Assembly: GCF_014196845.1 (NCBI RefSeq)
Contig: NZ_JACIEM010000001.1
Span: 186,001-250,000, forward strand
Direction of reading: 5' to 3'
Source of the DNA: Aurantimonas endophytica
Lineage (GTDB): Bacteria > Pseudomonadota > Alphaproteobacteria > Rhizobiales > Rhizobiaceae
DNA: 64,000 nt
Shown: piece after piece, positions 1-64,000 of the stretch
Numbering within the stretch: the first letter of the stretch is position 1
How the letters are laid out: each line of letters starts with the position of its first letter
The notes under the pieces: generated by a model
The model's input: only the letters and a program-made list of their open reading frames with translations
Database searches by the model: none
What the model was told of the DNA's origin: nothing
Translations under genes and position numbers: made by a program

Positions 1-7
1 TTTCGCA

Positions 8-901
8 ATGCGCCATGGGATCCGCAGTTTCGCAGCCCTGTCGATTGCCTTCGCCGCCGCCGCGACGATCGACGCGTCTCGGCCCGCTACCGCTCAGCAG
101 CGCGGCCTCGGCGATCTTGGCGCAACCCGGACGCCGGCCGTTGAAGGCGGCACGAAGGTCGATGTCGAACTGATCCTGGCGGTCGACGTCTCCTGGTCGA
201 TGGATCGCGGCGAGCAGGAGATTCAGCGTGCGGGCTATGCCGCCGCTTTTCGCAGCCAGGACGTGCAGAAGGCGATCCTGAATGGCGTCAACGGACGCGT
301 CGCGGTCGCCTATATCGAGTGGGCCGGAAGCTTCGCGCAGTCGGTGGTCGTGCCCTGGACGCTGATCGATTCCCGCGAAGCGGCCGATGGCTTCGCCTAC
401 CGGCTGCAGACCGAGGAGCCTGAACGCGAGCGCCGCACGTCGGTTGCCGCCGCCATCGATTTTGCCGTGCCGCTGTTCGAGCGCAACGGCTTCGACGGTC
501 TGCGGCGGGTGATCGACATTTCCGGCGACGGCCCGAACAACCAGGGCCGGCCGGTGACCGACGCCCGCGATCACGCGATCGGGCGGGGCGTGACGATCAA
601 CGGCCTGCCGCTGATGACCTCCGGCAGCTATGCCTCATGGGGCTCCATTCCCGACCTCGATCTCTATTACGAGAACTGCGTCATCGGCGGTCCCGGCGCC
701 TTCATGATCCCGGTCAACGACTGGTCGCAGTTTCCCGAGGCGGTCCGACGCAAGCTGGTGATGGAACTCGCCGGCGACTGGGACATCGAGGCGGAGGACG
801 AGGCGCAGGTGATGCGGACGCAGGGCAGCGGCGTCGACTGTATGATCGGCGAACGCATGTGGCAGGATCGTCAGCAGCGCTGGATGGACGGCTACCAGTA
901 G
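8..901 (+). CDS. DUF1194 / VWA-like exported protein
   Basis: A 297-residue protein with an N-terminal signal peptide (hydrophobic stretch about residues 8-20, likely cut near residue 30). A von Willebrand A-like fold follows: the MIDAS motif D60-x-S62-x-S64 is visible in AVDVSWSMD. This layout matches the DUF1194 family of alphaproteobacterial exported proteins, whose substrate is unknown; by analogy with VWA domains it probably binds a partner through a metal ion in the periplasm. Only seven bases precede the start, so promoter and ribosome site cannot be judged. It converges on the GlxA-type regulator gene with 28 bases between the stops. Confidence 0.85.
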   Translation: MRHGIRSFAALSIAFAAAATIDASRPATAQQRGLGDLGATRTPAVEGGTKVDVELILAVDVSWSMDRGEQEIQRAGYAAAFRSQDVQKAILNGVNGRVAVAYIEWAGSFAQSVVVPWTLIDSREAADGFAYRLQTEEPERERRTSVAAAIDFAVPLFERNGFDGLRRVIDISGDGPNNQGRPVTDARDHAIGRGVTINGLPLMTSGSYASWGSIPDLDLYYENCVIGGPGAFMIPVNDWSQFPEAVRRKLVMELAGDWDIEAEDEAQVMRTQGSGVDCMIGERMWQDRQQRWMDGYQ

Positions 902-929
902 CGGCGCCGGGCAAACCTGGCAGCGCTTT

Positions 930-1976
930 TCAAGCCGGCGTCAGCGCCGCCCGGGCCGCGCGCTCCTGCTGCGGCGAGCGGTCGTAGAGTTCACGATAGC
1001 ATTTGGAGAAGTGCGACGCCGAGACGAAGCCGCAGGCAACGGCGATCTCGACAATGGGCAGTTGCGACTGCACCAGGAGATGACGGGCGCGATCGAGCCG
1101 GATCTCCAGGTAATAGCGCGCCGGCGAGCGCCCCATCTCCTTGTCGAAAAGCCGCTCCACCTGTCGGCGCGAAAGGCCGACATGCCGGGCGATCTCCACC
1201 AGCGACAGCGGGTCGGAGAGATTGGCTTCCATGATCTCGATCACCCGCAGCACCTTGCCGTGCTGGATGCCGAGCCTTGCCCGCAGCGGCAGGCGTTGCC
1301 GATCGTGGGCGCTACGGACCCGGTCGGTGAGGGCCTGTTCGCAGACCCGGTTCACCACCTCGTCACCCTGATCGTGACCGATCAGGGCCAGCATCATATC
1401 GAGCGACGCGGTGCCGCCGGCGCAGGTGTAGATGTTGTGGTCGATCTCGAAGAGGTCGGCATAGACGTCGGCGCGCGGGAAGGCCTCCGCGAAGCCGGGC
1501 AGGTTCTCCCAGTGGATGGCACAGCGCCGGTCGGCGAGAAGGCCGGCCCGGGCGAGGATCCAGGCAGCCGTGCAGAGGCCGCCGACGGAGATGCCGCGCT
1601 GATGCGCCTCGCGCAGATAGGAGAGGGTGCTGCGGTCGGTGAAATCCTCGACCAGTATGCCGGAACACGCAAACACCATCGAGGGACGCCGCTCGCCCGG
1701 CAATGCCCGGCGTTCGTCTTCGACGGAGGCGGAGACGGAAACCTCGACGCCGTTCGATGCCCGCACCGGCCGGCCGTCGGGTGACGCCAGCCGCCAGCGA
1801 TAGATCTCGCGGCCGACGATGCGGTTGGCGATGCGCAGCGGTTCGATCGCCGTTGCGAAGGCGATCATCGAGAAATTCGGGACGAGCAGGAAGACGATCG
1901 TGCGCTTTGGCGCGTGCTCAGGCTCGACGGATCGAGGCGGACGTTCCAGCTCCACGGACCCGTTGGTCCTCATCAT
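930..1976 (-). CDS. GlxA family transcriptional regulator (AraC-type)
   Basis: A 348-residue regulator. Residues about 25-200 form a DJ-1/PfpI-like amidotransferase fold of the GlxA/GbdR/CdhR type, with the typical stretch LCTAAWILARAGLLADRRC. The C-terminal 100 residues are an AraC/XylS DNA-binding domain with two helix-turn-helices (LSRRQVERLF and VSASHFSKCYRELY). Known relatives such as Pseudomonas GbdR and CdhR sense quaternary amines (betaine, carnitine). The gene lies at the edge of the corrinoid methyltransferase and betaine transport locus, so control of that locus by glycine betaine or dimethylglycine is a reasonable inference, not shown by the sequence. It converges on the DUF1194 gene. 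Confidence 0.9.
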   Translation of the reverse strand: MMRTNGSVELERPPRSVEPEHAPKRTIVFLLVPNFSMIAFATAIEPLRIANRIVGREIYRWRLASPDGRPVRASNGVEVSVSASVEDERRALPGERRPSMVFACSGILVEDFTDRSTLSYLREAHQRGISVGGLCTAAWILARAGLLADRRCAIHWENLPGFAEAFPRADVYADLFEIDHNIYTCAGGTASLDMMLALIGHDQGDEVVNRVCEQALTDRVRSAHDRQRLPLRARLGIQHGKVLRVIEIMEANLSDPLSLVEIARHVGLSRRQVERLFDKEMGRSPARYYLEIRLDRARHLLVQSQLPIVEIAVACGFVSASHFSKCYRELYDRSPQQERAARAALTPA

Positions 1977-2095
1977 TGCCGATGGTACTCCGCATCACGC
2001 CCATGCCGGAACTTGCCGGCCACCGGAAGGTGGCGGCAAAGTCGGCGCCGCGCAAGACGGAACTCCGTGCAGATGTGAAGGACCGGTGTCCGGGC

Positions 2096-2461
2096 CTATT
2101 TCTTGCCCTGGCGTGCCTTGCGGCTGGCATATTTGGCGTCGCGTTCCGCCTTCCGTGCCGCCTCGTCCGCGACCATCTGGTCGATCAGCCGATTCTGGTC
2201 CGCCTTCTTTGCTTCTTCCTCGGCCTGGCGAGCGGCCTCCCGCTCGGCCTCGCGGGCCTCTTCCTCGCGCTGCTTCTGCTCGTCTTCCGCGCGCTTCTGC
2301 GCCTGGCGCTCCTCGCGCGCGGCAACGACCGCAGCGCGTTCCTCGCGGGCCTTCTCGGCCTCCGGGCTGTTGAGACGTGCCTTGGCCTTCTCAAGGAGTG
2401 CCTGCTTGGCCTCGTTGGCTGTCTTGCGGCGGTCGGCGAAATCGCTGTCGATCGGCTTCAT
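2096..2461 (-). CDS. DUF6481 family protein
   Basis: A 121-residue, very charged protein, almost all helix: residues about 15-105 are runs of Ala, Glu, Lys and Arg consistent with a long coiled coil, ending in a basic tail. The N-terminus (MKPIDSDFADRRKTANEAKQ) resembles the alphaproteobacterial DUF6481 family of unknown function. There is no signal peptide or membrane segment, so it should be cytoplasmic. It stands between the GlxA regulator and the corrinoid reactivase on the same strand, but the spacings (119 and 165 bases) do not suggest tight co-translation. Confidence 0.8.
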   Translation of the reverse strand: MKPIDSDFADRRKTANEAKQALLEKAKARLNSPEAEKAREERAAVVAAREERQAQKRAEDEQKQREEEAREAEREAARQAEEEAKKADQNRLIDQMVADEAARKAERDAKYASRKARQGKK

Positions 2462-2626
2462 CGGTCCTCATGGGTGGCGACGACGGCGCAGCATCGGGCT
2501 GGCTCGCTTCGTTATTCGCCTTCTGTCAAGCGGGATGGGGTTCGATAAGCCTGTTTGCGCCAAGACGCAACGGGCGGGATGCGCGATCGGAGCATTGGGC
2601 GTGCACAAAGAACCTCTGGCGCAGCC

Positions 2627-4732
2627 TCAGGCGGACCGCCCCGCGCGCCCGCCGCGTCGTCCGCGATCCGGCGTGCCCGACGCTGAAATACTCCGGCCAG
2701 GCAACGGCATGCCGGCCGCGTCCCGGTTCGGCAAAGCCTGTACGCGGGCAAGCGCCGGAAAGGCGTCGCGCTTGTTCGGGAAGGCCATGGCCGCCACGAA
2801 ATGATCCTGGAAGGCCGGCTCCAGCGCCGTCTCGATCTTCTCGATGCGGCTGACGGTCGTCTCGATCTCGCGGCGATAGGCGCGATTGAGCAGCGCCATT
2901 CGGGCGCCCGCGCCGGCGGCGTTGCCGACCGCCTTGCACCGATCGAGATCGCAATCGGGAACGAGCCCCAGCACCATGGCGTAGCGCGGTTCGATGAACG
3001 ACCCAAAGGCCCCGGCCAGCGCGATCCGGTCGATCCGCACGGTTGGGTCGCTCCGCAGGCCGTCGGCTGTCGCGGGCTGCGAGAACCGGTCGATCAGGAG
3101 CTTGATCCCGGCGTATAGCGCCGCCTTCGCCAGCTGGATGGCGCGGATGTCGGTCTGCAGGATGGTCAGGGTCCGCTGCGGGGCCTCGTGGAGGACGTAG
3201 GCGAAGGTTCGGCCGTTTGCGACGACGCGGGGCGTTCGCGCCGCGAGCGCACCGTCGATGACGCCATCCTCGGTGACGATTCCGGCCAGGAACATCTCGG
3301 CGACCACCTCGACGATGCCGGAGCCGCAAATGCCCGTCACGCCGAGCGCGGCTGCGGCATCGGCGAAGCCCGGGTCGTCGGACCAGATGTCGATGCCGAT
3401 GACCTTGAAGCGCGGCTCGAGAGTCAGCGGGTCGATCCGCACCCGCTCGATAGCCCCGGGGGCGGCGCGCTGGCCGCAGGAGATCTCGGCGCCCTCGAAG
3501 GCCGGGCCGGTGGGCGAGGAGGCGGCCAGCAGCCGGTTGCGGTTGCCGAGCACGATCTCGGCATTGGTGCCGACATCCACCAGCAGCATCGTCTCGTCCT
3601 GGCGGTGCGGGCCTTCCGACAGCGTCGCCGCCGCAGCGTCCGCGCCCACATGGCCGGCGATGCACGGCAGCAGATAGGCTCGTGCGGCCGGATGCAGCGT
3701 CAGGTCCAGATCGGCGGCCGGCAGCGCCAGCGCCCCCGACAGAGCCAGTGCGAAAGGCGCCTGGCCGAGCTCTGTCGGGTCGATGCCGAGGAAGAGATGA
3801 TGCATTACCGGATTGCCGACGAAGACGCAGTCCATGATGTCAGCGGTCGAGACATTGGCCTCGGCGGAGACGGTCTCGATCATCGCCTGCACCGCCTCGC
3901 GGACGGCGCGCGTCATCTCGGCCCGGCCGCCCGGGTTCATCATGACATAGGAGACCCGGCTCATCAGGTCCTCGCCGAAGCGGATCTGTGGATTGGGGGC
4001 GCCGGTGGCGGCGATGGTCGCGCCGGAGAGGAGCGAGGAGAGGGAGAGCGCGATCGTCGTCGAGCCGATGTCGACGGCGATCCCATAGGCCTCGTTCTTC
4101 AGGCCCGGATAGATCGCCAATAGATGCGGGCGATCTTCCTCGTGGTCGTGCGCGATGGCGCAGGTCACCTGCCACGCGCCCTCGCGCAAGGTCTTCTGGA
4201 GCAGGGGCAGGACAGAATGCTCGACCGTCGGCCGCGCCAGGCTCCAGTCGCCTTCCAGTGCCGCGAACACCCGGTCGAGATCGCCGAGCGGTGCGTGCAT
4301 GTCCGGCTCCGGGACCTCGACGAAGAGCAGGCGGATCGCCGGGTCGCGGGGGAAGACCCGCGTGTCGACGGCCTTGCGCACCACGGCGGTGTTCACGGCC
4401 ATGTCGGAGGGCAGGTCGACGACGAGGTCACCCTCAATCGTGGCGGCGCAGGAGAGCCGCCGCCCGGATTTTAGGACACGCTTCTCGGCGTAGCGGGTTT
4501 CCGTCGCCGAGACGGGCGACAGATGGTGGGCGGCGGAGACGATCTTGTGCTTGGCGAAGGCGCCTTCGACGATCTCCACCTGGCAGCGGCCGCAGATGCC
4601 GCGGCCGCCGCAGACGCTCTCGACATGGACGCCGAGCGAGCGCGCCGCGGCGATCAGCGAGGTGCCGCGAGCAAAGCGTCCGCGGCGCCCGGACGGCATG
4701 AACAGGACGAGGGGATCGGTCTCGTCGCTCAT
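2627..4732 (-). CDS. RamA-like corrinoid reductive activase (2Fe-2S + ASKHA domains)
   Basis: A 701-residue protein. The N-terminal 100 residues are a plant-type 2Fe-2S ferredoxin domain with cysteines C41, C47 and C50 and a fourth in LSCAATIEG. The remainder is the DUF4445/ASKHA ATPase region, with phosphate-binding motifs AVDIGSTTIALS and LLVDVGTNAEIVL. Proteins of this family (RamA, corrinoid activation proteins) use ATP and a low-potential electron to return inactive Co(II) corrinoid to the methyl-accepting Co(I) state. Here the likely client is the corrinoid protein at 9536-10225. The gene follows a small helical protein on the same strand with 31 bases between them. Substrate identity of the system is inferred from the locus. 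Confidence 0.92.
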   Translation of the reverse strand: MSDETDPLVLFMPSGRRGRFARGTSLIAAARSLGVHVESVCGGRGICGRCQVEIVEGAFAKHKIVSAAHHLSPVSATETRYAEKRVLKSGRRLSCAATIEGDLVVDLPSDMAVNTAVVRKAVDTRVFPRDPAIRLLFVEVPEPDMHAPLGDLDRVFAALEGDWSLARPTVEHSVLPLLQKTLREGAWQVTCAIAHDHEEDRPHLLAIYPGLKNEAYGIAVDIGSTTIALSLSSLLSGATIAATGAPNPQIRFGEDLMSRVSYVMMNPGGRAEMTRAVREAVQAMIETVSAEANVSTADIMDCVFVGNPVMHHLFLGIDPTELGQAPFALALSGALALPAADLDLTLHPAARAYLLPCIAGHVGADAAAATLSEGPHRQDETMLLVDVGTNAEIVLGNRNRLLAASSPTGPAFEGAEISCGQRAAPGAIERVRIDPLTLEPRFKVIGIDIWSDDPGFADAAAALGVTGICGSGIVEVVAEMFLAGIVTEDGVIDGALAARTPRVVANGRTFAYVLHEAPQRTLTILQTDIRAIQLAKAALYAGIKLLIDRFSQPATADGLRSDPTVRIDRIALAGAFGSFIEPRYAMVLGLVPDCDLDRCKAVGNAAGAGARMALLNRAYRREIETTVSRIEKIETALEPAFQDHFVAAMAFPNKRDAFPALARVQALPNRDAAGMPLPGRSISASGTPDRGRRGGRAGRSA

Positions 4733-4763
4733 CGCTTTTCGAGAACCAAAGGCGACGAGGGGT

Positions 4764-5141
4764 TTACCGCGAGAGGCGCTTGCGGTTCGCCCGAACGCGC
4801 TGCGAATAGGGCTTGAGCCCGGCCGAGAAGATGGCGTCGCCGTGATTGTCGTTGAGATACGACCCGGTGGCGACGGCCAGTGTCGCCTTGGTCACTGCCT
4901 CTACGGCGGCGAGGTTCATCGCGACCACCGATTCCCCGACCGCCTGCATCTTCTCGCTGACCATCTGCGCCGCCTCTTCCCGATCCTTCGCCTGCGGAGA
5001 GGCGGCCGACGCCCAGAACTGCGTCAGGCGCGTGCCGATGACGAACGGCGACATGATCATCAGCGTGGTCATTTCCGCCGCCGTCTTGGGCGCGTGGGCA
5101 AAAACCGCGGGGAAAGGGTGGCGGCGAATCATCGGGAGCAT
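4764..5141 (-). CDS. Small helical protein, possibly phasin-like
   Basis: A 125-residue protein without recognised motifs. It is mostly amphipathic helix, with a stretch around residues 23-45 (AAEMTTLMIMSPFVIGTRL) followed by charged helix and a basic C-terminus (RVRANRKRLSR). This composition recalls phasin-like granule proteins, but the similarity is general and I do not claim the family. It lies directly upstream of the corrinoid reactivase gene on the same strand, so it may be co-transcribed with it. Function unknown. Confidence 0.6.
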   Translation of the reverse strand: MLPMIRRHPFPAVFAHAPKTAAEMTTLMIMSPFVIGTRLTQFWASAASPQAKDREEAAQMVSEKMQAVGESVVAMNLAAVEAVTKATLAVATGSYLNDNHGDAIFSAGLKPYSQRVRANRKRLSR

Positions 5142-5285
5142 TCCTTGTGGGCCTGTCCCACATAAACGCTAAGGCTGGCGAAATAGTCGCTGCAGCCGCA
5201 GATTTATTTCGCACGTGCGAAGACTCGGGGGCTGGGGAGCACGAGACCGTCCGTTCACGGTGTCCCGCCTGTGGAGGGCATGGCA

Positions 5286-6230
5286 TCATGCCGTCGGCCG
5301 GCGGGCCTCGCGGCCGCCCCGCCGCCTGCCGGTCGATGCCGCGGGGGCCGCGGCGATCATCGCCGCAGATGGCACTGCGTCGCGATAGCTGCGGATCCAG
5401 GTCATGCATGAGGGGTCGTTACCCATCAGCACGTTGGCGGCCCGCACCGCTTCCATCTCCTGCGGGCGGCAGGGGTTCATGATCGCCGAGGTCATGCCCG
5501 CCGCGATCGCCATCGGCAGGAAGGCAGCGTTGATTCCGTGGCGATGCGGCAGGCCGAAGGAGATGTTCGAGGCGCCGCAAATGGTGTTGACGCTGAGTTC
5601 CTCGCGTAGCCGCCGGACAAGCGCGAAAACCTGGCGCCCGGCTGTCCCTATGGCCCCGATCGGCATCACCAGCGGGTCGACGACGATGTCGCATGGCCTG
5701 ATGCCGTAATCGGCCGCGTGGTGGACGATCCTGCGGGCAACCTCGAAACGTACGTCCGGGTCTTCCGAGATGCCGTTCTCGTCGTTGGAGATCGCCACCA
5801 CCGGCACGTCGTATTTCTTGATCAGCGGCAGGATGGCTTCGAGCTTCTCCATCTCGCCGGTGACCGAATTGACCAGCGGCCGCCCCTCGGCGATCTCCAG
5901 CGCCGCCTTGATTGCTGGAGACACCGAAGAGTCGATCGAGATCGGCATGTCGGTCAGGCTCTGGACCAGCCTGATCGTCTCGACCAGCAGCGGCGGTTCC
6001 GAAATGTTCGGGTCGACGGCGGTCACGCCGGCATTGACGTCCAGCATGGTGGCCCCTGCCGCGACCTGCTGCAGCACGTCGCTGGTCACCGTCTCGAAAT
6101 TGCCGGCCACCATCTCGGCGGCGAGCTTCTTGCGGCCGGTCGGGTTGATCCGCTCGCCGATGACGCAGAACGGTTCGTCAAAGCCGATGACGATCTCCCG
6201 GCTGGCGGAGGCGACGACAGTGCGGGTCAT
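5286..6230 (-). CDS. Methyltetrahydrofolate:corrinoid protein methyltransferase
   Basis: A 314-residue pterin-binding (DHPS-like) TIM-barrel protein. The start is set at the ATG giving MTRTVVASASREIVIGFDEP; an in-frame extension upstream runs through the neighbouring gene's 3' end and has no protein character. Family signatures include VIGERINPTGRKKLA, MLDVNAG and DISIDSS-type strands (PISIDSSVSPAIKAALEI), and NSVTGE. Such enzymes move a methyl group between a corrinoid protein and tetrahydrofolate; in a demethylation pathway the direction is corrinoid to THF, forming methyl-THF. It follows the methylene-THF reductase gene with a 37-base gap, so the two steps are almost certainly co-expressed. 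Confidence 0.92.
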   Translation of the reverse strand: MTRTVVASASREIVIGFDEPFCVIGERINPTGRKKLAAEMVAGNFETVTSDVLQQVAAGATMLDVNAGVTAVDPNISEPPLLVETIRLVQSLTDMPISIDSSVSPAIKAALEIAEGRPLVNSVTGEMEKLEAILPLIKKYDVPVVAISNDENGISEDPDVRFEVARRIVHHAADYGIRPCDIVVDPLVMPIGAIGTAGRQVFALVRRLREELSVNTICGASNISFGLPHRHGINAAFLPMAIAAGMTSAIMNPCRPQEMEAVRAANVLMGNDPSCMTWIRSYRDAVPSAAMIAAAPAASTGRRRGGREARRPTA

Positions 6231-6267
6231 GGGCGTTCCCGGGAGGTTTTGGTCGGCATCGTCGGCT

Positions 6268-7149
6268 TCACCCCAGCGCGCGCTCGGCGACGCTGCCCGG
6301 CCAGGAACCGCGCTCGCGCAGCCATGTCGCCGATTGCGCCAGGCCGCCGAACGGGAAGACGTGGATCTGCCGGATCGGTGATTCCGGCGTCTGCCGCCAA
6401 TGCTGTTCGATCGGTCCGACGACGGATTCGGGCGAATGATGGGCTGCAAGCGCCGCCAGCGCGCCGGTGCGCTTCTTCAGGAAGGTGACCGAGCTGCCGA
6501 CGCCGCAAAGGGCGGCATAGCGGATCAGCGTGGTGATCGACGCCGGCCCGGCGACGCCGATATGGATCGGCAGGCCGATGCCGCTTTCCCGCACGGCCAT
6601 CGCCCAGTCGACATAGGCATCGGCGTCGAAGCCGAACTGCGTGACGATCCGCATCCTGGCGCCGGTGCGCTCGCAGAAATCCCGCTTCAGGCGCAGCGCG
6701 GCCTCGGCCGTGGCGAGCGAGAACTCCGGGGAGCCCTCCGGATGGCCGGCAACGCCGATCTCGCTGATGCCGTGGCGGTCGAGCAGGCCGCTTTCGAGGA
6801 TTTCCATGGACGAGGTGTAAGGCCCGGCCGGCCGGTCGAGGCCGCCGCCGATCACCAGCACGTCGGTGACCCCGGCCTCCTCGGCATAGGCGCGGATCCG
6901 GGTCTGCAACTCGTCGCGCGACCGGATCCGGCGCGCCGGGATATGCGGCACCGGTACATAGCCGAGATCGGCGATCCGCCGCGTCGCGGCGACGAAATCC
7001 TTGACGCTGTCGACGCCGACATCAGTCAGGTAGGTCCGGGTCCGCGGCGGAAAGAGGCCCGGCAGTTCCGTCGATCGCACCGCCTGCCGCGGCGCGACCT
7101 CGATCGAAGCGGGGATGACGTCCCGCGTCTGCGGCAGGGCGTGGCTCAT
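6268..7149 (-). CDS. Methylenetetrahydrofolate reductase
   Basis: A 293-residue MetF-type flavoprotein (TIM barrel). The chosen ATG (MSHALPQTRDVIPASIEVAP) overlaps the stop of the preceding small gene by four bases (ATGA), which supports this start over the longer in-frame extension. Visible family features include FFPPRT near the N-terminus, DVLVIGGGLDRPAG, and VTQFGFDADAY. In this locus it would oxidise methyl-THF made by the downstream corrinoid methyltransferase to methylene-THF, feeding serine synthesis or formate oxidation. It diverges from canonical MetF (for example GGLDRPAGPYTSSMEIL), as is usual for copies in methylamine or betaine demethylation loci. The partner reductant is unknown. 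Confidence 0.88.
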   Translation of the reverse strand: MSHALPQTRDVIPASIEVAPRQAVRSTELPGLFPPRTRTYLTDVGVDSVKDFVAATRRIADLGYVPVPHIPARRIRSRDELQTRIRAYAEEAGVTDVLVIGGGLDRPAGPYTSSMEILESGLLDRHGISEIGVAGHPEGSPEFSLATAEAALRLKRDFCERTGARMRIVTQFGFDADAYVDWAMAVRESGIGLPIHIGVAGPASITTLIRYAALCGVGSSVTFLKKRTGALAALAAHHSPESVVGPIEQHWRQTPESPIRQIHVFPFGGLAQSATWLRERGSWPGSVAERALG

Positions 7150-7445
7150 GGCTCGCGTCCCGCATTGGCGATGAGCGAGCGAAGTCGCTGCATGTCGTAG
7201 CTGTTGTCGATTTCGGCCGCGGCCCGCTCGGCCTCGCTCTCGAGGTCGGCGGCTTCGCGTTCGGTGCTCGCCCGGCGCCATTCCGCGAGGTAGGCGTCCG
7301 AATCCTTTGCCCCGACGCGCATCGCGCACATGTCCACGGCTTCGATGAAGCGTTTCGGCAGTTCGCGCCGCGCCGCCTTGCGGCCTTGCCGCACGATCAC
7401 CTGGGCCGGGATGTCGCGCCAGTAGACGATCTGCAGTTCCGCCAT
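7146..7445 (-). CDS. PF13769-type 'virulence factor' small protein
   Basis: A 99-residue soluble protein starting MAELQIVYWRDIPAQVIVRQ and containing RRELPKRFIEAVDMCAMRVG. This pattern fits the small family named 'virulence factor' in Pfam (PF13769), a name that says nothing about its biochemistry. The stop overlaps the start of the methylenetetrahydrofolate reductase gene by four bases, so the two are translationally coupled and probably act together. I infer a role as a subunit or electron-transfer accessory of that reductase. There is no signal peptide and no obvious metal-binding cluster (one cysteine). Confidence 0.8.
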   Translation of the reverse strand: MAELQIVYWRDIPAQVIVRQGRKAARRELPKRFIEAVDMCAMRVGAKDSDAYLAEWRRASTEREAADLESEAERAAAEIDNSYDMQRLRSLIANAGREP

Positions 7446-7545
7446 CGGGGTCCTCCGTGGCGGCTAATGTGGACGTGACGACAAGACGACGTTGTGCCGG
7501 CCGCGACGAGCCGCGGCGCCTTTGCGACATGCGGCGCCGGCTGTC

Positions 7546-8229
7546 TCAGAACAGCTGCAGGAAGGCGAATAGCGCGGCGCCGTAGATGCCGGCGAGGAAG
7601 AGCACCGAGGCGATGCCGACGACGATCGAGGCGATCAGCCAGAGCCCGTCGCGGGCCGTGATGGCAACGCCGGCGAGCGCGATTGAGACGCCAGGGAACA
7701 TGTTGGTGAGCGGGAAGGGGATCGCTACCAGGAGCGCCATCACGAAGGAGAACCAGCCGATGGCGGACAGGACCACCCATTCGGGTTCCGGCCAGTAGCG
7801 GTGGCGCGCCAGTCGCTCGACCTTTCGCAGGTAGGGACCGAGCCGGACGACGAGCATGCTCATCGTCTCCGGCTTCAGTCGGATGTTACGCACACGTTCG
7901 GGCAACCACAGACGGTGCCGGCCGATCGCGAGCTGGATCGTGAAGAGCAGCAGCGGCACGCCGAAAACCAGCGACGTGCCCGGCGGCAGCGGAATGAGGT
8001 TCACTCCGCCGAAGACGATGAAGAAGGCGCCGAAGGAGCGGGCGTCGAAGGCCTCGGACAGGTCACCGATCGTCGGGATGTCCCGGTCGCGATGGCTATA
8101 GGCGCGCAGGATCGCCGAAATGCGACGCTGGCGCTTGCCTCTGCGCCGTCTGAGCGATTCACGCAGGCGCGCGAAAGCGGCGGTCGGCGCACGGGCGGTT
8201 CGGGGAGCGGAGGCTTCGGGAGAGGACAT
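7546..8229 (-). CDS. ExoD-like exopolysaccharide synthesis protein
   Basis: An integral membrane protein of the ExoD family (PF06055). From the ATG at 8229 (MSSPEASAPRTARAP) it is 227 residues; an ATG at 8295 would add 22 residues with little conservation. A basic cytoplasmic N-terminus (RLRESLRRRRGKRQRR) is followed by the typical ExoD stretch with ERDIPTIGDL-like sequence (HRDRDIPTIGDLSEAF), and four to five membrane segments rich in Gly, Leu and Ile. ExoD affects exopolysaccharide and alkaline tolerance in rhizobia, but its molecular role is not settled. It is on the strand of the C1 genes but 100 bases upstream of them. Confidence 0.85.
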   Translation of the reverse strand: MSSPEASAPRTARAPTAAFARLRESLRRRRGKRQRRISAILRAYSHRDRDIPTIGDLSEAFDARSFGAFFIVFGGVNLIPLPPGTSLVFGVPLLLFTIQLAIGRHRLWLPERVRNIRLKPETMSMLVVRLGPYLRKVERLARHRYWPEPEWVVLSAIGWFSFVMALLVAIPFPLTNMFPGVSIALAGVAITARDGLWLIASIVVGIASVLFLAGIYGAALFAFLQLF

Positions 8230-8544
8230 GGTGACGAATTCGAGGTCCCGTACCGGAAGCCGGGCCCCATGCCCGATGCTCCGCCTTTTGCCCATATGGG
8301 AGACGACTATGCCCGATGGGCAGTTAAGTCAGCGTTGCCTCCGGGAATATCAAGACGTGACACCCGCGATGGCTCCGCCAGCCCGGCTCTTTGCCGTGCC
8401 CCCGGAAGCGGTTCGATTTAAGCCAACGAGCTTCTTCCCGCAATGTGACTTCGGCCACACTCGCACCGCTCCTTCACGTCCCGATCACGGTGGCTGACAC
8501 AAGCCAGAGGGTAGGCAGGAGCGGCCGGATCCGGGCGAGGCGGT

Positions 8545-9177
8545 CTATGCGCCCGCAGCGGCGGCAACAAGTGCCGGGGTCAGATCGCCGTACCCCACCA
8601 GACGGCGCTCGTAGGCAAGGCCGAGCCGCGCGGCGATGGCCCGCCCCCGACGGTCCAGCGCCGCGTCGTCGGTCTGAGCCAGGTACACGACGCGTTCATA
8701 GTGCCCGAACAGCATCCCGACCACCTCCGGATGCCGGTCGAGCTTGAACGGCTTGGCGACGAAGGCGTCGAACTGCCGGGCCAGGAAATCGGTCAACCAG
8801 AAAGTCGTGAGGTGTTCCTCCGCTTCCTCGGCGAACTGCGCATTGCCGCGGAAGAAGGCGTAGCAGTGCGGGCCGGGGATCCTCGTTACTCCCTCGCGAA
8901 GGCACAGTGCGTCGAGACCGCCGCCGGTGCCGCAGTCGGCGTAGGCGACGAAGATCCGTTGGCATCCCTGTTCCCGAGCCGCGGCGATGGCCGCCTCGAC
9001 CGCCGGCACGATCTTCTGCGGCGCGTTGTGCAGGATCGCCGGCAGGCAGGTGAGGGTGACGTGCTGAAGCCGGTTGGCGGCCAGGACGGCACCGATTTCG
9101 CGGGCGATGGCGCCGCAAGCGATAACCGTCAGCGGTTCCATGGCGATATTGGTTGCATCCGTCACTGGAGCGTCCAT
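8545..9177 (-). CDS. DUF1638 domain protein
   Basis: A 210-residue cytoplasmic protein (ATG at 9177; a second in-frame ATG at 9141 begins at MEPLTVIACGAIAREI, closer to the family start). It shows the DUF1638 pattern: LTVIACGAI at the N-terminus, LHNAPQKIVPAVEAAI, FVAYADCGTGGGLD and GPHCYAFF. Cysteines in ADCGTGG and GPHCYA are well placed to bind a metal or ligand. DUF1638 genes are known to occur beside corrinoid methyltransferase genes in methanogens and bacteria, but no activity is established. Its place in this locus supports a role in betaine or corrinoid metabolism. Confidence 0.88.
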   Translation of the reverse strand: MDAPVTDATNIAMEPLTVIACGAIAREIGAVLAANRLQHVTLTCLPAILHNAPQKIVPAVEAAIAAAREQGCQRIFVAYADCGTGGGLDALCLREGVTRIPGPHCYAFFRGNAQFAEEAEEHLTTFWLTDFLARQFDAFVAKPFKLDRHPEVVGMLFGHYERVVYLAQTDDAALDRRGRAIAARLGLAYERRLVGYGDLTPALVAAAAGA

Positions 9178-9267
9178 AAGCAGGTCGAACGAAAAACGCT
9201 AAAGGCGCGGGAACCTGTCGGCCGGCGGAACGTTTTTTCGTCACATTGTTCCAACGGAGAGTTGATC

Positions 9268-9414
9268 ATGACCAACCGCCTTGCAGTACTGACCACGATC
9301 CTGGCTGGAGCCCTGATGCTCTCCGCTTGCGCCAATACGGTCCGTGGCGTCGGCCGCGACGTCGGCAACACCGTCGACGCAACCGGTGCGGCAGTGAACG
9401 ACGTAGCACGATAG
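9268..9414 (+). CDS. Entericidin-like small lipoprotein
   Basis: A 48-residue protein beginning MTNRLAVLTTILAGALML with the lipobox LSAC (Cys about residue 20), followed by a short tail of NTVRGVGRDVGNTVDATGAA. The lipobox, size and repeated GxxVxxT pattern match the entericidin A/B family of small envelope lipoproteins. A ribosome site (CGGAGAGTTG) precedes the ATG by about nine bases, and a strong terminator follows at 9439-9473, so it is probably a monocistronic, well expressed gene. It lies between the DUF1638 and corrinoid-protein genes but reads the other way and is likely unrelated to them. Confidence 0.85.
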   Translation: MTNRLAVLTTILAGALMLSACANTVRGVGRDVGNTVDATGAAVNDVAR

Positions 9415-9438
9415 ACCTGCATCAACCTGCCAGTACGG

Positions 9439-9473
9439 GGCGCGGTGCCGAAAGGCAGCCGCGCCTTTTCTTT
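9439..9473 (+). terminator. Rho-independent terminator of the entericidin-like gene
   Basis: A GC-rich hairpin with arms GGCGCGGTGCC (9439-9449) and GGCAGCCGCGCC (9454-9465), a GAAA tetraloop and one bulged base, followed on the plus strand by TTTTCTTT. It begins 25 bases after the stop codon of the small lipoprotein. Confidence 0.85.
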
Positions 9474-9535
9474 GCGCCGATCTCCAAGCGCCCGAAAGGC
9501 CGTCCGTTGCTGTCCGCGGCCTTCCAGATCGCCGA

Positions 9536-10225
<690 letters not shown>

Positions 10226-10510
10226 GACGGCTTTTCCTCGAGCGGGCAGGATGCATGATGCATCGCCCCGGGTTGCTTGAGGGAGCTTAGGGCAAGGCGT
10301 TGAGATCGCATACCGTCCGAGCGACATAGAGGGCGCGGAAAGCGACGTCGCCCGGGCGCCTCGACCAGACGCTGCACGCACTGTCCTTGCCGCGTCACCA
10401 GAATTCGCAACGGGGACGGCAGGGCAGGCCCCGGGTTCTGGTATTCTCGGCAGGCGGATCGCGCGGCACAGGCGAGTCCGCGGCATCGGCGAGCGCCGGG
10501 AGGCAGTACC

Positions 10511-12094
10511 ATGGATAACGAAACCGTCGAGACCGCCGAGGTTGCGGCAACCGAAGGCGGCCGGCGCAGCCGGGGCGCCGGCGGTGGCGCCTCTGCGCGG
10601 CGCGCGGCGCGGGTCCAGACCGGCTCGGGGCCGAAGCTCGCTTACATCCGCCGGGCCCTGCCGGTCTACGAGGTCCTCGACGAAGCCGGCGCCTCGCTGA
10701 TCGAGGCCAATGCCGACATCGTCCTCGAGGAGATCGGCATCGAGTTCCGCGACGATCCCGAGGCGCTGGCGATGTGGCGGGCGGCCGGCGCCGATGTCAG
10801 CGGCGAGCGCGTGCGCTTCCCCAAGGGGCTCTGCCGCGAGCTTTTGAAGACGGCGCCGAGGAGCTTCGTCCAGCATGCCCGCAACCCGGAGAATTCCGTG
10901 GAGATCGGCGGTAACGCCACCGTCTTCGCGCCGGTCTACGGGCCGCCATTCGTGCGCGACCTCGATGGCGTGCGCCGCTATGCGACGATCGAGGATTTCC
11001 GAAATTTCGTCAGGCTCGCCTACATGGCGCCGGCGATCCATCACTCCGGCGGGACCGTGTGCGAGCCGGTCGACGTCCCGGTGAACAAGCGGCACCTCGA
11101 TATGGTGCATGCCCACATGACGCTGTCCGACAAGCCGTTCATGGGCTCGGTGACGGCGCCGGAGCGGGCCGAGGACACCGTCGCGATGTGCCGCATCCTG
11201 TTCGGCGAGGAGTTCGTCGACCAGAACTGCGTCGTCATCAACCTGATCAACGCCAATTCCCCGATGACCTTCGACGGCACGATGCTGGGGGCGCTGAAGG
11301 TCTATGCACGCGCCAACCAGGCCTGCATCGTCACGCCCTTCATCCTGGCCGGCGCGATGAGCCCGGTCACCGTCGCCGGCACGCTGACGCAGGTCCTCGC
11401 CGAAGTGCTCGCGGGCGCCGCCTTCACCCAGCTCTGCCGGCCGGGCGCGCCGGTGGTCTTCGGCACCTTCGCCTCGTCGATTTCGATGCAGTCGGGCGCG
11501 CCGACCTTCGGAACGCCGGAGCCGTCGCTGGTCTCCTTCGGCGCGGCGCAGCTCGCACGCCGGCTGGGCCTGCCCTTCCGCACCGGCGGCTCGCTCTGCG
11601 CGTCGAAGGTTCCGGACGCGCAGGCGGCTTACGAGAGCGCCAACACGCTCAACTCGACGCTGATGGCGGGCACCAATTTCGTGCTCCATGCCGCGGGCTG
11701 GCTCGAGGGCGGGCTTGCGGCCTGCTACGAGAAATTCGTCATGGACTGCGACCAGCTGGGCGCCATGCAGGCGCTGATGCGGGGTGTTGATCTGAGCGAG
11801 AACGGCCAGGCCATGTCGGCGATCCGCGAGGTCGGGCCCGGCAGCCACTATCTCGGCTGCCAGCACACCCAGGACAATTTCCAGACCGCGTTCTATCGCT
11901 CCACCATCGCCGACAACAATTCCTTCGAGCAATGGAGCGCCGAGGGTGCGCAGCGGGCCGAATCCCGCGCCAACACGCTGTGCCGGCGCTGGCTCGACGC
12001 CTATGCGCCGCCGCCGCTCGACCCGGCCATCGCCGAAGCCCTTGCCGCCTTCGTCGCCCGCCGCAAGGAGTCCGAGCCCGACGCCTTTGCCTGA
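10511..12094 (+). CDS. MttB/MtgB-family (non-pyrrolysine) corrinoid methyltransferase
   Basis: A 527-residue member of the trimethylamine methyltransferase superfamily (COG5598). The reading frame has no internal UAG, so it belongs to the non-pyrrolysine branch that includes glycine betaine:corrinoid methyltransferase MtgB. Features seen: a variable Ala/Arg-rich N-terminus (residues 1-40), the TIM-barrel body with HSGGTVCEPVD, VINLINANSPMTFDG and FILAGAMSPVTVAGTL, and the C-terminal GPGSHYLGCQHTQ. It would transfer one methyl from a quaternary amine to the Co(I) corrinoid protein encoded divergently at 9536-10225. The nearby ProX/W/V-type importer and betaine:homocysteine methyltransferase make glycine betaine the best substrate guess. 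Confidence 0.92.
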   Translation: MDNETVETAEVAATEGGRRSRGAGGGASARRAARVQTGSGPKLAYIRRALPVYEVLDEAGASLIEANADIVLEEIGIEFRDDPEALAMWRAAGADVSGERVRFPKGLCRELLKTAPRSFVQHARNPENSVEIGGNATVFAPVYGPPFVRDLDGVRRYATIEDFRNFVRLAYMAPAIHHSGGTVCEPVDVPVNKRHLDMVHAHMTLSDKPFMGSVTAPERAEDTVAMCRILFGEEFVDQNCVVINLINANSPMTFDGTMLGALKVYARANQACIVTPFILAGAMSPVTVAGTLTQVLAEVLAGAAFTQLCRPGAPVVFGTFASSISMQSGAPTFGTPEPSLVSFGAAQLARRLGLPFRTGGSLCASKVPDAQAAYESANTLNSTLMAGTNFVLHAAGWLEGGLAACYEKFVMDCDQLGAMQALMRGVDLSENGQAMSAIREVGPGSHYLGCQHTQDNFQTAFYRSTIADNNSFEQWSAEGAQRAESRANTLCRRWLDAYAPPPLDPAIAEALAAFVARRKESEPDAFA

Positions 12095-12321
12095 AAGGGA
12101 GAGGCGGATCCGGCCGCCCGAGGGGAAGCATCGTCCGCCGGCCGCGTTGCCGACACGATCCACCGTGCCGTCTGGCGCAGCACGCAGGACGAATAGTATC
12201 GCCGCCGGGGCGGTGACAGATGTCGTCCGACATGAACTTGTGGGGACAGCGGCTGCCCTGCAACTGACAGCACTCCCGACTTCCGCTTATATCGCCTGAG
12301 TTCGTCTCGCGGAGCCGGTCG

Positions 12322-13905
12322 ATGGGGTCGTTGTTTCGTTATTTCATGGCCCGGCCGATCTGGTTTGCCGCCGCCGTCGCCATGGCTCTGGTGCTGTTGC
12401 CCGTCGCCGTCTGGCTCGACCTGCGGCACCTCTCCGACACGGCGCTGAACACGCAGGCCACGAGCCTGAACTCGATGATCACCGACATCCGCACCTATTA
12501 TGCCCGCAACGTCGTCGGGCGCGTCCTCGCCAATCCCGGCGGGCAGACCATCGCGGCGCATAATTACATGGACATACCGGGCGCCATCCCGATCCCCGCG
12601 ACGCTCTCGCTGGAACTGGGCGACGTCGTCGGGCACCGGGGAGACAACGTGCGCTACCGCTTCGTCTCCGATCTCGTCTTCGCGGCGCGCGAGCCGCACC
12701 CGCTGGACGAGTTCGAGCGGCAGGCCCTGCAGACCTTCCGCACCGAGGGAGCCGATCGCCCGCTGATCACCGCCATCGACGGAACGATGCTCGATCGGCG
12801 GATCCGCCTGGCCGCCCCCGTCGTCATGGGCGAGGCGTGCGTCGCTTGCCACAACAGCCACCCGGAAAGCCCGAAACGCGACTGGAGCGTCGGCGACGTG
12901 CGGGGTATCCAGGAGATCGAGGTGCAGCAGCCGATCGCCGCCAACCTGTTCTCGTTCAAGTATCTCCTGTCCTATTTCGTGGGCGCGGGAATCTTCGGCG
13001 TCGGCTTCGCCGCCATGCAGTGGCGCCAGGCGCGGACCTTCGGTCGGATGAACGCGGACCTCGAGGAGGCCAACAGCTTCCTCGCCTCCGTCTCGATGAA
13101 GATCTCCAAATATCTGTCGCCACAGGTCTATCGCAGCATCTTCAGCGGCGAGCGCGACGTGGTGATCTCCACCGAGCGCAAGAAGCTGACGATCTTCTTC
13201 TCCGACATCAAGGATTTCACCGTCACGTCGGAGCGGCTGCAGCCGGAGGAACTGACGCAGCTGCTCAACGAGTATTTCACCGAGATGTCGAAGATCGCCC
13301 ACGAATACGGGGCGACGGTCGACAAGTTCATCGGCGACGCGATCCTCGCCTTCTTCGGCGACCCGGAGACGAGGGGCACGCGGGAGGACGCCAGGGCGTG
13401 CCTCGCCATGGCCATCGCCATGCAGCGGCGGATGGTGGAGCTCAACGCCGAGTGGCGCCGCCGTGGCATCGAGAAGCCGTTCCAGGCCCGGATGGGCATC
13501 AATACCGGCTTCTGCAATGTCGGCAATTTCGGCAGTGTCGACCGCATGGACTACACGATCATCGGCGCGGAGGCGAACCTCGCGGCCCGTCTCGAGCAGA
13601 TCGCGGAGCCCGGCGGCATCGTCATGAGCTACGAGACCTTCGCGCTCGTCGAGGACGAGGTGCGGGCGAGGGCGCTGGCGCCGATTTCCCTCAAGGGCAT
13701 CAGCCGGGAGGTGATCCCCTATGTCGTCGAGGGTATCCACGACGAGGCACCCGAGGCGATGCCGAGCGTCATCAACGAATTCACCGACGGCGCGCGGATC
13801 TTCCTCGACGTCGAGCGCCTGACCGAGGAGGAGCGCGCGCGGATCGAGGAGGTGTTGACCCGGGCCGTCACAGCACTCAGGCGACACCAGCCGGTCGTGT
13901 CCTGA
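12322..13905 (+). CDS. Membrane class III nucleotide cyclase with c-haem-type sensor (DUF3365) domain
   Basis: A 527-residue protein. A membrane helix (residues about 12-32) precedes a periplasmic Tll0287-like/DUF3365 domain that carries CxxCH (C173, C176, H177; CVACHNSHP), a covalent haem-binding motif. A second helix (about 213-235) leads to a class III cyclase domain at about residues 285-470, with metal-binding aspartates in FFSDIKDF and GDAILAFFGD and the purine-recognition segment MDYTIIGAEANLAARLE. It is therefore likely to make cAMP in response to redox, NO or CO in the periplasm; cGMP is not excluded. It follows the methyltransferase gene by 227 bases and ends 24 bases from the convergent c-di-GMP gene. 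Confidence 0.9.
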   Translation: MGSLFRYFMARPIWFAAAVAMALVLLPVAVWLDLRHLSDTALNTQATSLNSMITDIRTYYARNVVGRVLANPGGQTIAAHNYMDIPGAIPIPATLSLELGDVVGHRGDNVRYRFVSDLVFAAREPHPLDEFERQALQTFRTEGADRPLITAIDGTMLDRRIRLAAPVVMGEACVACHNSHPESPKRDWSVGDVRGIQEIEVQQPIAANLFSFKYLLSYFVGAGIFGVGFAAMQWRQARTFGRMNADLEEANSFLASVSMKISKYLSPQVYRSIFSGERDVVISTERKKLTIFFSDIKDFTVTSERLQPEELTQLLNEYFTEMSKIAHEYGATVDKFIGDAILAFFGDPETRGTREDARACLAMAIAMQRRMVELNAEWRRRGIEKPFQARMGINTGFCNVGNFGSVDRMDYTIIGAEANLAARLEQIAEPGGIVMSYETFALVEDEVRARALAPISLKGISREVIPYVVEGIHDEAPEAMPSVINEFTDGARIFLDVERLTEEERARIEEVLTRAVTALRRHQPVVS

Positions 13906-13929
13906 AATAGGCGGCCCCTCGCTGCCGAG

Positions 13930-16900
13930 TCAGGACAATTCGCGCGCCCGACGAGCGGCAGACCGCCGCTCCCGGCCTTCATACCGGCGCGAACCGCCGC
14001 CTTGCGGACGCAAAGCCGTCCTGGCGATCTGCGCGGCGATGTCCGCCGGTATCTGCCGCATGGCTTCGGCCGCGGGCAAGGGACGAGCGAACAGATAGCC
14101 CTGGATCTCGTCGCAGCGCCGCCCGGCGAGAATCGCAAGCTGCTCCTCGGTCTCGACACCCTCGGCGACAATGTTGAGATCGAGCGCCCGGCCGAGTTCG
14201 ATGACGGCATCGGCAATTGCCAGCGAGCTGTCGTCGATCGACAAATTGCGGATGAACGACTGGTCGATCTTGATGGAGTCGAACGGGAATGCCCGCAGAT
14301 AGCTAAGCGACGAGTAGCCCGTGCCGAAATCGTCGAGGGCGACCTTGATGCCGTGGCGCTTCAGCGCCCTCAGGACGCTGAGCGCACGGTCCCGGTCCTC
14401 GATGAGGATGCTCTCCGTCAGCTCCAGCTCCAGCCGTGTCGGCGGGAAGCCGACCTCCTCCAGGATCGCCAGCGTGGTCTCGACGAAGTTGCGGTTGCGG
14501 AGCTGATAGGCGCTGACATTGACGCTGATCGCCGCGCCGTCCAGCAAGCTCCAGCGACTGCCGGCAGGCCTCGCGCAGCACCCATTCGCCGATTTCGCCG
14601 ATCTTGCCGGACTGTTCGGCGATGGGAATGAAGATCGACGGACTGATCAGGCCGCGATCGGGATGCTGCCAGCGCACCAGCGCCTCGTAACTGCCGATCC
14701 GTTCCTCGCTGAGCACGATCCGCGGCTGGAAGCAAAGATACAGCTCGTTCCGGGCGACGGCGTCGCCGAGATCGGATTCGAGGATGCGCCGCATGCGCAG
14801 CTCGGCATCCATGCCGCTTTCGAAGCCGGCGTAGCTGTTCCGGCCGCTGCGCTTGGCGTGGTAGAGCGCGACGTCGGCGCGCGAGATGACGGTGCCCGCC
14901 TCGATGCCGTCGCGCGGGGCGAGGGCAAAGCCGACACTAGCCCCGGGACGGATCCTGACGCCGTTGCCGACGTCGATCGGTGCGCCCAGCTCATGTACGA
15001 TGCGGAAGGCGAAATCGGCGACCTGATTGGCGAAGGCGACGTCCGGCAGGATGACGCCGAACTCGTCGCCGCCGAGGCGCGCGACGAACCCTGCCTTGCC
15101 GAACAGCGTCTGGAGCCTCTGCGCCGAAGCGCGGATGACGGCGTCGCCGGCCGGATGGCCGTAGAGATCGTTGATGTCCTTGAACCGGTCGAGGTCGACC
15201 GCGATCAGCGCCGCGACGCGGCCGCCCCTGCGCACCTCGGCCAGCGTCTCCTCGAGAAACTGCTGGTAGAGGAGCCGGTTCGGCAGTCCGGTCAGGGCAT
15301 CGTGCTGCGCGGTGAAGCGGATGCGTTCCTCCGCCTCCTTGCGCTCGCGCAGATCGACGAAGGCGCTGACCCTTGTCTCCTCGCCGCGGAAGATGATCGT
15401 GCGCGAGCGAATCTCCGTTGGGATCTCCAACCCGTCGGCGCGCCGCAGCCGCAGTTCCAGAGGCCTGACCTCCCGCGTCGCGAGGGCCCTGCCGAGCGTC
15501 CCCACGTCCGCCTCGGCGACGACGTCTTGCAATGTGCGCTTGATCAGTTCCCGCCCGGAAAGGCCGGTAAGCCGTTCGAAGGCCGCATTGGCATCGATGA
15601 TCCGCCCGCCGACGGTTACGGCGATCCCCTCGAACACCGCGCCGGCCATGGCCGACAGGCGTTCCGCCTCCTGCTCGGCGCGCAGCACGTCCTCGCTGGC
15701 GCGCCGGGCGAGTTCCCCATCCTCGACCTTGTCGAGAAAGGCATTGAACAGGCGCGTGGTCAGCTCGGCGTCGTCGCCGGTCTCGATGGGAATGCGATGG
15801 CTGATGTCGGCGTGGCCACCGAGGATCTGGCGCAGCGCCGTTTCCATAGTCCCGAGGCCAAAGCTGGTTGCGTGCTCCGACTGGTTGAGCCCGCGTTCTT
15901 CGTCGGCGGCCGAAACCCGGATCGGATAGATCCGGTCGAGCGCGCGGAACAACAGATAGGCGAGGGGGAACGCCCAGACGAAGTTCAGGCCTGCCCCGGC
16001 CGCCTGGATGGCCAGCTGTGAGAGGCGCCCGCCCGCTGCGATCTGGTCGAGCGGCGCAAGGAGGGCGAGGCCCAGCGTTCCGAGAACCCCGGCAAAGCCG
16101 TGTACGCCGATCGCGCCGACGGCGTCGTCGATCCGGCAACGCCGTTCGATGAACCGGTTGCCCCAGACGGCGATCAGCCCGCCGGCGGCGCCGATGATCA
16201 TGGCGCCCGTCGCGTTGAGGAGATGGCACCCGGCAGTGATCGCGACTAGGCCGCCGAGCAGTCCGCAGATCGGCTTTTCCGGCAGGACCAGCCCGTCATG
16301 CCGAAGCGCGAGGAAATATCCGGCGACCCCGCCGGCGCCTGCGGCCAGCACGGTGTTGGCGACGATATGGGCGATGGCCGGGGTCGGAACGATGGTGGAG
16401 CCGCCGTTGAAGCCGATCCAGCCGACGAAGATGACCATCGCGCCCACCGTTGCCAGTACCGCGCTGTGACCGGGGATGCGGCGGACGCCACCGTCCGCCT
16501 CGAAGCGACCGATACGCGGGCCGAGAACCAGGCAGGCGGCGAGGGAGACCCAGGCACCGGTGCTGTGGACGACGGTGGAGCCGGCGAAGTCGATGAAGCC
16601 CATGTTCGACAGGAACGCCGAGGCGCTCGGCGCCAGCGCGCCGCCCCAGACCCAGTGGGCGAAGACAGGGTAGATCAGCGCCGCCACGACGACCGAGCAG
16701 ATGACATAGGTGCCGAGCCGCAGCCGCTCCGCGGCGGCCCCAGAGACGATGGTCGCGGCGGTGCCGCAGAACATCACCTGGAAGGCGAAGAAGGCGTATT
16801 CGGCCGGCTCAAGGTCCCAGAGGCCGGCGAAGCGTGCGTCGAGGCCGAAGCCGTAGCCGCTGTCGACCCCGAAGGCGATCATGAAGCTTGCATCAGCAGG

Positions 16901-16995
16901 ACGAGACTTGCAGCGACCAGCACCCAGACAAAGGCGTCGGGCCGCTGCGGCGCAGCAGACGCTGCCGTCACGCTGGCCGTCGCCGCCGAGGGCAT
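13930..16995 (-). pseudogene. Disrupted ammonium transporter-PAS-GGDEF-EAL fusion gene
   Basis: The body encodes an Amt channel domain (AFFAFQVMFCGTAATIV, AHWVWGG, VHSTGAWVSLAA), a helical/HAMP-like linker, a PAS domain, an intact GGDEF site (ARLGGDEFGVIL) and an EAL domain (SYEALVRWQHP). Two lesions break it. First, the ATG at 16995 opens a frame ending VWVLVAASLVLLMQAS and stops at 16879; the next frame resumes at MIAFGVDSGYGF, so roughly 40-50 residues of the first Amt helices and the frame are lost. Second, at about 14540-14555 the frame changes inside EAL between ACRQSLEL and LDGAAISVNVSAY. Intact, it would couple ammonium transport or sensing to c-di-GMP. Either true decay or assembly error. 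Confidence 0.8.
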
Positions 16996-17154
16996 GGCGA
17001 GGCCGAGACAAAGAAATCCTGGAAGTCGCACTGTTCACTATCCTGCTGCGCCGCAAGGCAACAGTTGAAGGTGAACCTATTAAGGATGGCTGAAAGTTCG
17101 GCGTGCGTCGAAACTGCCTATAAGAGAGGCGCCTCGATCCAGTGGCGGGCCCGA

Positions 17155-18165
17155 TCAGTCCCTGGCGCGGCCTCGGCGGCCGCCCGTGGCCGCTCGTGGT
17201 TCCGCCACCTCGGATGCCGGCTTGTTCACCAGCGGTCCGACGGCGGCGACAATGGTCTCGATTGTCGGACGTCCGCGCCGCTGATGAGTGTCGATCGCAT
17301 GGCGCATGGCGCCCAGATGATGCGGCGAGGTCCCGCAGCAGCCACCGATGATCCTGGCGCCGAGATCGATGGAGAGGCGAGCATAATCCGCCATCTGTTC
17401 GGGGGTGCCCGAATAGACCGTCTTGCCCTCGACGAAGCGCGGGATCCCGCAATTGGCCTTCAGCAGCAGCGCCGCGCCGGCAGGTTCGAACTCCAGACCG
17501 GTGGCCAGCATGTCGGAGGCGCCGACCCCGCAATTGGCACCAAGCGCCAGCGGCGCCTCGGAAAGGCCGTCGACCGATTTGTGGAACTCCTTGGGATGGA
17601 TGCCCATCATCGTTCGCCCGGCGCTGTCGAAGGAGCCGGTGACCGTATAGGGCATGCCGCAGGCGATCGCCGCCTCGGCGGCGGCGCGAACCTCGTCGGC
17701 GGCCGACATCGTCTCGATCCAGATGACGTCGACGCCGCCGTCCTTCAGCCCCTCGACCTGCTCGCGGAAGGCGGTGACGGCGTCCTCGTAGGTCAGCGCG
17801 CCGAGCGGCACCAGCAACTCGCCTGTCGGCCCGACCGAGCCCGCGACAACGACCGGCCGCCCGGCGCGGTCGGCAACCGAGCGGGCGAGCTCCGCGGCGA
17901 TCTTGTTGATCTCGTGGACCCGGTCCTCGGCTTGGTGAAGCTTCAGTCGATGCCGGTTGGCCCCGAAGGAGCAGGTCAGGATGATGTCCGCGCCATTGTC
18001 GACAAAGGCCTGGTGCAGCGCCTCGATCCGGTCCGGATGGCTCTCCAGCCACATTTCCGGCGCTTCTCCGGACTCGAGCCCAACCTCGAAGAGGTTGGTG
18101 CCGGTGGCGCCGTCGGCGAGCAGCACGCCCTTTTCCGCGAGAAGCCGGCTGAGAAGGTCGGTCAT
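17155..18165 (-). CDS. Betaine--homocysteine S-methyltransferase (Bmt-like)
   Basis: A 336-residue homocysteine S-methyltransferase-fold protein. The start is the ATG giving MTDLLSRLLAEKGVLLADGA, matching the family start; a longer in-frame ORF begins 64 codons earlier without support. The zinc/homocysteine-binding cysteines are seen in NCGVGASDM and in the GGCCGTSPHHL motif near residue 285-295. The N-terminal DGATGTNLFEVGL is typical of bacterial betaine:homocysteine enzymes. It transfers a methyl from glycine betaine to homocysteine, giving dimethylglycine and methionine. Beside the corrinoid route and the betaine importer, it offers a second demethylation branch. The basic tail (GGRRGRARD) is not conserved in general. 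Confidence 0.88.
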   Translation of the reverse strand: MTDLLSRLLAEKGVLLADGATGTNLFEVGLESGEAPEMWLESHPDRIEALHQAFVDNGADIILTCSFGANRHRLKLHQAEDRVHEINKIAAELARSVADRAGRPVVVAGSVGPTGELLVPLGALTYEDAVTAFREQVEGLKDGGVDVIWIETMSAADEVRAAAEAAIACGMPYTVTGSFDSAGRTMMGIHPKEFHKSVDGLSEAPLALGANCGVGASDMLATGLEFEPAGAALLLKANCGIPRFVEGKTVYSGTPEQMADYARLSIDLGARIIGGCCGTSPHHLGAMRHAIDTHQRRGRPTIETIVAAVGPLVNKPASEVAEPRAATGGRRGRARD

Positions 18166-18409
18166 GACATGCGGCTCCGGTACGGACGGGCAGGGCTCAT
18201 CTGGCGAGACGACCCTGCCATGCGCTTTTCCACAGCGAAAGTCTGGCGGCGACATGATCATGTCGCCATCCCGCGTTCCGCTCGCCGCTGCCGAGATGGC
18301 CCTGCGCAAGCCCTGGCCAAGCCCGGCGCGGTACGAATTAGCTGGCTGCGCATCCATGGGGACGGTCCGGCGGGGCCAGGGCGCAGGCCAGGATACGGGG
18401 GAGACGGCG

Positions 18410-18616
18410 ATGTTTCAGCGCGCACCCAAGCGGCTCGACGAGGAAGGCATGGTCTGTGCGGCGATCGCCGCGCTCTTCGAGGAAGGTTACGATCGCGCGA
18501 CGATCGAACTCGCTTTGATCCGGCAGGCGCCGGTGGACCTCGACCTCCTGGCGCAATGCTACGAGCGGCTCTTCGCCGGCGAAGCGGCGCCTGAGCCGCA
18601 GCACCGGGCCGCCTGA
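18410..18616 (+). CDS. Small conserved hypothetical protein
   Basis: A 68-residue protein beginning MFQRAPKRLDEEGMVCAAIA, with a good ribosome site (GGGGGAGACGG) directly upstream. It has a compact helical pattern, ALFEEGYDRATIELALI then LDLLAQCYERLF, which looks like a real small fold rather than a shadow. No family recognised, no signal peptide. It reads towards the ABC-transporter ATPase gene (25 bases between the stops). Function unknown; a larger in-frame ORF upstream is antisense to the betaine:homocysteine methyltransferase gene and was ignored. Confidence 0.6.
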   Translation: MFQRAPKRLDEEGMVCAAIAALFEEGYDRATIELALIRQAPVDLDLLAQCYERLFAGEAAPEPQHRAA

Positions 18617-18641
18617 CCCTCATCCAAGGCCTGCTGATCCG

Positions 18642-19709
18642 CTACAGCATGTCGGACTGCAGCCCATCCTTGACCACCGGCGTCACCATCGCCGCCATGA
18701 GACCGCGCATCGTCAGCGTGCCGAGCGGCTTGCCCGCCTGGTCCTCGACCCGTGCGTTGACGCCGCCATGCGCGCTCATCCGCCGCGCCGCTTCCTCGAG
18801 GACCGTCCCCTTGCGGATCGACAGGCTGCCCTCTTCCAACGGGGCGCCGTCTGCCGGCAGCCTCTCCATGACCGTCTCGACCTGTATCACCCGGCCGCGA
18901 TTCACTTCGCGAACGAAGGACGAGATGTAGTCGTCGGCGGGGTTCAGGACGATCTCCTGTCCCGTCCCCTGCTGGACGATCTCGCCGTCCCTGAGGATCG
19001 CGATCCGGTCGCCCAGCCGCAGCGCCTCGTCGAGATCGTGAGTGATGAAGACGATGGTCTTCTTCAGCTCCTGCTGGAGATCCAGAAGCACCATCTGCAT
19101 GTCGGTGCGGATCAGCGGATCGAGGGCCGAGAAGGCCTCGTCCATCAGGAGCACGTCGGCATCGGTCGCGAGTGCGCGGGCAAGGCCGACGCGCTGCTGC
19201 ATGCCGCCGGACAGCTGGGCGGGATAATTGTCCTCGTAGCCTTTCAGCCCGACCCGGTCGATCCACCGGGTGGCACCGTCGCGCTGCTCGGCCGCGGACT
19301 TGCCCATCACCTTGAGCCCGTAGGCAACGTTGTCGATCACCGTCTTGTGCGGCAGCAGCCCGAAGCGTTGGAACACCATGGAGATCTGGTGCCGGCGCAA
19401 CTCCCGCAGCCGGTGGCGCGACATCGCGACGACGTCCTCGCCGCCGATCAGCACCTCGCCGGCGGAAGGCTCGATCAGCCGGTTGATGTGCCGGATCAAC
19501 GTCGACTTGCCGGAACCGGAAAGCCCCATCACCACCTGGATGGCGCCCGCCGGCATGTCGATGTTGATGTCCTTGAGCCCGAGCACGTGCGAGTGCTCGT
19601 TGAGCAGCTCGGCCTTGGTCATGCCGTCCCGGACCTTGGCCACCAGCGCTTTGTCATCGGGGCCGAAGATCTTGTAGAGATTGCGGATCTGGATGGCGAC
19701 ATCAGCCAT
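18642..19709 (-). CDS. proV: Glycine betaine/proline ABC transporter ATP-binding protein
   Basis: A 355-residue ATPase of the OpuAA/ProV type. Visible motifs: Walker A GLSGSGKST, signature LSGGMQQRVGLARAL, Walker B DVLLMDEAFSALDPL and the switch histidine in FITHDLDEALRL. About 100 residues after the nucleotide-binding domain form a single CBS-like regulatory segment (TVLEEAARRMSAHGGVNARV), which in this family senses ionic strength. It overlaps the permease gene by eight bases. Together with the permease and binding protein it should import glycine betaine, both for osmoprotection and as substrate of the demethylation genes in this locus. Confidence 0.93.
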   Translation of the reverse strand: MADVAIQIRNLYKIFGPDDKALVAKVRDGMTKAELLNEHSHVLGLKDINIDMPAGAIQVVMGLSGSGKSTLIRHINRLIEPSAGEVLIGGEDVVAMSRHRLRELRRHQISMVFQRFGLLPHKTVIDNVAYGLKVMGKSAAEQRDGATRWIDRVGLKGYEDNYPAQLSGGMQQRVGLARALATDADVLLMDEAFSALDPLIRTDMQMVLLDLQQELKKTIVFITHDLDEALRLGDRIAILRDGEIVQQGTGQEIVLNPADDYISSFVREVNRGRVIQVETVMERLPADGAPLEEGSLSIRKGTVLEEAARRMSAHGGVNARVEDQAGKPLGTLTMRGLMAAMVTPVVKDGLQSDML

Positions 19710-20589
19710 GGGCGGCCTCCCGGTGGCGCTGGAGGCGCTTGCCGTAGGCCTGGCTGGCCCGGTCGAAGATGATGGCGATGGCGACGATGGCGAGACCGTT
19801 CAGCACGCCCTGGGTGAAGTACTGGTTGGTGATCGCCTGCAGCACCGGCTGGCCGAGCCCCCGCACCCCGATCAGCGAGGCGACGACGACCATCGCCAGG
19901 GCCATCATGATGGTCTGGTTGATGCCGGCCATGATGGTCGGCAGCGCCAGCGGCAACTGTACCTGCATCAGCCGCTGCCAGGTGGAGGAGCCGAAGGCGT
20001 TGGCGGCCTCGAGCACTTCCTTGTCGACCAGCCGGATCCCGAGATTGGTCAGCCGGATGATCGGCGGCATCGCGTAGATCACCACCACGATCAGCCCCGG
20101 GATCAGCCCGATTCCGAGCAGCATGACGATCGGGATCAGATAGACGAAGGACGGCATCGTCTGCATCACGTCGAGGATCGGATTGATCACCGCCTGCACG
20201 CGGTTCGAGCGCGACATCAGGATGCCGATCGGCAGGCCTACGACGATCGACATCAAGGTGCACACGATGATGATCGACAGCGTCCGCATCGTGTCTTCCC
20301 ACATGCCGAAAACGCCGATCAGGGTGAGCGCGATGGCGGTGCCGATGGTGATCTTCGGGGAGCGGCTGGCGAGCCAGACGACCAGCACGATGACGCCGAG
20401 CACGATGAACCACGGCGTGCCCAGCAGGAGCCGCTCGAACCAGAGCAGGAAATCGAGCAGCGGGCGGAACATCGCCTCGATCGTATCGCCATAGGCCCGC
20501 GAGAACGCGCGGTAATGCTGGTCGATTGTGCGGGACATCAGTCGCAGGTCACGGCCCGCGATCTGGGGAAATTCGGTCAGCCAGTCCAA
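19702..20589 (-). CDS. proW: Glycine betaine/proline ABC transporter permease
   Basis: A 295-residue inner-membrane permease of the OpuAB/ProW type. After a cytoplasmic and periplasmic lead (residues 1-65) there are about six to seven membrane helices, with the BPD-type coupling motif around EAANAFGSSTWQRLMQVQLP (residues about 195-215). The gene runs directly into proV with an eight-base overlap. It is 214 bases downstream of the binding-protein gene, and that gap carries a strong hairpin (20701-20725) that may reduce read-through or stabilise the binding-protein message. Confidence 0.92.
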   Translation of the reverse strand: MDWLTEFPQIAGRDLRLMSRTIDQHYRAFSRAYGDTIEAMFRPLLDFLLWFERLLLGTPWFIVLGVIVLVVWLASRSPKITIGTAIALTLIGVFGMWEDTMRTLSIIIVCTLMSIVVGLPIGILMSRSNRVQAVINPILDVMQTMPSFVYLIPIVMLLGIGLIPGLIVVVIYAMPPIIRLTNLGIRLVDKEVLEAANAFGSSTWQRLMQVQLPLALPTIMAGINQTIMMALAMVVVASLIGVRGLGQPVLQAITNQYFTQGVLNGLAIVAIAIIFDRASQAYGKRLQRHREAAHG

Positions 20590-20700
20590 GCGACAGGGCT
20601 CCTTCTCGTCGTCCAGCGGGATTCTTACAGGAGGAAGGAAGCATCAGGGAACCGCAGGCAGATACCGACGCTGCGCCCTGCGCGATCTCCTCATATGCGA

Positions 20701-20725
20701 ACGGCCGCGGCGACGCCGCGGCCGT
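20701..20725 (-). promoter_or_regulatory. GC-rich intercistronic hairpin between binding-protein and permease genes
   Basis: A perfect inverted repeat with 11-base arms ACGGCCGCGGC and GCCGCGGCCGT and a three-base loop. It lies 79 bases after the stop of the substrate-binding protein gene, within the transporter operon. It has no T-run, so it is more likely an mRNA-stabilising or attenuating structure than a full terminator. This arrangement is common where a binding protein must exceed its permease in amount. Confidence 0.55.
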
Positions 20726-20803
20726 GATGAAATTGATGCCACGACCCTGCATGCCCATGCGACCTGCGGTCGCTATGAGCCAGGTCGGCTGGGGATGGCG
20801 GGA

Positions 20804-21802
20804 TCAGAGAGCCTGCTTGATCTTGTCTGCCGTCTCGGGCGACACCCAGTTCGACCAGACCGCCTCGTTGTTCTCGAGGAAATACAGGGCGGTGTCCTCG
20901 CCGGTGGCCTGGTTGTCTTCCTTCCAGGCCAGCAGATTGTTGACCGTCTCGTTGCTCCAGGAGCGGCCCTTTAGATAGGCGACGATACCCGGCGACAGCT
21001 CGGCGACCCGCGGCGTCACCACGGTGAAGACCTCGGACTTGGTCCAGGCATTGATCTTCGGATCAGGGCAATCGGCAACGGTCGTGCAGCGCTGCCACTC
21101 TTCCGGATCGTGCTCGGCATCGAAGGCGAGCTTCACCATCGGATACTTTCCGAGGATGGCAGTCGGTGCCCAGTAATAGCCGAGCCATGGCTCCTCGTTC
21201 TCGTAGGCGCGGGCAATCGAGCCATCGAGGCCTGCGGCCGAGCCGGTGTCGACGAGGACGAAGCCCTTATCCGTCGCGTCATAGGCCTTGAACAGGTTGG
21301 CGGTGGTGATCTGGCAGCCCCAGCCCGCCGGGCAACCGTGGACGGCGCCCTTGCTCGGGTCCTCGCGGGAAGGGAACAGGTCCGGGTGGGCGAGCGCGTC
21401 GCCGACCGTCTTGATCTCCGGATGTGCCTCGGCGAAATAGTCCGGCACCCACCAGCCTTCCTCACCGCCGTCGGCCAGCACTTCCGCCCCGAATTCGATC
21501 GTGCCTTCCTCTGCAGCCGCGTCGATCTGCTCGCGGAACTGGTTGACCCACATTTCGGGCGCTACGTCGGGTTCCTGCTTCTCCGTCATCGATGCGAAGG
21601 TCGGCATCGTGTCGCCGGGCATCAGGCGGGCCGTGCAATCGAAGCCCTCGGCGATGATGAACCGGTCGATTTCGGCCATGACCTCGGCGGAGGCCCAATT
21701 CATGTTGGAGATGGTAATCTCGCAGTTGTCCTGAGCAGATGCCGTCGGCGCAAAGCTGAAAACAGCTGCCGCCAGCAAGGTGGCCGTAACAAGTGATTTC
21801 AT
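20804..21802 (-). CDS. proX: Glycine betaine/proline ABC transporter substrate-binding protein
   Basis: A 332-residue periplasmic protein of the OpuAC family. The start at 21802 (MKSLVTATLLAAAVFSFAPT) gives a clear Sec signal cut after ASAQ; an ATG 11 codons earlier is possible but lacks a better ribosome site. The mature part has the family pattern ITISNMNWASAEVMAEIDRF and VAEL/PELYW-like segments, with several tryptophans (EEGWWVPDYF, NQF..W, EPWLGYYWAP) suited to a cation-pi box around a trimethylammonium group. It heads the transporter operon. Uptake of glycine betaine is well supported by family and context; the exact ligand range is not. Confidence 0.92.
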   Translation of the reverse strand: MKSLVTATLLAAAVFSFAPTASAQDNCEITISNMNWASAEVMAEIDRFIIAEGFDCTARLMPGDTMPTFASMTEKQEPDVAPEMWVNQFREQIDAAAEEGTIEFGAEVLADGGEEGWWVPDYFAEAHPEIKTVGDALAHPDLFPSREDPSKGAVHGCPAGWGCQITTANLFKAYDATDKGFVLVDTGSAAGLDGSIARAYENEEPWLGYYWAPTAILGKYPMVKLAFDAEHDPEEWQRCTTVADCPDPKINAWTKSEVFTVVTPRVAELSPGIVAYLKGRSWSNETVNNLLAWKEDNQATGEDTALYFLENNEAVWSNWVSPETADKIKQAL

Positions 21803-22360
21803 CAGATTTCCCTGATTTCGAGTTTCTAGGGACATCGGCGACAGGAGTTGCCACCGCGCATCGGCCGAAACGCCGAGGCGAGCCGAAGCCTTCGCAACTG
21901 TCCTAGGGAAGACAGCACGTTTTCTCGGAACTCAAGGCAGAAGCTAGACCCTGCTGGCCACGATTCCAACATATTTCTGGCGGGCGACGACCGGTGGCAC
22001 CGGGAAAGGGCTGATACAGAGGTGTCAGCGACCTTCCGAGCGGAGGGTCGCACTTCGGGGGTGGCATCTTACGGATGGCGTAGGGAAGTGGGCCGGGCAG
22101 AGGCTTTCGATCCTACACGTCGCTCGCTTGCCGCGGATTTCCCACGTCAAAGGGACCGGTCGCCGACTTTCCTGACGCGCTCGCCAAGCTAACGGCTCGG
22201 TAACTGGTTGCGGCTAAGAATCAGGACGCGGCAGGAAGGCAGGACCGGATCAGGTTGTGCGTACCGGGACCCCCTCCTGCCGTTCCCATCCCTGACAGTC
22301 GACGCTTCAACGGCGCCCAGGCCGCAGGCCCGGGTGCGTCGATAATCCACCGCCCCAACG
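21803..22360. other. Intergenic stretch without a recognised gene
   Basis: About 560 bases between the betaine-binding protein gene and the response regulator gene, both on the minus strand. The first part must hold the promoter of the transporter operon. One plus-strand open frame crosses it but shows no protein-like composition or ribosome site. I see no RNA gene or repeat here. Confidence 0.5.
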
Positions 22361-22702
22361 TCAGGCCGCTACCGGCAATAACTCGGCAACCTGCTCGGGG
22401 CGGAAGGGCTTGGACACTTTCGGCACCGCGTTGAAGGTTGCCGGAAGATTGTCGAGGCTGCTGGAGACGAAGCAGAACGGCACGCGATCACGTAGAAGGC
22501 GCTGCGCGATCGGTAAGGAGGTCTCGCCTGCGGAGCCCAGCGCAATGTCCAGCAGGGCGAAATCGATGCCGCCGGCAAGCGAGGACAGCGCCGCATCGAG
22601 GGAATCGACAACCAGCACTTCGGCCGCCCCGACCTGGCTCAGCACGATGTCTTCAAGATCGATGGCGATGATCGGCTCGTCTTCAACAATGAGGATTTTC
22701 AT
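22361..22702 (-). CDS. Single-domain response regulator
   Basis: A 113-residue receiver domain with nothing attached. The acidic pocket is seen in ILIVEDEP near the N-terminus, the phosphoacceptor aspartate in FALLDIALG (about residue 52) and the conserved lysine in VSKPFRP (about residue 98). The Thr/Ser position lies in CFVSSSLDN. In Hyphomicrobiales such stand-alone receivers (Sma0114 or FATGUY-like type) often act in phosphorelays or with HWE-type kinases. No kinase gene is adjacent, so its partner is unknown. It is well separated from neighbouring genes and likely has its own promoter. Confidence 0.85.
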   Translation of the reverse strand: MKILIVEDEPIIAIDLEDIVLSQVGAAEVLVVDSLDAALSSLAGGIDFALLDIALGSAGETSLPIAQRLLRDRVPFCFVSSSLDNLPATFNAVPKVSKPFRPEQVAELLPVAA

Positions 22703-22960
22703 GGTCAGACCCTTCGATTTCCCGTGTTAAATGCGCACGGTGCGGAAGCGGTTGCGGGAACATGAAAAATTTCAGAACTTTTTGCGAAGCAACTTTCGAT
22801 TAACTATGACCACTTCAGAAGGTTGAAAAGAACAACCATGTTGGCGGTCGGAACGTTGCGCCGAGACTTTTGCGATGTCTCGCACCTCCATCAGCAGGGT
22901 CGTGGTGGAGTTCCGGTGGGCACTCGCGGGCCCGCAGGTCGGCAGATGGGATGAGCTCCG

Positions 22961-24973
22961 CTATCCCGCCGCCTTGGCGCTGGACAGGGGACGGATGCTC
23001 TCGGCCTCGCCGATCCGGAAGCGCGTGAGAACTTCCGAGGCGACGCGTTCCGCCGGCATCGGCTTGCCGAAGAGATAACCCTGCAACTGGTCGCAGCCGA
23101 GGCGCTTCATCAGCTCGACCTGGGCGTCGGTCTCGATGCCCTCGGTCGTCACCTTCATCTGCATTGTATGGGCCATCGCGACGATCGTCTCGAGAATCTG
23201 CGGGACGTTGGGCTCGCCGTTGGTGAGCGCGACCATGAAGGACTGGTCGATCTTCAACTTGTCGAAGGGGAACCGCCACAGATAGCTCAGCGACGAGTAG
23301 CCCGTGCCGAAATCGTCCATGTCGATGGATATGCCGAGGTCTTTCAGCTGGCCCAGCTGCTCCAGCACGTCCTCCGAACGCTCCAGCAGCAGCGATTCCA
23401 CGACTTCGATCTCGAGCCGGCGCCCGGGGATGCCGGCTTCTCGCAACGTCGACTGGACGATGTCGACGAGGTCGCCGTCGCGAAACTGCACCGCGCTGAG
23501 GTTGACGGACACGAACAGCGGCTCGGGCCAGAGGGCGATCTGCCGCGCTGCCTCGCGTATCACCCAACTGCCGATGGCCTTGATATAGCCGCGCGTCTCG
23601 GCGATCGGCACGAAGAGGGTGGGCGAGATGTAGCCGCCCTGGGTATCGCCGAGGCGCAGCAATGCTTCGAAGCCCAGCAGCCGCGATCCGTCGCCATTGA
23701 CGATCGGCTGGTAGAAAAGCTCGAAACGGTCCTTCTCGACGGCTTCGCGCACCAGCGCCTCGATCTGGCGACGGCGGGCCATCTCGTCGTCCATCGACGG
23801 ATCGAAGAAGACCAGGCTCCGGCCCTTGTCGGCCTTGTGATGAAGATGCGCGATCTCGGCGTGCTTGACGATTTCGGAATGGATCCGGCCGTCCTGCGGG
23901 GCGAGGGCGCAGCCGATCGAGATGCTCGGCCGTACGGTCTGCCCGCCCAATTGTACGGGCTCGCAGACGGAATCGCTGATGCGCCGGGCAAAACTGGCGA
24001 TCGCGGCGACGTCGCTGGAGCGCCGGTGCAGCACGGCGAAGTCGTCGGCGCCGATGCGGGCGACGAGGTCGCCTTCGTCCACGGCAGCGGCGAGCCGGGT
24101 GGCGACGGTGCGGAGCAGCTCGTCGCCGCATCCGTGGCCGAGACTGTTGTTGATCTCCGAAAGCTCGTCGAGGTCGATGTAAAGATACGCGACCCGTTCG
24201 CGCGTGGCGCGGGCCGTTGCCATCACCCGGTCGGTCTCTTCCTGCATGCGCCGGCGGTTGAGGAGATGGGTGAGGCCATCATGGTTAGCGAGGAACTGGA
24301 TCCGCTCGTCGGCCTCGGAGATCTTCCGCTTGCGGCGCAGATAGAGCAGGAACGGGACGCCGGTCGCCAGACAGAGGACAAAGGCCACGAGCGCCGATGT
24401 GCGGCCCAGCGTGCCGGCATAGGCGGCGCGGCTCTCGTCCATGTTGGCGACGACCGACAAGTAGCCGATCGTGACACCGTCGCGGATCAGTGGCGCGACA
24501 ACGGACGAGTTGGTGCGACCCTCATCGTGCACGACCTGCCACTCGCCCTGTCGCTCCAGCAACGATGGCGACAGGCGATCGCCGGAACTGATGCCTCCGG
24601 GGCGATCGCGCAGGAGCCACTCGTAACGGTCGGATCGGGACCGGAATACTTCCTCGCCCTGCTGGCTGAAGACCGCAAAGCTCTCGATGTCCGCCAGATT
24701 CGCAACCGTGCGGATCGTCGTCTCTGCGTTCGGATCGCGCGCGATGCCGGTAAGGAAAGCGTCGACCTGTCCCTGCGGGCCAAGCAGAAGGCGCACGAAA
24801 TTGGCGCCGCGCGCACGCATCTCCGCCTCGACCAGCTCCCCGACCGACGCGCTGCCGAGCCACAGGATGCTCATGATCACGAAACCGGTAACTGCCACGC
24901 CGCCGCAGACTGTTGCCCAGTATCGCCTGATGGTGTTGAGCAGCATTGCACTCGTCGCACTGTTCCGTGCCAC
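22961..24973 (-). CDS. Membrane GGDEF/EAL c-di-GMP protein with degenerate GGDEF site
   Basis: A 670-residue protein. Two membrane helices (about residues 15-40 and 180-202) flank a periplasmic sensor domain of about 140 residues. The GGDEF domain follows (about 215-375), but its active site reads ARIGADDFAVL, that is GADDF instead of GGDEF, so cyclase activity is doubtful and it may only bind GTP or c-di-GMP. The EAL domain (about 390-640) keeps EALLRLG, the metal-binding DDFGTGYSSLSYL and SVNLSAVQF, so phosphodiesterase activity is likely. It stands alone after the malonate operon, separated by a 15-bp inverted repeat. Confidence 0.9.
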   Translation of the reverse strand: MARNSATSAMLLNTIRRYWATVCGGVAVTGFVIMSILWLGSASVGELVEAEMRARGANFVRLLLGPQGQVDAFLTGIARDPNAETTIRTVANLADIESFAVFSQQGEEVFRSRSDRYEWLLRDRPGGISSGDRLSPSLLERQGEWQVVHDEGRTNSSVVAPLIRDGVTIGYLSVVANMDESRAAYAGTLGRTSALVAFVLCLATGVPFLLYLRRKRKISEADERIQFLANHDGLTHLLNRRRMQEETDRVMATARATRERVAYLYIDLDELSEINNSLGHGCGDELLRTVATRLAAAVDEGDLVARIGADDFAVLHRRSSDVAAIASFARRISDSVCEPVQLGGQTVRPSISIGCALAPQDGRIHSEIVKHAEIAHLHHKADKGRSLVFFDPSMDDEMARRRQIEALVREAVEKDRFELFYQPIVNGDGSRLLGFEALLRLGDTQGGYISPTLFVPIAETRGYIKAIGSWVIREAARQIALWPEPLFVSVNLSAVQFRDGDLVDIVQSTLREAGIPGRRLEIEVVESLLLERSEDVLEQLGQLKDLGISIDMDDFGTGYSSLSYLWRFPFDKLKIDQSFMVALTNGEPNVPQILETIVAMAHTMQMKVTTEGIETDAQVELMKRLGCDQLQGYLFGKPMPAERVASEVLTRFRIGEAESIRPLSSAKAAG

Positions 24974-25057
24974 GATGCTAGATCCAGAAGGTAAATATTC
25001 TTTCGGCTCGGCGACTTGCGAGAATTTGCCGATGAAGTGCCAGAGCCCGATACGGGC

Positions 25058-25100
25058 AGGACAGCTCCCACTACGCTGCTCGCGCAGTGGGAGCTGTCCT
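25058..25100 (-). terminator. Strong hairpin downstream of the malonate operon
   Basis: A perfect 15-base inverted repeat with arms AGGACAGCTCCCACT (25058-25072) and AGTGGGAGCTGTCCT (25086-25100) around a 13-base loop. It begins 17 bases after the last gene of the malonate operon. There is no T-run after the stem, so it may be a Rho-assisted terminator or a 3' stabilising structure. Confidence 0.55.
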
Positions 25101-25116
25101 GATCAGCTGCGTCCTC

Positions 25117-26646
25117 TCAGGCCTTCGACAGGAGATCGGCGAACTGCTCGCGCAGGACGTTCTTCTGCACCTTGCCCATCGTATTGCGGGGCAACTCGTC
25201 GACGAAGACGATGCGCTTGGGCTGCTTGAACCGAGCCAGCCGCTCCTTGAGCGCCGCAGTGAGCTCGTCCTCGCGCACGGCCCCCTTCGCCACCACGACG
25301 CCGACCACACCCTCTCCGAAGTCGGGGTGCGGCACGCCGATCACGGCGCTTTCGACCACGCCCGGCAACTCGTCCAGGGCGATCTCGACTTCCTTCGGAT
25401 AGATGTTGAAGCCCCCGGAAATGACGAGGTCCTTGCCGCGCCCGACGATCGTCACGTAGCCATCGGGATCGATCAGGCCGAGGTCGCCGGTGATGAAGTA
25501 GCCGTCGTCGCGAAACTCTGCCGCGGTCTTTTCCGGCATCTGCCAGTAGCCCGAGAAGACGTTGGGCCCCTTGACCTCGATGACCCCGATCTCGCCCTGC
25601 GGCAGTTCCTTGCCCGTCTCGGCATCCACCACGCGGAGTGCCACCCCCGGCAAGGGGAAGCCGACCGTGCCGGCCCGTCGCTCGCCCTCATAGGGGTTGG
25701 ACGTGCTCATGCTGGTCTCGGTCATGCCGTAGCGCTCGAGAATGCGCTGGCCGGTGCGTGCCTCGAATTCCCGGTGGGTGTCTGCCAGCAGGGGCGCCGA
25801 CCCGGAGACGAACAGCCGCATGTGTGCCGTCGCCTCGCGGGTCAGCCGCTCGTCAGAAAGCAGCCGCGTGTAAAAGGTTGGGACGCCCATCATCGTGGTC
25901 GCCTGCGGCAGGTAGCGAAACACCTGCTCGACATCGAATTTCGGCAGGAAGATCGTCGATGCTCCGACGATCAGCACGGTGTTCGACGCGACGAAAAGTC
26001 CATGCGTGTGGAAGATCGGCAGGGCATGCAGCAGCATGTCGTCTGCCGTGAAGCGCCAGGTGTCGCGCAGCACCTCAGCGTTCGACAGGAGATTGTCGTG
26101 CGTCAGCATCGCGCCCTTGGAGCGGCCGGTCGTGCCCGATGTGTAGAGGATGGCCGCAAGGTCGTCTCCGGCCCGTGCGACAGAATCGAACTTCTCCGGC
26201 GCGGCCAGCGCGGCATCGAAAAGCGAACCGCCGCTTCGGTCGGCGGACGTCCAGACACCCAGGGTCTCAATGCGAGCGCCGGCCTTTTCGGCCAATGGTG
26301 CGAGGCTGTCGCGGGAAGCGGGATCGCAGACGAACACGGTCGGGCGAGCGTCATCGAGAAAATAGCCGATCTCTGAGCCGGTATAGCCGGTGTTCAGCGG
26401 CAGGAAGACGCCGCCGGCCCGCACGGTGCCGAGATACAGCATCAGCGCCTCGATGGATTTCTCCACCTGCGCCGCCACCCGGTCTCCGGGTTGCACGCCG
26501 AGACCGATCAGCACGTTGGCGAACCGCGCCGAGACCGCTTCCACGTCTGCGTAGGAGTAGTTCCGCCCGTCAGGAAGCACGGCGAAGCGCTTTCCCGGAT
26601 CGCGTCGTCCCGCTTCCATCAGGCCATCGAACAAGCGGTTCGTCAT
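25117..26646 (-). CDS. matB: Malonyl-CoA synthetase
   Basis: A 509-residue acyl-adenylate-forming enzyme. The start is the ATG giving MTNRLFDGLMEAGRRDPGKR; it overlaps the stop of the upstream gene by four bases (ATGA). The P-loop-like AMP motif YTSGTTGRSKGAM, the GYGMTET-like motif ERYGMTETSMSTSN, the hinge aspartate in YFITGDLGLID and the catalytic lysine in NTMGKVQKN near the C-terminus are all visible. MatB converts malonate, CoA and ATP to malonyl-CoA. With the malonyl-CoA decarboxylase and the TRAP transporter it forms a complete malonate uptake and degradation operon. The synthetase call over other acyl-CoA ligases rests mostly on this context. Confidence 0.93.
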   Translation of the reverse strand: MTNRLFDGLMEAGRRDPGKRFAVLPDGRNYSYADVEAVSARFANVLIGLGVQPGDRVAAQVEKSIEALMLYLGTVRAGGVFLPLNTGYTGSEIGYFLDDARPTVFVCDPASRDSLAPLAEKAGARIETLGVWTSADRSGGSLFDAALAAPEKFDSVARAGDDLAAILYTSGTTGRSKGAMLTHDNLLSNAEVLRDTWRFTADDMLLHALPIFHTHGLFVASNTVLIVGASTIFLPKFDVEQVFRYLPQATTMMGVPTFYTRLLSDERLTREATAHMRLFVSGSAPLLADTHREFEARTGQRILERYGMTETSMSTSNPYEGERRAGTVGFPLPGVALRVVDAETGKELPQGEIGVIEVKGPNVFSGYWQMPEKTAAEFRDDGYFITGDLGLIDPDGYVTIVGRGKDLVISGGFNIYPKEVEIALDELPGVVESAVIGVPHPDFGEGVVGVVVAKGAVREDELTAALKERLARFKQPKRIVFVDELPRNTMGKVQKNVLREQFADLLSKA

Positions 26647-27995
26647 GCTACGTCCTTCATTGCACTGCCGCGACCCGGGAGCAGCGAGGTCACCGCCCGG
26701 CTGGCCGCGATCTCCGCGTCGGTCGCGTAGGCTTCGTGCCGCTGCTCCACACGCGGAAGATCGTAGAGATAATTGACCATCAGCCCGTGCGCCTGCGCGA
26801 GCCCGCCGGCGGAGATGTCGCCGACATGCATGATCCGGTTGAGCATCGCCCCGTTGCCGAGATGGAAGCGCGCCACCGGATCGACCGGCCGGCCGTCGGG
26901 CCGCTTGGCGCGCAGGAAGTATCGTGCCCCCAGCGACAGCAGGCCGGGACGCGCCGCTTCCACCTTGGCGGTATTGGCCGTCCAGTTCGGTTCGCCCACG
27001 ATGGCGATCGCCTGCTTCTCGTTCGCTTCCAGCTTCTCGATTCCGGCGGGCGACAGTCCCGCGAGCCATGCCGCGAGGCCCGGAACCGGCGACAGCGTCA
27101 CGAAGGTCCTGAGGCTCGGGACGGTTTCCTTGAGATCCTCGGCCACCTGCTTGATCAGGAAAGAGCCGAAGCTGACACCGGCGAGGCCAGCATGGCAGTT
27201 CGAGATCGAATAGAACACCGCCGTCTGCGCCGCCTCGGGGGCCAGGACAGGGCGGGCCGGGTCGAGGACGGAGGCGATGGAGGCCGGGATTTCAACCGTC
27301 AGGGCCACCTCGACGAAGATCAGCGGATCGTCGGGAATCGAGGGGTGGAAGAAGGCGAAGCAGCGCCGATCCGCCGGCGCCAGCCGCTGGCGCAGCTCCT
27401 CCCATGTCGCGATCGCGTGGACCGCCTCGTAGCGGATGATCTTCTCCAGGATGCTGGCCGGCGTGTTCCAGTCGATCGGCCGCATCAGGAGAAAGCCGCG
27501 ATTGAACCAGGACTGGAACAGATGCCGCAGATCGTCCTCGACCGGGCCGAGCCGTTCGCGGTCCCGCCGCAGGAACGGCAGCAGCCGCTCGCGCAGCCGG
27601 ACGATTTCCGCGGTGCCGCCGGGCGCGAGATTGAGGCGGCGGAACAGTTCCTGGCGCGGCGGTTCGGCGAGGCGTTGGAGCGTCGACAGCGTCGCCGGGC
27701 TCGGCGCGCTGGCATAGGCATCGGCGGCTTCCCGCAACGCTGCCGCGTCCGGCCCGAAATCGTCGGCCAGAATTGCGAAGAACCGTTCGGCATCCGCGTC
27801 GTCCAGCGCCCGGATGCCCTTCAGGATGTTGGCGGCCAGCCGGACACCCGACGCTTCACCGCGCGAGGATACCAGCCGGTGGCAGAGGCCGGCGAGCTCC
27901 GGCAAGGCGATCCGGCGCGTCGCGTCGTCGCCGAGGAACCAGGAGCGCGCCCCGATCGAGGAGAGAAGGTCGGAGAGCAGCGAAACCCGGCTCAT
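26643..27995 (-). CDS. matA: Malonyl-CoA decarboxylase
   Basis: A 450-residue MCD-family enzyme starting MSRVSLLSDLLSSIGARSWF. The helical N-terminal domain (residues about 1-150) is followed by the catalytic domain with the conserved stretch SNCHAGLAGVSFGSFLIKQV (about residue 270-290) and the C-terminal histidine region ARFHLGNGAMLNR. It releases CO2 from malonyl-CoA, giving acetyl-CoA. The ATG shares one base with the TAA of the TRAP large-permease gene upstream and its own stop overlaps the matB start, so transport and both enzymes are translationally linked. Confidence 0.95.
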   Translation of the reverse strand: MSRVSLLSDLLSSIGARSWFLGDDATRRIALPELAGLCHRLVSSRGEASGVRLAANILKGIRALDDADAERFFAILADDFGPDAAALREAADAYASAPSPATLSTLQRLAEPPRQELFRRLNLAPGGTAEIVRLRERLLPFLRRDRERLGPVEDDLRHLFQSWFNRGFLLMRPIDWNTPASILEKIIRYEAVHAIATWEELRQRLAPADRRCFAFFHPSIPDDPLIFVEVALTVEIPASIASVLDPARPVLAPEAAQTAVFYSISNCHAGLAGVSFGSFLIKQVAEDLKETVPSLRTFVTLSPVPGLAAWLAGLSPAGIEKLEANEKQAIAIVGEPNWTANTAKVEAARPGLLSLGARYFLRAKRPDGRPVDPVARFHLGNGAMLNRIMHVGDISAGGLAQAHGLMVNYLYDLPRVEQRHEAYATDAEIAASRAVTSLLPGRGSAMKDVA

Positions 27996-29320
27996 TACGA
28001 AGGGCCCATCACGAGGTTCGGCAGGAAGAGCGCGATGTCGGGGAACAGGCACAGCAGCACGATCCCGAGCACCATGCACCCGACATAGGGCAGGGAGCCC
28101 CGCAGGATCTGCCCGAGCGAGATATCGGGCGCGATGCCGTTGATGACGTAGAGATTGAGCCCGACGGGCGGGGTGATCAGGCCGATTTCCATGTTGATCG
28201 TGAGGATCACGGCGAACCAGTAGGGATCGAATCCGGCGCCCATGATGATCGGCAGCAGGATCGGGGCGGTCATCAGGATCACCGCCACCGGCGGCAGGAA
28301 GAAGCCGGCGACCAGCAGGAACAGGTTGATGATCCCCATCAGCACCCAGCGGTTGACGTCCATGTCGGCGATGAAGGCAGCGATCGACTGGGTGATGAAC
28401 AGCGACGACAGGGCGAAGGCGAAGAGCTCGGACGCCCCGATGATCAGCATGATCATCACGCTTTCCTTCAGCGTGTCCCTGAAGATCCCGCCCATCTGGG
28501 AAAATTTCCAGGACTTCGAGAAGATGCCGTAGATCACCGCAACGAGGATCAGGCAGAACAGCGCGCCGACGCCGGCGGCCTCGGACGGCGTGGCGATACC
28601 GCCATAGAGGACGAACAGTACCGCGACGATGATCGCGAGAAACGGCAGCACGCGCGGCAGCGCCGCGAAGCGTTCGCGCATGGTGAAGCGCTGGCTGAGC
28701 TCGGTCAGCCCGAGGCCCTGCCGCCGGCAGGAGTAGATCGTCCAGATCATGAACAGCGCCGTGAGCATGATCCCCGGCCCGACGCCGGCGAGGAAAAGCC
28801 GCCCGATCGAGGTTTCGGTGGCGATGCCGTAGACGATCATCGTGACCGACGGCGGAATCAGGATGCCCAACGTGCCGCCGGCTGCGATCGATCCGGCAGC
28901 GATTTCCGGCGGATAGCCGCGCTGGCGCATCTCGGGGATGCCCATCTTGCCGATCGCGGCGCAGGTGGCGGGCGAGGAACCGGACAGCGCCGAGAAGATC
29001 GAGCAGGCGCCGAGATTGGACAGGACCAGCCCGCCGGGCACGCGGTTCAGCCAGCGGTCCAGCGCTTCGTAGAGGTCCTTGCCGGCCGGCGAGGAGGCGA
29101 CGGCCGCACCCATCAGGATGAACATCGGCACCGCGACGAGGCCGAAGGAAGCCAGCCCCCCGAGGAATTGCTCGCCGATGGTTTCCAGGAAGAAAGGCCC
29201 GTAGACGACGAACAGTGCGCCCATCGAGACGAGACCGAGGGAGAAGGCGACGGGAACGCCGATGGCGAGCAGCACCAGCAGTCCTGCAAGCATGGAAAGG
29301 CCGGAAACGGTCGGATCCAT
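27995..29320 (-). CDS. dctM: TRAP transporter large permease (DctM)
   Basis: A 441-residue, 12-14 helix membrane protein of the DctM family. Conserved stretches include SALSGSSPATCAAIGKMGIP and GILIPPSVTMIVYGI. It is the sodium-coupled transport subunit of a tripartite TRAP system. The gene follows the small subunit by one base and precedes matA with a one-base overlap. Malonate (or another C3 dicarboxylate) is the expected substrate because of the downstream MatA and MatB. Confidence 0.92.
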   Translation of the reverse strand: MDPTVSGLSMLAGLLVLLAIGVPVAFSLGLVSMGALFVVYGPFFLETIGEQFLGGLASFGLVAVPMFILMGAAVASSPAGKDLYEALDRWLNRVPGGLVLSNLGACSIFSALSGSSPATCAAIGKMGIPEMRQRGYPPEIAAGSIAAGGTLGILIPPSVTMIVYGIATETSIGRLFLAGVGPGIMLTALFMIWTIYSCRRQGLGLTELSQRFTMRERFAALPRVLPFLAIIVAVLFVLYGGIATPSEAAGVGALFCLILVAVIYGIFSKSWKFSQMGGIFRDTLKESVMIMLIIGASELFAFALSSLFITQSIAAFIADMDVNRWVLMGIINLFLLVAGFFLPPVAVILMTAPILLPIIMGAGFDPYWFAVILTINMEIGLITPPVGLNLYVINGIAPDISLGQILRGSLPYVGCMVLGIVLLCLFPDIALFLPNLVMGPS

Positions 29321-29321
29321 G

Positions 29322-29861
29322 TCAGGCTCCCTTCGCGATGTCGGAGAAGAGCGCTTCCTGCGCGCCGAGTGCCGGGTCCGCACCGTCGAGCCATAGCCGC
29401 ATCAGTTCCGCGATGTACTGCACCAGCAGCCAAACCATCCCGACGAGCATCGGCAGGACGGGGATCCAGAGCGGCAGGGCCCAGACCGTTTCGGTCGTCC
29501 AGCCGTTCACCCAGGCTTCCTCGAAATGATACCAGGCGGCGTAGGCCAGGAGGCCGACGAAGACCATCGAGGCGAGGCCGGACAGCATCTGCAGGGCAAG
29601 TCGCACACGCGGTCCGACTGCCATCTGGAGAAGATCGACATTGACGTGGCCGCGCTCGATCAGCACCCAGGGCGCGCCCAGGAAGGTCGCGGCGACGATG
29701 GCGTAGATTGTGTACTCCGTCTGCCAGACCGTGGACTGGACCAGCACGTAGCGCACGAAGACCATGTGCGTGACCGAGAGAATGGCGGTGACGAGGAGGA
29801 TGCCACCGATCAGGCCGAGAAATCGCGAGACTGCCGAGACGGCAGCAATGAAGGACCGCAT
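29322..29861 (-). CDS. dctQ: TRAP transporter small permease (DctQ)
   Basis: A 179-residue DctQ-family protein with four membrane helices (for example ILLVTAILSVTHMVFVRYVL and MLSGLASMVFVGLLAYAAW) and the family motif ERGHVNVDLL. The ATG at 29861 (MRSFIAAVSAVSRFLG) is used; a GTG four codons earlier is an alternative. It partners the large permease encoded immediately downstream and docks the periplasmic binding protein encoded upstream. Confidence 0.9.
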   Translation of the reverse strand: MRSFIAAVSAVSRFLGLIGGILLVTAILSVTHMVFVRYVLVQSTVWQTEYTIYAIVAATFLGAPWVLIERGHVNVDLLQMAVGPRVRLALQMLSGLASMVFVGLLAYAAWYHFEEAWVNGWTTETVWALPLWIPVLPMLVGMVWLLVQYIAELMRLWLDGADPALGAQEALFSDIAKGA

Positions 29862-29933
29862 GTCGGGTACCACGCAAGAGGAGCGGGGACCGGCAGGCCG
29901 GTCCCCGGGAACAATCGGTTGCCGGACTGCCGC

Positions 29934-30923
29934 CTATTCGACCGCGAGCGCGTCGTCGATCAGCTTCTGGCCGTTCGGCACCTTCTCGGCGAACTCCTTG
30001 TAGGAGGTCTCCTGGGCGACGGCGAGCCAGGCGTCGTAGTCTTCCTTGGACATCTCGACCACTTCGACGCCGGCTTCCTTGTAAGCTTCCACCAGCTTCT
30101 CATCGAGCTTCGGCGCTTCCTCGGCGAAATACGCCTCGGCCTTCTCGCCTGCAGCGATGAGCGCAGCCTGCTGCTCCTCGGTGAGCCGCTCGAACGAGCG
30201 CTTCGACATGATCACCGGCTCGTACATGAACCAGAGTGCGTTCTCGCCCGGCGCGGTCAGGCACTTGGCGACCTCGTAGATACGGAACGACACGAGCGAG
30301 CCGGAGGAGGTGCTGGCGCCCTGCAGGACGTTCTGCTGCATGCCGGTGTAGATTTCCGACGACGGCATCGAGGAGATCGAGGCACCAGCGCCGACCAGCA
30401 TATGCTCGAAGGCCGGACCTGCGGCCCGCAGCGTCTGACCCTTGGCGCTCTCGGGTGTCGTGATGCAGTTCTGCGAGGAGACGAAGCCGCCGGCGAGCCA
30501 CGCATCGGAGAGAACCATCGCGCCGGCCTTGTCGATCGACTCCTTGATCGAGTCCATGAACGGCGAATCGTTGAGCCGTGCCGCCCGTTCGTGATTGCCG
30601 ACGAGGCCCGGCATCAGCGTCGCGGAGAACTCAGGATGGCGGCCCGATGCGTAATCGAGCGGGAAAGCCGTGATGTCCACCTGGCCCTTGGTCACGGCGG
30701 CCCACTGGTCGCCAGCCTTGAACAGGGACTCGCCCGGGAAGACCTGCATGGTCAGTCCGACATTCGCCGCTTGGACCTCTCGCGCGATCATCTGGACCAT
30801 TTCGTCACGGACGTCGCCCTTGCCGCCGGGGAACTGGTGCGAAGCTCGCAGCGTCACGTCCTGGGCAAGCGCGCCCGCCGTGATCGCCAGCGTGCAGACG
30901 GCCGAAAGCAGAATCGATTTCAT
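29934..30923 (-). CDS. dctP: TRAP transporter substrate-binding protein (DctP)
   Basis: A 329-residue periplasmic protein with a Sec signal peptide (MKSILLSAVCTLAITAGALA, cut after ALAQ). The DctP family pattern is clear: TLRASHQFPGGKG at the N-terminus, LTMQVFPGESLF, LRAAGPAF with the ligand-gripping arginine, and SEIYTGMQQNVLQG. It delivers the substrate, probably malonate, to the DctQ-DctM permease. It is the first gene of the operon; a ribosome site (GGGAGGAAAAATC) is well placed. The intergenic region to the divergent regulator is only 91 bases and holds a near-perfect palindrome. Confidence 0.93.
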   Translation of the reverse strand: MKSILLSAVCTLAITAGALAQDVTLRASHQFPGGKGDVRDEMVQMIAREVQAANVGLTMQVFPGESLFKAGDQWAAVTKGQVDITAFPLDYASGRHPEFSATLMPGLVGNHERAARLNDSPFMDSIKESIDKAGAMVLSDAWLAGGFVSSQNCITTPESAKGQTLRAAGPAFEHMLVGAGASISSMPSSEIYTGMQQNVLQGASTSSGSLVSFRIYEVAKCLTAPGENALWFMYEPVIMSKRSFERLTEEQQAALIAAGEKAEAYFAEEAPKLDEKLVEAYKEAGVEVVEMSKEDYDAWLAVAQETSYKEFAEKVPNGQKLIDDALAVE

Positions 30924-30998
30924 GATTTTTCCTCCCTTGGAAGCGCCTCCCAGCGCATTCAGGCGAGCCAATACGCTCTTGCATGCCATGTCAACCGG

Positions 30999-31010
30999 AT
31001 TGTATACGAT
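30999..31010. promoter_or_regulatory. Candidate GntR/FCD operator
   Basis: The 12 bases ATTGTATACGAT form a near-perfect palindrome (ATnGTATACnAT). The FadR/FCD class of GntR regulators binds short palindromes of exactly this kind (for example TGGTATACCA-type sites with variable centre). It lies five bases before the start of the GntR-type gene and 76 bases upstream of dctP, so one bound dimer could repress both the regulator and the malonate operon. Binding is inferred. Confidence 0.6.
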
Positions 31011-31014
31011 CTTC

Positions 31015-31779
31015 ATGGCTCCCTCGGATGGAACGACCGTTGTTGCTGCTCCCCTGGAGCTATCTGGGGACGAACCGGCGTCCGCCGGGGCCATCTCCGG
31101 GCGGCCGCCCGGCCCGCGGCCCCGCGCAAGCGACATCCGCGACGCGCTGGAGCAGGAGATCGTGACCGGGGCGCGGGAAGCCGGCGAACGCCTCGACGAA
31201 TCGGGACTGGCGAAGCGTTTCGGCGTATCCCGGACACCGATCCGCGAAGCGATCAATCAGCTGGCGTCCGCCGGCCTCATCGAGCAGATCCCGAATCGCG
31301 GCGCCTTCGTCCGGCATGTCGGCCTTGCCGAACTGGTGGAGATGTTCGAGGTGATGGCCGAGCTGGAAGCCATGGCTGGCCGGCTGGCGGCCCGGCGGGC
31401 GGAGCGGAGCTCCCTCGACGCGCTCCGGACTGCGCTCGCGGCCTGCGAGCAGGCGGCGCAGCGGCGCGATCCCGACGCCTACTACTACGAGAACGAACGC
31501 TTCCACCACGCGATCTACGACGCCTGCGGCAACGCGTTTCTTGCCGTCGAGGCGAGGCGCCTGCATCACCGGCTCAAGGCATATCGTCGCCTGCAGTTGC
31601 GGGTTCCGCAGCGGCTGCGCCAGTCGCTGGCCGAGCACAGCCGTATCGTCGCGGCGATCGTGGCGGGGGACGGGGAGGCGGCGGAGCGCGAATTGCGCGA
31701 CCACATCGCCGTGCAGGGCGAGCGGTTTGCCGATCTCGTAGCGGGCGTCAGCGAACGCGACGGCCAGCGCCGCGGGTGA
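31015..31779 (+). CDS. matR: GntR/FCD family regulator of malonate operon
   Basis: A 254-residue regulator starting MAPSDGTTVVAAPLELSG. A disordered lead of about 40 residues is followed by the winged helix-turn-helix (ESGLAKRFGVSRTPIREAIN, residues about 63-82) and a C-terminal FCD ligand domain with the metal-binding Asp/His pattern (YENERFHHAIY, AEHSRIVAAI, LRDHI). It is divergent from the TRAP/matAB operon with the candidate operator between. By analogy with MatR it likely represses the operon until malonate or methylmalonate is present. The symbol is given from context. Confidence 0.85.
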   Translation: MAPSDGTTVVAAPLELSGDEPASAGAISGRPPGPRPRASDIRDALEQEIVTGAREAGERLDESGLAKRFGVSRTPIREAINQLASAGLIEQIPNRGAFVRHVGLAELVEMFEVMAELEAMAGRLAARRAERSSLDALRTALAACEQAAQRRDPDAYYYENERFHHAIYDACGNAFLAVEARRLHHRLKAYRRLQLRVPQRLRQSLAEHSRIVAAIVAGDGEAAERELRDHIAVQGERFADLVAGVSERDGQRRG

Positions 31780-31811
31780 CGACGCCGGCTCGGCTGTCGT
31801 GGGCTCGCCAA

Positions 31812-31850
31812 CGCAAGATGCCAGGGGCGGGGCCACCTGGCATCTGGCGT
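31812..31850. terminator. Hairpin between convergent genes
   Basis: An inverted repeat with 15-base arms (31812-31826 and 31836-31850) matching at 14 positions, core GATGCCAGG / CCTGGCATC, around a nine-base loop. It sits 32 bases after the stop of the GntR regulator and 36 bases before the stop of the convergent lipoprotein gene, so it could end transcripts from both sides. No T-run is visible on either side. Confidence 0.45.
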
Positions 31851-31886
31851 GTCACATTGCGATGAAACGGGCCGACGGCAGATCCG

Positions 31887-32537
31887 TCAGCTGTTCAGCT
31901 CTTCGAGCTTGTTGATGTATTCCTTCGGGAACAGCATCGAGTTTGGCGTCTTGAGGCCGAGGTGCTTGGCGATGTCGCCGACATAGGCGCTGCAATTGTA
32001 TAGCACCGCATGCCAGACCGGGCTGCTGCTCTGCTTCTTGCGGATGAAGGCCACCAGGTCGCGGTACTGCGCTTCGGTCAGATCGATCCGGTAGCGCGCC
32101 GTCATGTAGGCATTCTCGGTGTCGCCGTCGCTCGGTCCGGTCTCGGAAGGGACCGGCAGCACGTGGCCGATCGTATAGGGCACGTTGCTGGTCGACGCCG
32201 GATGCAGGCCGGTGACCTCGGTCATGTTCGGGATCAGCACGCCGTTGGCGTCGGTCGGCACGCGGCCGTTCTGGTCGAGGACGCCGAACACCGCGAAGGT
32301 GTGGCCGTAGCTCATCGCCGAACGGGCACGGAATTCAACGAAATAGGGCTTGGCTCGCGCAAACGTGCCGGGCGCGGAATCGGTCGGCGCGAAGGCGGCA
32401 GGCGTTGCGAGGGTGGCGGCCGAAGCGATCGGGGCACCCGACATCGTCGTATCTGATGCGGTCGACGTGCAGCCGGCGAGGGCGATTCCCAGGCAGGCGA
32501 CGAAGGCCAACCGAATCAGGGACAACGACATTGACAT
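31887..32537 (-). CDS. Lipoprotein of unknown function
   Basis: A 216-residue predicted lipoprotein. The start MSMSLSLIRLAFVACLGIAL leads to the lipobox LAGC (Cys about residue 21). The mature part has YFVEFRARSAMSYGHTFAVF, VTGLHPAS and WHAVLYNCSAYVGDIAKHLG; the Cys-Ser in LYNCSAY followed by a conserved-looking histidine (HAVLYNC) suggests an NlpC/P60-like or DUF4105-like papain fold with an active cysteine. That reading is tentative. A longer open frame upstream in the same phase is out of register with protein signal and was dropped. It has its own promoter region of about 150 bases. Confidence 0.8.
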   Translation of the reverse strand: MSMSLSLIRLAFVACLGIALAGCTSTASDTTMSGAPIASAATLATPAAFAPTDSAPGTFARAKPYFVEFRARSAMSYGHTFAVFGVLDQNGRVPTDANGVLIPNMTEVTGLHPASTSNVPYTIGHVLPVPSETGPSDGDTENAYMTARYRIDLTEAQYRDLVAFIRKKQSSSPVWHAVLYNCSAYVGDIAKHLGLKTPNSMLFPKEYINKLEELNS

Positions 32538-32641
32538 GCCTCTTGCAAAAGGGATCAGTTGTCCCCGTCTCGGCATGGCCGAGTCACGACACCCGACGTG
32601 CGTAGGGACGCCGCGGGTCATGGACTTGAATTGAGGCGGTA

Positions 32642-32674
32642 CTTGGGGGAAGCGCGAAAACGGCTCCCCCCAAG
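32642..32674 (-). terminator. Hairpin after the small lipoprotein gene
   Basis: Inverted repeat with arms CTTGGGGG (32642-32649) and CCCCCAAG (32667-32674), extended inside by AGC/GCT with one mismatch. It starts 12 bases after the stop codon of the small gene at 32687-32833. No T-run follows, so termination efficiency is uncertain. Confidence 0.4.
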
Positions 32675-32686
32675 ATACCCAGGGCA

Positions 32687-32833
32687 TTAGCCCTTGGTGA
32701 CGTACGTCTCTTCGACGACCATCGGCTCTGCGACAGGGGCCTTGCCCTTGCCCTTGCCGATGCCCTTGCCCATGCAGCCGGCGAAGCTTGCGAGAGCGAA
32801 GCACGCGACCGATGCGATGATGACTTTCTTCAT
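32687..32833 (-). CDS. Small Gly/Lys-rich lipoprotein
   Basis: A 48-residue protein starting MKKVIIASVACFALASFAGC. The signal with lipobox SFAGC (Cys20) is clear. The mature tail carries alternating Gly-Lys residues (MGKGIGKGKGKA) and an acidic end (VVEETYVTKG). Size and layout resemble entericidin-like or other small envelope lipoproteins, but the Gly-Lys repeat is not typical of them. A moderate ribosome site (GATAGGTAGCTACT) precedes the ATG. Function unknown. Confidence 0.65.
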   Translation of the reverse strand: MKKVIIASVACFALASFAGCMGKGIGKGKGKAPVAEPMVVEETYVTKG

Positions 32834-33189
32834 AGTAGCTACCTATCAGTGCCTGACGGTTGATGCCGCAGTTCAAATTCCCGACGCTGTTTGCGGCCGG
32901 TGCGTCGGCAACCTGTTGCTTTTAGGCGATAGCGGCAAGTGCCGAAAAGCCACACTGCGCCGGTAACGTGGGGGAACCGTCTCCTCAATCTAAACAAATG
33001 GTTGCGGCCAGAACGGCCAAAGCGGGCACAGCCTTGAAATCGCTGTCGTTCACGCTTTGAACGAGCTTCCGATCAGGCGACTGCCACGTATGGCCAGAAC
33101 GCCTCAACCTTCGTTAAATCGTGCAACGTTCCGCGAGAATCCGCGTCGTCCGGGTGCTCAGGGCTCAACAGAATCAAATGCCTGAGCCG
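32834..33189. other. Intergenic stretch without a recognised gene
   Basis: About 355 bases between two minus-strand lipoprotein genes. It contains the promoter of the small lipoprotein. I see no further open frame with a ribosome site and no clear structured element. Confidence 0.5.
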
Positions 33190-33714
33190 TCACAGTGAAA
33201 CTTGAGCGACTCCCGGACCGCTGATGACCAGCCGCGCCTCGCGTACTGCAGTGATGTTCTGCTGGACGATCAGCGGCTGCTCCGCAAAGGAGAAGGCGAC
33301 GCCATCGGCGCCGGTCGCGGTCTGGAAGGCCTGCAGCAGCAGATCGCGCGTCGTGGCGCAGTTTCCGTAGGCGACTGCGGCGGCGACGTCCTCGGCGACC
33401 GGCTTGACCGCTTCCTTCACCGACTCGTCATAGTTGCAGAACGCGTCGGCCCGCAAAGCCTGATCCAGATCCGTGGACACGAAGCCGTACTGCTGCTGGA
33501 TCTGGGCTTTGCGCGAATTGTAGTTGTTCAGGTAGGTCTTGCGCATCGCCAGGCGGCACTGCGCGTAGACGAGTTCGCCCGGCTGGATCAGCAGGCTCCG
33601 GCAGTGCGCATCGTCCTCGGCCTCCGTCAGGCGCAGTGCGTCCTCGAGGTCGTTACCACCCGTCACGCATCCGGACAGGATGAGGCTGACGGCCAGGGTC
33701 GCGGCGATGCGCAT
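33190..33714 (-). CDS. Lipoprotein of unknown function
   Basis: A 174-residue predicted lipoprotein; the ATG at 33714 gives MRIAATLAVSLILSGCVTGG with lipobox LSGC (Cys16). The mature part is helical with four scattered cysteines (DAHCRS, YAQCRLA, AFCNYD, YGNCATT) that could form two disulfides in the periplasm. Segments such as MRKTYLNNYNSRKAQIQQQY suggest an all-helical domain. No family recognised. The upstream in-frame extension lacks protein character. Confidence 0.75.
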   Translation of the reverse strand: MRIAATLAVSLILSGCVTGGNDLEDALRLTEAEDDAHCRSLLIQPGELVYAQCRLAMRKTYLNNYNSRKAQIQQQYGFVSTDLDQALRADAFCNYDESVKEAVKPVAEDVAAAVAYGNCATTRDLLLQAFQTATGADGVAFSFAEQPLIVQQNITAVREARLVISGPGVAQVSL

Positions 33715-33976
33715 CTCAATGCCTTTCAAGTGCCTTCCGCGCGATTCGACGCCGAAGGAAGGTGTGGTCTCACGCCGAGGCGAAAATCGAGGCCGACCGG
33801 CACTGGCCGGTTCAGGAAGAAGGCCGGAAACGGCCCGCGCGTTCCGTTGCGGGACTTCCGCGCACGAAACAACCTCTGAGGCGAGGATTCCGGCAAAGGT
33901 GTGGCACTTGAGTCGCGACATCCGGCTGCTCCGGCTAGCCAGAGGGGGCTGCCGCAACGGCCGTCGTCCAGCGCGG

Positions 33977-34345
33977 TCACTGCGGTTGGAGTTGCTTCCG
34001 CACCTCGGCCCGCAGGCCGTCGGTCAGGCTCTTCGCTGCGCAGGTTCGCGTCGGGCTGATCACTTCCTGCTGCTCGAGATCCTCGTCGGAGATCGGGCAG
34101 ACTTCGGCGGCCATGTCGGCTGGCACGGAAATGGTCAGGGGAACATCGGCGATCCCCATGGACAGATCCTTGGCAAGCGCAGTCTTGACGCCCCAGTCGC
34201 CGAGCGAAACCTCCACCAGTCCGTTGGGGTTCTCGACGTCGGCTGCCGGCTCTGCCACCTGTGCAAACCCGCTGCCGGTCAGGGCCAGAAACAGGCCGAG
34301 GCCCAGCGCGATCAATCGCTTTGGCTGACGCGTCGATGCGCTCAT
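33977..34345 (-). CDS. Small exported protein of unknown function
   Basis: A 122-residue protein. The ATG at 34345 (MSASTRQPKRLIALGLGLFL) has a ribosome site (CCGGAGAACGAC) at good distance, so it is preferred to upstream in-frame starts. The signal peptide is followed by EVSLGDWGVKTALAKDLSMG and two cysteines (EVCPISDE, RTCAAKS) that may pair. Parts of the sequence (VPADMAAEVCPIS) recall small periplasmic proteins of Hyphomicrobiales without assigned role. It stands alone on the minus strand. Confidence 0.65.
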   Translation of the reverse strand: MSASTRQPKRLIALGLGLFLALTGSGFAQVAEPAADVENPNGLVEVSLGDWGVKTALAKDLSMGIADVPLTISVPADMAAEVCPISDEDLEQQEVISPTRTCAAKSLTDGLRAEVRKQLQPQ

Positions 34346-34828
34346 GTCGTTCTCCGGATCGGTCATGTGGTGATAAGGCCCGGTGCACCGCATCCGTTCC
34401 CATGCGATCGCCGTGCGCAGATGGTGCCCGCCGGGCCAGCCTTCGCTTCACGCTGCTGATCGTCCGATGACCATAACAGACTTCGAAAGCCCCGCCACCT
34501 TCTCGATCCAAAGCTCGGCGCCGGGAAACAGTTTCGCCATCATCTTCCGATCGTTCAGCCTGATTTTGCGAACTTTGGTCCAGACCTCCTGTTGGGTCTC
34601 GCGAGAGTCCGATGTGCTGTTCCCGCGGGAGCCGCATTGCCGCGCCGTCGGCTCACCCCAGGCGCCGCGGCCCCTTCGGGGGCGACGATGCGCCGCTTCA
34701 ATCTTCAGGTTCTTTTCTTAGGGATTCCGTCCCGGCAAATCCTCATGGCTGCCATGTCGTTGTGCAGTGCAGCAATCGCGCATAGCTTGTGCTGCGGGAG
34801 GTCCACAACGGATCTTAGGAATCAGACC
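34346..34828. other. Intergenic stretch without a recognised gene
   Basis: About 480 bases between divergent small exported-protein genes. It must contain both promoters. Several open frames cross it but none has a ribosome site and a protein-like sequence. Confidence 0.45.
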
Positions 34829-35179
34829 ATGAAGACCATTTTCGCAGCAGCCCTGGTAGTTGCCGTCGCCACGAACGCCGGTGCGGGCGAACTGAAGCCG
34901 CTTGCCGGCCATGGCATCGCGCTGGGCGGAATCACGGGCGCTGCCTATTACACCGTGGAGCCGGACGGCTTCCGTGTCGTCGCCACGATCGGCAATGGCG
35001 AGAGCGGCGAGCCCATCCGCGTCGTTTCCACCCTAGCCGACGGCCAGAGTGTCACCATCGCGGTACCGGCGACGCTGGGCGAGCGGAGCAACGATGTCGT
35101 CATTGCCCGCACCGGCGATCGCGTCGAGGTCACCCACCGCCTGGCCCCCGAACTGCGGGCGGACGCATCTTTCGACTGA
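34829..35179 (+). CDS. Small exported protein of unknown function
   Basis: A 116-residue protein starting MKTIFAAALVVAVATNAGAG, a clear signal peptide with likely cut after AGAG. The mature domain is short and beta-rich (GITGAAYYTVEPDGFRVVAT, VSTLADGQSVTIAVP, VEVTHRLAPEL). No family recognised. The ribosome site TTAGGAATCAG precedes the ATG. It is probably periplasmic or secreted. Confidence 0.7.
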   Translation: MKTIFAAALVVAVATNAGAGELKPLAGHGIALGGITGAAYYTVEPDGFRVVATIGNGESGEPIRVVSTLADGQSVTIAVPATLGERSNDVVIARTGDRVEVTHRLAPELRADASFD

Positions 35180-35337
35180 CAACGTTGACGCCGGGCCTGC
35201 CACCGCGGGGCCGGCGTCTCAGAGGCGTGCGCCGAGCGCGGTGAGGGATCCTGCTGGGCAGGCAATCCCTGGACCTGACCGTGCCGGCAGCGGCGGTCGA
35301 CCTTTTCCGGTCACACGATCGGTGCCATCTTCGCCTT

Positions 35338-35985
35338 ATGCCAAAACTCGATATCAAATCCGACGACGCGCTGCTCGTCGTCGACGTCCAGAACGATTTC
35401 TGCACCGGCGGCGCGCTCGCCGTTCCAGGCGGGGAAGCTGTCGTGCCGGTGATCAACCGGCTGGCGCCATTGTTCCCGGTCATCGCCGTCACACAGGACT
35501 GGCACACGCCGGGGCACGCTTCGTTCGCCTCGACGCACGCCCGCGATCCGTTCGAGATGATCGATCTTCACTACGGGGCACAAGTCCTGTGGCCGGATCA
35601 CTGCGTCATGGACACGCACGGCGCGGCACTTCACCCCGAACTCGTGCTGCCCGGCGTCCAGCTGATCCTGCGCAAGGGGTTTCGTCCCGGCGTCGACAGC
35701 TACTCCGCCTTCCGCGAGGCCGACCGCCGGACGCCCACCGGCCTCGCCGGCTATCTGCGCGAACGCGGCACGACCCGGATCATCGTCGCCGGCCTCGCCA
35801 CCGATTTCTGCGTCGCCTGGACCGCCTTGGACGGGCGGGCTGCGGGGTTCGAGGTGGTCGTCATCGAGGATGCCTGTCGCGCCATCGATCTCGACGGGTC
35901 GCTGGAGCGTGCCTGGGAGGACATGCGGGGGGCGGGCGTCGACAGACGGGATGCCGCGGCGCTCGGAGTCTCCGCGGGTTCCTGA
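35338..35985 (+). CDS. pncA: Nicotinamidase / pyrazinamidase
   Basis: A 215-residue cysteine hydrolase. Start MPKLDIKSDDALLVVDVQND; the catalytic triad is visible: D16 in VVDVQNDF, the lysine in LILRKGF and the cysteine in LATDFCVAW. Metal ligands are in the DWH motif (TQDWHTPGHASFAS). It converts nicotinamide to nicotinate for NAD salvage. The gene stands alone between a small exported protein gene and msrB. Confidence 0.92.
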   Translation: MPKLDIKSDDALLVVDVQNDFCTGGALAVPGGEAVVPVINRLAPLFPVIAVTQDWHTPGHASFASTHARDPFEMIDLHYGAQVLWPDHCVMDTHGAALHPELVLPGVQLILRKGFRPGVDSYSAFREADRRTPTGLAGYLRERGTTRIIVAGLATDFCVAWTALDGRAAGFEVVVIEDACRAIDLDGSLERAWEDMRGAGVDRRDAAALGVSAGS

Positions 35986-36144
35986 GAGCCCGGACGATCC
36001 GCAGCCTCGACCCTCGCGCACCGCCGAGCGCCCGCCTATATGAGTGCCACGCGGCGCTCGGTCGCGACCGCGGGTGGCGCCCTGGTTCGTTGAGCAGGCG
36101 CCGACTGCGCTGACGGGCGCACGTGTCAAAGCCAGGAGCCCAGC

Positions 36145-36552
36145 ATGGATGCCAAGACCTACCCCTTCACCCGCACCGATGCCGAATGGCGCGCCGTCCT
36201 GACTCCCGAGCAGTACGCGGTCATGCGCGGCCATGGCACCGAGCGCCCGGGCAGCTGCGCGCTGCTTCACGAGAAGCGTCCGGGCATGTTCACCTGCGCA
36301 GGCTGCGGCCAGCCGCTCTTCGTCGCGGGACGCAAGTTCGAGAGCGGTACGGGCTGGCCGAGCTTCGACACGCCGGTCGAAGGCTCGGTCGAGACGACCG
36401 AGGACCGGAGCCACGGCATGATCCGCACCGAATGCCACTGCAGCCGCTGCGGCAGCCATCTCGGCCACGTCTTCCCGGACGGGCCGCCGCCGACGGGCCT
36501 GCGCTACTGCATCAACGGCGTCGCGATGAACTTCGAGCCCGACCAGGGCTGA
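36145..36552 (+). CDS. msrB: Peptide-methionine (R)-S-oxide reductase
   Basis: A 135-residue MsrB. Two zinc-binding CxxC pairs are present (CAGCGQPL and CSRCGSHLGH), as is the catalytic cysteine in RYCINGVAMNFEP near residue 122. The GTGWPSF and HLGHVF motifs are typical. It repairs methionine-R-sulfoxide using thioredoxin. The resolving cysteine is not obvious, so recycling may use a non-standard cysteine. It is a single gene with a good ribosome site (AGGAGCCCAGC). Confidence 0.93.
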   Translation: MDAKTYPFTRTDAEWRAVLTPEQYAVMRGHGTERPGSCALLHEKRPGMFTCAGCGQPLFVAGRKFESGTGWPSFDTPVEGSVETTEDRSHGMIRTECHCSRCGSHLGHVFPDGPPPTGLRYCINGVAMNFEPDQG

Positions 36553-36624
36553 GCACGGACGAAGGCCGGTTCAGCCCTGATCGCCGCGGCCGGCCTGGAC
36601 AGGCTGCGGCGGGCAGGGTGCCCG

Positions 36625-37671
36625 TCAGCCCTCCTGGAACGCCGCGACGAAGGCTAGCGCGGCTTCGGCGACGGCGGCGAGGGAGTAGCCGCCTTCCTGA
36701 ACGATCACCGTTGGCAGGTTCAAGCCGCCGAGGAGCCGACCGACGAGCGGGTAGGCTGCGGTGGTGACGTCGAGTTTCGAGAGCGGGTCGTCGCGATGGG
36801 CGTCCCAGCCCGCGGAGACGACCAGCGCCTCGGCGCCGAACCGGGTTGCGGCTCCCGCCAGCTTTTCGACTGCCGCGACGAAGGCGGCGTCGCCAGCGCC
36901 CGGAGCCAGCGGCAGGTTCAGGTTGAATCCCTCGCCGGCACCCGCGCCGCGCTCCTCGGCATAGCCGAAGAAGTGCGGATAATACGCCGACGGGTCGGTA
37001 TGGGTTGACCCGACGAAGACGTCGTCGCGGCTGTAGAAGATCGCCTGGGTGCCGTCGCCGTGGTGGGTGTCGAAGTCGATGATCGCAACGCGCTCATAGC
37101 GCTGGCGCAGTTGCTGGGCTGCGATCGCCGCATTGTTCAGGAAGCAGAAGCCGTTGGCGCGGTCCGGATAGGCGTGGTGGCCGGGCGGCCGGCAGAGGGC
37201 GTAGGCGGATGTCTCGCCGTCCAGCACCGCCTGCGCCGCCGCAGCCGCCGAGGCGGCAGAGGCAAGCGCCGCTCTGAACGAGCCTGCTGTCATGGCGCAG
37301 GAGAGATCGCCGATATACCAGCCGGCTTGGCCGAGTATCCCCGTCGTGCGGGGGCGGGGACGGGCACCCAGCTGCGTCGCTCCCGAATAATACGGATGCA
37401 CGTTGGGCAGGACTTCCGGCCCGGCATTGGGCAGCGCCTGGAACCGCTCAAACGCCGTCTCGAGGAATCCGACATAGTGGTCCGCATGGACCCCGGTCAC
37501 GGTCTCCCGCGCGATGGGTGCCGGCAATTCCGCCACGAGGCCAAGCTGGCCGAGGGAGGCGATCAGCGTCTCGCCGCGCTCCGGATTCTCCAGCGGCTTT
37601 ATGAGCCGGCCGTGGACGCCGTATTGGGTGGGCCGATGGGCAAGCTGCTCGGGCGAGAAGAACAGGCGCAT
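36625..37671 (-). CDS. Histone deacetylase-like amidohydrolase
   Basis: A 348-residue member of the arginase/deacetylase superfamily (bacterial class II HDAC-like, AcuC/HDAH). Zinc-binding and catalytic elements are visible: RPPGHHAYPDRANGFCFLNN, IIDFDTHHGDGTQAIFY and SAGWDAHRDDPL. It likely removes acyl groups from polyamines or other small amines rather than histones. It converges on msrB. The ATG gives MRLFFSPEQLAHRPTQYGVH, which matches the family start. Confidence 0.9.
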   Translation of the reverse strand: MRLFFSPEQLAHRPTQYGVHGRLIKPLENPERGETLIASLGQLGLVAELPAPIARETVTGVHADHYVGFLETAFERFQALPNAGPEVLPNVHPYYSGATQLGARPRPRTTGILGQAGWYIGDLSCAMTAGSFRAALASAASAAAAAQAVLDGETSAYALCRPPGHHAYPDRANGFCFLNNAAIAAQQLRQRYERVAIIDFDTHHGDGTQAIFYSRDDVFVGSTHTDPSAYYPHFFGYAEERGAGAGEGFNLNLPLAPGAGDAAFVAAVEKLAGAATRFGAEALVVSAGWDAHRDDPLSKLDVTTAAYPLVGRLLGGLNLPTVIVQEGGYSLAAVAEAALAFVAAFQEG

Positions 37672-37997
37672 GCGTCAGGCTTTCGTTGCGAGCTCGGTTC
37701 GCCTTCGCCAGCCGGCCGGTGCCGCAATGGAGGGCAGGGCCGGTGGCGCATGATCGTTGCCGCGGGCATCAACGATCGATGAGGTCACGTCGGACCTGAG
37801 GACGGAATAAGAGGCGTTGGATAGGGCGAAGGTGGAGTGTCATGCTGCCGTTTCCTCGGTGCGGTTACAAGACTCATGTCAGGCTTGCGCGGAGGGAACC
37901 GGTCGGCTTTTGTGCCGGTGAACTATAGGGGGAAATCCATGACGGCAGGCGCATCGGTCACCCGACGCAAATGGGCACTGATGCCCGCTGACGGCTC
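37672..37997. other. Intergenic stretch without a recognised gene
   Basis: About 325 bases between the divergent deacetylase-like and chromate transporter genes. It must contain both promoters; no other coding or structured element is evident. Confidence 0.45.
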
Positions 37998-39221
37998 ATG
38001 AGCGCCAGCGAGCGTGTCGCGGCTGTCGGGCAGGGCCGTCCCGGGTCTCCGCTCGAGGTGTTCCGCGTGTTCCTTCTGCTCGGCCTCACCTCGTTCGGCG
38101 GGCCGGTCGCCCATATCGGCTATTTCCGCGAGGCGTTCGTGGTTCGCCGGCAATGGCTCGGCGACCGGGCGTATGCCGACCTCGTCGCGCTCTGCCAGTT
38201 CCTTCCCGGACCGGCCTCGAGCCAGGTGGGCATGGCGATCGGGCTGCAGCGAGCGGGCTATCTCGGCCTGCTGGCGGCCTGGACGGCCTTCACCCTGCCG
38301 TCGGCCATCCTGCTCGTCGCCTTCGCCTATGGCGCCTCGGCGCTGGGCGCGGACGGAGGCTCGGGCTGGATCGAGGGGTTGAAGGCGGCCGCCGTCGCGG
38401 TCGTCGCGCATGCCGTGCTCGGCATGGCACGAAGCCTCACCCCGGATCGAGAGCGCGCCGCCATCGCCGTGGCCGGGATGGTGCTGGCGCTGCTGATCCC
38501 GACGGCCTGGGGCCAGGTGCTCGTCATCGGCATCGGCGCCGTACTCGGCCTCGCGTGGTTGCGCGGTCTTGCACCGGGGGTGGCGGATTCGGGCGGCCTG
38601 GCGGTGCCGGTCAGCCGCGCCGTGGCGCTCGGGGCACTGGCACTCTTCGCCGCGCTGCTCGTGATCCTTCCGATCCTCTCCGCAACGACCGGCAATGGCG
38701 CGGTGACGCTGTTCGATGGTTTCTACCGTGCCGGCGCCCTGGTGTTCGGCGGCGGCCACGTGGTCCTGCCGCTGCTCCAGGCGGAAGTCGTCGACCCCGG
38801 CCTCGTCAGCCGCGACGCGTTTTTGGCGGGCTACGGCGCAGCCCAGGCGGTGCCGGGACCGCTCTTCTCGTTCGCCGCGTATCTCGGCGCGGTCATGAAC
38901 GCGCCGCCGACGGGCATTGCGGGGGCGGCCATCGCGCTCGTCGCGATCTTCCTGCCGTCGGCGCTGCTGATTGTCGGCGCGCTGCGGTTCTGGGAGCGGC
39001 TGCGCAGCGCGCCGTTGTCGCAGCGGGCGCTTGCCGGGGTCAACGCGGCGGTGGTCGGGCTTCTCGCCGCGGCGCTCTACGACCCGGTCTTTACCGAAGG
39101 CATCACGTCGAAGGGCACGATGGCGATTGCCGCGGTGGCCTTCGTGCTGCTGGCGTCGTGGCGCGTCCCGGCATGGGCAGTCGTCATCGCAGCCGGCCTG
39201 GCCGGCTTCGTCGCCCTCTGA
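37998..39221 (+). CDS. chrA: Chromate transporter ChrA
   Basis: A 407-residue membrane protein with the two homologous CHR halves of the long-chain ChrA family. The N-terminal half has FGGPVAHIGYFREAFV and LCQFLPGPASSQVGMAIG; the C-terminal half has FGGGHVVLPLLQAEVV and GYGAAQAVPGPLFSFAAYLG. About ten to twelve helices are expected. It exports chromate from the cytoplasm in characterised relatives. The next gene is convergent with eight bases between the stops. Confidence 0.93.
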   Translation: MSASERVAAVGQGRPGSPLEVFRVFLLLGLTSFGGPVAHIGYFREAFVVRRQWLGDRAYADLVALCQFLPGPASSQVGMAIGLQRAGYLGLLAAWTAFTLPSAILLVAFAYGASALGADGGSGWIEGLKAAAVAVVAHAVLGMARSLTPDRERAAIAVAGMVLALLIPTAWGQVLVIGIGAVLGLAWLRGLAPGVADSGGLAVPVSRAVALGALALFAALLVILPILSATTGNGAVTLFDGFYRAGALVFGGGHVVLPLLQAEVVDPGLVSRDAFLAGYGAAQAVPGPLFSFAAYLGAVMNAPPTGIAGAAIALVAIFLPSALLIVGALRFWERLRSAPLSQRALAGVNAAVVGLLAAALYDPVFTEGITSKGTMAIAAVAFVLLASWRVPAWAVVIAAGLAGFVAL

Positions 39222-39229
39222 ATTGAACG

Positions 39230-42200
39230 CTATTCCGCCGGGCTCGCCTCCAGATCGGACCGCTCCGGCGGCGTCTCGCGGCGGTGACGGCTGAACAGCG
39301 CCCGAAGCACCACGAAGAAGACCGGGGTCAGGAACAGGCCGAAGAAGGTCACGCCGAGCATGCCGGAGAACACGGCGGTGCCGAGCGACTGCCGCATCTC
39401 CGCGCCCGGGCCGCTGGCGATGACCAGCGGCACGACGCCGAGGATGAAGGCGAAGGCGGTCATCAGGATCGGCCGCAGCCGCAGCCGGCATGCCTCGACC
39501 ACGGCGTCGACCGCATTGGCGCCTGCCTCCTCCGCCTGCCGCGCGAACTCGACGATCAGGATGGCGTTCTTCGCGGCGAGGCCGATCAGCACGATCAGGC
39601 CGATCTGGGTGAGGATGTTGTTGTCGAAGCCGCGATAGGCGACCCCCAGCAGCCCGGCGAGAACGGCAAGCGGCACGATCAGGATGATCGCCAGCGGCAG
39701 CGTCCAGCTCTCGTATTGGGCCGACAGCGCGAGGAACACGAACAGCACCGACAGGCCGAAGATGAAGATCGCGGTGTTGCCTGTCTGGCGCTCCTGATAC
39801 GCGAGCTCGGTCCACTCGAAGGTCGTACCCGGCGGCAGGATGTTGCGGGCGACGGACTCCATGCTGTCGAGTGCCTGGCCGGTAGAGGTGCCGGGGGCGG
39901 GGTTCCCCTGGATCGGGATCGACACGTACATGTTGTAGCGCTGGACCAGTGCCGGGCCGGTGACGTCGCGGATCTCGACCAGCGTGCCGAGCGGCACCAG
40001 CGCGCCCGCGGCCGAACGGACCTTCAGCCGCAGGATGTCCTCCTGCTCGACGCGGAAGCGCTCGTCGGCCTGCGCCCGCACTTGATAAACTCGGCCGAAC
40101 GCGTTGAAATCGTTCACGTACGATGCGCCGAGATTGATCGACAGCGTCTCAAAGATGTTCGGGATCGGAACGTCGAGCATACGGGCTTTGTCGCGGTCGA
40201 TCTCCAGATAGAGCTGCGGGCTGGAATCGGAGAACGTCGTGAATACCCCGGCAAGGCCCGGCGTCTGGTTGGCCGCGCCGACGATTTCCTGCGCGAGCCC
40301 GGTGATCGTCCGCACGTCGGAACTGTTGAGTTCTTCGACCTGCATCCTGAAGCCGCCACCATTGCCGACGCCGCGGATCGACGGGGGCGGGATGGCGATG
40401 ATGAAGGCTTCCTGGATCTCCTGGAGACGTCCAAACAGCGAGCCGATGACGGCGTCCGCTCCCAGGCCTTCCTCTCCGCGCTGCTCGAAACTGTCGAAGG
40501 CGGCGAAGATCACGCCGGCGTTGGACGCATTGGTGAACGTTGCGCCGGAGAAGCCGGAGAAGGCGACGGCGTTGGCAATCCCAGGTGTTGCTTCGATGAT
40601 CTCGGAGGCACGGCGCACCACGGCATCCGTACGGGCAAGCGAGGCACCCTCCGGCAACTGGATGACGGTGATGGCGTAACCCTGATCGAGCGTCGGGATG
40701 AAGCCGCGCGGTACCGTCGTCGCCATATGGTAGGTGGCGTAGAGCAGGCCCGCGAAGATCAGCAGCATGGCAGCGAGCGCGACCCGGGTCGAGACCAGGA
40801 AGCGCACCGCCCTGGCGTAGCCGTTCGCCATGCGGTCGAACCCGCGGTTGAAGCCATTGGCAAGGCTGCTGCCGAACCGCGCAATACGGGACCGCGGTGG
40901 CTGGTGGTCGTGCGACTTCAGCAGGATCCCGGCCAGCGCCGGCGAGAGGGTGAGCGAGTTCAACGCCGAGATCGCCGTCGCCACCGCGATCGTCACCGCG
41001 AACTGCAGGTAGAATTGCCCCGATATGCCGGGGATGAAAGCCGTCGGGACGAACACCGCGATCAGCACCAGCGAGATGGCGATGACGGCGGTGCCGACCT
41101 CGTCCATGGTCTGGTGCGCCGCCTGCTTCGGCGTCATGCCCTCGGCGATGTTGCGCTCGACATTCTCGACCACGACGATGGCGTCGTCGACGACGATGCC
41201 GATCGCCAGCACGAGGCCGAACAGCGTCAGCATGTTGAGCGAGAAACCGAAGGCGAGCAGCAGCGCGAAGGTGCCGATGAGGGACACCGGGATCGCGACG
41301 ATCGGAATCAACGCCGTTCGCCACGACTGAAGGAACACGATGATGACGACGACCACCAGGATGATGGCCTCGAAAATCGTCTTGTAGACCTCGTTGATCG
41401 ACTCCGAGATGAATTCCGTCGGATTGTAGACGATCTGGTAGGAGAGCCCCGGCGGGAAGTCCGCCGACAGCCGCTCCATCGTGGCAATGACCTCTTCAGA
41501 GGTGGCGAGCGCATTGGTGCCCGGCCGCTGGAAGATCGCCAGTGCCACTGCCGGCTGGCCGTTGAGATAGCTGTTGGTGACGTAATCCCGGGCGCCGAGT
41601 TCGATCCGCGCCACGTCCTGCAGTTCGATCAGCCGCCCGTCTGTGGTCGACTTGACGATGACATAGCGAAAGTCGCGCGCATCCTCGAAGCGGCCCTGCG
41701 TGGTCACCGTGTACTGGAAGGCGTTCTCGCCGTCATTTGGCGGCGCTCCGATCGCGCCGCCGGAAACCTGAACGTTCTGGTCGCGCAGCGACTGGACGAC
41801 GTCGCCGGCGGTCATGCCGTAGGACGACAGCTTGTCCGGATCGAGCCATATCCGCAGCGAGTATTCGCGTTCGCCGAAGATGATCAGGTCGCCGACGCCG
41901 TCGAGCCGGAGCAGGGAATCGCGGACGCGCGAACGGGCATAGTTCGACGTGTAGAGCTGGTCGTAGCTGCCGTTGGGGGACAGCATGTGGACGACCATCA
42001 TCAGGTCCGGCGAACTCTTCAAGGTCGTCACGCCGATCCGGCGGACCTCTTCGGGCAGACGGGGTTCCGCCACCGCGACGCGGTTCTGGACCAGCACCTG
42101 CGCCTCGTCCAGGTCGGTGCCGAGCCGGAAGGTGATCGTCAGGCTCATCGCGCCGTCGCTGGTCGAGTACGAGGACATGTAGAGCATGTTCTCGACGCCG

Positions 42201-42415
42201 TTGATCTCCTGCTCGATCGGCGTTGCCACCGTGTTGGCTACGGTCTCGGCGTCGGCGCCGGTATATTGCGCGCGCACCACGACCGTCGGCGGTGCGATCT
42301 CCGGGTACTGCGCCACCGGCAGCTGCGTGTAGGCAATGCCGCCGATGATCAGCAGCAGCAGCGAGATGACGCTGGCGAAGATCGGCCGGTCGACGAAGAA
42401 GTGGGCGAACCTCAT
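39230..42415 (-). CDS. RND efflux transporter permease (HAE1/AcrB-like)
   Basis: A 1061-residue inner-membrane pump of the AcrB/MexF class. It starts MRFAHFFVDRPIFASVISLL, has the duplicated six-helix bundles with large periplasmic loops, and keeps the proton-relay aspartates in GIVVDDAIVVVENVERN (helix 4) and the lysine in LAAKNAILIVEFA (helix 10). It overlaps the adaptor gene by four bases. Substrates are probably lipophilic drugs or solvents. No outer-membrane channel gene is adjacent, so it likely uses a TolC encoded elsewhere. Confidence 0.95.
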   Translation of the reverse strand: MRFAHFFVDRPIFASVISLLLLIIGGIAYTQLPVAQYPEIAPPTVVVRAQYTGADAETVANTVATPIEQEINGVENMLYMSSYSTSDGAMSLTITFRLGTDLDEAQVLVQNRVAVAEPRLPEEVRRIGVTTLKSSPDLMMVVHMLSPNGSYDQLYTSNYARSRVRDSLLRLDGVGDLIIFGEREYSLRIWLDPDKLSSYGMTAGDVVQSLRDQNVQVSGGAIGAPPNDGENAFQYTVTTQGRFEDARDFRYVIVKSTTDGRLIELQDVARIELGARDYVTNSYLNGQPAVALAIFQRPGTNALATSEEVIATMERLSADFPPGLSYQIVYNPTEFISESINEVYKTIFEAIILVVVVIIVFLQSWRTALIPIVAIPVSLIGTFALLLAFGFSLNMLTLFGLVLAIGIVVDDAIVVVENVERNIAEGMTPKQAAHQTMDEVGTAVIAISLVLIAVFVPTAFIPGISGQFYLQFAVTIAVATAISALNSLTLSPALAGILLKSHDHQPPRSRIARFGSSLANGFNRGFDRMANGYARAVRFLVSTRVALAAMLLIFAGLLYATYHMATTVPRGFIPTLDQGYAITVIQLPEGASLARTDAVVRRASEIIEATPGIANAVAFSGFSGATFTNASNAGVIFAAFDSFEQRGEEGLGADAVIGSLFGRLQEIQEAFIIAIPPPSIRGVGNGGGFRMQVEELNSSDVRTITGLAQEIVGAANQTPGLAGVFTTFSDSSPQLYLEIDRDKARMLDVPIPNIFETLSINLGASYVNDFNAFGRVYQVRAQADERFRVEQEDILRLKVRSAAGALVPLGTLVEIRDVTGPALVQRYNMYVSIPIQGNPAPGTSTGQALDSMESVARNILPPGTTFEWTELAYQERQTGNTAIFIFGLSVLFVFLALSAQYESWTLPLAIILIVPLAVLAGLLGVAYRGFDNNILTQIGLIVLIGLAAKNAILIVEFARQAEEAGANAVDAVVEACRLRLRPILMTAFAFILGVVPLVIASGPGAEMRQSLGTAVFSGMLGVTFFGLFLTPVFFVVLRALFSRHRRETPPERSDLEASPAE

Positions 42416-43590
42416 TGTGCGCCCTCGGCCACCCGTTCCGGCGGCAGGGTCTCGGGCCGCGGGTCGACCTTGATGTTCGGCCGCACGCGCATCAGTCCGT
42501 TGACGACGATCGTTTCTTCGCCGGTAAGGCCGGAGCGCACCACGCGATAGCCGTAGAGGCGGGGTCCCGTGCGGACCGGCTTGGCGGACACCGTATTGTC
42601 CTCGCCCACCACATAGACGATCCGGCGATCCTGGTCGGCGCCGATGGCCTCGTCCGGCACCAGAACGCCCTGGTGCGGGAGCGAGCCCGGCACGTTGACC
42701 CGCCCGAACAGGCCCGGCAGGACCGTCAGGTCGGGATTGGGGAATCGCGCCCGCACCCGCATCGTGCCGGTCTCCCGGTCGATACGGTTCTCGGCGAAAT
42801 TCAGCTCTCCGCTGATCGCGTCCGTCCCGCCGTCGGGAAGATGCACGACCACCGGAAGGCCGCCAGCGCCCTCCTGCAGGTTGCCGCCACGCTCGGTGGC
42901 ATCGCGGGCGTAGGCGAGGAACTCGCGCTCGTCGATGTCGAAATAGAAGTCGATCGGATCCAGCGAGACGATGCTGGTCAGGATGGTCTGGTCGGCCTGC
43001 ACGAGATTGCCGGTGGAGACCAGACGCCGGTCGATGCGCCCGGCGATCGGCGCGGTGATCTCGGTATATTCGAGGTCGAGCTGTGCCGAGGCAACCGCCG
43101 TCTTGGCGCCCTCGTGGCTCGCCTGCGCCGCCAGGAACTCGCGCCGCCGGTCGTCGACCGTCGAGACCGGGATGTTACCCGACTGCGACAGTTCCTCGGC
43201 CCGCCGATACTGGCTTTCGGCGAAGGTGAGGGAGGTCTCCGAGACCGCCAGCTGCGATTGCGCCTGCTCGAGCGCAAACTGGAACGGCCGCTGGTCGATG
43301 GTGAACAGCGGATCGCCCACCTTGACCAGGGCGCCGTCGCGGAAATGCACCGTCTCGAGATAGCCGCCCACCCGGGCGCGGATCGACACTTCGTCGACCG
43401 CCTCGAAGCGGCCGATGAACTCGTCATCCTCGACGATCTCCCGGACGATCGGCTTGGCGACCGTGACGGGTGGCGGCGGCGCAGCCGGCGCCTGAGCGGC
43501 GGCGGGTTGTGCAACGGTTGGGAACAGGAGGAGGGAAGCGAGGAGCGAGAGCAACGAGCGGCGGCGTCTACCGCGCAGACAATCGTTCAT
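42412..43590 (-). CDS. RND efflux periplasmic adaptor subunit
   Basis: A 392-residue membrane fusion protein. The ATG at 43590 (MNDCLRGRRRRSLLSLLASL) gives a signal peptide with likely cut after VAQPAAAQ; a longer in-frame ORF upstream is not supported. Domains in order: Pro-rich lead, half-lipoyl motif (RVGGYLETVHFRDGALVKVG), a coiled-coil hairpin (about residues 100-165), second half-lipoyl (TEITAPIAGRIDRRLVSTGN), beta-barrel and membrane-proximal domains. It links the pump to an outer-membrane channel. No TetR-type regulator lies next to it; 293 bases separate it from the divergent oxidoreductase gene. Confidence 0.93.
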   Translation of the reverse strand: MNDCLRGRRRRSLLSLLASLLLFPTVAQPAAAQAPAAPPPPVTVAKPIVREIVEDDEFIGRFEAVDEVSIRARVGGYLETVHFRDGALVKVGDPLFTIDQRPFQFALEQAQSQLAVSETSLTFAESQYRRAEELSQSGNIPVSTVDDRRREFLAAQASHEGAKTAVASAQLDLEYTEITAPIAGRIDRRLVSTGNLVQADQTILTSIVSLDPIDFYFDIDEREFLAYARDATERGGNLQEGAGGLPVVVHLPDGGTDAISGELNFAENRIDRETGTMRVRARFPNPDLTVLPGLFGRVNVPGSLPHQGVLVPDEAIGADQDRRIVYVVGEDNTVSAKPVRTGPRLYGYRVVRSGLTGEETIVVNGLMRVRPNIKVDPRPETLPPERVAEGAQ

Positions 43591-43883
43591 AATGAGGCAC
43601 CCGAGCACGGAAGAGAAAGTACTGCCACATCGATGTAAGCCTGCATGTATCCACCGGCCGATTGCTGTTAGCAAGCGCAAAAATCGAAGCGCGGTGCTCC
43701 GCCTGGCAGGAAGCCGCCCGGTGAAGGCCGTTCCGGCTAGCGCCAACGCCGGACCGGCAGCGATGCCGCGTCGCGACGACCGACTTATCCCGCGGCTTTG
43801 ATCGACATTGCCGTGGCGAACCGTTATCCCGACGACACGACCGGTGCCATCCCGAGAAACCGGCAGTCCTTTAGAGGTGCCCC

Positions 43884-44819
43884 GTGAGCGACGATCCCGC
43901 GATCGTGGACTGCCTGATCGTCGGCGGTGGCCCGTCCGGGCTCACCGCTGCGCTCTACCTGAAGCGTTTCCGCCGCTCGGTCCTCGTGGTGGACGGCGGC
44001 GAAAGCCGCGCCGCCTGGATCCCGGAAAGCCACAACATCCCGTTCTTTTCGCATGGCATCTCCGGCAAGGAGATCCTCGCCCGCGAGCGTGAGCATGCGG
44101 CCCGCTACGATGTGGTCGCGGAAACCGGCCGCGTGTCCGTCGTCCGGAAGTCCGAGGGCGGCTTCCTGGCGACGGTGGATTCGCCGGACGGTGGCAGCCG
44201 CCAGGTGGCGGCCCGCCGGGTCGTGCTGGCCACCGGTGCGGTGGATGTCGAGCCCGACCTGCCGAACGTGCCCGACGCCGTGCGTCGTGGCCTCGTGCGC
44301 TATTGCCCGATCTGCGACGGCTACGAGGCCATCGGCAAGCGCGTTGCCGTCATCGCCAGGGGCGATCACGGCGTCGGCGAGGCGATCTTCATCCGGCGGA
44401 CCTATAGCGACGACGTCACGCTTCTGACGCTGGGCGAGCAGCTGGATCTGGAGCCGGGCCAGGCCGAGGATCTGCGCGAAAAGGGCGTGACGATCGTTGC
44501 TGACCCTGTCGTCGGGCTCGAAAACAAGGGCGACGCCATCGGCGCGATGCGGACGGCGGAGCAGGAGCTGTGCTTCGACATCCTCTATTCGGCGCTCGGC
44601 CTGCGCTATCGCTCCGAGCTCGGGCTGGCCCTCGGTGCCCGCCATGACGAGCGCAACGCGCTCTGGGTCGACGAGCACTGCCAGACCAGCGTGAAGGGGC
44701 TCTACGCCATCGGCGACGTCGTCATCGGGCTCGACCAGATCGTCGTCGGCATGGGCCAGGCCGCGTTCGCCGCGACGCATATCCATAATCGCTGCGAGTA
44801 TCCGACCGACGACGAGTGA
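43884..44819 (+). CDS. NAD(P)/FAD-dependent oxidoreductase, thioredoxin reductase-like
   Basis: A 311-residue two-dinucleotide-binding protein. The FAD motif is DCLIVGGGPSGLTAALYLKR near the N-terminus, the redox-like pair CPICDGYEA lies at about residue 138-146, and the C-terminal FAD contact is GLYAIGDVVIGLDQIVVGMG. The second GxGxxG is unusual (VAVIARGDHGVGEA), so NAD(P)H binding may be modified. This layout matches the rhizobial thioredoxin reductase-like (TrxR/FNR-like) proteins that do not always act on thioredoxin. It is a single gene. Confidence 0.88.
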   Translation: MSDDPAIVDCLIVGGGPSGLTAALYLKRFRRSVLVVDGGESRAAWIPESHNIPFFSHGISGKEILAREREHAARYDVVAETGRVSVVRKSEGGFLATVDSPDGGSRQVAARRVVLATGAVDVEPDLPNVPDAVRRGLVRYCPICDGYEAIGKRVAVIARGDHGVGEAIFIRRTYSDDVTLLTLGEQLDLEPGQAEDLREKGVTIVADPVVGLENKGDAIGAMRTAEQELCFDILYSALGLRYRSELGLALGARHDERNALWVDEHCQTSVKGLYAIGDVVIGLDQIVVGMGQAAFAATHIHNRCEYPTDDE

Positions 44820-44864
44820 GCGGCCGCGGCGGCGGAGCCGGGCGTAGCCTAATCTGGCGGCCCC

Positions 44865-45164
44865 TTAGTTGCCCGGCTTGTTCTCGCGCCCCACGAGTGT
44901 CGCCACCTCGCTGAAGGTCGGCCGAGAGCCTTCGCCGCAGAGCCGGTTGGCGACCCGCAGGTAGCGGATGGGGAACAGTACCGCCTCGCGGTTCGACCCG
45001 GACAATTCGGTGGGACGGCGCGGATCGGCGCCTGCGACTGCTTCGGCCTCGGACAGCGCGCGGTCGACTTCGTCCGCGGTGAGCAGTTCCTTCTCCCTCA
45101 GCGCGCACAGGACGGACTGCAGGGCCGTGTAAAGCCCTTCGAGTTGCAGATTGGCGGTGTTCAT
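44865..45164 (-). CDS. Small hypothetical protein
   Basis: A 99-residue cytoplasmic protein, start MNTANLQLEGLYTALQSVLC. Helical in the first 60 residues (ALREKELLTADEVDRALSEA), with a second helical segment RYLRVANRL. No family recognised. The ribosome site GGAGGCGAAGCTGCG before the ATG is strong, which supports a real gene. It converges on the FAD oxidoreductase gene. Confidence 0.65.
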   Translation of the reverse strand: MNTANLQLEGLYTALQSVLCALREKELLTADEVDRALSEAEAVAGADPRRPTELSGSNREAVLFPIRYLRVANRLCGEGSRPTFSEVATLVGRENKPGN

Positions 45165-45349
45165 CGCAGCTTCGCCTCCCGGACTTCGGCCGCAAGTGCG
45201 GCATCTGGTCAACTGGCGTTCCGGCGGCCGCGGTCCAGTGGGCGACGGCTCGGCGTCAAGCCGGCACCGCGTCGATTGCTTCGCGCGGGATTGCGGCGGG
45301 GACCGGTCCGGGCTTTGCTGTGCTGCGGCAAAACAACGAGGGATCCCAG

Positions 45350-46012
45350 GTGGAATCAGTCAAGCGCAACATCATTGCCGGCATCCTGACGCTGATCCCC
45401 GTCGTGGTAACGATCTGGATCCTGAACCTTGTGCTCACCACGCTGATCGGCTTCGGGCGGCCGCTTGTGCTGGGACTGGCCTTCTGGGCGCAATCCTACT
45501 CGCCGCCGGTGGCCGACCTGCTGCGGGCCGACGTGTTCCAGTCGGTGCTTGCCCTCGTCCTCGTCCTGATCGGTCTATACGTCCTCGGCGCCCTTACCCA
45601 GGCCGTCATCGGGCGCAAGGTGATCTCGCTGGTCAACCGGATGATCGAGCGCCTGCCCTTCGTGCGCAGCCTCTACAGCTCCGTTCGGCGCATGCTGGAG
45701 GTGTTCCAGTCGACGGAGGCCAACATGCAGCGCGTCGTGCTGATCCGATTCCCCAATCCCGGCATGCGCACGCTCGGCTTCGTGACCCGAACCTTCGCCG
45801 ATTCGGGCGACCCGGATCGGTTGCTCGCCGCGGTCTACGTGCCCACCGCGCCCAACCCGACCTCGGGCTTCATCGAGATCGTACCAGTCGACGACCTGAT
45901 CTACGTTGACTGGACGGCGGACGAGGCGATGCAGTTCATCGTGTCGGCCGGTGCGACGGCACCGGACCAGGTGCCGTTCAGCGGCCATGTCGAGCCCGCG
46001 ACGCTATCCTGA
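45350..46012 (+). CDS. DUF502 family membrane protein
   Basis: A 220-residue protein of the DUF502 family. The GTG at 45350 (VESVKRNIIAGILTLIPVVV after start conversion) has the ribosome site GAGGGATCCCAG; a GTG ten codons earlier is possible. Two membrane helices (about residues 10-32 and 60-85) are followed by a cytoplasmic domain with the family stretch RLPFVRSLYSSVRRMLEVF and PTAPNPTSGFIEIVP. Its role is not established; relatives are common single genes in proteobacteria and cyanobacteria. Confidence 0.88.
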   Translation: MESVKRNIIAGILTLIPVVVTIWILNLVLTTLIGFGRPLVLGLAFWAQSYSPPVADLLRADVFQSVLALVLVLIGLYVLGALTQAVIGRKVISLVNRMIERLPFVRSLYSSVRRMLEVFQSTEANMQRVVLIRFPNPGMRTLGFVTRTFADSGDPDRLLAAVYVPTAPNPTSGFIEIVPVDDLIYVDWTADEAMQFIVSAGATAPDQVPFSGHVEPATLS

Positions 46013-46065
46013 CACCGAGTTGATATCGCAGCCGCCCCTGCTCGACCGTCTCGCCCCGAAGGCTC

Positions 46066-46746
46066 CTAGACGCTCGGGCTTGCTGCGCTGCGCACGACAA
46101 CCTGTGCGCCGACGGGAACGCGGCTTTCGAGATCGATGACGTCCTGGTTGAACATCCGGATGCAGCCGGAGGAGACCGAGCGGCCGATCGTCGCCGGCTC
46201 GTTCGTACCGTGGATCCGGTAATAGGTGTCGCGGCCGCCGCGATAGAGATAGAGGGCCCGCGCACCGAGCGGGTTGCCGAGACCGCCTTCGAGCCCGCCG
46301 GCATAGGGGCCGAACCGATCCGGTTCGCGCCGGAGCATGTTGGCGGTCGGGGTCCAGCCGGGCCATTCGGCCTTGCGGGCAATGGTGGCATTGCCGGCGA
46401 AGGCGAAACCCGCCTTGCCGACGCCGACCCTGTAGCGCAGGGCCTTGCCGTTCTCCTCGACGAGATAGAGGAAATGCGCCGCGGGATCGACGACGATCGT
46501 GCCCGGCGCTTCCGAGCCGGTGAAGTCGACGACCTGACGGACGTTCTCCTCCGTGAGGTAGGCGGCGGGAATGGCCGGGATCACGTGACCATGATCCTCG
46601 AACCCGGCGTAGCGTGGGTCACCCACGAGGCCGGGCGCGGCGTAGCCGAGAATGGCACGCGGCGCGTCGCCGACGGTCGAGCAGCCGCCGAGCATGAGCA
46701 GCGTCGCGGCGAGGAGCCCGGCGCGGTGGATGTTGTTGACGATCAT
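46066..46746 (-). CDS. L,D-transpeptidase (YkuD family) lipoprotein
   Basis: A 226-residue envelope enzyme. MIVNNIHRAGLLAATLLMLG leads to the lipobox LGGC (Cys about 22). The YkuD domain (about residues 80-225) includes the catalytic signature HGTNEPATIGRSVSSGCIRM with its His and Cys. It forms 3-3 cross-links in peptidoglycan or attaches proteins to it. A second L,D-transpeptidase gene with a very similar domain lies 330 bases upstream on the same strand, which suggests an old tandem duplication. Confidence 0.92.
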   Translation of the reverse strand: MIVNNIHRAGLLAATLLMLGGCSTVGDAPRAILGYAAPGLVGDPRYAGFEDHGHVIPAIPAAYLTEENVRQVVDFTGSEAPGTIVVDPAAHFLYLVEENGKALRYRVGVGKAGFAFAGNATIARKAEWPGWTPTANMLRREPDRFGPYAGGLEGGLGNPLGARALYLYRGGRDTYYRIHGTNEPATIGRSVSSGCIRMFNQDVIDLESRVPVGAQVVVRSAASPSV

Positions 46747-47076
46747 GTCGGTCCTGCTCCGCCTTGGCGCTGTCAGTCTTCACCCGCGGGCTGTCGCGGG
46801 TCCGTACCGGATTGCAGCGTGGCAACCGGCCCGCGTCGGGAGGGATGTTGCCTGACAGCGCGGTTACGCTGTGCCAGCGCAAATCCCTGATCCGTCAGGA
46901 TATGGTCGAATTCGAGATTGTCGTCGGGGAACGTCGGAAAGCTTTGCCCGAAACTGCAATGAGGCGCGGAATGTTGTTGCCATGCAACGGTTTTACTCGG
47001 CATTCCGCGATGTCTCGGCGCTTCGCGGGACGACCGCAAGGATCGTCCCGCCGGGGTGCCTGAGGCTTGCCTCCGA
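46747..47076. other. Intergenic stretch between the two L,D-transpeptidase genes
   Basis: About 330 bases. It should hold the promoter of the lipoprotein transpeptidase gene. Open frames here lack ribosome sites and protein-like composition. Confidence 0.45.
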
Positions 47077-47802
47077 TCAGACGGCCATCGGCGTCGAGCG
47101 GGATGGCAGCACGACGATCGGCGTGCCGTCCGGCACGCGGTCGTAGAGATCGGCGACGTCCTGGTTCAGCATCCGGATGCAGCCGGACGAAACGGCGCGG
47201 CCGATGGACCATTCCTGGTGCGTGCCATGAATGCGGTAGAGCGTGTCCTCGCCGTCCTGGAAGATGTACAGCGCCCGGGAACTCAGCGGGTTGGTCAGGC
47301 TGGGCGGCATGCCGCCATTGGCGATCGAATAGGGCTGCAGCTCGGGCTGGCGAGCCACCATCTCGTCCGGCGGCGTCCATTTCGGCCATTTGCGCTTGTA
47401 CTGGACCCGAGCGCGGCCCGACCAGGAAAAGCCGTCGCGGCCGACGCCGATGCCGTAGCGCATCGCCGAGCCGTCGGCCTGGGTGAAATAGAGATATTTC
47501 GCGTCGGTATCGACGACCAGCGTGCCGGGGGGCTCGTTGGTGGTGTTGGGCACCTCTGTACGCCAGAATGCCGGATCGACCTTGGAAACATCGACCGCCG
47601 GCACGAAGAACTGCTCGTTCGGCATGGCGTCGTACATCATCGGTCGCGGCGGTGGCGGGGGCGCAACCGCCGGACTCGGCGCGACCATCTCGGTCCGCGG
47701 CGCACTCACGCAGCCCGAAAGCGCCAGAGTGGACAGGCCGAGCAAAAGGTTGCGCCGGGAGAGGGCGCTGTTTCGGAAGGACAAGGAAACGGTCTCCTGC
47801 AA
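47077..47802 (-). CDS. L,D-transpeptidase (YkuD family)
   Basis: A 241-residue protein. The N-terminus has a twin-arginine-like signal (LSRRNLLLGLSTLALSGC) that also reads as a lipobox, so export may be Tat-dependent with lipid attachment. The catalytic region HGTHQEWSIGRAVSSGCIRM is near residue 195-215. The segments FFVPAVDVSKVDPAFWRTEV and PGTLVVDTDAKYLYF are close to the paralog downstream. It remodels peptidoglycan cross-links. Start is the ATG giving MQETVSLSFRNSALSRRNLL. Confidence 0.92.
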   Translation of the reverse strand: MQETVSLSFRNSALSRRNLLLGLSTLALSGCVSAPRTEMVAPSPAVAPPPPPRPMMYDAMPNEQFFVPAVDVSKVDPAFWRTEVPNTTNEPPGTLVVDTDAKYLYFTQADGSAMRYGIGVGRDGFSWSGRARVQYKRKWPKWTPPDEMVARQPELQPYSIANGGMPPSLTNPLSSRALYIFQDGEDTLYRIHGTHQEWSIGRAVSSGCIRMLNQDVADLYDRVPDGTPIVVLPSRSTPMAV

Positions 47803-48050
47803 TGCATTCGGCGGTAGCGCCGAACCGGGCGCGTCGTCAGGCCAGGGACCCGACTCGTGTTCCCGATCATGACCGTCAGTCGTTTACAATATTGTCGCGC
47901 AAAGGGCGGACACGTGTCGGTGAGGCCACGGTTTGTGGCAAAATAGCCTCAGGCATCGGCTTCGCCGTCGGCCATTGCAGAAGCGCATCGAGGGACGGAC
48001 ACGGCGATTGCCCGAGTCGATGATGAGCAGGGTGCGCATACCGGCAGCCA

Positions 48051-48671
48051 TCACCACGGCGTGAGGGAGGTCAGCCCGCCCGCGACGGCGCGATAGCCCG
48101 CTTGTCCCACGGCGGCGACGCGGGATGAAACCGCTTCGATGACGCCGGTTTCCTCCCTCGGAACCGCAGCGCTCTGCGCGGCGTCATCGACATATCGTGC
48201 GAGTTGAAGGGCGGCGGCCGGCGCGGGGGGCGTCGCCTGCGCCATCCTGCGGTTTGCCGCGAGCAACGGATCGCGCGACTCACAGCGCGGCATGCATGCG
48301 TCGAACAGGACGACATCGTTTGGCGCGGCGCCGACGGCCACTCGTGCAGGCCCGGCACCCTTGGGGCCGACCGCCGTGGCCGCCGGCGCCTTCGGCGGCG
48401 AGGTCAGGCGTTCTGCCTTGCCGCTTGCCATCGCTGCCTGCGGCTCGTCATGCCTGATCGCCGGTGTTCTTGCGGCGCCCGGCTTCATCGCGGCGACTGG
48501 AGCCTCCGGCACGTACATCTCGCCGCCCAGCGGCCACGGCAGGACGAGGGACGATGGATCGACCTGCACGGCAAGGTTCAGTCCCGCCATCACGGTTCCC
48601 GATATCAGCGTCTGGATCGCCAGCCGGCGACCGAGATCCTTCATTGTGCTGAGCGTCAAGCGTCCCATCAC
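48051..48671 (-). CDS. Hypothetical protein, membrane-anchored and Ala/Pro-rich
   Basis: A 206-residue protein of unknown function. After the start (MMGRLTLSTMKDLGRRLAIQ) a weak hydrophobic segment (TLISGTVMAGLNLAV) may anchor it. Residues 60-120 are low-complexity, rich in Ala, Pro, Gly and Lys. A short cysteine pair (DACMPRCESRD) lies at about residue 145. The amino-acid use is consistent with the neighbouring genes, and no other frame is better. No family recognised. Confidence 0.55.
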   Translation of the reverse strand: MMGRLTLSTMKDLGRRLAIQTLISGTVMAGLNLAVQVDPSSLVLPWPLGGEMYVPEAPVAAMKPGAARTPAIRHDEPQAAMASGKAERLTSPPKAPAATAVGPKGAGPARVAVGAAPNDVVLFDACMPRCESRDPLLAANRRMAQATPPAPAAALQLARYVDDAAQSAAVPREETGVIEAVSSRVAAVGQAGYRAVAGGLTSLTPW

Positions 48672-48831
48672 GAGTTACTCCCGTCGATTCGATGGAGGGG
48701 ACGCTACGATCGCGGTGGGGTCGATTTCTGGCCTTCACATTAAGATATGTAACGGAAGGTTCTCTTTCCCGGCGCTCAGGGATGAGTGCCGAGCCATTAT
48801 CGCGGGCGGTCTTCGGCTGTCTCGCCGAGGC

Positions 48832-49329
48832 TTATCGATGCAACGCCTTCTCGAGCTCCGCCTTGGTCATCTTTGAGCGCCCCGCGATGTCGCGCCGCCT
48901 GGCCTCGGCATAGAGATCGGCCTTGCTCGCACCCCCGCCGCGATCCTGTGCGGTCTTCTCCGCGATGTCCTTCGGCTGGGAGGAGAACTGGCGACCCTTC
49001 TTCGTGTCGCGCTTCTTCTTCTCGCTGGTGCGCTTGTATTCCGCGTCGCTCAGATGCGCGCGGGCCTTTTTCGGCAGATAGCGCTCGCCGCTCTTGGCGC
49101 TCTCGGCGCCGGACTTCGTGCCCCAGTCCTCGTCGGTCCATTGCTGCAGGCTGTTGTCGCCATCCTTCTCGCCGACATAGCCGCCGCCGGCCGCCTGGTA
49201 TTCATGCGTCGCCAACTGCGCCTTGCGCGCCGACCACTGCCCGGGCTTGCCGCCCTTGGACCCCTTCGTGACCTTCGCCTTCACCTTCTCCCAGAGCTTC
49301 GGATCGCTCTTCTCCGCCGTCTCCGTCAT
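48832..49329 (-). CDS. DUF5872-like basic protein with SAP/Rho-N-like tail
   Basis: A 165-residue, Lys-rich cytoplasmic protein. The first 100 residues resemble DUF5872 (KLWEKVKAKVTKGSKGGKPG, QWSARKAQLA, TDEDWGTKSG, GERYLPKKAR). The C-terminal 35 residues (SKADLYAEARRRDIAGRSKM, TKAELEKAL) match the Rho-N/SAP-type helix-turn-helix found in small nucleic-acid-binding proteins. A role in binding DNA or RNA is inferred; some related proteins are linked to general stress. It has a ribosome site (GGGAGGAAAACCG). Confidence 0.8.
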   Translation of the reverse strand: MTETAEKSDPKLWEKVKAKVTKGSKGGKPGQWSARKAQLATHEYQAAGGGYVGEKDGDNSLQQWTDEDWGTKSGAESAKSGERYLPKKARAHLSDAEYKRTSEKKKRDTKKGRQFSSQPKDIAEKTAQDRGGGASKADLYAEARRRDIAGRSKMTKAELEKALHR

Positions 49330-49493
49330 CGGTTTTCCTCCCGAGTCAAAGGTTTGGCTCAGAACGTCGGGCGGATGGGATGGATGCGCGGCAGCTCCCG
49401 CGACATTTTGGCGGCGAGGCTAGGCGCCGATATTCAGGAAACCGGATCTCGGTCGCTACGAGCGGTCACGACAGGAAGCGAATGCGTGCAGCC

Positions 49494-49698
49494 TCACACA
49501 TCAACATAGGCGGCACGGCTGATGGGCTCAGGGATAGGGAGCCAGTCCGCGATCAGTCCCTCCAGATGAAACCGGATCGCCGCCGCAATCTCGCGTTCGG
49601 CATCGTCGGACGTCGCACCCGCCGCGACGCAGCCGGCAGATCGGGGACATAGGCCGAATAGTTCCGCCGGCCTTCTCGATCACCACCGCGTAGCGCAT
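49494..49698 (-). pseudogene. HicB-like antitoxin gene with two frameshifts
   Basis: Reading from the ATG at 49698 gives MRYAVVIEKAGG, then the frame is lost. Shifting by one base at GGCGGAAC gives NYSAYVPDLPG, and another one-base shift at CCGGCTGC gives CVAAGATSDDAEREIAAAI followed by RFHLEGLIADWLPIPEP and a TGA at 49494. Put together this is a typical 68-residue HicB-family antitoxin fold (partial RNase H). Both lesions are single missing bases in short G runs. No HicA gene is beside it. It is either an orphan in decay or an assembly error. Confidence 0.75.
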
Positions 49699-49768
49699 TG
49701 AGCGGGTCTCTCAGCCCAGAACATCACCGACAGCGTCGAATTCCGTTAGTCGGACCAGTTGGGTCGGA

Positions 49769-49954
49769 TTAGTTGCCGTGTGGCTTCTCGCGTCGAACGC
49801 CCTTGAAAGGTGTCCCGTCTTTCTTGCCGTCCATGAACTGGCCTGTGCCGGTGTCGCGCTTAGTCCAAGTGTCGGTCTTCGGGTTATGGACTTGTGACCG
49901 ACCTCTGACGGCGCCCTTGCGGTGACCGTCGCCGGTTGGAGGATTGGTGGCCAT
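49769..49954 (-). CDS. Small basic hypothetical protein
   Basis: A 61-residue, hydrophilic protein (MATNPPTGDGHRKGAVRGRS start) with many Lys, Arg and Gly and the segment TWTKRDTGTGQFMDGKKDGT. An excellent ribosome site (GAAGGAGACTCG) supports translation from 49954. Similar small proteins with the TWTKRDxxTGQFMD pattern are common near mobile or accessory regions of rhizobia, without known role. It lies 30 bases downstream of a strong hairpin. Confidence 0.65.
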   Translation of the reverse strand: MATNPPTGDGHRKGAVRGRSQVHNPKTDTWTKRDTGTGQFMDGKKDGTPFKGVRREKPHGN

Positions 49955-49983
49955 TCGAGTCTCCTTCGTTGGTGTTTTTTGAT

Positions 49984-50013
49984 CTCCCACCCGCCGGTTT
50001 CGGCGGGTGGGAG
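49984..50013. repeat. Perfect 13-bp inverted repeat
   Basis: Arms CTCCCACCCGCCG and CGGCGGGTGGGAG separated by GTTT. On the plus strand it is preceded, not followed, by a run of T, so it is not a normal terminator in that direction. It lies between the end of the transposition operon and the small basic gene at 49769-49954, and could insulate the two. Confidence 0.6.
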
Positions 50014-50177
50014 GCTTCAGCTGACCTCAACTCTCAGCGGCATTTTGGTTTGCCTCAGTTCATCCCGTAAGTGACTGTTTTCACTATGCCGTAGCCTCAG
50101 TAGCGCATTCAGATTGGACGGGATGGCACAATATCTGTGCCGCAGTTGGACGGTCCAAACTGTTCAACTAGGGCAAC

Positions 50178-50203
50178 AAAAAACCCCGCTCGAAGGCGGG
50201 GTT
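50178..50203 (-). terminator. Rho-independent terminator of the transposition operon
   Basis: On the minus strand: stem AACCCCGC / GCGGGGTT (50203-50196 with 50189-50182) with a six-base loop, then a run of six T. It begins 31 bases after the stop of the TniQ gene and closes the tnsA-tniA-tniB-tniQ operon. Confidence 0.85.
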
Positions 50204-50233
50204 CAGGCGGGTGTGATCTGAAGTCGGAGAAGC

Positions 50234-52066
50234 CTAAGTCGGCGGATTGCCGATGTCGGCGCGGCGATAAAAGCTAGCCGGCACGCAGGCGAAAGCCGGG
50301 TCCGGCTCGACGCCGCGGCCGACCAGTTCCGCCTTCAGCTTCCGGAAATGGACCTCGCGCTGCTTCGCCAAGGAATAGAGCGACACGAAGGACTTGTCGA
50401 AGGCCAGGAGATCGGACTCCAGCACGACGCGTTGCGGACACCGATTCACTGGATTGACGGCGACGGTGCAGGTGAGGAGGCATTGGTCTATGAGCGCCCT
50501 CACGACCTTGGTCGACCAACTCATCCGCTTCTCGACAGTCCTAAGCGACAGCCCGCCGTGGTTCTTCCTCCGCACCAGTGCTTTAACCTCATCGGGGTCG
50601 ACAAGGACGGATAGGTAGCCCCGGCTTTCGCCGTTGATCCCGACGTTCGCCAACCGGCTGTCGAGCAGCAGGCCCACGACCTCCATGGAGGAACAGCTCG
50701 CCCGCTTGGCCGCAGTCGGAATCGGCAAGCCGCCGGAGAGCTCTAGCCTGGCGGACGCCGTGAGCCTTGCAATAAAGTCGTCGAGGTCGGCGCGTCGGAT
50801 TGCGTGCTCCCTCAGGACGTCGGTGCCGCCGGTGACGACTGGATGGATGTAGCCAGCGTCGAACAGTAGGCGCTCGTGGGGGCTCGGCGCGTTCAGATAC
50901 TGTCCGGCACGGATCAGCGACAGCGTGTCAGACAGGGTGGCGAGGCGTGCAGAGACTGCCTCGACAGGAAACAGGACGCGCTCGTCTGACCGACCGGCAT
51001 CTTCTGGTCTGATCATCCCGTCGGCGGCCAGAAGCTTGCGCAGGCGCTTTGGATGCATGCCGTATTCGATCGACGCCGAGTTCAGGGAATGGATCCGCCG
51101 AACCGTCACCTCGCGGCCAAATATGGTCTCGCCGGGGCCGATCGGCATCGTCTCAACGACGTGGCGCTCGACGATGTCGCGGACCTGGTCGTAGACGGGA
51201 TCCACGTTCTCGTGCGCCAGCCACCCGTAGAAGCGCCCGAACATTGCCTTCGGTCCCCAATCGCCCTTTCCGTCGAAGAACGTTTCCTGTAGCGCCGTGA
51301 GCGCCGTGCGGATGCCGTCCTCGCCAGCAGAAGCCGAGGCGAACCCACGGGCACCAGCTTCATGCAGGTCGCGCTCGCCGAGGTCCTCGATCCGTACCTT
51401 GGGCCCGAACGTCATGACGGCGCCGAGGTTCTCCGACAGCCGCATTACGGCGTAGAGGGGAAGCGCGCTAAGGAAGCCTGTGCCCGAACGACCGGCCCAC
51501 AACCGGTCATGCACGTGGGTCTCGAAGGAGGACGGCGTCCGCCGTTCACTCGCGGCATCGATGCCGACGAGGTCGTCGGCCCGTGAGAAGGCGAGGGCGG
51601 CGAAGTCGTGCAGCAACGTCGAATCGTCGGGGTGTGCGATCTCGACCAGTTCCTGCACGTGGATCCGGCACGTGCGGAGGACCGGCACCTGCCAGATGGC
51701 ACGGCCCCATGCCCTGACCTCCGGCTCGAGAGACTCGTCCTCGAGGTCGGCGAGAAGGCAAGACGGGCAGGCGAAGACCCGCCTTCGCCGCAGCGTGCGC
51801 GACCCAAGATGCTCGCCCCTGAGGGACGTGCGGTCGTCGTCGGTCACAGCAGCCCAGCTCCCGAGGGCCGACGGCGAGCAGTCGCCCATCCTGGCGAGGC
51901 TAGCGAGGGCGGCCGGTCGGCCGGCAACGACGCCCGCGAAGTCGAGGCGAACGTCCAAAGCGAAGTCCCGGACGCGGTCGCGGCCGTTGGCCTGCGCGAG
52001 CCGCGAGCCGAAGCTTACTGGGGTCTCGCCGTCGTGCAGCGGAACAGTGATGCTGAGAGCGGCCAT
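50234..52066 (-). CDS. tniQ: TniQ family transposition protein
   Basis: A 610-residue TniQ/TnsD-family protein. The N-terminal TniQ domain (about 1-170) has the zinc-binding pattern CPSCLLADLED ... LRTCRIHVQELVEIAHP with the expected Cys/His ligands. The rest contains several predicted helix-turn-helix-like segments (for example GMHPKRLRKLLAADGMI and SWSTKVVRALIDQCLL). TniQ proteins choose the target site and contact the AAA+ regulator. At 610 residues it is longer than the short TniQ of CRISPR-linked elements and closer to sequence-specific TnsD-like types. It is the last gene of the operon, two bases after tniB. Confidence 0.9.
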   Translation of the reverse strand: MAALSITVPLHDGETPVSFGSRLAQANGRDRVRDFALDVRLDFAGVVAGRPAALASLARMGDCSPSALGSWAAVTDDDRTSLRGEHLGSRTLRRRRVFACPSCLLADLEDESLEPEVRAWGRAIWQVPVLRTCRIHVQELVEIAHPDDSTLLHDFAALAFSRADDLVGIDAASERRTPSSFETHVHDRLWAGRSGTGFLSALPLYAVMRLSENLGAVMTFGPKVRIEDLGERDLHEAGARGFASASAGEDGIRTALTALQETFFDGKGDWGPKAMFGRFYGWLAHENVDPVYDQVRDIVERHVVETMPIGPGETIFGREVTVRRIHSLNSASIEYGMHPKRLRKLLAADGMIRPEDAGRSDERVLFPVEAVSARLATLSDTLSLIRAGQYLNAPSPHERLLFDAGYIHPVVTGGTDVLREHAIRRADLDDFIARLTASARLELSGGLPIPTAAKRASCSSMEVVGLLLDSRLANVGINGESRGYLSVLVDPDEVKALVRRKNHGGLSLRTVEKRMSWSTKVVRALIDQCLLTCTVAVNPVNRCPQRVVLESDLLAFDKSFVSLYSLAKQREVHFRKLKAELVGRGVEPDPAFACVPASFYRRADIGNPPT

Positions 52067-52068
52067 GG

Positions 52069-53196
52069 TCAGTTCTCCTTCTTCTTGCGACGACGACGGC
52101 CGCGGAGCGCGGCGGCCCGTTCGGCGAGAGCCTGCATCACCTGCACCCGGGCCAGTTCCTGATCACGCAAGAGCGCGTTCAGCGGGTGGATCTCGTGCCA
52201 GGTCCGAGACGACATGACGTTCTGCTCGGGCTTGCAGCCGGAAAAGAGCTCGTACGAGCGGACGAAGTGCCCGTGGTCCACCTGCGTGGCCTCAATGTTG
52301 TCGACCAAAGCTTGCTCGACGGCGCCGCGCACGATCTGGGTGAGGGCACCGAATTGGCGGTTTGCCCCGTGGCAGAGACGTCCGAGGTAGGTGTCAGTCA
52401 CAGTGAAGCCGAACGTCATCTCCGCATGGCTCTCGACGATGGTCTTCACAATCCAGGCCACAAGTTCGTTGTCCCGCGGAAGCGAGAGGTTCTCGAGGTG
52501 GACCTTGTGGGTGCGGCGCGAGATCTGGCCGTAGATCGTCATAAAGTCCGCGAGCTCGGGCATCCCGGTCAGGATAAAGCTGACCGGCCAGTCGGCCTGC
52601 TCCATGACCATCTTGAGCGCATCGGCGAGTTCCTCCATGGCATCGGGGTCGCCCATGTTCAGCATGTGCTGCGCTTCGTCGATGTGGATGAAGCGAACCT
52701 GGCGGACCTTCAACTGACGGCGCACCATCCGCCACGCTGCCGGCGCCTTCAGCTCCCGCTCCAGAGGATACTCAAGCTGTTCCAGCAGCACGTAAGCGAT
52801 TTCGAGCAGGTCGGACGGACGCGGAGCCTTGATGGCCACGAGCGGCTTGGTGACGGTCATACCTGTCGTCCGCGGCTGGAATTCCTTCCGTTCCGCGATC
52901 AGGCGGGCGATGAGGCGGGACTTGCCCGCCCCCGTGTCTCCGATGAGAGCAAGTCCTCGCCGCTCGATCTGGTATCCGTCGACGGAAACGGACGCGTTCC
53001 CGACGAGCAGATCCACCTCGCTGTTGATCTCCTTGTCGCGCTTGGTCGCGAGGTATCGCGAGTTGATGCTCGCCATGCGCTTCGCACGGCGCAATGCGAT
53101 ATCGCTCATCCGCTCCGCAAGGTCTGCGTCGACGATCTCGATGTCGCCAGGGAAGAAGTCAGTCTTGTCGTCCATGGTGTGGATGCCTTCGATCAT
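52069..53196 (-). CDS. tniB: TniB/TnsC-like AAA+ transposition regulator
   Basis: A 375-residue AAA+ ATPase. Walker A is GDTGAGKSRL (about residue 87-96), Walker B VRFIHIDEAQHML (about 170-182), and sensor-1 region FILTGMPELADF follows. The ATG at 53196 overlaps the stop of tniA (ATGA); an ATG seven codons later is also possible. TniB forms ATP-dependent filaments on DNA that link TniQ-marked targets to the transposase. The Arg/Lys-rich C-terminus (RGRRRRKKKEN) probably contacts DNA or TniQ. Confidence 0.92.
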   Translation of the reverse strand: MIEGIHTMDDKTDFFPGDIEIVDADLAERMSDIALRRAKRMASINSRYLATKRDKEINSEVDLLVGNASVSVDGYQIERRGLALIGDTGAGKSRLIARLIAERKEFQPRTTGMTVTKPLVAIKAPRPSDLLEIAYVLLEQLEYPLERELKAPAAWRMVRRQLKVRQVRFIHIDEAQHMLNMGDPDAMEELADALKMVMEQADWPVSFILTGMPELADFMTIYGQISRRTHKVHLENLSLPRDNELVAWIVKTIVESHAEMTFGFTVTDTYLGRLCHGANRQFGALTQIVRGAVEQALVDNIEATQVDHGHFVRSYELFSGCKPEQNVMSSRTWHEIHPLNALLRDQELARVQVMQALAERAAALRGRRRRKKKEN

Positions 53197-55400
53197 TTGG
53201 AGGACCAGTCGTCTGCGGAACCGAAGCCGCGGCCTTCTTCGTTGCTGAAGTCGTCGTCACTCGCCGCGTGCGTGTCTGAGCCGAGAGCGAGCATCGTCTC
53301 GGCCTGGCGCGCGAGTTCCTCGGGAAGCTGGAGGTCATCGCCGTAGGCACCGTCGTCGGCGAAGGCGAACGACTGGAAGAGCACCTTCTCCCAGTGGTCG
53401 AACGTCTGCGAAGTGACGATCGGATTGGCGATTTCCGCCCGCTCGACCGCAGCGGCGGCACCCCCGCTCAGCGTCCGCACGGCGCCGAGCACGTAGTGGC
53501 GCGACAGCGCCGCCAGATGCTCGTTGCGCTCGCGGAGGTCACGCACCGTCTCCGCCCACTGCCAGATGCTGACGTTCTGGAGACCGTCGAACCGGGCGTT
53601 GCAAACGATCCAACCTCCCTTCTCGTTCCGCACCGAGATGCTCGACAAATCCCAGCGGTCGACGCGGATTTCGATCGGTCTCTGGCCCATCTGGCGGCGT
53701 AGGATCTGAAGCGCCGGCGACTGGAACCGGATGCCCAAGAAGCGGATGCCTTCCTCGCCGATGCGGCGCTCGCACGTGATGCCCATGACGTGGCGCATCA
53801 CGTCGCGATCCGGAGGAAGGGGGAGGCCATAGACGCCGCTCAGGCGGCGCATGCAGTCATACGGTGTCTCGCCGTTCAGGCCCTCGTGCGGGTGGTGGTG
53901 GTAGAGGTCGAGGACGCCCGTCAGGAAGAATCGGTTGAGCTCTTCCACGTTTAACGAGGCATCCGCCTGGGCATCGTACTTCCCCTTTTCGACGATGTTT
54001 GAGAAGGTCTGCCCGGTGAAGAAGGCCGCAATCTTTGTCTTCAACGTGCCAAACAAGCGCTCGATTCGCGCCCGCATCTCCGCCAGCCCCGCAGGGGGGT
54101 GGATGGGGAAGATGTTGAGCTGGACCAGGCGGTAGATGATTTCTTCCGAGGTGAGGTTCATGCCGTTGTCCATCGCGATGCCGCGAGGCTTGGCGTGGAG
54201 GTAGGTGCGGCTCGCCCCGACATGGTCGGAGATGCGCGACTTGTCGGTCATCGCGAGCTCGATGGTCGACAGAGCGCTCTCGATGCACGGAGCCCCCTCG
54301 AGGAACCGCATGGCGACGATCATGCGAGTGCGTGCGTCGATCGCCACTGACAGCCAGAGGCGCTTGCGCTCGACCAGCGCACGGGTCTCCTCGTCGAGGA
54401 GGGCCCATACGCCCGCGTCGACCATGATCTTCATCAGGCTGACCATCCACTCGTCCACCTCTAGGCGCTCGAACGGCTTCTCGACATCGAGGCCCGTGGT
54501 GACGATGCCCCAGCGACGGAGTGCCACTTCGGGACCGAGACGACCGAGATCCACGAAGAAAGGATCGAGGGCGTCGATCATCATCTCGAACGCGCGCCGC
54601 TTCAGGCGGCGGAGCGGCTCGAAGCCTCGCTCGGCACGCTTACCGTCCTCATCGTTGAGCGCGATCTCGAGCAATTCGAACTGCTTGGCCTTTGTCGGCC
54701 GGGTCCTGCTGGCGTACTCGGTCGCAAACTTGGCATGCAACGTGTACGACTCCGAGCAGAGCGCCGTGCGCATCTTCCCGGGTCCGTTGTACTGGTTGAT
54801 CAGGCAGTCAAGCGTATAGCCGCCCTTCTCGTAACGCCTCACCCAGCGGCGAAGCTGCGTTGCGCTCGGTGGACTGGTCCCTTCTGTCGGAGTGCCGCCA
54901 CGCGCCTTCTTCAAGTTGTTGGCCTCGCGGTAGCGCTTGTCGGCAGCTTCCGCGTCGGCCTTGAACTTCTCTTCGATCAGCTTGATGGCAAGTCCCATCT
55001 TGGCGTCGGAACGGCGGATGCTTCGGTTCTTGTGCGCCAAGGCAAGGTAGGCGTCGCACCAAGCCTTCTTTTTGATGACCACCTTCGCCTGCGGCTTGGT
55101 GAGGTCGCCAAACCTCTTGCGCTTGCCGCCGGCGAGGCGGAGGGCCGCTTTGACCTCCGCGAAGAAGCCCTCATTGATGCGGATCGCGTCCGTCTGGATG
55201 AGGTGGTCGAGGTGCTCGTGCGTCAGCGTCTCGCAAAACAGCAGGTCGTCCACCCGGGTGATCTTGTGACCGCCGGGGAGGCGCTCGCCGTAGACGTACT
55301 CGACGCTCCCGGCACCGTTGGCGCTGCCGATGACCAACCTGCTGCGGGGGGCGATGTCGTAGATCGGCACGGCCTCTTGGATTTTGGTGATCGCATTCAT
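53193..55400 (-). CDS. tniA: TniA/TnsB-like DDE transposase (Mu C-terminal domain)
   Basis: A 735-residue DDE transposase. N-terminal helix-turn-helix domains (about 60-240; SATQLRRWVRRYEKGGYTLD) bind transposon ends. The RNase H-fold core has acidic residues in RLEVDEW and AIDARTRMIV, GIAMDNGMNL and the glutamate in ARIERLFGTLKTK. The Mu-transposase C-terminal beta-barrel follows (about 540-620), and the tail should contact TniB. It breaks and joins the 3' ends of the element. A good ribosome site (AAGGAGAACGACC) precedes the ATG, and the gene overlaps tniB by four bases. Confidence 0.93.
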   Translation of the reverse strand: MNAITKIQEAVPIYDIAPRSRLVIGSANGAGSVEYVYGERLPGGHKITRVDDLLFCETLTHEHLDHLIQTDAIRINEGFFAEVKAALRLAGGKRKRFGDLTKPQAKVVIKKKAWCDAYLALAHKNRSIRRSDAKMGLAIKLIEEKFKADAEAADKRYREANNLKKARGGTPTEGTSPPSATQLRRWVRRYEKGGYTLDCLINQYNGPGKMRTALCSESYTLHAKFATEYASRTRPTKAKQFELLEIALNDEDGKRAERGFEPLRRLKRRAFEMMIDALDPFFVDLGRLGPEVALRRWGIVTTGLDVEKPFERLEVDEWMVSLMKIMVDAGVWALLDEETRALVERKRLWLSVAIDARTRMIVAMRFLEGAPCIESALSTIELAMTDKSRISDHVGASRTYLHAKPRGIAMDNGMNLTSEEIIYRLVQLNIFPIHPPAGLAEMRARIERLFGTLKTKIAAFFTGQTFSNIVEKGKYDAQADASLNVEELNRFFLTGVLDLYHHHPHEGLNGETPYDCMRRLSGVYGLPLPPDRDVMRHVMGITCERRIGEEGIRFLGIRFQSPALQILRRQMGQRPIEIRVDRWDLSSISVRNEKGGWIVCNARFDGLQNVSIWQWAETVRDLRERNEHLAALSRHYVLGAVRTLSGGAAAAVERAEIANPIVTSQTFDHWEKVLFQSFAFADDGAYGDDLQLPEELARQAETMLALGSDTHAASDDDFSNEEGRGFGSADDWSSK

Positions 55401-55416
55401 GGTCGTTCTCCTTGGT

Positions 55417-56268
55417 TCAGTTAAGCGCGGTGGGAGTGAGGGCAGGGCGCAAAAGCGTGGCGGCTGTCAGCCGCTCGCGCTGGACGAAGTCGAGGATCCC
55501 GTCGTCGACGAGACACAGGATGGCCGTGCGGCCACGGGGTCCGAGGCGCAGTGCTTCGACGAGGTCATGGAACATCACGCCGCAGCGGATCCGTTTCACG
55601 AACTCTCCGGCGACGGCGACGTCGGACGCGTTGCGGTGCTCCCGCGAGTCCAGGATCTCGTTGGCGTTGTGCAGCCGAGCCTTCGTGATGAAGCGCTCGG
55701 TGACGATGACTGCGGCGTCGGCGAACCCGGCGAGGCTCTGTTCGCGGATGCAACGGATCGCCATATCGAGCTTCTCGTCGACCTTTGCCTCCGGACGCAC
55801 GGCATAGGCGATGACAGAACCGTCCGGCTCCTCGACCAGGAAGTCGAAGGTGTGCGAACCGTCGGAGCCGTCCGGACGGACAAAGTGGCGAGCGGGCGGC
55901 TGGTCGAAGATGCGGCCGAAACGGTTCTCCTCTCGCTTGATCCGCAGGAACGCGAATTCGATCATCGACTCCGTGACCTTCTCGCGGTTCTCGATCAGGT
56001 CGTTCATGCGAAGCCTGAAGGAGCGCTTCGTGCGGCGCACGGGGATCCGCGACGCGGAGGTCGGCTCACAGCCGAACCAGACCAGCTCGTCGCGACGTTG
56101 CCGTCCAAGAAGGAGGTGGTCGACCACTTCTCCCTCGACCGTCTCGAAACGGCCTGTCGTGGTTCGATCGGGCGCGAGGTAGATCGGGCCGTCCGGCAAC
56201 GGCTTGTCGTACGAGCTGATGCCGAGGCGCCGCTCGCGGAGATGCTGGATGACGTGCCTCTCGCTCAA
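55417..56268 (-). CDS. tnsA: TnsA-like endonuclease with shared N-terminal module
   Basis: A 283-residue protein starting at a TTG (SERHVIQHLRERRLGISSYD after the start). Residues about 100-200 resemble TnsA/PD-(D/E)xK nucleases: a glutamate in ESMIEFAFL, aspartate in TFDFLVEEPDG and lysine in VRPEAKV. TnsA cuts the 5' ends of Tn7-like elements, giving cut-and-paste movement. The first 90 residues are not part of classical TnsA: they align without gaps (59 of 90 identical by my count) with the N-terminus of the M41-like peptidase at 57710-58918. It lies 16 bases upstream of tniA and is the first gene of the operon proper. Confidence 0.8.
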   Translation of the reverse strand: MSERHVIQHLRERRLGISSYDKPLPDGPIYLAPDRTTTGRFETVEGEVVDHLLLGRQRRDELVWFGCEPTSASRIPVRRTKRSFRLRMNDLIENREKVTESMIEFAFLRIKREENRFGRIFDQPPARHFVRPDGSDGSHTFDFLVEEPDGSVIAYAVRPEAKVDEKLDMAIRCIREQSLAGFADAAVIVTERFITKARLHNANEILDSREHRNASDVAVAGEFVKRIRCGVMFHDLVEALRLGPRGRTAILCLVDDGILDFVQRERLTAATLLRPALTPTALN

Positions 56269-56349
56269 TGCCGTGCTCCCCGGTTCGCAGTGTCGCGGTG
56301 GAGCAGGGAAGGCAGAGGTCCTCGCCGTCCCGCGGAAGTGACGTTTCCG

Positions 56350-56801
56350 TTAGCTGCATGGCTCGACCTCGCGATCGGACACAGCCGTCGGCAACTCGCG
56401 GCAGAGCCAGCGGCCGTTGATGAGGGTCGGGAAGTCGTCGTCATCCACGGGAAGCAACAGCGACGACGGGTGCTGGCCGTGACCACTTCTCTGTTCGTCG
56501 CGTCGTCGACAAAGGCGCTACGGGACGAGGCCTTCGACCGGAGCGGTGGACGGATGGTGGCGCGGGAGGTCAGCGGCGGTGTCACAATTGACGAGCGCCG
56601 GATGTGGTCGTGCGTGCCTACAGGCACGACCTCCATGTGGGAGGCGGCCGGGAGCTGGTGACGGAAAAACCTCTCATCGAGAAAGTCCGGGAAGTCGTCC
56701 TCGTCGCTGGGCAGGAGGATCACCCTCTCCAGGTCGGCGAACGGAGAGCGGCTTGGGAATAGCACCCGCACCCAGGTGGTCTGCTCATAGTGGCGAATCA
56801 T
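56350..56801 (-). pseudogene. Acidic tandem-repeat protein gene with one frameshift
   Basis: From the ATG at 56801 (ribosome site GAGGAGACTTGTC) the frame encodes MIRHYEQTTWVRVLFPSRSP then ERVILLPSDEDDFPDFLDE and RFFRHQLPAASHMEVVPVG. About 60 codons on, a one-base shift near AGCACCCGTCG restores a second, similar unit: SSLLLPVDDDDFPTLINGRW, LCRELPTAVSDREVEPCS, stop at 56350. The two units share LLPxDxDDFP and a spaced LPxAxxxxEV.P pattern, so this is a two-repeat protein of about 150 residues. It precedes the tnsA-like gene by 81 bases. Function unknown. Confidence 0.6.
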
Positions 56802-57388
56802 GACAAGTCTCCTCGTTTCCGCGTCCCGGAGGGAGGCGGATGGCTGGATTTTCGGAGTTCGGATTTGGTCAAAGCTTCGCCGTCACGCCGTCCTGAGGGG
56901 CGGCGGGTCACTGACGGCGAGGCGTAGGGCGGTCGGCCGGCGGCTAAGGGCCAGCGGAGGGCCTGGCTATAGGCGCGGGCGGACGGCGCGCAGCCTCATT
57001 CCGGGCGGGGCTAAGGGTTTGCTTGCTGTCGCGCGGCGGCGCCGCTTGCGTTACCGGGTTGACCCGGGATAGTGCTGACATGGCACAGGGTTCCTGTCGG
57101 GCGCGTGAGCGTCCCGCTGGTTCTCGTAAGGGCGAAAGCCCGGTGAAGAGAGGCGCATCTTCCTGGTAGTCGGCGCGCTTCTCGGGCCCCCCGATGGGGG
57201 CTGCAACTTCTGTGTCCGGGCCCGGTAGTTCAGCCGGGTCCGGCGCTCGGCTCCTTGTGGCGCATCTTGTTGCCCTATGGAGCGGCGGGCGACGATGTGC
57301 CGCCTCGATCGGAATCGCACTCCCCGCCGTTTCTTGCAACAGCAACCTCGCTCATCGGAAAACCGGGAAATTCCTCGAAAAAATTGAC
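56802..57388. other. Stretch with only short, unconvincing frames
   Basis: About 590 bases between two damaged small genes of the transposon flank. Minus-strand short frames exist (26 residues from MSEVAVARNGGECDSDRGG; a longer GTG frame ending CQHYPGSTR), but none has a good ribosome site and protein-like length. Probably remnants of further small genes. Confidence 0.4.
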
Positions 57389-57684
57389 TTAGATCGAGTT
57401 TGAGTGTTCGCGCGAGATGGCCGAATCGATCGGCGGGCGCAGGGTCCTGACGATCGGCTCATCCGGTCGAAAATCGCCGTTCCAAGGCATGCCGGCGGTG
57501 AAGCCGGAGAGTGGCGAGAAGGTCTCCACCGATAGCTCGCCGACGCGCTTGGTCGCCCATTTAGCGCGACCTCACCTTCGGGCCTCAAACAGGGTCTCAA
57601 GGAATCGCGTCGGCCCCCAACGGGCGCCGCGGACGCATCGCGGGCGTCGCCCCCTCCGCCTACCCTGTCAACAATCCTGGACAT
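57389..57684 (-). pseudogene. Small gene with a frameshift and an in-frame stop
   Basis: An ATG at 57684 starts MSRIVDRVGGGGDARDASAA. A one-base shift in a G5 run restores PTRFLETLFEARR, then a TGA, and the same frame continues GRAKWATKRVGELSVETFSP, LSGFTAGMPWNGDFRPDEPI and VRTLRPPIDSAISREHSNSI before a TAA at 57389. The text after the TGA is clearly protein-like, so this is one gene of about 97 codons with two lesions. It is 25 bases downstream of the M41-like peptidase gene, on the same strand. Function unknown. Confidence 0.55.
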
Positions 57685-57709
57685 CACGCTGCCTCTCCCG
57701 GTCCGGCCA

Positions 57710-58918
57710 CTAATCGAGTCCTTCAAAGTGCCGACGACGTAGGCGAATAGATTGTCGCCTGATGTGTCCGCGATCCGTCCCGACGTGGTTCGAGACGGGC
57801 AAGACGAATCCTATTTTTATCACCTTCGCCTTGGGGAGTGGGGACAGGACCGAGATCGGCGGTCCGAGCGGGTTAAAAGGATTCATCAACTGCGCCGGTG
57901 CGATCGCGAACCTCGCTACAGAGGCCGCCTCGACACCCTCTAGCGGCTCTCTTCCCGAGCTCGGAGTATGCCGTCCGTCCGCGACTTCTACGTCGTGCTT
58001 GACGTTCTGCGGTCGGCTGGCCGACAGATCCGCAGACCCCGCCGACAGATCCGCCGACCCGGCTGACAGATCCGCCAACCCGGTCGGCGGAGCCTCGGTG
58101 GTTGGCTCGCTCTGACCATGTTGCGCCTCGAACCTCCCTGTCGCAGCCAGCGAGGCCTGCACGAACCCTAGCCGAATAGATTCCTGGCCACCGATTTTTT
58201 CGGCCTCCCCGTAGGCGCGAATGAGGTAACGGAGTACCACAAACGCGAGATCGGCATCCGAGGCGAGAATGCGGGAGATGTCCGACTCATCGGAAGCGAT
58301 GGCGTGGAGCATGCTCCCCCCGTGGCCGAACGAAGCTTCGATCAGGACGGCGAGCCTCGTCGTTGGATCGAAGTCGCTGCCGATCGGTCCGCCGCATCCG
58401 GCTCCTCGGCATCCCGCCACGGGTTCCTCGGCGGCTGCTCCCGCGAGGAGGATCGCGATCTCCGCCATGTAGCTGTCCCTCGTCTGATCGAGACCCTCCT
58501 CCCGAACGAACTCTGTCAGAACTCCCGTTTGTCCGGTCACCTCACTGGCAACGCTCGCGACAATCGGAACGCACCCGCTCCGATCGGCGAGTGCCAGGCC
58601 GACGACGTAGTGCCCGGCCTCGTGAACGCACGCTCGGCGGAACAGTGCGTCGGACATCCGGACGCGGAAGAAGCGCTTCGTGCGTCGCGCCGGGATGCGG
58701 GACGCCGAGGTCGGCTCGCAGCCGAACCAGACGAAGTTCTCGCGCTCGCCGGCGCCCGGCATGGTGCGCCCGAGCGGCTTTCCGGCGACGGTCTCAGAGC
58801 GCCCGGGGCAGTTCATGTCCGGAGCCAGGTACACCGGAAACTCGGGCAGGGGCTTGTCGTAGGAACTGATGCCGAGACGGCGTTCGTGCAGGTGCTGAAT
58901 GATGTTCTTCTCGCTCAC
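57710..58918 (-). CDS. FtsH-like (M41) peptidase domain fused to the TnsA N-terminal module
   Basis: A 402-residue protein from a GTG start. Residues 1-90 are the module shared with the TnsA-like nuclease. A zinc-peptidase domain follows (about 92-265): HEXXH appears as H99-EAG-H103 in CVHEAGHYVVGLAL, and the third-ligand region is GSDFDPTTRLAVLI, together with AEIAILLAGAAAEE, which matches the M41 pattern of FtsH. No AAA+ ATPase domain or membrane helix is present. The C-terminal 130 residues are low-complexity, with three copies of a SADLSAG-like heptad (21-bp DNA repeat). It lies upstream of the transposition operon. A role in regulating the transposition proteins by cleavage is an inference. 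Confidence 0.75.
   Translation of the reverse strand: MSEKNIIQHLHERRLGISSYDKPLPEFPVYLAPDMNCPGRSETVAGKPLGRTMPGAGERENFVWFGCEPTSASRIPARRTKRFFRVRMSDALFRRACVHEAGHYVVGLALADRSGCVPIVASVASEVTGQTGVLTEFVREEGLDQTRDSYMAEIAILLAGAAAEEPVAGCRGAGCGGPIGSDFDPTTRLAVLIEASFGHGGSMLHAIASDESDISRILASDADLAFVVLRYLIRAYGEAEKIGGQESIRLGFVQASLAATGRFEAQHGQSEPTTEAPPTGLADLSAGSADLSAGSADLSASRPQNVKHDVEVADGRHTPSSGREPLEGVEAASVARFAIAPAQLMNPFNPLGPPISVLSPLPKAKVIKIGFVLPVSNHVGTDRGHIRRQSIRLRRRHFEGLD
58021..58083. repeat. Three tandem 21-bp repeats inside the peptidase gene
   Basis: Units at 58021-58041, 58042-58062 and 58063-58083 share GACAGATCCGC and differ at a few positions. They encode the heptad repeats (ADLSAGS-like) in the C-terminal tail of the M41-like protein. 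In-frame length suggests slipped-strand expansion in coding sequence, not a CRISPR array. Confidence 0.85.
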
Positions 58919-58961
58919 AGGCGAAATCCTTTGCTCGCCCGCGCCACCATTGGCCGCGGGG

Positions 58962-59105
58962 TCATCGACCGGGCTCGCAAGGGGCCCGACCGCCTTCGAC
59001 GGGCGGACGCAAGCGTCCGCCGGCTACGGGCGAGAGGTGCGTGACGTCGCGGACCAGGAGACCGCGGAGCCGGCGGGAGGCGATTGTGTTGAGCTGATGC
59101 ATCAT
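58962..59105 (-). CDS. Small ORF with strong ribosome site upstream of the peptidase gene
   Basis: A 47-residue frame starting MMHQLNTIASRRLRGLLVRD, with the ribosome site AAAAGGAGGCGACGATC. It is basic and proline-rich towards the end. Its translation start region resembles that of a 23-residue frame at 59566-59637 (MTHAINDTAS, ribosome site AAGGAGGCGAAGCCC) and, less closely, the start of tniA (MNAITKI). It may be a leader peptide or a remnant of a duplicated gene start. Its stop is 43 bases before the GTG of the M41-like gene. Confidence 0.4.
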   Translation of the reverse strand: MMHQLNTIASRRLRGLLVRDVTHLSPVAGGRLRPPVEGGRAPCEPGR

Positions 59106-59249
59106 GATCGTCGCCTCCTTTTTCCTGGGATCTTGGCGAGTGATCCGAGGGTGCTCCGGCGGGATTGCCGGCGACTTTTCTTGGTCTGAGCAACGCGGCG
59201 GTGGTGCCCGCCTACGTCGATGACGTTCCCCGCATACGGGGAAGGTCGG

Positions 59250-59500
59250 CTAGCGGCGGACCGAGAACTGGTCCGGCAACTCGTCAAACTCGGGCACCAA
59301 GAGGCACTGGAACTCGTGCCAGTGGACCCAGCCGACCGGTTGTCCGTCACGACGGGCAGGTCGCGGGGCGGCGGGACCCCGAGCTCGGACCAAAGGCTGT
59401 CATCGGAAACGTCCTCGGCCTTCTGGCGCTTGCGACGCTTGGGGATGATAAGATTGAGCACGGCGCGGTCCTTCTCGACCATGTCCCGGAATGGGACCAT
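59250..59500 (-). pseudogene. Small gene with one frameshift
   Basis: The frame from ATG 59500 reads MVPFRDMVEKDRAVLNLIIP, KRRKRQKAEDVSDDSLWSEL, GVPPPRDLPVVTD. A one-base shift at GTGACGGACAAC gives GQPVGWVHWHEFQCLLVPEF then DELPDQFSVRR and a TAG at 59250. Both halves are protein-like and acidic/basic in alternation, so a single gene of about 83 residues with a missing G is likely. No family recognised. The true start is uncertain because no ribosome site is clear. Confidence 0.5.
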
Positions 59501-60067
59501 TTGCGGCACCGGTCATTCTCGTGGGAGCACGACCGTCCGTGACAGGCGGACGAAGGTCCGCAGAGTCAGCCGGCTATGAGGAGGACGCGTGAGGAGGGGC
59601 GAGCGCCGGAGGCGGTATCGTTGATCGCATGCGTCATGGGCTTCGCCTCCTTGTCCTGGGAGCTGTTGCTTGGGACGGGCCCCGAGGGGCCGCACGCGGA
59701 ATTGCGGGCGGTGATATTCGCGGCTGGTTGGCCGCTCGGGGCAGAGTCCCACTTGGATCCGTGCCGGTTGTCGTGGAAGTTGGAGAATCGATCTGCCTTC
59801 GCGAGCCAGATGTAGGCTCGGTAGTCCTGATGGCGGGCGGATCGGAGAGGTGCTGGCTTTACGCTGTGGAGACCGTCGCCCCGTCGGCGAGCGTACCTGC
59901 ACCACGGTCCTGTCGCGCGCCGAAGGGCGTTATGTAGAATCGATCGGGCAAGCTGAGTTCTTCACCAAGGTTGAAATTCTGTCGTGACAGGTTCGCGTGA
60001 ACGACTACTAACCAAGCGGCAGGAGTTTTAACGATCGCCAGATTTTGCGATTAACGGTGCAATTTTT
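59501..60067. other. Stretch without a convincing gene; possible transposon-end sequence
   Basis: About 570 bases. It holds a 23-residue frame with a strong ribosome site (59566-59637) and, before it, a long minus-strand frame without a start codon whose text (YIWLAKADRFSNFHDNRHGS) looks coding, so it may be a gene remnant. At 59980-60060 there is a set of short repeats (TGTCGTGACAGG, CGTGAACGAC, GCGATTAACG) that could be transposase-binding sites. Confidence 0.4.
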
Positions 60068-60694
60068 CTACTCGGCAGAGCGACGACCGCATCGATTATC
60101 CCAATCACCGGTGTCTGGATAAAACACCCCAGGTAAGGGGAAACATCGTGCGATCTCGGCGTAATGACGCCGGTTAAGGGTAGCGATAGCCGCGCCAGCA
60201 GAGATCGCTGTGGCCGCGATGGTCAGTTTCTCGCAGGACACAATGCGATTGGAGCAAGGGTTTGGGATCACGAGGTTGCGGAGAGCAGGGAGCGCGGACA
60301 GGGTCGCACGGACTCTCGCAGCGTCTACGGTCGGCAGCATAATCTGGTAACGGCCGTCGGCCAAGATACCGTCGAGCCGCTGCTCAAATGCCGTAGCGTT
60401 GTTGTTTCCCCTCCGCTTGGCGAGCTCGATGCCGAGCTGAAGCTCGAACACGACACTCCATGGAATGCGAAGGGCACTGTTCGGTACTTCCTTTAACCAA
60501 GCGACAACTCCAGGATCCGGGACGGGCTTCGTGAATTGCGAGACTACGCACGTGTCGAGGAGAAAAAGAATTGGCTGAGCCGCCTCGGCTTGGTTCCGCT
60601 TGTGGTCCAATGGGAGTCCCAGCCAAGGCTCGAAAATCGATCGGATAACGTGGTCGATCGGAGATCTGGGAAAAGGGGTTCGAATGCTATGCAT
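60068..60694 (-). CDS. PIN-domain (VapC-like) protein
   Basis: A 208-residue protein. The ATG at 60694 has a very good ribosome site (AAGGAGCCAAGC), so earlier in-frame starts are not used. A 40-residue lead precedes a PIN domain: the first catalytic aspartate is in FLLDTCVVSQFT, the glutamate in VVFELQLGIELAKRR; the usual third acidic residue is replaced in CEKLTIAATAISAGAAIATL (Glu) and the fourth position is NRRHY. PIN proteins are RNases, often VapC toxins. No antitoxin gene is adjacent. Codon use and base composition around it are less GC-rich than in the rest of the window. Confidence 0.8.
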   Translation of the reverse strand: MHSIRTPFPRSPIDHVIRSIFEPWLGLPLDHKRNQAEAAQPILFLLDTCVVSQFTKPVPDPGVVAWLKEVPNSALRIPWSVVFELQLGIELAKRRGNNNATAFEQRLDGILADGRYQIMLPTVDAARVRATLSALPALRNLVIPNPCSNRIVSCEKLTIAATAISAGAAIATLNRRHYAEIARCFPLPGVFYPDTGDWDNRCGRRSAE

Positions 60695-61793
60695 GCTTGG
60701 CTCCTTCATGGGGACGCAGTTGAAAGTTGCGTTCACCCGGACAGTCACGTCACGTTTGGTCTTTAATGGGAGTCGAGAGGCGCGATGCCGAATGCTATGT
60801 AAAATTTATCGTCGTTCGTCAGAAGTGATTATCACCAGATGAAAATCATAAACTTCCAGATCAGCGTGAGTGATTTAAGGGAATACATACTATAGCCATA
60901 GGGGTGTATTCGCGTTGGCTGCGTTCTCGGTCGTTTATTCGGAGATAGATTGGTTGGGCGTTGCGATAACCTGATGGAAGCAGACAATTTTCACGATGTC
61001 GAGCCCTCGCGTGATAGAGGCTCGGTCAGCAAAAAAGGCGAAATAGGCGCGTCCCCGGGGACAAGTTGGACAGCTCGGACATCGATGAAACACGGATTCC
61101 GGGGTTCGCGCGAATACTTCGGATCGGTTGCGACCACTCGATGAAACGGGGTTGGGATCAGAGTGGCTCGAACGCGCAGCCCTCGTTCAATCAAGGTGGC
61201 AGGACACGCTCGACACTGAAGTGAAGGGGGGCCCGAATGATTGTACCGACCACGACGGGTGCCATGCGGATCGTCAACTGCGCCCAAGCTGAAGGCCTCG
61301 TAGTCCACTCGCGAGCCACAGTTGTCTTGGCTTGTCCCCGGGGCGGGGGCAGACGATATTTGGAATGGAGATTATCGGTAGCTGTCTACAAAGCCGCTGT
61401 TTTGGGTAAGCGCAATACCGATTTGGTCAAAGGATAACGTGGCCCGCGGGTACCGTCATACTGCCTTTGCTGACGATGCAGCCGCGATCGAGGCTGATGG
61501 CCGAGAGGCGCAACACGCGCGGATCTCAGCGACATAATTTCAGATCGCGCCGTCGAGCATGCAGGCGAGGTGCCGACTAACGTCGTCGACGAGCGCGTGT
61601 GAGAAGCACGCTGCTTCACATCCACGAGGAGGGCGTAAAAGCCCGCTTACAATTTGCGGTTCGACGGCCGATGCTGAGCCAGAAGCTCCTTTTGTTCCGG
61701 CGAGCGCAGAGGCAGGCTTGGGCTTCGCAGGCCCCAGGTTGTCATCTGCCCATTTGTTGCTACCTTAAGGACAAATGTCATCGGAGATAAGCG
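60695..61793. other. AT-richer stretch without a recognised gene
   Basis: About 1.1 kb between the PIN-domain gene and the toxin-antitoxin pair. The part near 60760-60960 is clearly richer in A and T than its surroundings, which suggests recently acquired DNA. Short frames (up to 105 residues) lack ribosome sites and protein-like composition. The promoter of the antitoxin gene must lie at its right end. Confidence 0.45.
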
Positions 61794-62207
61794 ATGGTGA
61801 ACCTTATTGAGGTCACTTCGGACATCAGCGACTTTGTTCCCGCGCCGATCTCTCAGGTGGAAGGCGCGGCGTCCTTCCGCGCGGCCGTCAACCTGTTCGG
61901 GCGGTGGGAGATCACTGACGAGCAGGCAGCGACGCTCCTCGACATGAACGTTAGGACCTATCGTCGATGGAAGGCGCAGGGGCCAAACGCCATGGGCCGT
62001 GACACCCGGACCCGCCTCTCGATCCTCATGGGCATCCACAAGGCGCTGCGCGTCATCTTCGGGAAGTCGGAGCGGGTGTACCAATGGGTCGGAGCTCCAA
62101 ACGCCCGCTTCGGTGGCAGGACGGCGATCGACGTCATGCTGAACGGGGAGATGACGGATCTTGTCCGCGTGCGCCGCTATCTGGATTCCGAGCGAGGGGC
62201 GTGGTGA
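61794..62207 (+). CDS. Xre/MbcA/ParS-type antitoxin
   Basis: A 137-residue protein of the DUF2384 (MbcA/ParS/Xre toxin-binding) family. An Xre-like helix-turn-helix is seen in WEITDEQAATLLDMNVRTYR (residues about 38-58), and the C-terminal toxin-binding part contains VYQWVGAPNARFGGRTAIDV then MTDLVRVRRYLDSERGAW. It neutralises the RES-domain toxin encoded next and should repress the operon. The ribosome site GGAGATAAGCG precedes the ATG. The stop overlaps the toxin's start. Confidence 0.92.
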   Translation: MVNLIEVTSDISDFVPAPISQVEGAASFRAAVNLFGRWEITDEQAATLLDMNVRTYRRWKAQGPNAMGRDTRTRLSILMGIHKALRVIFGKSERVYQWVGAPNARFGGRTAIDVMLNGEMTDLVRVRRYLDSERGAW

Positions 62208-62908
62208 CTGCTGCGGTGCCCGTCGAGAGGGTGACCTGGAACCGGGCGTGCCGCATCATCCGCAGCGTCTTCCCGCCGATCGACCTGTTCGAGGACATCG
62301 CAGAGCCCGAAGATTGGCCAGCGATCCTCTCTGCCGAGATGAAGACCAACCCGCGGCTCATGGAGTCGGTCGGGGAGCTGGACCGCGTCGATCCCGCGCA
62401 CCGTGTCGGCGGCTCGGGGTCGAGCTACCTGATGGCTCCGTTCACGCACGTGTCTTCCGACCGGGCGAGCCGGTTCTCCGACGGGAGCTTCGGGGTCCTC
62501 TATGTCGGACGCACGTTCGATGTCGCCCTCTCGGAAACCATCCATCACCACGCCGCCTTCATGGCAGCCACAGACGAGCCGGAGAACTGGGACTGCCAGT
62601 TCCGGGAGATCGTCCTCGACGTCGACGCCAAGCTTCATTGCGTAGACGAGGTCTCCCATCGGGAGCTTCTCTGGCTGGACGACTACACCCAAAGCCAGGC
62701 CTTCGCGGTGGCGATGCGCTCGGCGCGCTCGGATGGCATCCGCTACCCCAGCGTCAGGTGCGTCGGCGGGACATGCGCGGCGCTGTTCCGCCCCGACCTC
62801 GCGTCGAATGCCGTCCAGGGCCGTCACCTGGACTATCACTGGAACGGGAGGGAGGTAGATCTCGTGCGGGACCACACGAAGGTAAGGGTGTTCCGCGTCG
62901 TTCGATAG
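62204..62908 (+). CDS. RES-domain toxin (NAD+ phosphorylase)
   Basis: A 234-residue RES-family toxin. A GTG at 62204 overlaps the antitoxin stop (GTGA); a GTG one codon earlier is equally possible. The family residues are visible: the arginine in TWNRACRII, YVGRTFDVALSETIHHH with Tyr and Glu, and the serine in RYPSVRCVGG. RES toxins (MbcT, ParT, Res) break down NAD+ with phosphate or ADP-ribosylate targets, stopping growth unless the antitoxin is present. The pair is a complete type II module and may stabilise the accessory region. Confidence 0.92.
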   Translation: MTAAVPVERVTWNRACRIIRSVFPPIDLFEDIAEPEDWPAILSAEMKTNPRLMESVGELDRVDPAHRVGGSGSSYLMAPFTHVSSDRASRFSDGSFGVLYVGRTFDVALSETIHHHAAFMAATDEPENWDCQFREIVLDVDAKLHCVDEVSHRELLWLDDYTQSQAFAVAMRSARSDGIRYPSVRCVGGTCAALFRPDLASNAVQGRHLDYHWNGREVDLVRDHTKVRVFRVVR

Positions 62909-63177
62909 TTGGCGTCGCGAGGAGCGGCTACTGTACACGCCGGAGAGGATGGTCGTGCTTCTATCAAGTGTCCTTCGAGAGGTGGCCCACGGCCAGGGCT
63001 AGTAGTGCGTTGAGTGGCGCCGTCCGAGGCCTAAGTAAAACACCAGCCCGCGCCGCTCCCGCCGATCGGCAATTATTTCCGATTTGGGTGGAAAGCCGTC
63101 GGGCCGCTTTCGATCCGGATACGTGGGAAAGCTGCCGTCTTGGTCGCCAAGCCATCAGCCGTCAGATGCATCGCTAC

Positions 63178-64000
63178 TCAGTTCCCGCGATGACCCAGGA
63201 GCCATTCCCGCACCACTGCCGTCGGAATGGGATGGCGAGGCTTGCGAAGGGTGACGACGTAGGCGTTCAAGCCTCCATGCATTACAGTGGGGAATGCCTT
63301 TACAAGGCGGCCGGCCTGAAGGTCGCCCTCCACGAGGAAACGGCTAGCGACAGCCACACCTTGCCCGGCGGCCGCAGCATCGATCGCAAGCGAGGTCTGG
63401 CTGAACCGCACCTGTCGGGCGGTCGGGGGAACGTTGCGTCCCAGGACGCGCTCGGCGAACTCCGGCCAGAGGTCGTGCGCGTCGTTCAGGAACGTGACGC
63501 GGTCAAACTCCCCCGGGGCCAAACTGCGCACCCCGGCACCAAGGACGGACGGACTGCACACGGCCACGACCTCCTGCTCGAACAGCAGGTCCGCGACGAG
63601 GCCGTGTCCGAACGGCGGGCGGCCTTGGCGAACCGCGACATCGACGCCGTCCGTCTGGAAGTTCGACAGGCCCTCCGTGGCGAGAATGCGAAGTTCGATC
63701 TCGGGATGGGTTTCGGCGATATCAGGTAGGCGTGGCAGGAGCCACTTCGAGGCGAAGGTCGGCGTGACGCTGATCGTCAGCCGCTCCGGCTCGGGGCGCA
63801 GCGCCGCTGTAGCCTCCGTCATCAGTTCGAAGGCCCGGCGCAACTGAGTCGCGTAGCCTCGGCCCGGAGCGGTCAGGGCGAGGGATCGCGGCAGGCGCTC
63901 GAACAGGCGGATGCCGAGGTCGGCTTCGAGTGCCCGGACGTGCTGCGCCACGGCGCCCTGCGTGACGCCCAGTTCCTCCGCGGCGATACGGAAGTTGAGG
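63178..64000 (-). CDS. LysR family transcriptional regulator (5' end outside window)
   Basis: The 3' 274 codons of a LysR-type regulator; the frame stays open to the window edge, so the first roughly 15-25 codons lie outside. The winged helix-turn-helix is seen in FRIAAEELGVTQGAVAQHVR then ADLGIRLFERLPRSLALT, followed by the effector domain (LTISVTPTFASKWLLPRLPD, RQGRPPFGHGLVADLLFEQE). It resembles GcvA-like regulators. Target genes cannot be seen. It converges on the toxin gene with about 270 bases between. Confidence 0.9.
   Translation of the reverse strand, partial: LNFRIAAEELGVTQGAVAQHVRALEADLGIRLFERLPRSLALTAPGRGYATQLRRAFELMTEATAALRPEPERLTISVTPTFASKWLLPRLPDIAETHPEIELRILATEGLSNFQTDGVDVAVRQGRPPFGHGLVADLLFEQEVVAVCSPSVLGAGVRSLAPGEFDRVTFLNDAHDLWPEFAERVLGRNVPPTARQVRFSQTSLAIDAAAAGQGVAVASRFLVEGDLQAGRLVKAFPTVMHGGLNAYVVTLRKPRHPIPTAVVREWLLGHRGN

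Follow-up and report, generated by a model that had tools for sequence, protein, structure and literature searches.

Fusion of a TnsA-like N-terminus with an M41 peptidase region in Aurantimonas endophytica, and recurrent AAA+-M41 protease genes upstream of Tn7-like operons in Hyphomicrobiales

The genome of Aurantimonas endophytica carries, directly before a Tn7-like transposition operon, an open reading frame (pep) in which the N-terminus of a TnsA-like nuclease is joined to an M41 peptidase region. The fusion is real in sequence and is probably a recombination product of this one strain. The firmer finding, and the part worth following, is the neighbourhood of the tni operons in the order Hyphomicrobiales (the NCBI placement of Antarcticirhabdus), where unfused AAA+-M41 genes recur just upstream of tniA. 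To our knowledge, the ways in which Tn7-like elements end or limit transposition are poorly known, and a protease gene recurring directly upstream of a nuclease-transposase operon is a concrete candidate for such a role; the pep chimera chiefly illustrates the shuffling of genes by such elements.

The analysed window comprises 64,000 nucleotides of the A. endophytica genome, in which pep, the nuclease gene nuc, tniA, tniB and tniQ follow one another on the minus strand (Table 1). The coordinates that the initial annotation had given for pep and nuc were correct. The operon combines a DDE transposase, a TnsC-type ATPase and a TniQ protein, each of them above a Pfam family cut-off. The order tnsA-tniA-tniB-tniQ is the same as that annotated on plasmids of Methylobacterium and Phaeobacter for Tn7-like TnsA-TnsB-TnsC-TniQ transposons of the alphaproteobacterial branch; unlike in those plasmid elements, an AAA+-M41 gene often precedes tnsA in the order sampled here, and in A. 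endophytica the fusion occupies that place. The related element of Antarcticirhabdus is arranged as AAA+-M41, a small open reading frame, nuc, tniA, tniB and tniQ.

Table 1. Features of the fusion gene, the nuclease gene and the tni operon (positions within the window)
Feature	Position	Strand	Description
pep	57710..58918	-	Chimeric open reading frame, 402 aa, GTG start; TnsA-like N-terminus, M41 peptidase region and tail
Stretch of 90 residues common to pep and nuc, in pep	58649..58918	-	TnsA-like N-terminus; 59/90 identical to nuc
Junction codons 87-90 of pep (R-M-S-D)	58649..58660	-	nuc and the L103 protease gene agree at 8/12 bases (CG-ATG---GAC)
M41 peptidase region of pep	58094..58654	-	HEAGH at residues 99-103; no preceding AAA+ domain
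Tail of pep	57710..58093	-	Weak coding signal; 21-base repeats near 58019-58094
nuc	55417..56268	-	TnsA-like nuclease, 283 aa, TTG start
Stretch of 90 residues common to pep and nuc, in nuc	55999..56268	-	59/90 identical to pep
tniA	53193..55400	-	TnsB-type DDE transposase, 735 aa; Pfam Mu-transpos_C 2.8e-7
tniB	52069..53196	-	TnsC-type AAA ATPase, 375 aa; Pfam TniB 2.8e-17
tniQ	50234..52066	-	610 aa; Pfam TniQ 2e-13
Candidate element end after tniQ	50036..50202	-	Conserved with the Antarcticirhabdus element; two ACTGNGGCANA motifs

Residues 1-90 of the pep and nuc products, both starts being counted as Met, align without gaps and are identical at 59 of 90 positions, as the initial annotation had reported and as was confirmed by a recount and by shuffling, in which the identity reached at most 16 in 20,000 trials; over residues 91-180 just 6/90 positions agree. 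At the DNA level the similarity (local score 148 vs 30 or less in 100 shuffles) starts at the start codons, and the DNA 5' of pep is not significantly similar to that 5' of nuc (score 23, which was reached by 219 of 500 shuffles). Over 87 codons of the shared stretch, hereafter the module, dN was 0.26 and dS 1.19, and dN to the Antarcticirhabdus nuclease was 0.45 for the module of pep and 0.46 for that of nuc. Evolution of the module was constrained and equally fast in pep and nuc, which is compatible either with a fusion that was retained or with a recent fusion from a functional gene.

When nine TnsA-like proteins were aligned, the final ~25 residues of the module fell in a segment common to the group and matched the start of its distant members, the residues before them being variable. 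On this alignment, the shared stretch is best taken for the N-terminal part of a nuclease of the TnsA-like kind rather than for a free docking module. Beyond it, nuc matches TnsA weakly (Pfam PF08722, E 0.047, below the cut-off), and the same family is matched by 8/9 of the aligned relatives with E values up to 0.1; TnsA in the PDB was matched only at E 0.96. AlphaFold models were of poor quality (pLDDT 37 for nuc and 43 for the module alone), too low for a judgement of the fold.

The module was convincing in three of 247 family genomes (its own genome, G102 and G174), and matches in 13 further family genomes (E 0.0017-0.01, mostly with stops) were treated as noise. A scan of 84,980 species genomes with two short peptide patterns, by which distant forms may be missed, returned two loci among 63 stretches, both of the nuclease type. 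The relatives, with 52% identity over the module, belong to Antarcticirhabdus aurantiaca R10 (L038) and an Aurantimonadaceae MAG (L037), and both carry the module in the nuclease only, with no fusion. A search of 297 genomes of the order with nuc added two genomes with E values no higher than 1e-6; the match starts at residue 68 in G354 and at residue 134 in G155, so that the first 67 residues were unmatched in both. No module was found in the scan of viral contigs, and the query P0003 gave no match among plasmids. The TnsA-N::M41 fusion itself was not found beyond its own genome, either in the 247 family genomes, in the pattern scan of 84,980 genomes or in seven other genomes of the genus, and it is missing from the closest related element, that of Antarcticirhabdus.

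An independent docking domain was rejected as the best reading on two grounds: the module end aligns with the N-termini of distant TnsA-like proteins, and there is a single instance of the fusion. The initial annotation had taken the stretch for a docking or target-recognition module; this is unsupported, the stretch being the nuclease's own N-terminus, cut inside the segment that aligns across TnsA-like proteins. Nor did the genomes searched show a fused pair kept beside many tni operons: A. endophytica alone had the fusion, the element most closely related to its own lacks it, and these findings go against the proposal.

Near codons 87-90 the resemblance of pep to TnsA-like proteins ends abruptly, and resemblance to the M41 half of an AAA+-M41 (FtsH-like) protease takes over. 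Counted per 10-codon block, nuc and pep agree at 0.73-0.83 over codons 61-90 and at 0.37-0.43 over codons 91-110, and the corresponding values for pep and the AAA+-M41 gene L103 of genome G088 are 0.30 over codons 61-80, 0.47 over 81-90 and 0.70-0.73 over 91-110. The sequence at the join is CGCATGAACGAC in nuc, CGGATGTCCGAC in pep and CGGATGTCGGAC in L103, and both parent types have R-M-x-D at codons 87-90. Past this point pep matches the AAA+-M41 protein of G088 at 50% over residues 87-262 and that of its own genome (C1:307k) at 44.5% over residues 89-261; a looser match to the latter extends to pep residue 332 but crosses a stop. A tree of M41 sequences places pep, on a long branch, with L103 and the own-genome gene (support 0.96) and not with the tni-linked Antarcticirhabdus gene; in the 14-15 kb examined around the genes with which it groups (L031, L103) there were no tni genes.

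As in FtsH-type AAA+ proteases of family M41, the HExxH zinc motif is present in pep (HEAGH, residues 99-103), and there are weak matches to M41 (PF01434, E 3.6e-5, 24.2 bits, below the cut-off of 29.9) and to FtsH_fam; a PDB search with pep gave no match. The labels of TnsA-type nuclease and M41-like peptidase in the initial annotation hold, although both proteins score below the curated cut-offs. FtsH-type peptidases need an AAA+ motor, and in distinction from them the pep chain has no AAA+ domain. No AAA+ remnant was found in positions 40001-64000 of the window and 15 kb beyond, the best match outside pep having an E value of 0.16 or more.

We consider it likely that pep is a chimera which arose by illegitimate recombination between the first ~88 codons of a second tnsA-type gene and the M41 half of an AAA+-M41 gene. 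The basis for this explanation is the sharp switch in similarity, the short run of common bases at the join, the absence of an AAA+ domain, the distribution restricted to a single genome and the recurrent AAA+-M41 neighbour. Genes of this type, which immediately precede tnsA-tniA in roughly half of the related loci examined in the order, would be the source. Two related elements may have stood in tandem, and a deletion from inside one tnsA into the protease gene of the next element would have left the order pep, nuc, tniA, tniB, tniQ, with the fusion as a by-product presumably devoid of ATP-driven proteolysis. The tandem intermediate is a guess, because no second tniA/tniB/tniQ remnant was found beside pep, from position 56269 to 15 kb beyond the window, where the best matches were short (tniB, E 0.008 near 75.0 kb; tniQ, E 0.043 near 71.1 kb).

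The tandem-deletion route is further weakened by the open frame with its intact HEAGH, the unrelaxed module, the grouping of the M41 part with genes that have no tni neighbours and the want of clear terminal repeats; the chimera itself is not weakened by them. In repeat scans no pair of terminal inverted repeats stood above chance, and no inverted partner was found for the candidate end after tniQ. The 11-base pair TTGTTGCCCTA at 57267 and 50169 was rejected as terminal repeats, as nine pairs were equal or better and 162/200 shuffles reached its score. The operon had no long match in seven other genomes of the genus, and the backbone match to genus relatives stops at 49341 (G201) and 49419 (G041); by these comparisons, presence of the element varies between close relatives.

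A functional docking fusion, in which the TnsA N-terminus would bind a component of the transposition complex, thereby bringing the M41 peptidase to it, is in our opinion quite improbable. The purifying constraint on the module, the intact HEAGH motif with the open frame and the recurrence of protease genes beside such operons all speak for it, but the constraint may predate the fusion, which is known from one genome, cuts the module inside a segment aligning across TnsA-like proteins and is missing the AAA+ motor; the AlphaFold models are too poor for a test of the fold. Only slightly short of an even chance is that pep is a decaying pseudogene with little or no translation, which would be compatible with the chimeric origin. 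The codon score of pep, 0.00 at residues 161-200, falls below zero from residue 241 on, where there is little or no coding signal, as compared with 0.18-0.63 along nuc, and the long branch of the M41 part points the same way. Against such decay stand the score of 0.26 at residues 201-240, a tail whose own reading frame is still the best of six, or nearly, the 402 codons without a stop, the intact HEAGH and a Shine-Dalgarno-like AAAGGA that precedes the start, as judged by eye.

The neighbourhood from which the M41 half would derive was surveyed with a tniA profile (A4, 7 rows) in 397 genomes of the order, of which 30 contained 37 tniA places, partly non-independent in that seven genomes contribute two each. 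Up to 20 kb were examined around 35 of the places, as well as in the window and G155, and tblastn with AAA+-M41 queries revealed genes of this type near many of them. The 30 tni genomes and G102 were next screened with an AAA+-M41 profile (A6, 16 rows, 14 from tni loci); 40 profile rows with at least 347 bits from the 30 genomes were kept, and rows with 287 bits or less (mostly ordinary FtsH and fragments) were excluded together with five rows of G102. An AAA+-M41 gene lay within 10 kb of tniA at 18/37 places, as against 0.28 expected by random placement; some of these genes are broken, e.g. both in G612. At two additional places a fragment from the M41 side lies at a contig edge, and in the window the fusion is present; among the remaining 16 there are nine clear absences and seven places on contigs ending within 3 kb upstream.

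Inspection of 15 linked loci by eye showed a tnsA-like open reading frame ahead of tniA in the majority. HExxH was present in 17/17 linked loci, and all four tni-linked proteins scanned (L032, L135, L154 and L165) have AAA and M41 above the Pfam cut-offs in one chain. They are set apart from FtsH itself in that three of them, L032, L154 and L165, score 140-169 bits, below the FtsH equivalog cut-off of 600. A link of the protease to this Tn7-like group is supported, and the tie between peptidase and tni operons supposed in the initial annotation stands for unfused AAA+-M41 genes, which recur immediately before tnsA-tniA in the order, but not for the fusion.

As to the role of the protease, ordinary island cargo, or a defence gene gathering at insertion sites with no part in transposition, is a serious possibility to which we give somewhat less than even weight. 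It agrees with the 22/40 AAA+-M41 genes of the tni genomes that do not lie within 10 kb of tniA, with the match of the AAA part to the defence ATPase IetA, and with the absence of the gene from 7/7 plasmid tnsA loci (with 5 kb flanks) and 3/3 places outside the order. Likewise, tni genes were annotated within 8 kb of the AAA+-M41 gene at 0/8 plasmid places viewed, although the plasmid gene tables are incomplete and the eight come from 379 matching records that include ordinary FtsH genes. Tree distances of tniA and AAA+-M41 were uncorrelated (Mantel r -0.05, p 0.69, n 16), which leaves co-inheritance of the two unsupported. Cargo of this kind is at odds, however, with the position of the linked copies, 18/18 upstream of tniA and 14 on the same strand, and with the shared DNA in L157, L161 and L165, which spans the protease gene and stops 0.7-0.8 kb past it.

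Remodelling of the transposition complex by the protease is something that we infer by analogy. ClpX disassembles the MuA complex, and the unfused AAA+-M41 protein would in a similar manner unfold or degrade transposition proteins, likewise as an AAA+ unfoldase on a DDE transposase complex; ClpX differs in being a host protein whose peptidase partner is unrelated. MuA is named as a substrate of ClpX in PMC5415555. Carried further, the Hyphomicrobiales Tn7-like group would have the AAA+-M41 protease in its transposition core, disassembling or limiting TnsAB/TniB, and the TnsA-addressed, motor-less form of A. endophytica would act as a local regulator or decoy, which we hold to be unlikely.

Among the matches listed in searches of full-text literature, with subscription papers mostly outside it, an M41/FtsH-like protease in Tn7-like elements was not mentioned, and TniQ combined with FtsH was not found. 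In the main texts of two surveys, protease occurs only as a reagent (PMC10293859), or neither protease nor peptidase is mentioned (PMC8649781). An additional gene of the FtsH type is also carried on an acquired, mobile genomic island of Pseudomonas aeruginosa clone C (PMC6629908), which is likened here by description only, its abstract drawing no tie to a Tn7-like operon.

An alignment of TnsA-like proteins placed an arginine (VRP) at residue 158 of the TnsA-like nuclease (55417-56268), and the same residue was found in the nuclease of the Antarcticirhabdus element; all six other aligned proteins extending that far carry a lysine at this site. We take this position to be the lysine of the PD-(D/E)xK site, and the activity of both nucleases may therefore be altered.

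The conserved stretch downstream of tniQ contains two ACTGNGGCANA motifs and is perhaps a transposase-binding end; a search for its inverted partner found none. Upstream of the gene for the TnsA N-terminus/M41 chimera, inspection by eye revealed a Shine-Dalgarno-like GGAGGCGA and an ATG in each of two similar stretches, which are perhaps short leader ORFs.

In the AAA+-M41 (FtsH-like protease) proteins of the Antarcticirhabdus element (L032), of two further tni-linked loci (L154 and L165) and of L031, which has no tni genes in the 14-15 kb examined, the AAA part matched PADLOC models for IetA, a defence ATPase (best E-value 1.4e-27). It should be added that the gene after AAA+-M41 on a Falsirhodobacter plasmid likewise encodes a DUF6634 protein, and that such a protein lies three genes ahead of an AAA+-M41 gene on a Methylorubrum plasmid.

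Additional features of the window and the related element
Feature	Location	Remarks
Conserved stretch after tniQ	window 50036-50202	about 150 bases common to the Antarcticirhabdus element
Two 48-base stretches	window 59073-59120 and 59605-59652	75% alike; upstream of the chimera gene
Weakly PIN/VapC-like ORF	window 60068-60748	E 0.039 in Pfam, which is below its cut-off, and E 0.0087 in NCBIfam
Xre/RES toxin-antitoxin pair	window 61559-63098	
DUF6634 protein	L032 10709-11062	after the AAA+-M41 gene, Antarcticirhabdus element

The Xre/RES pair with its flanks has a second copy in the same genome (contig C5, position 274157; 86% identity) and was also present in another genome of the genus, G041 (87% identity).
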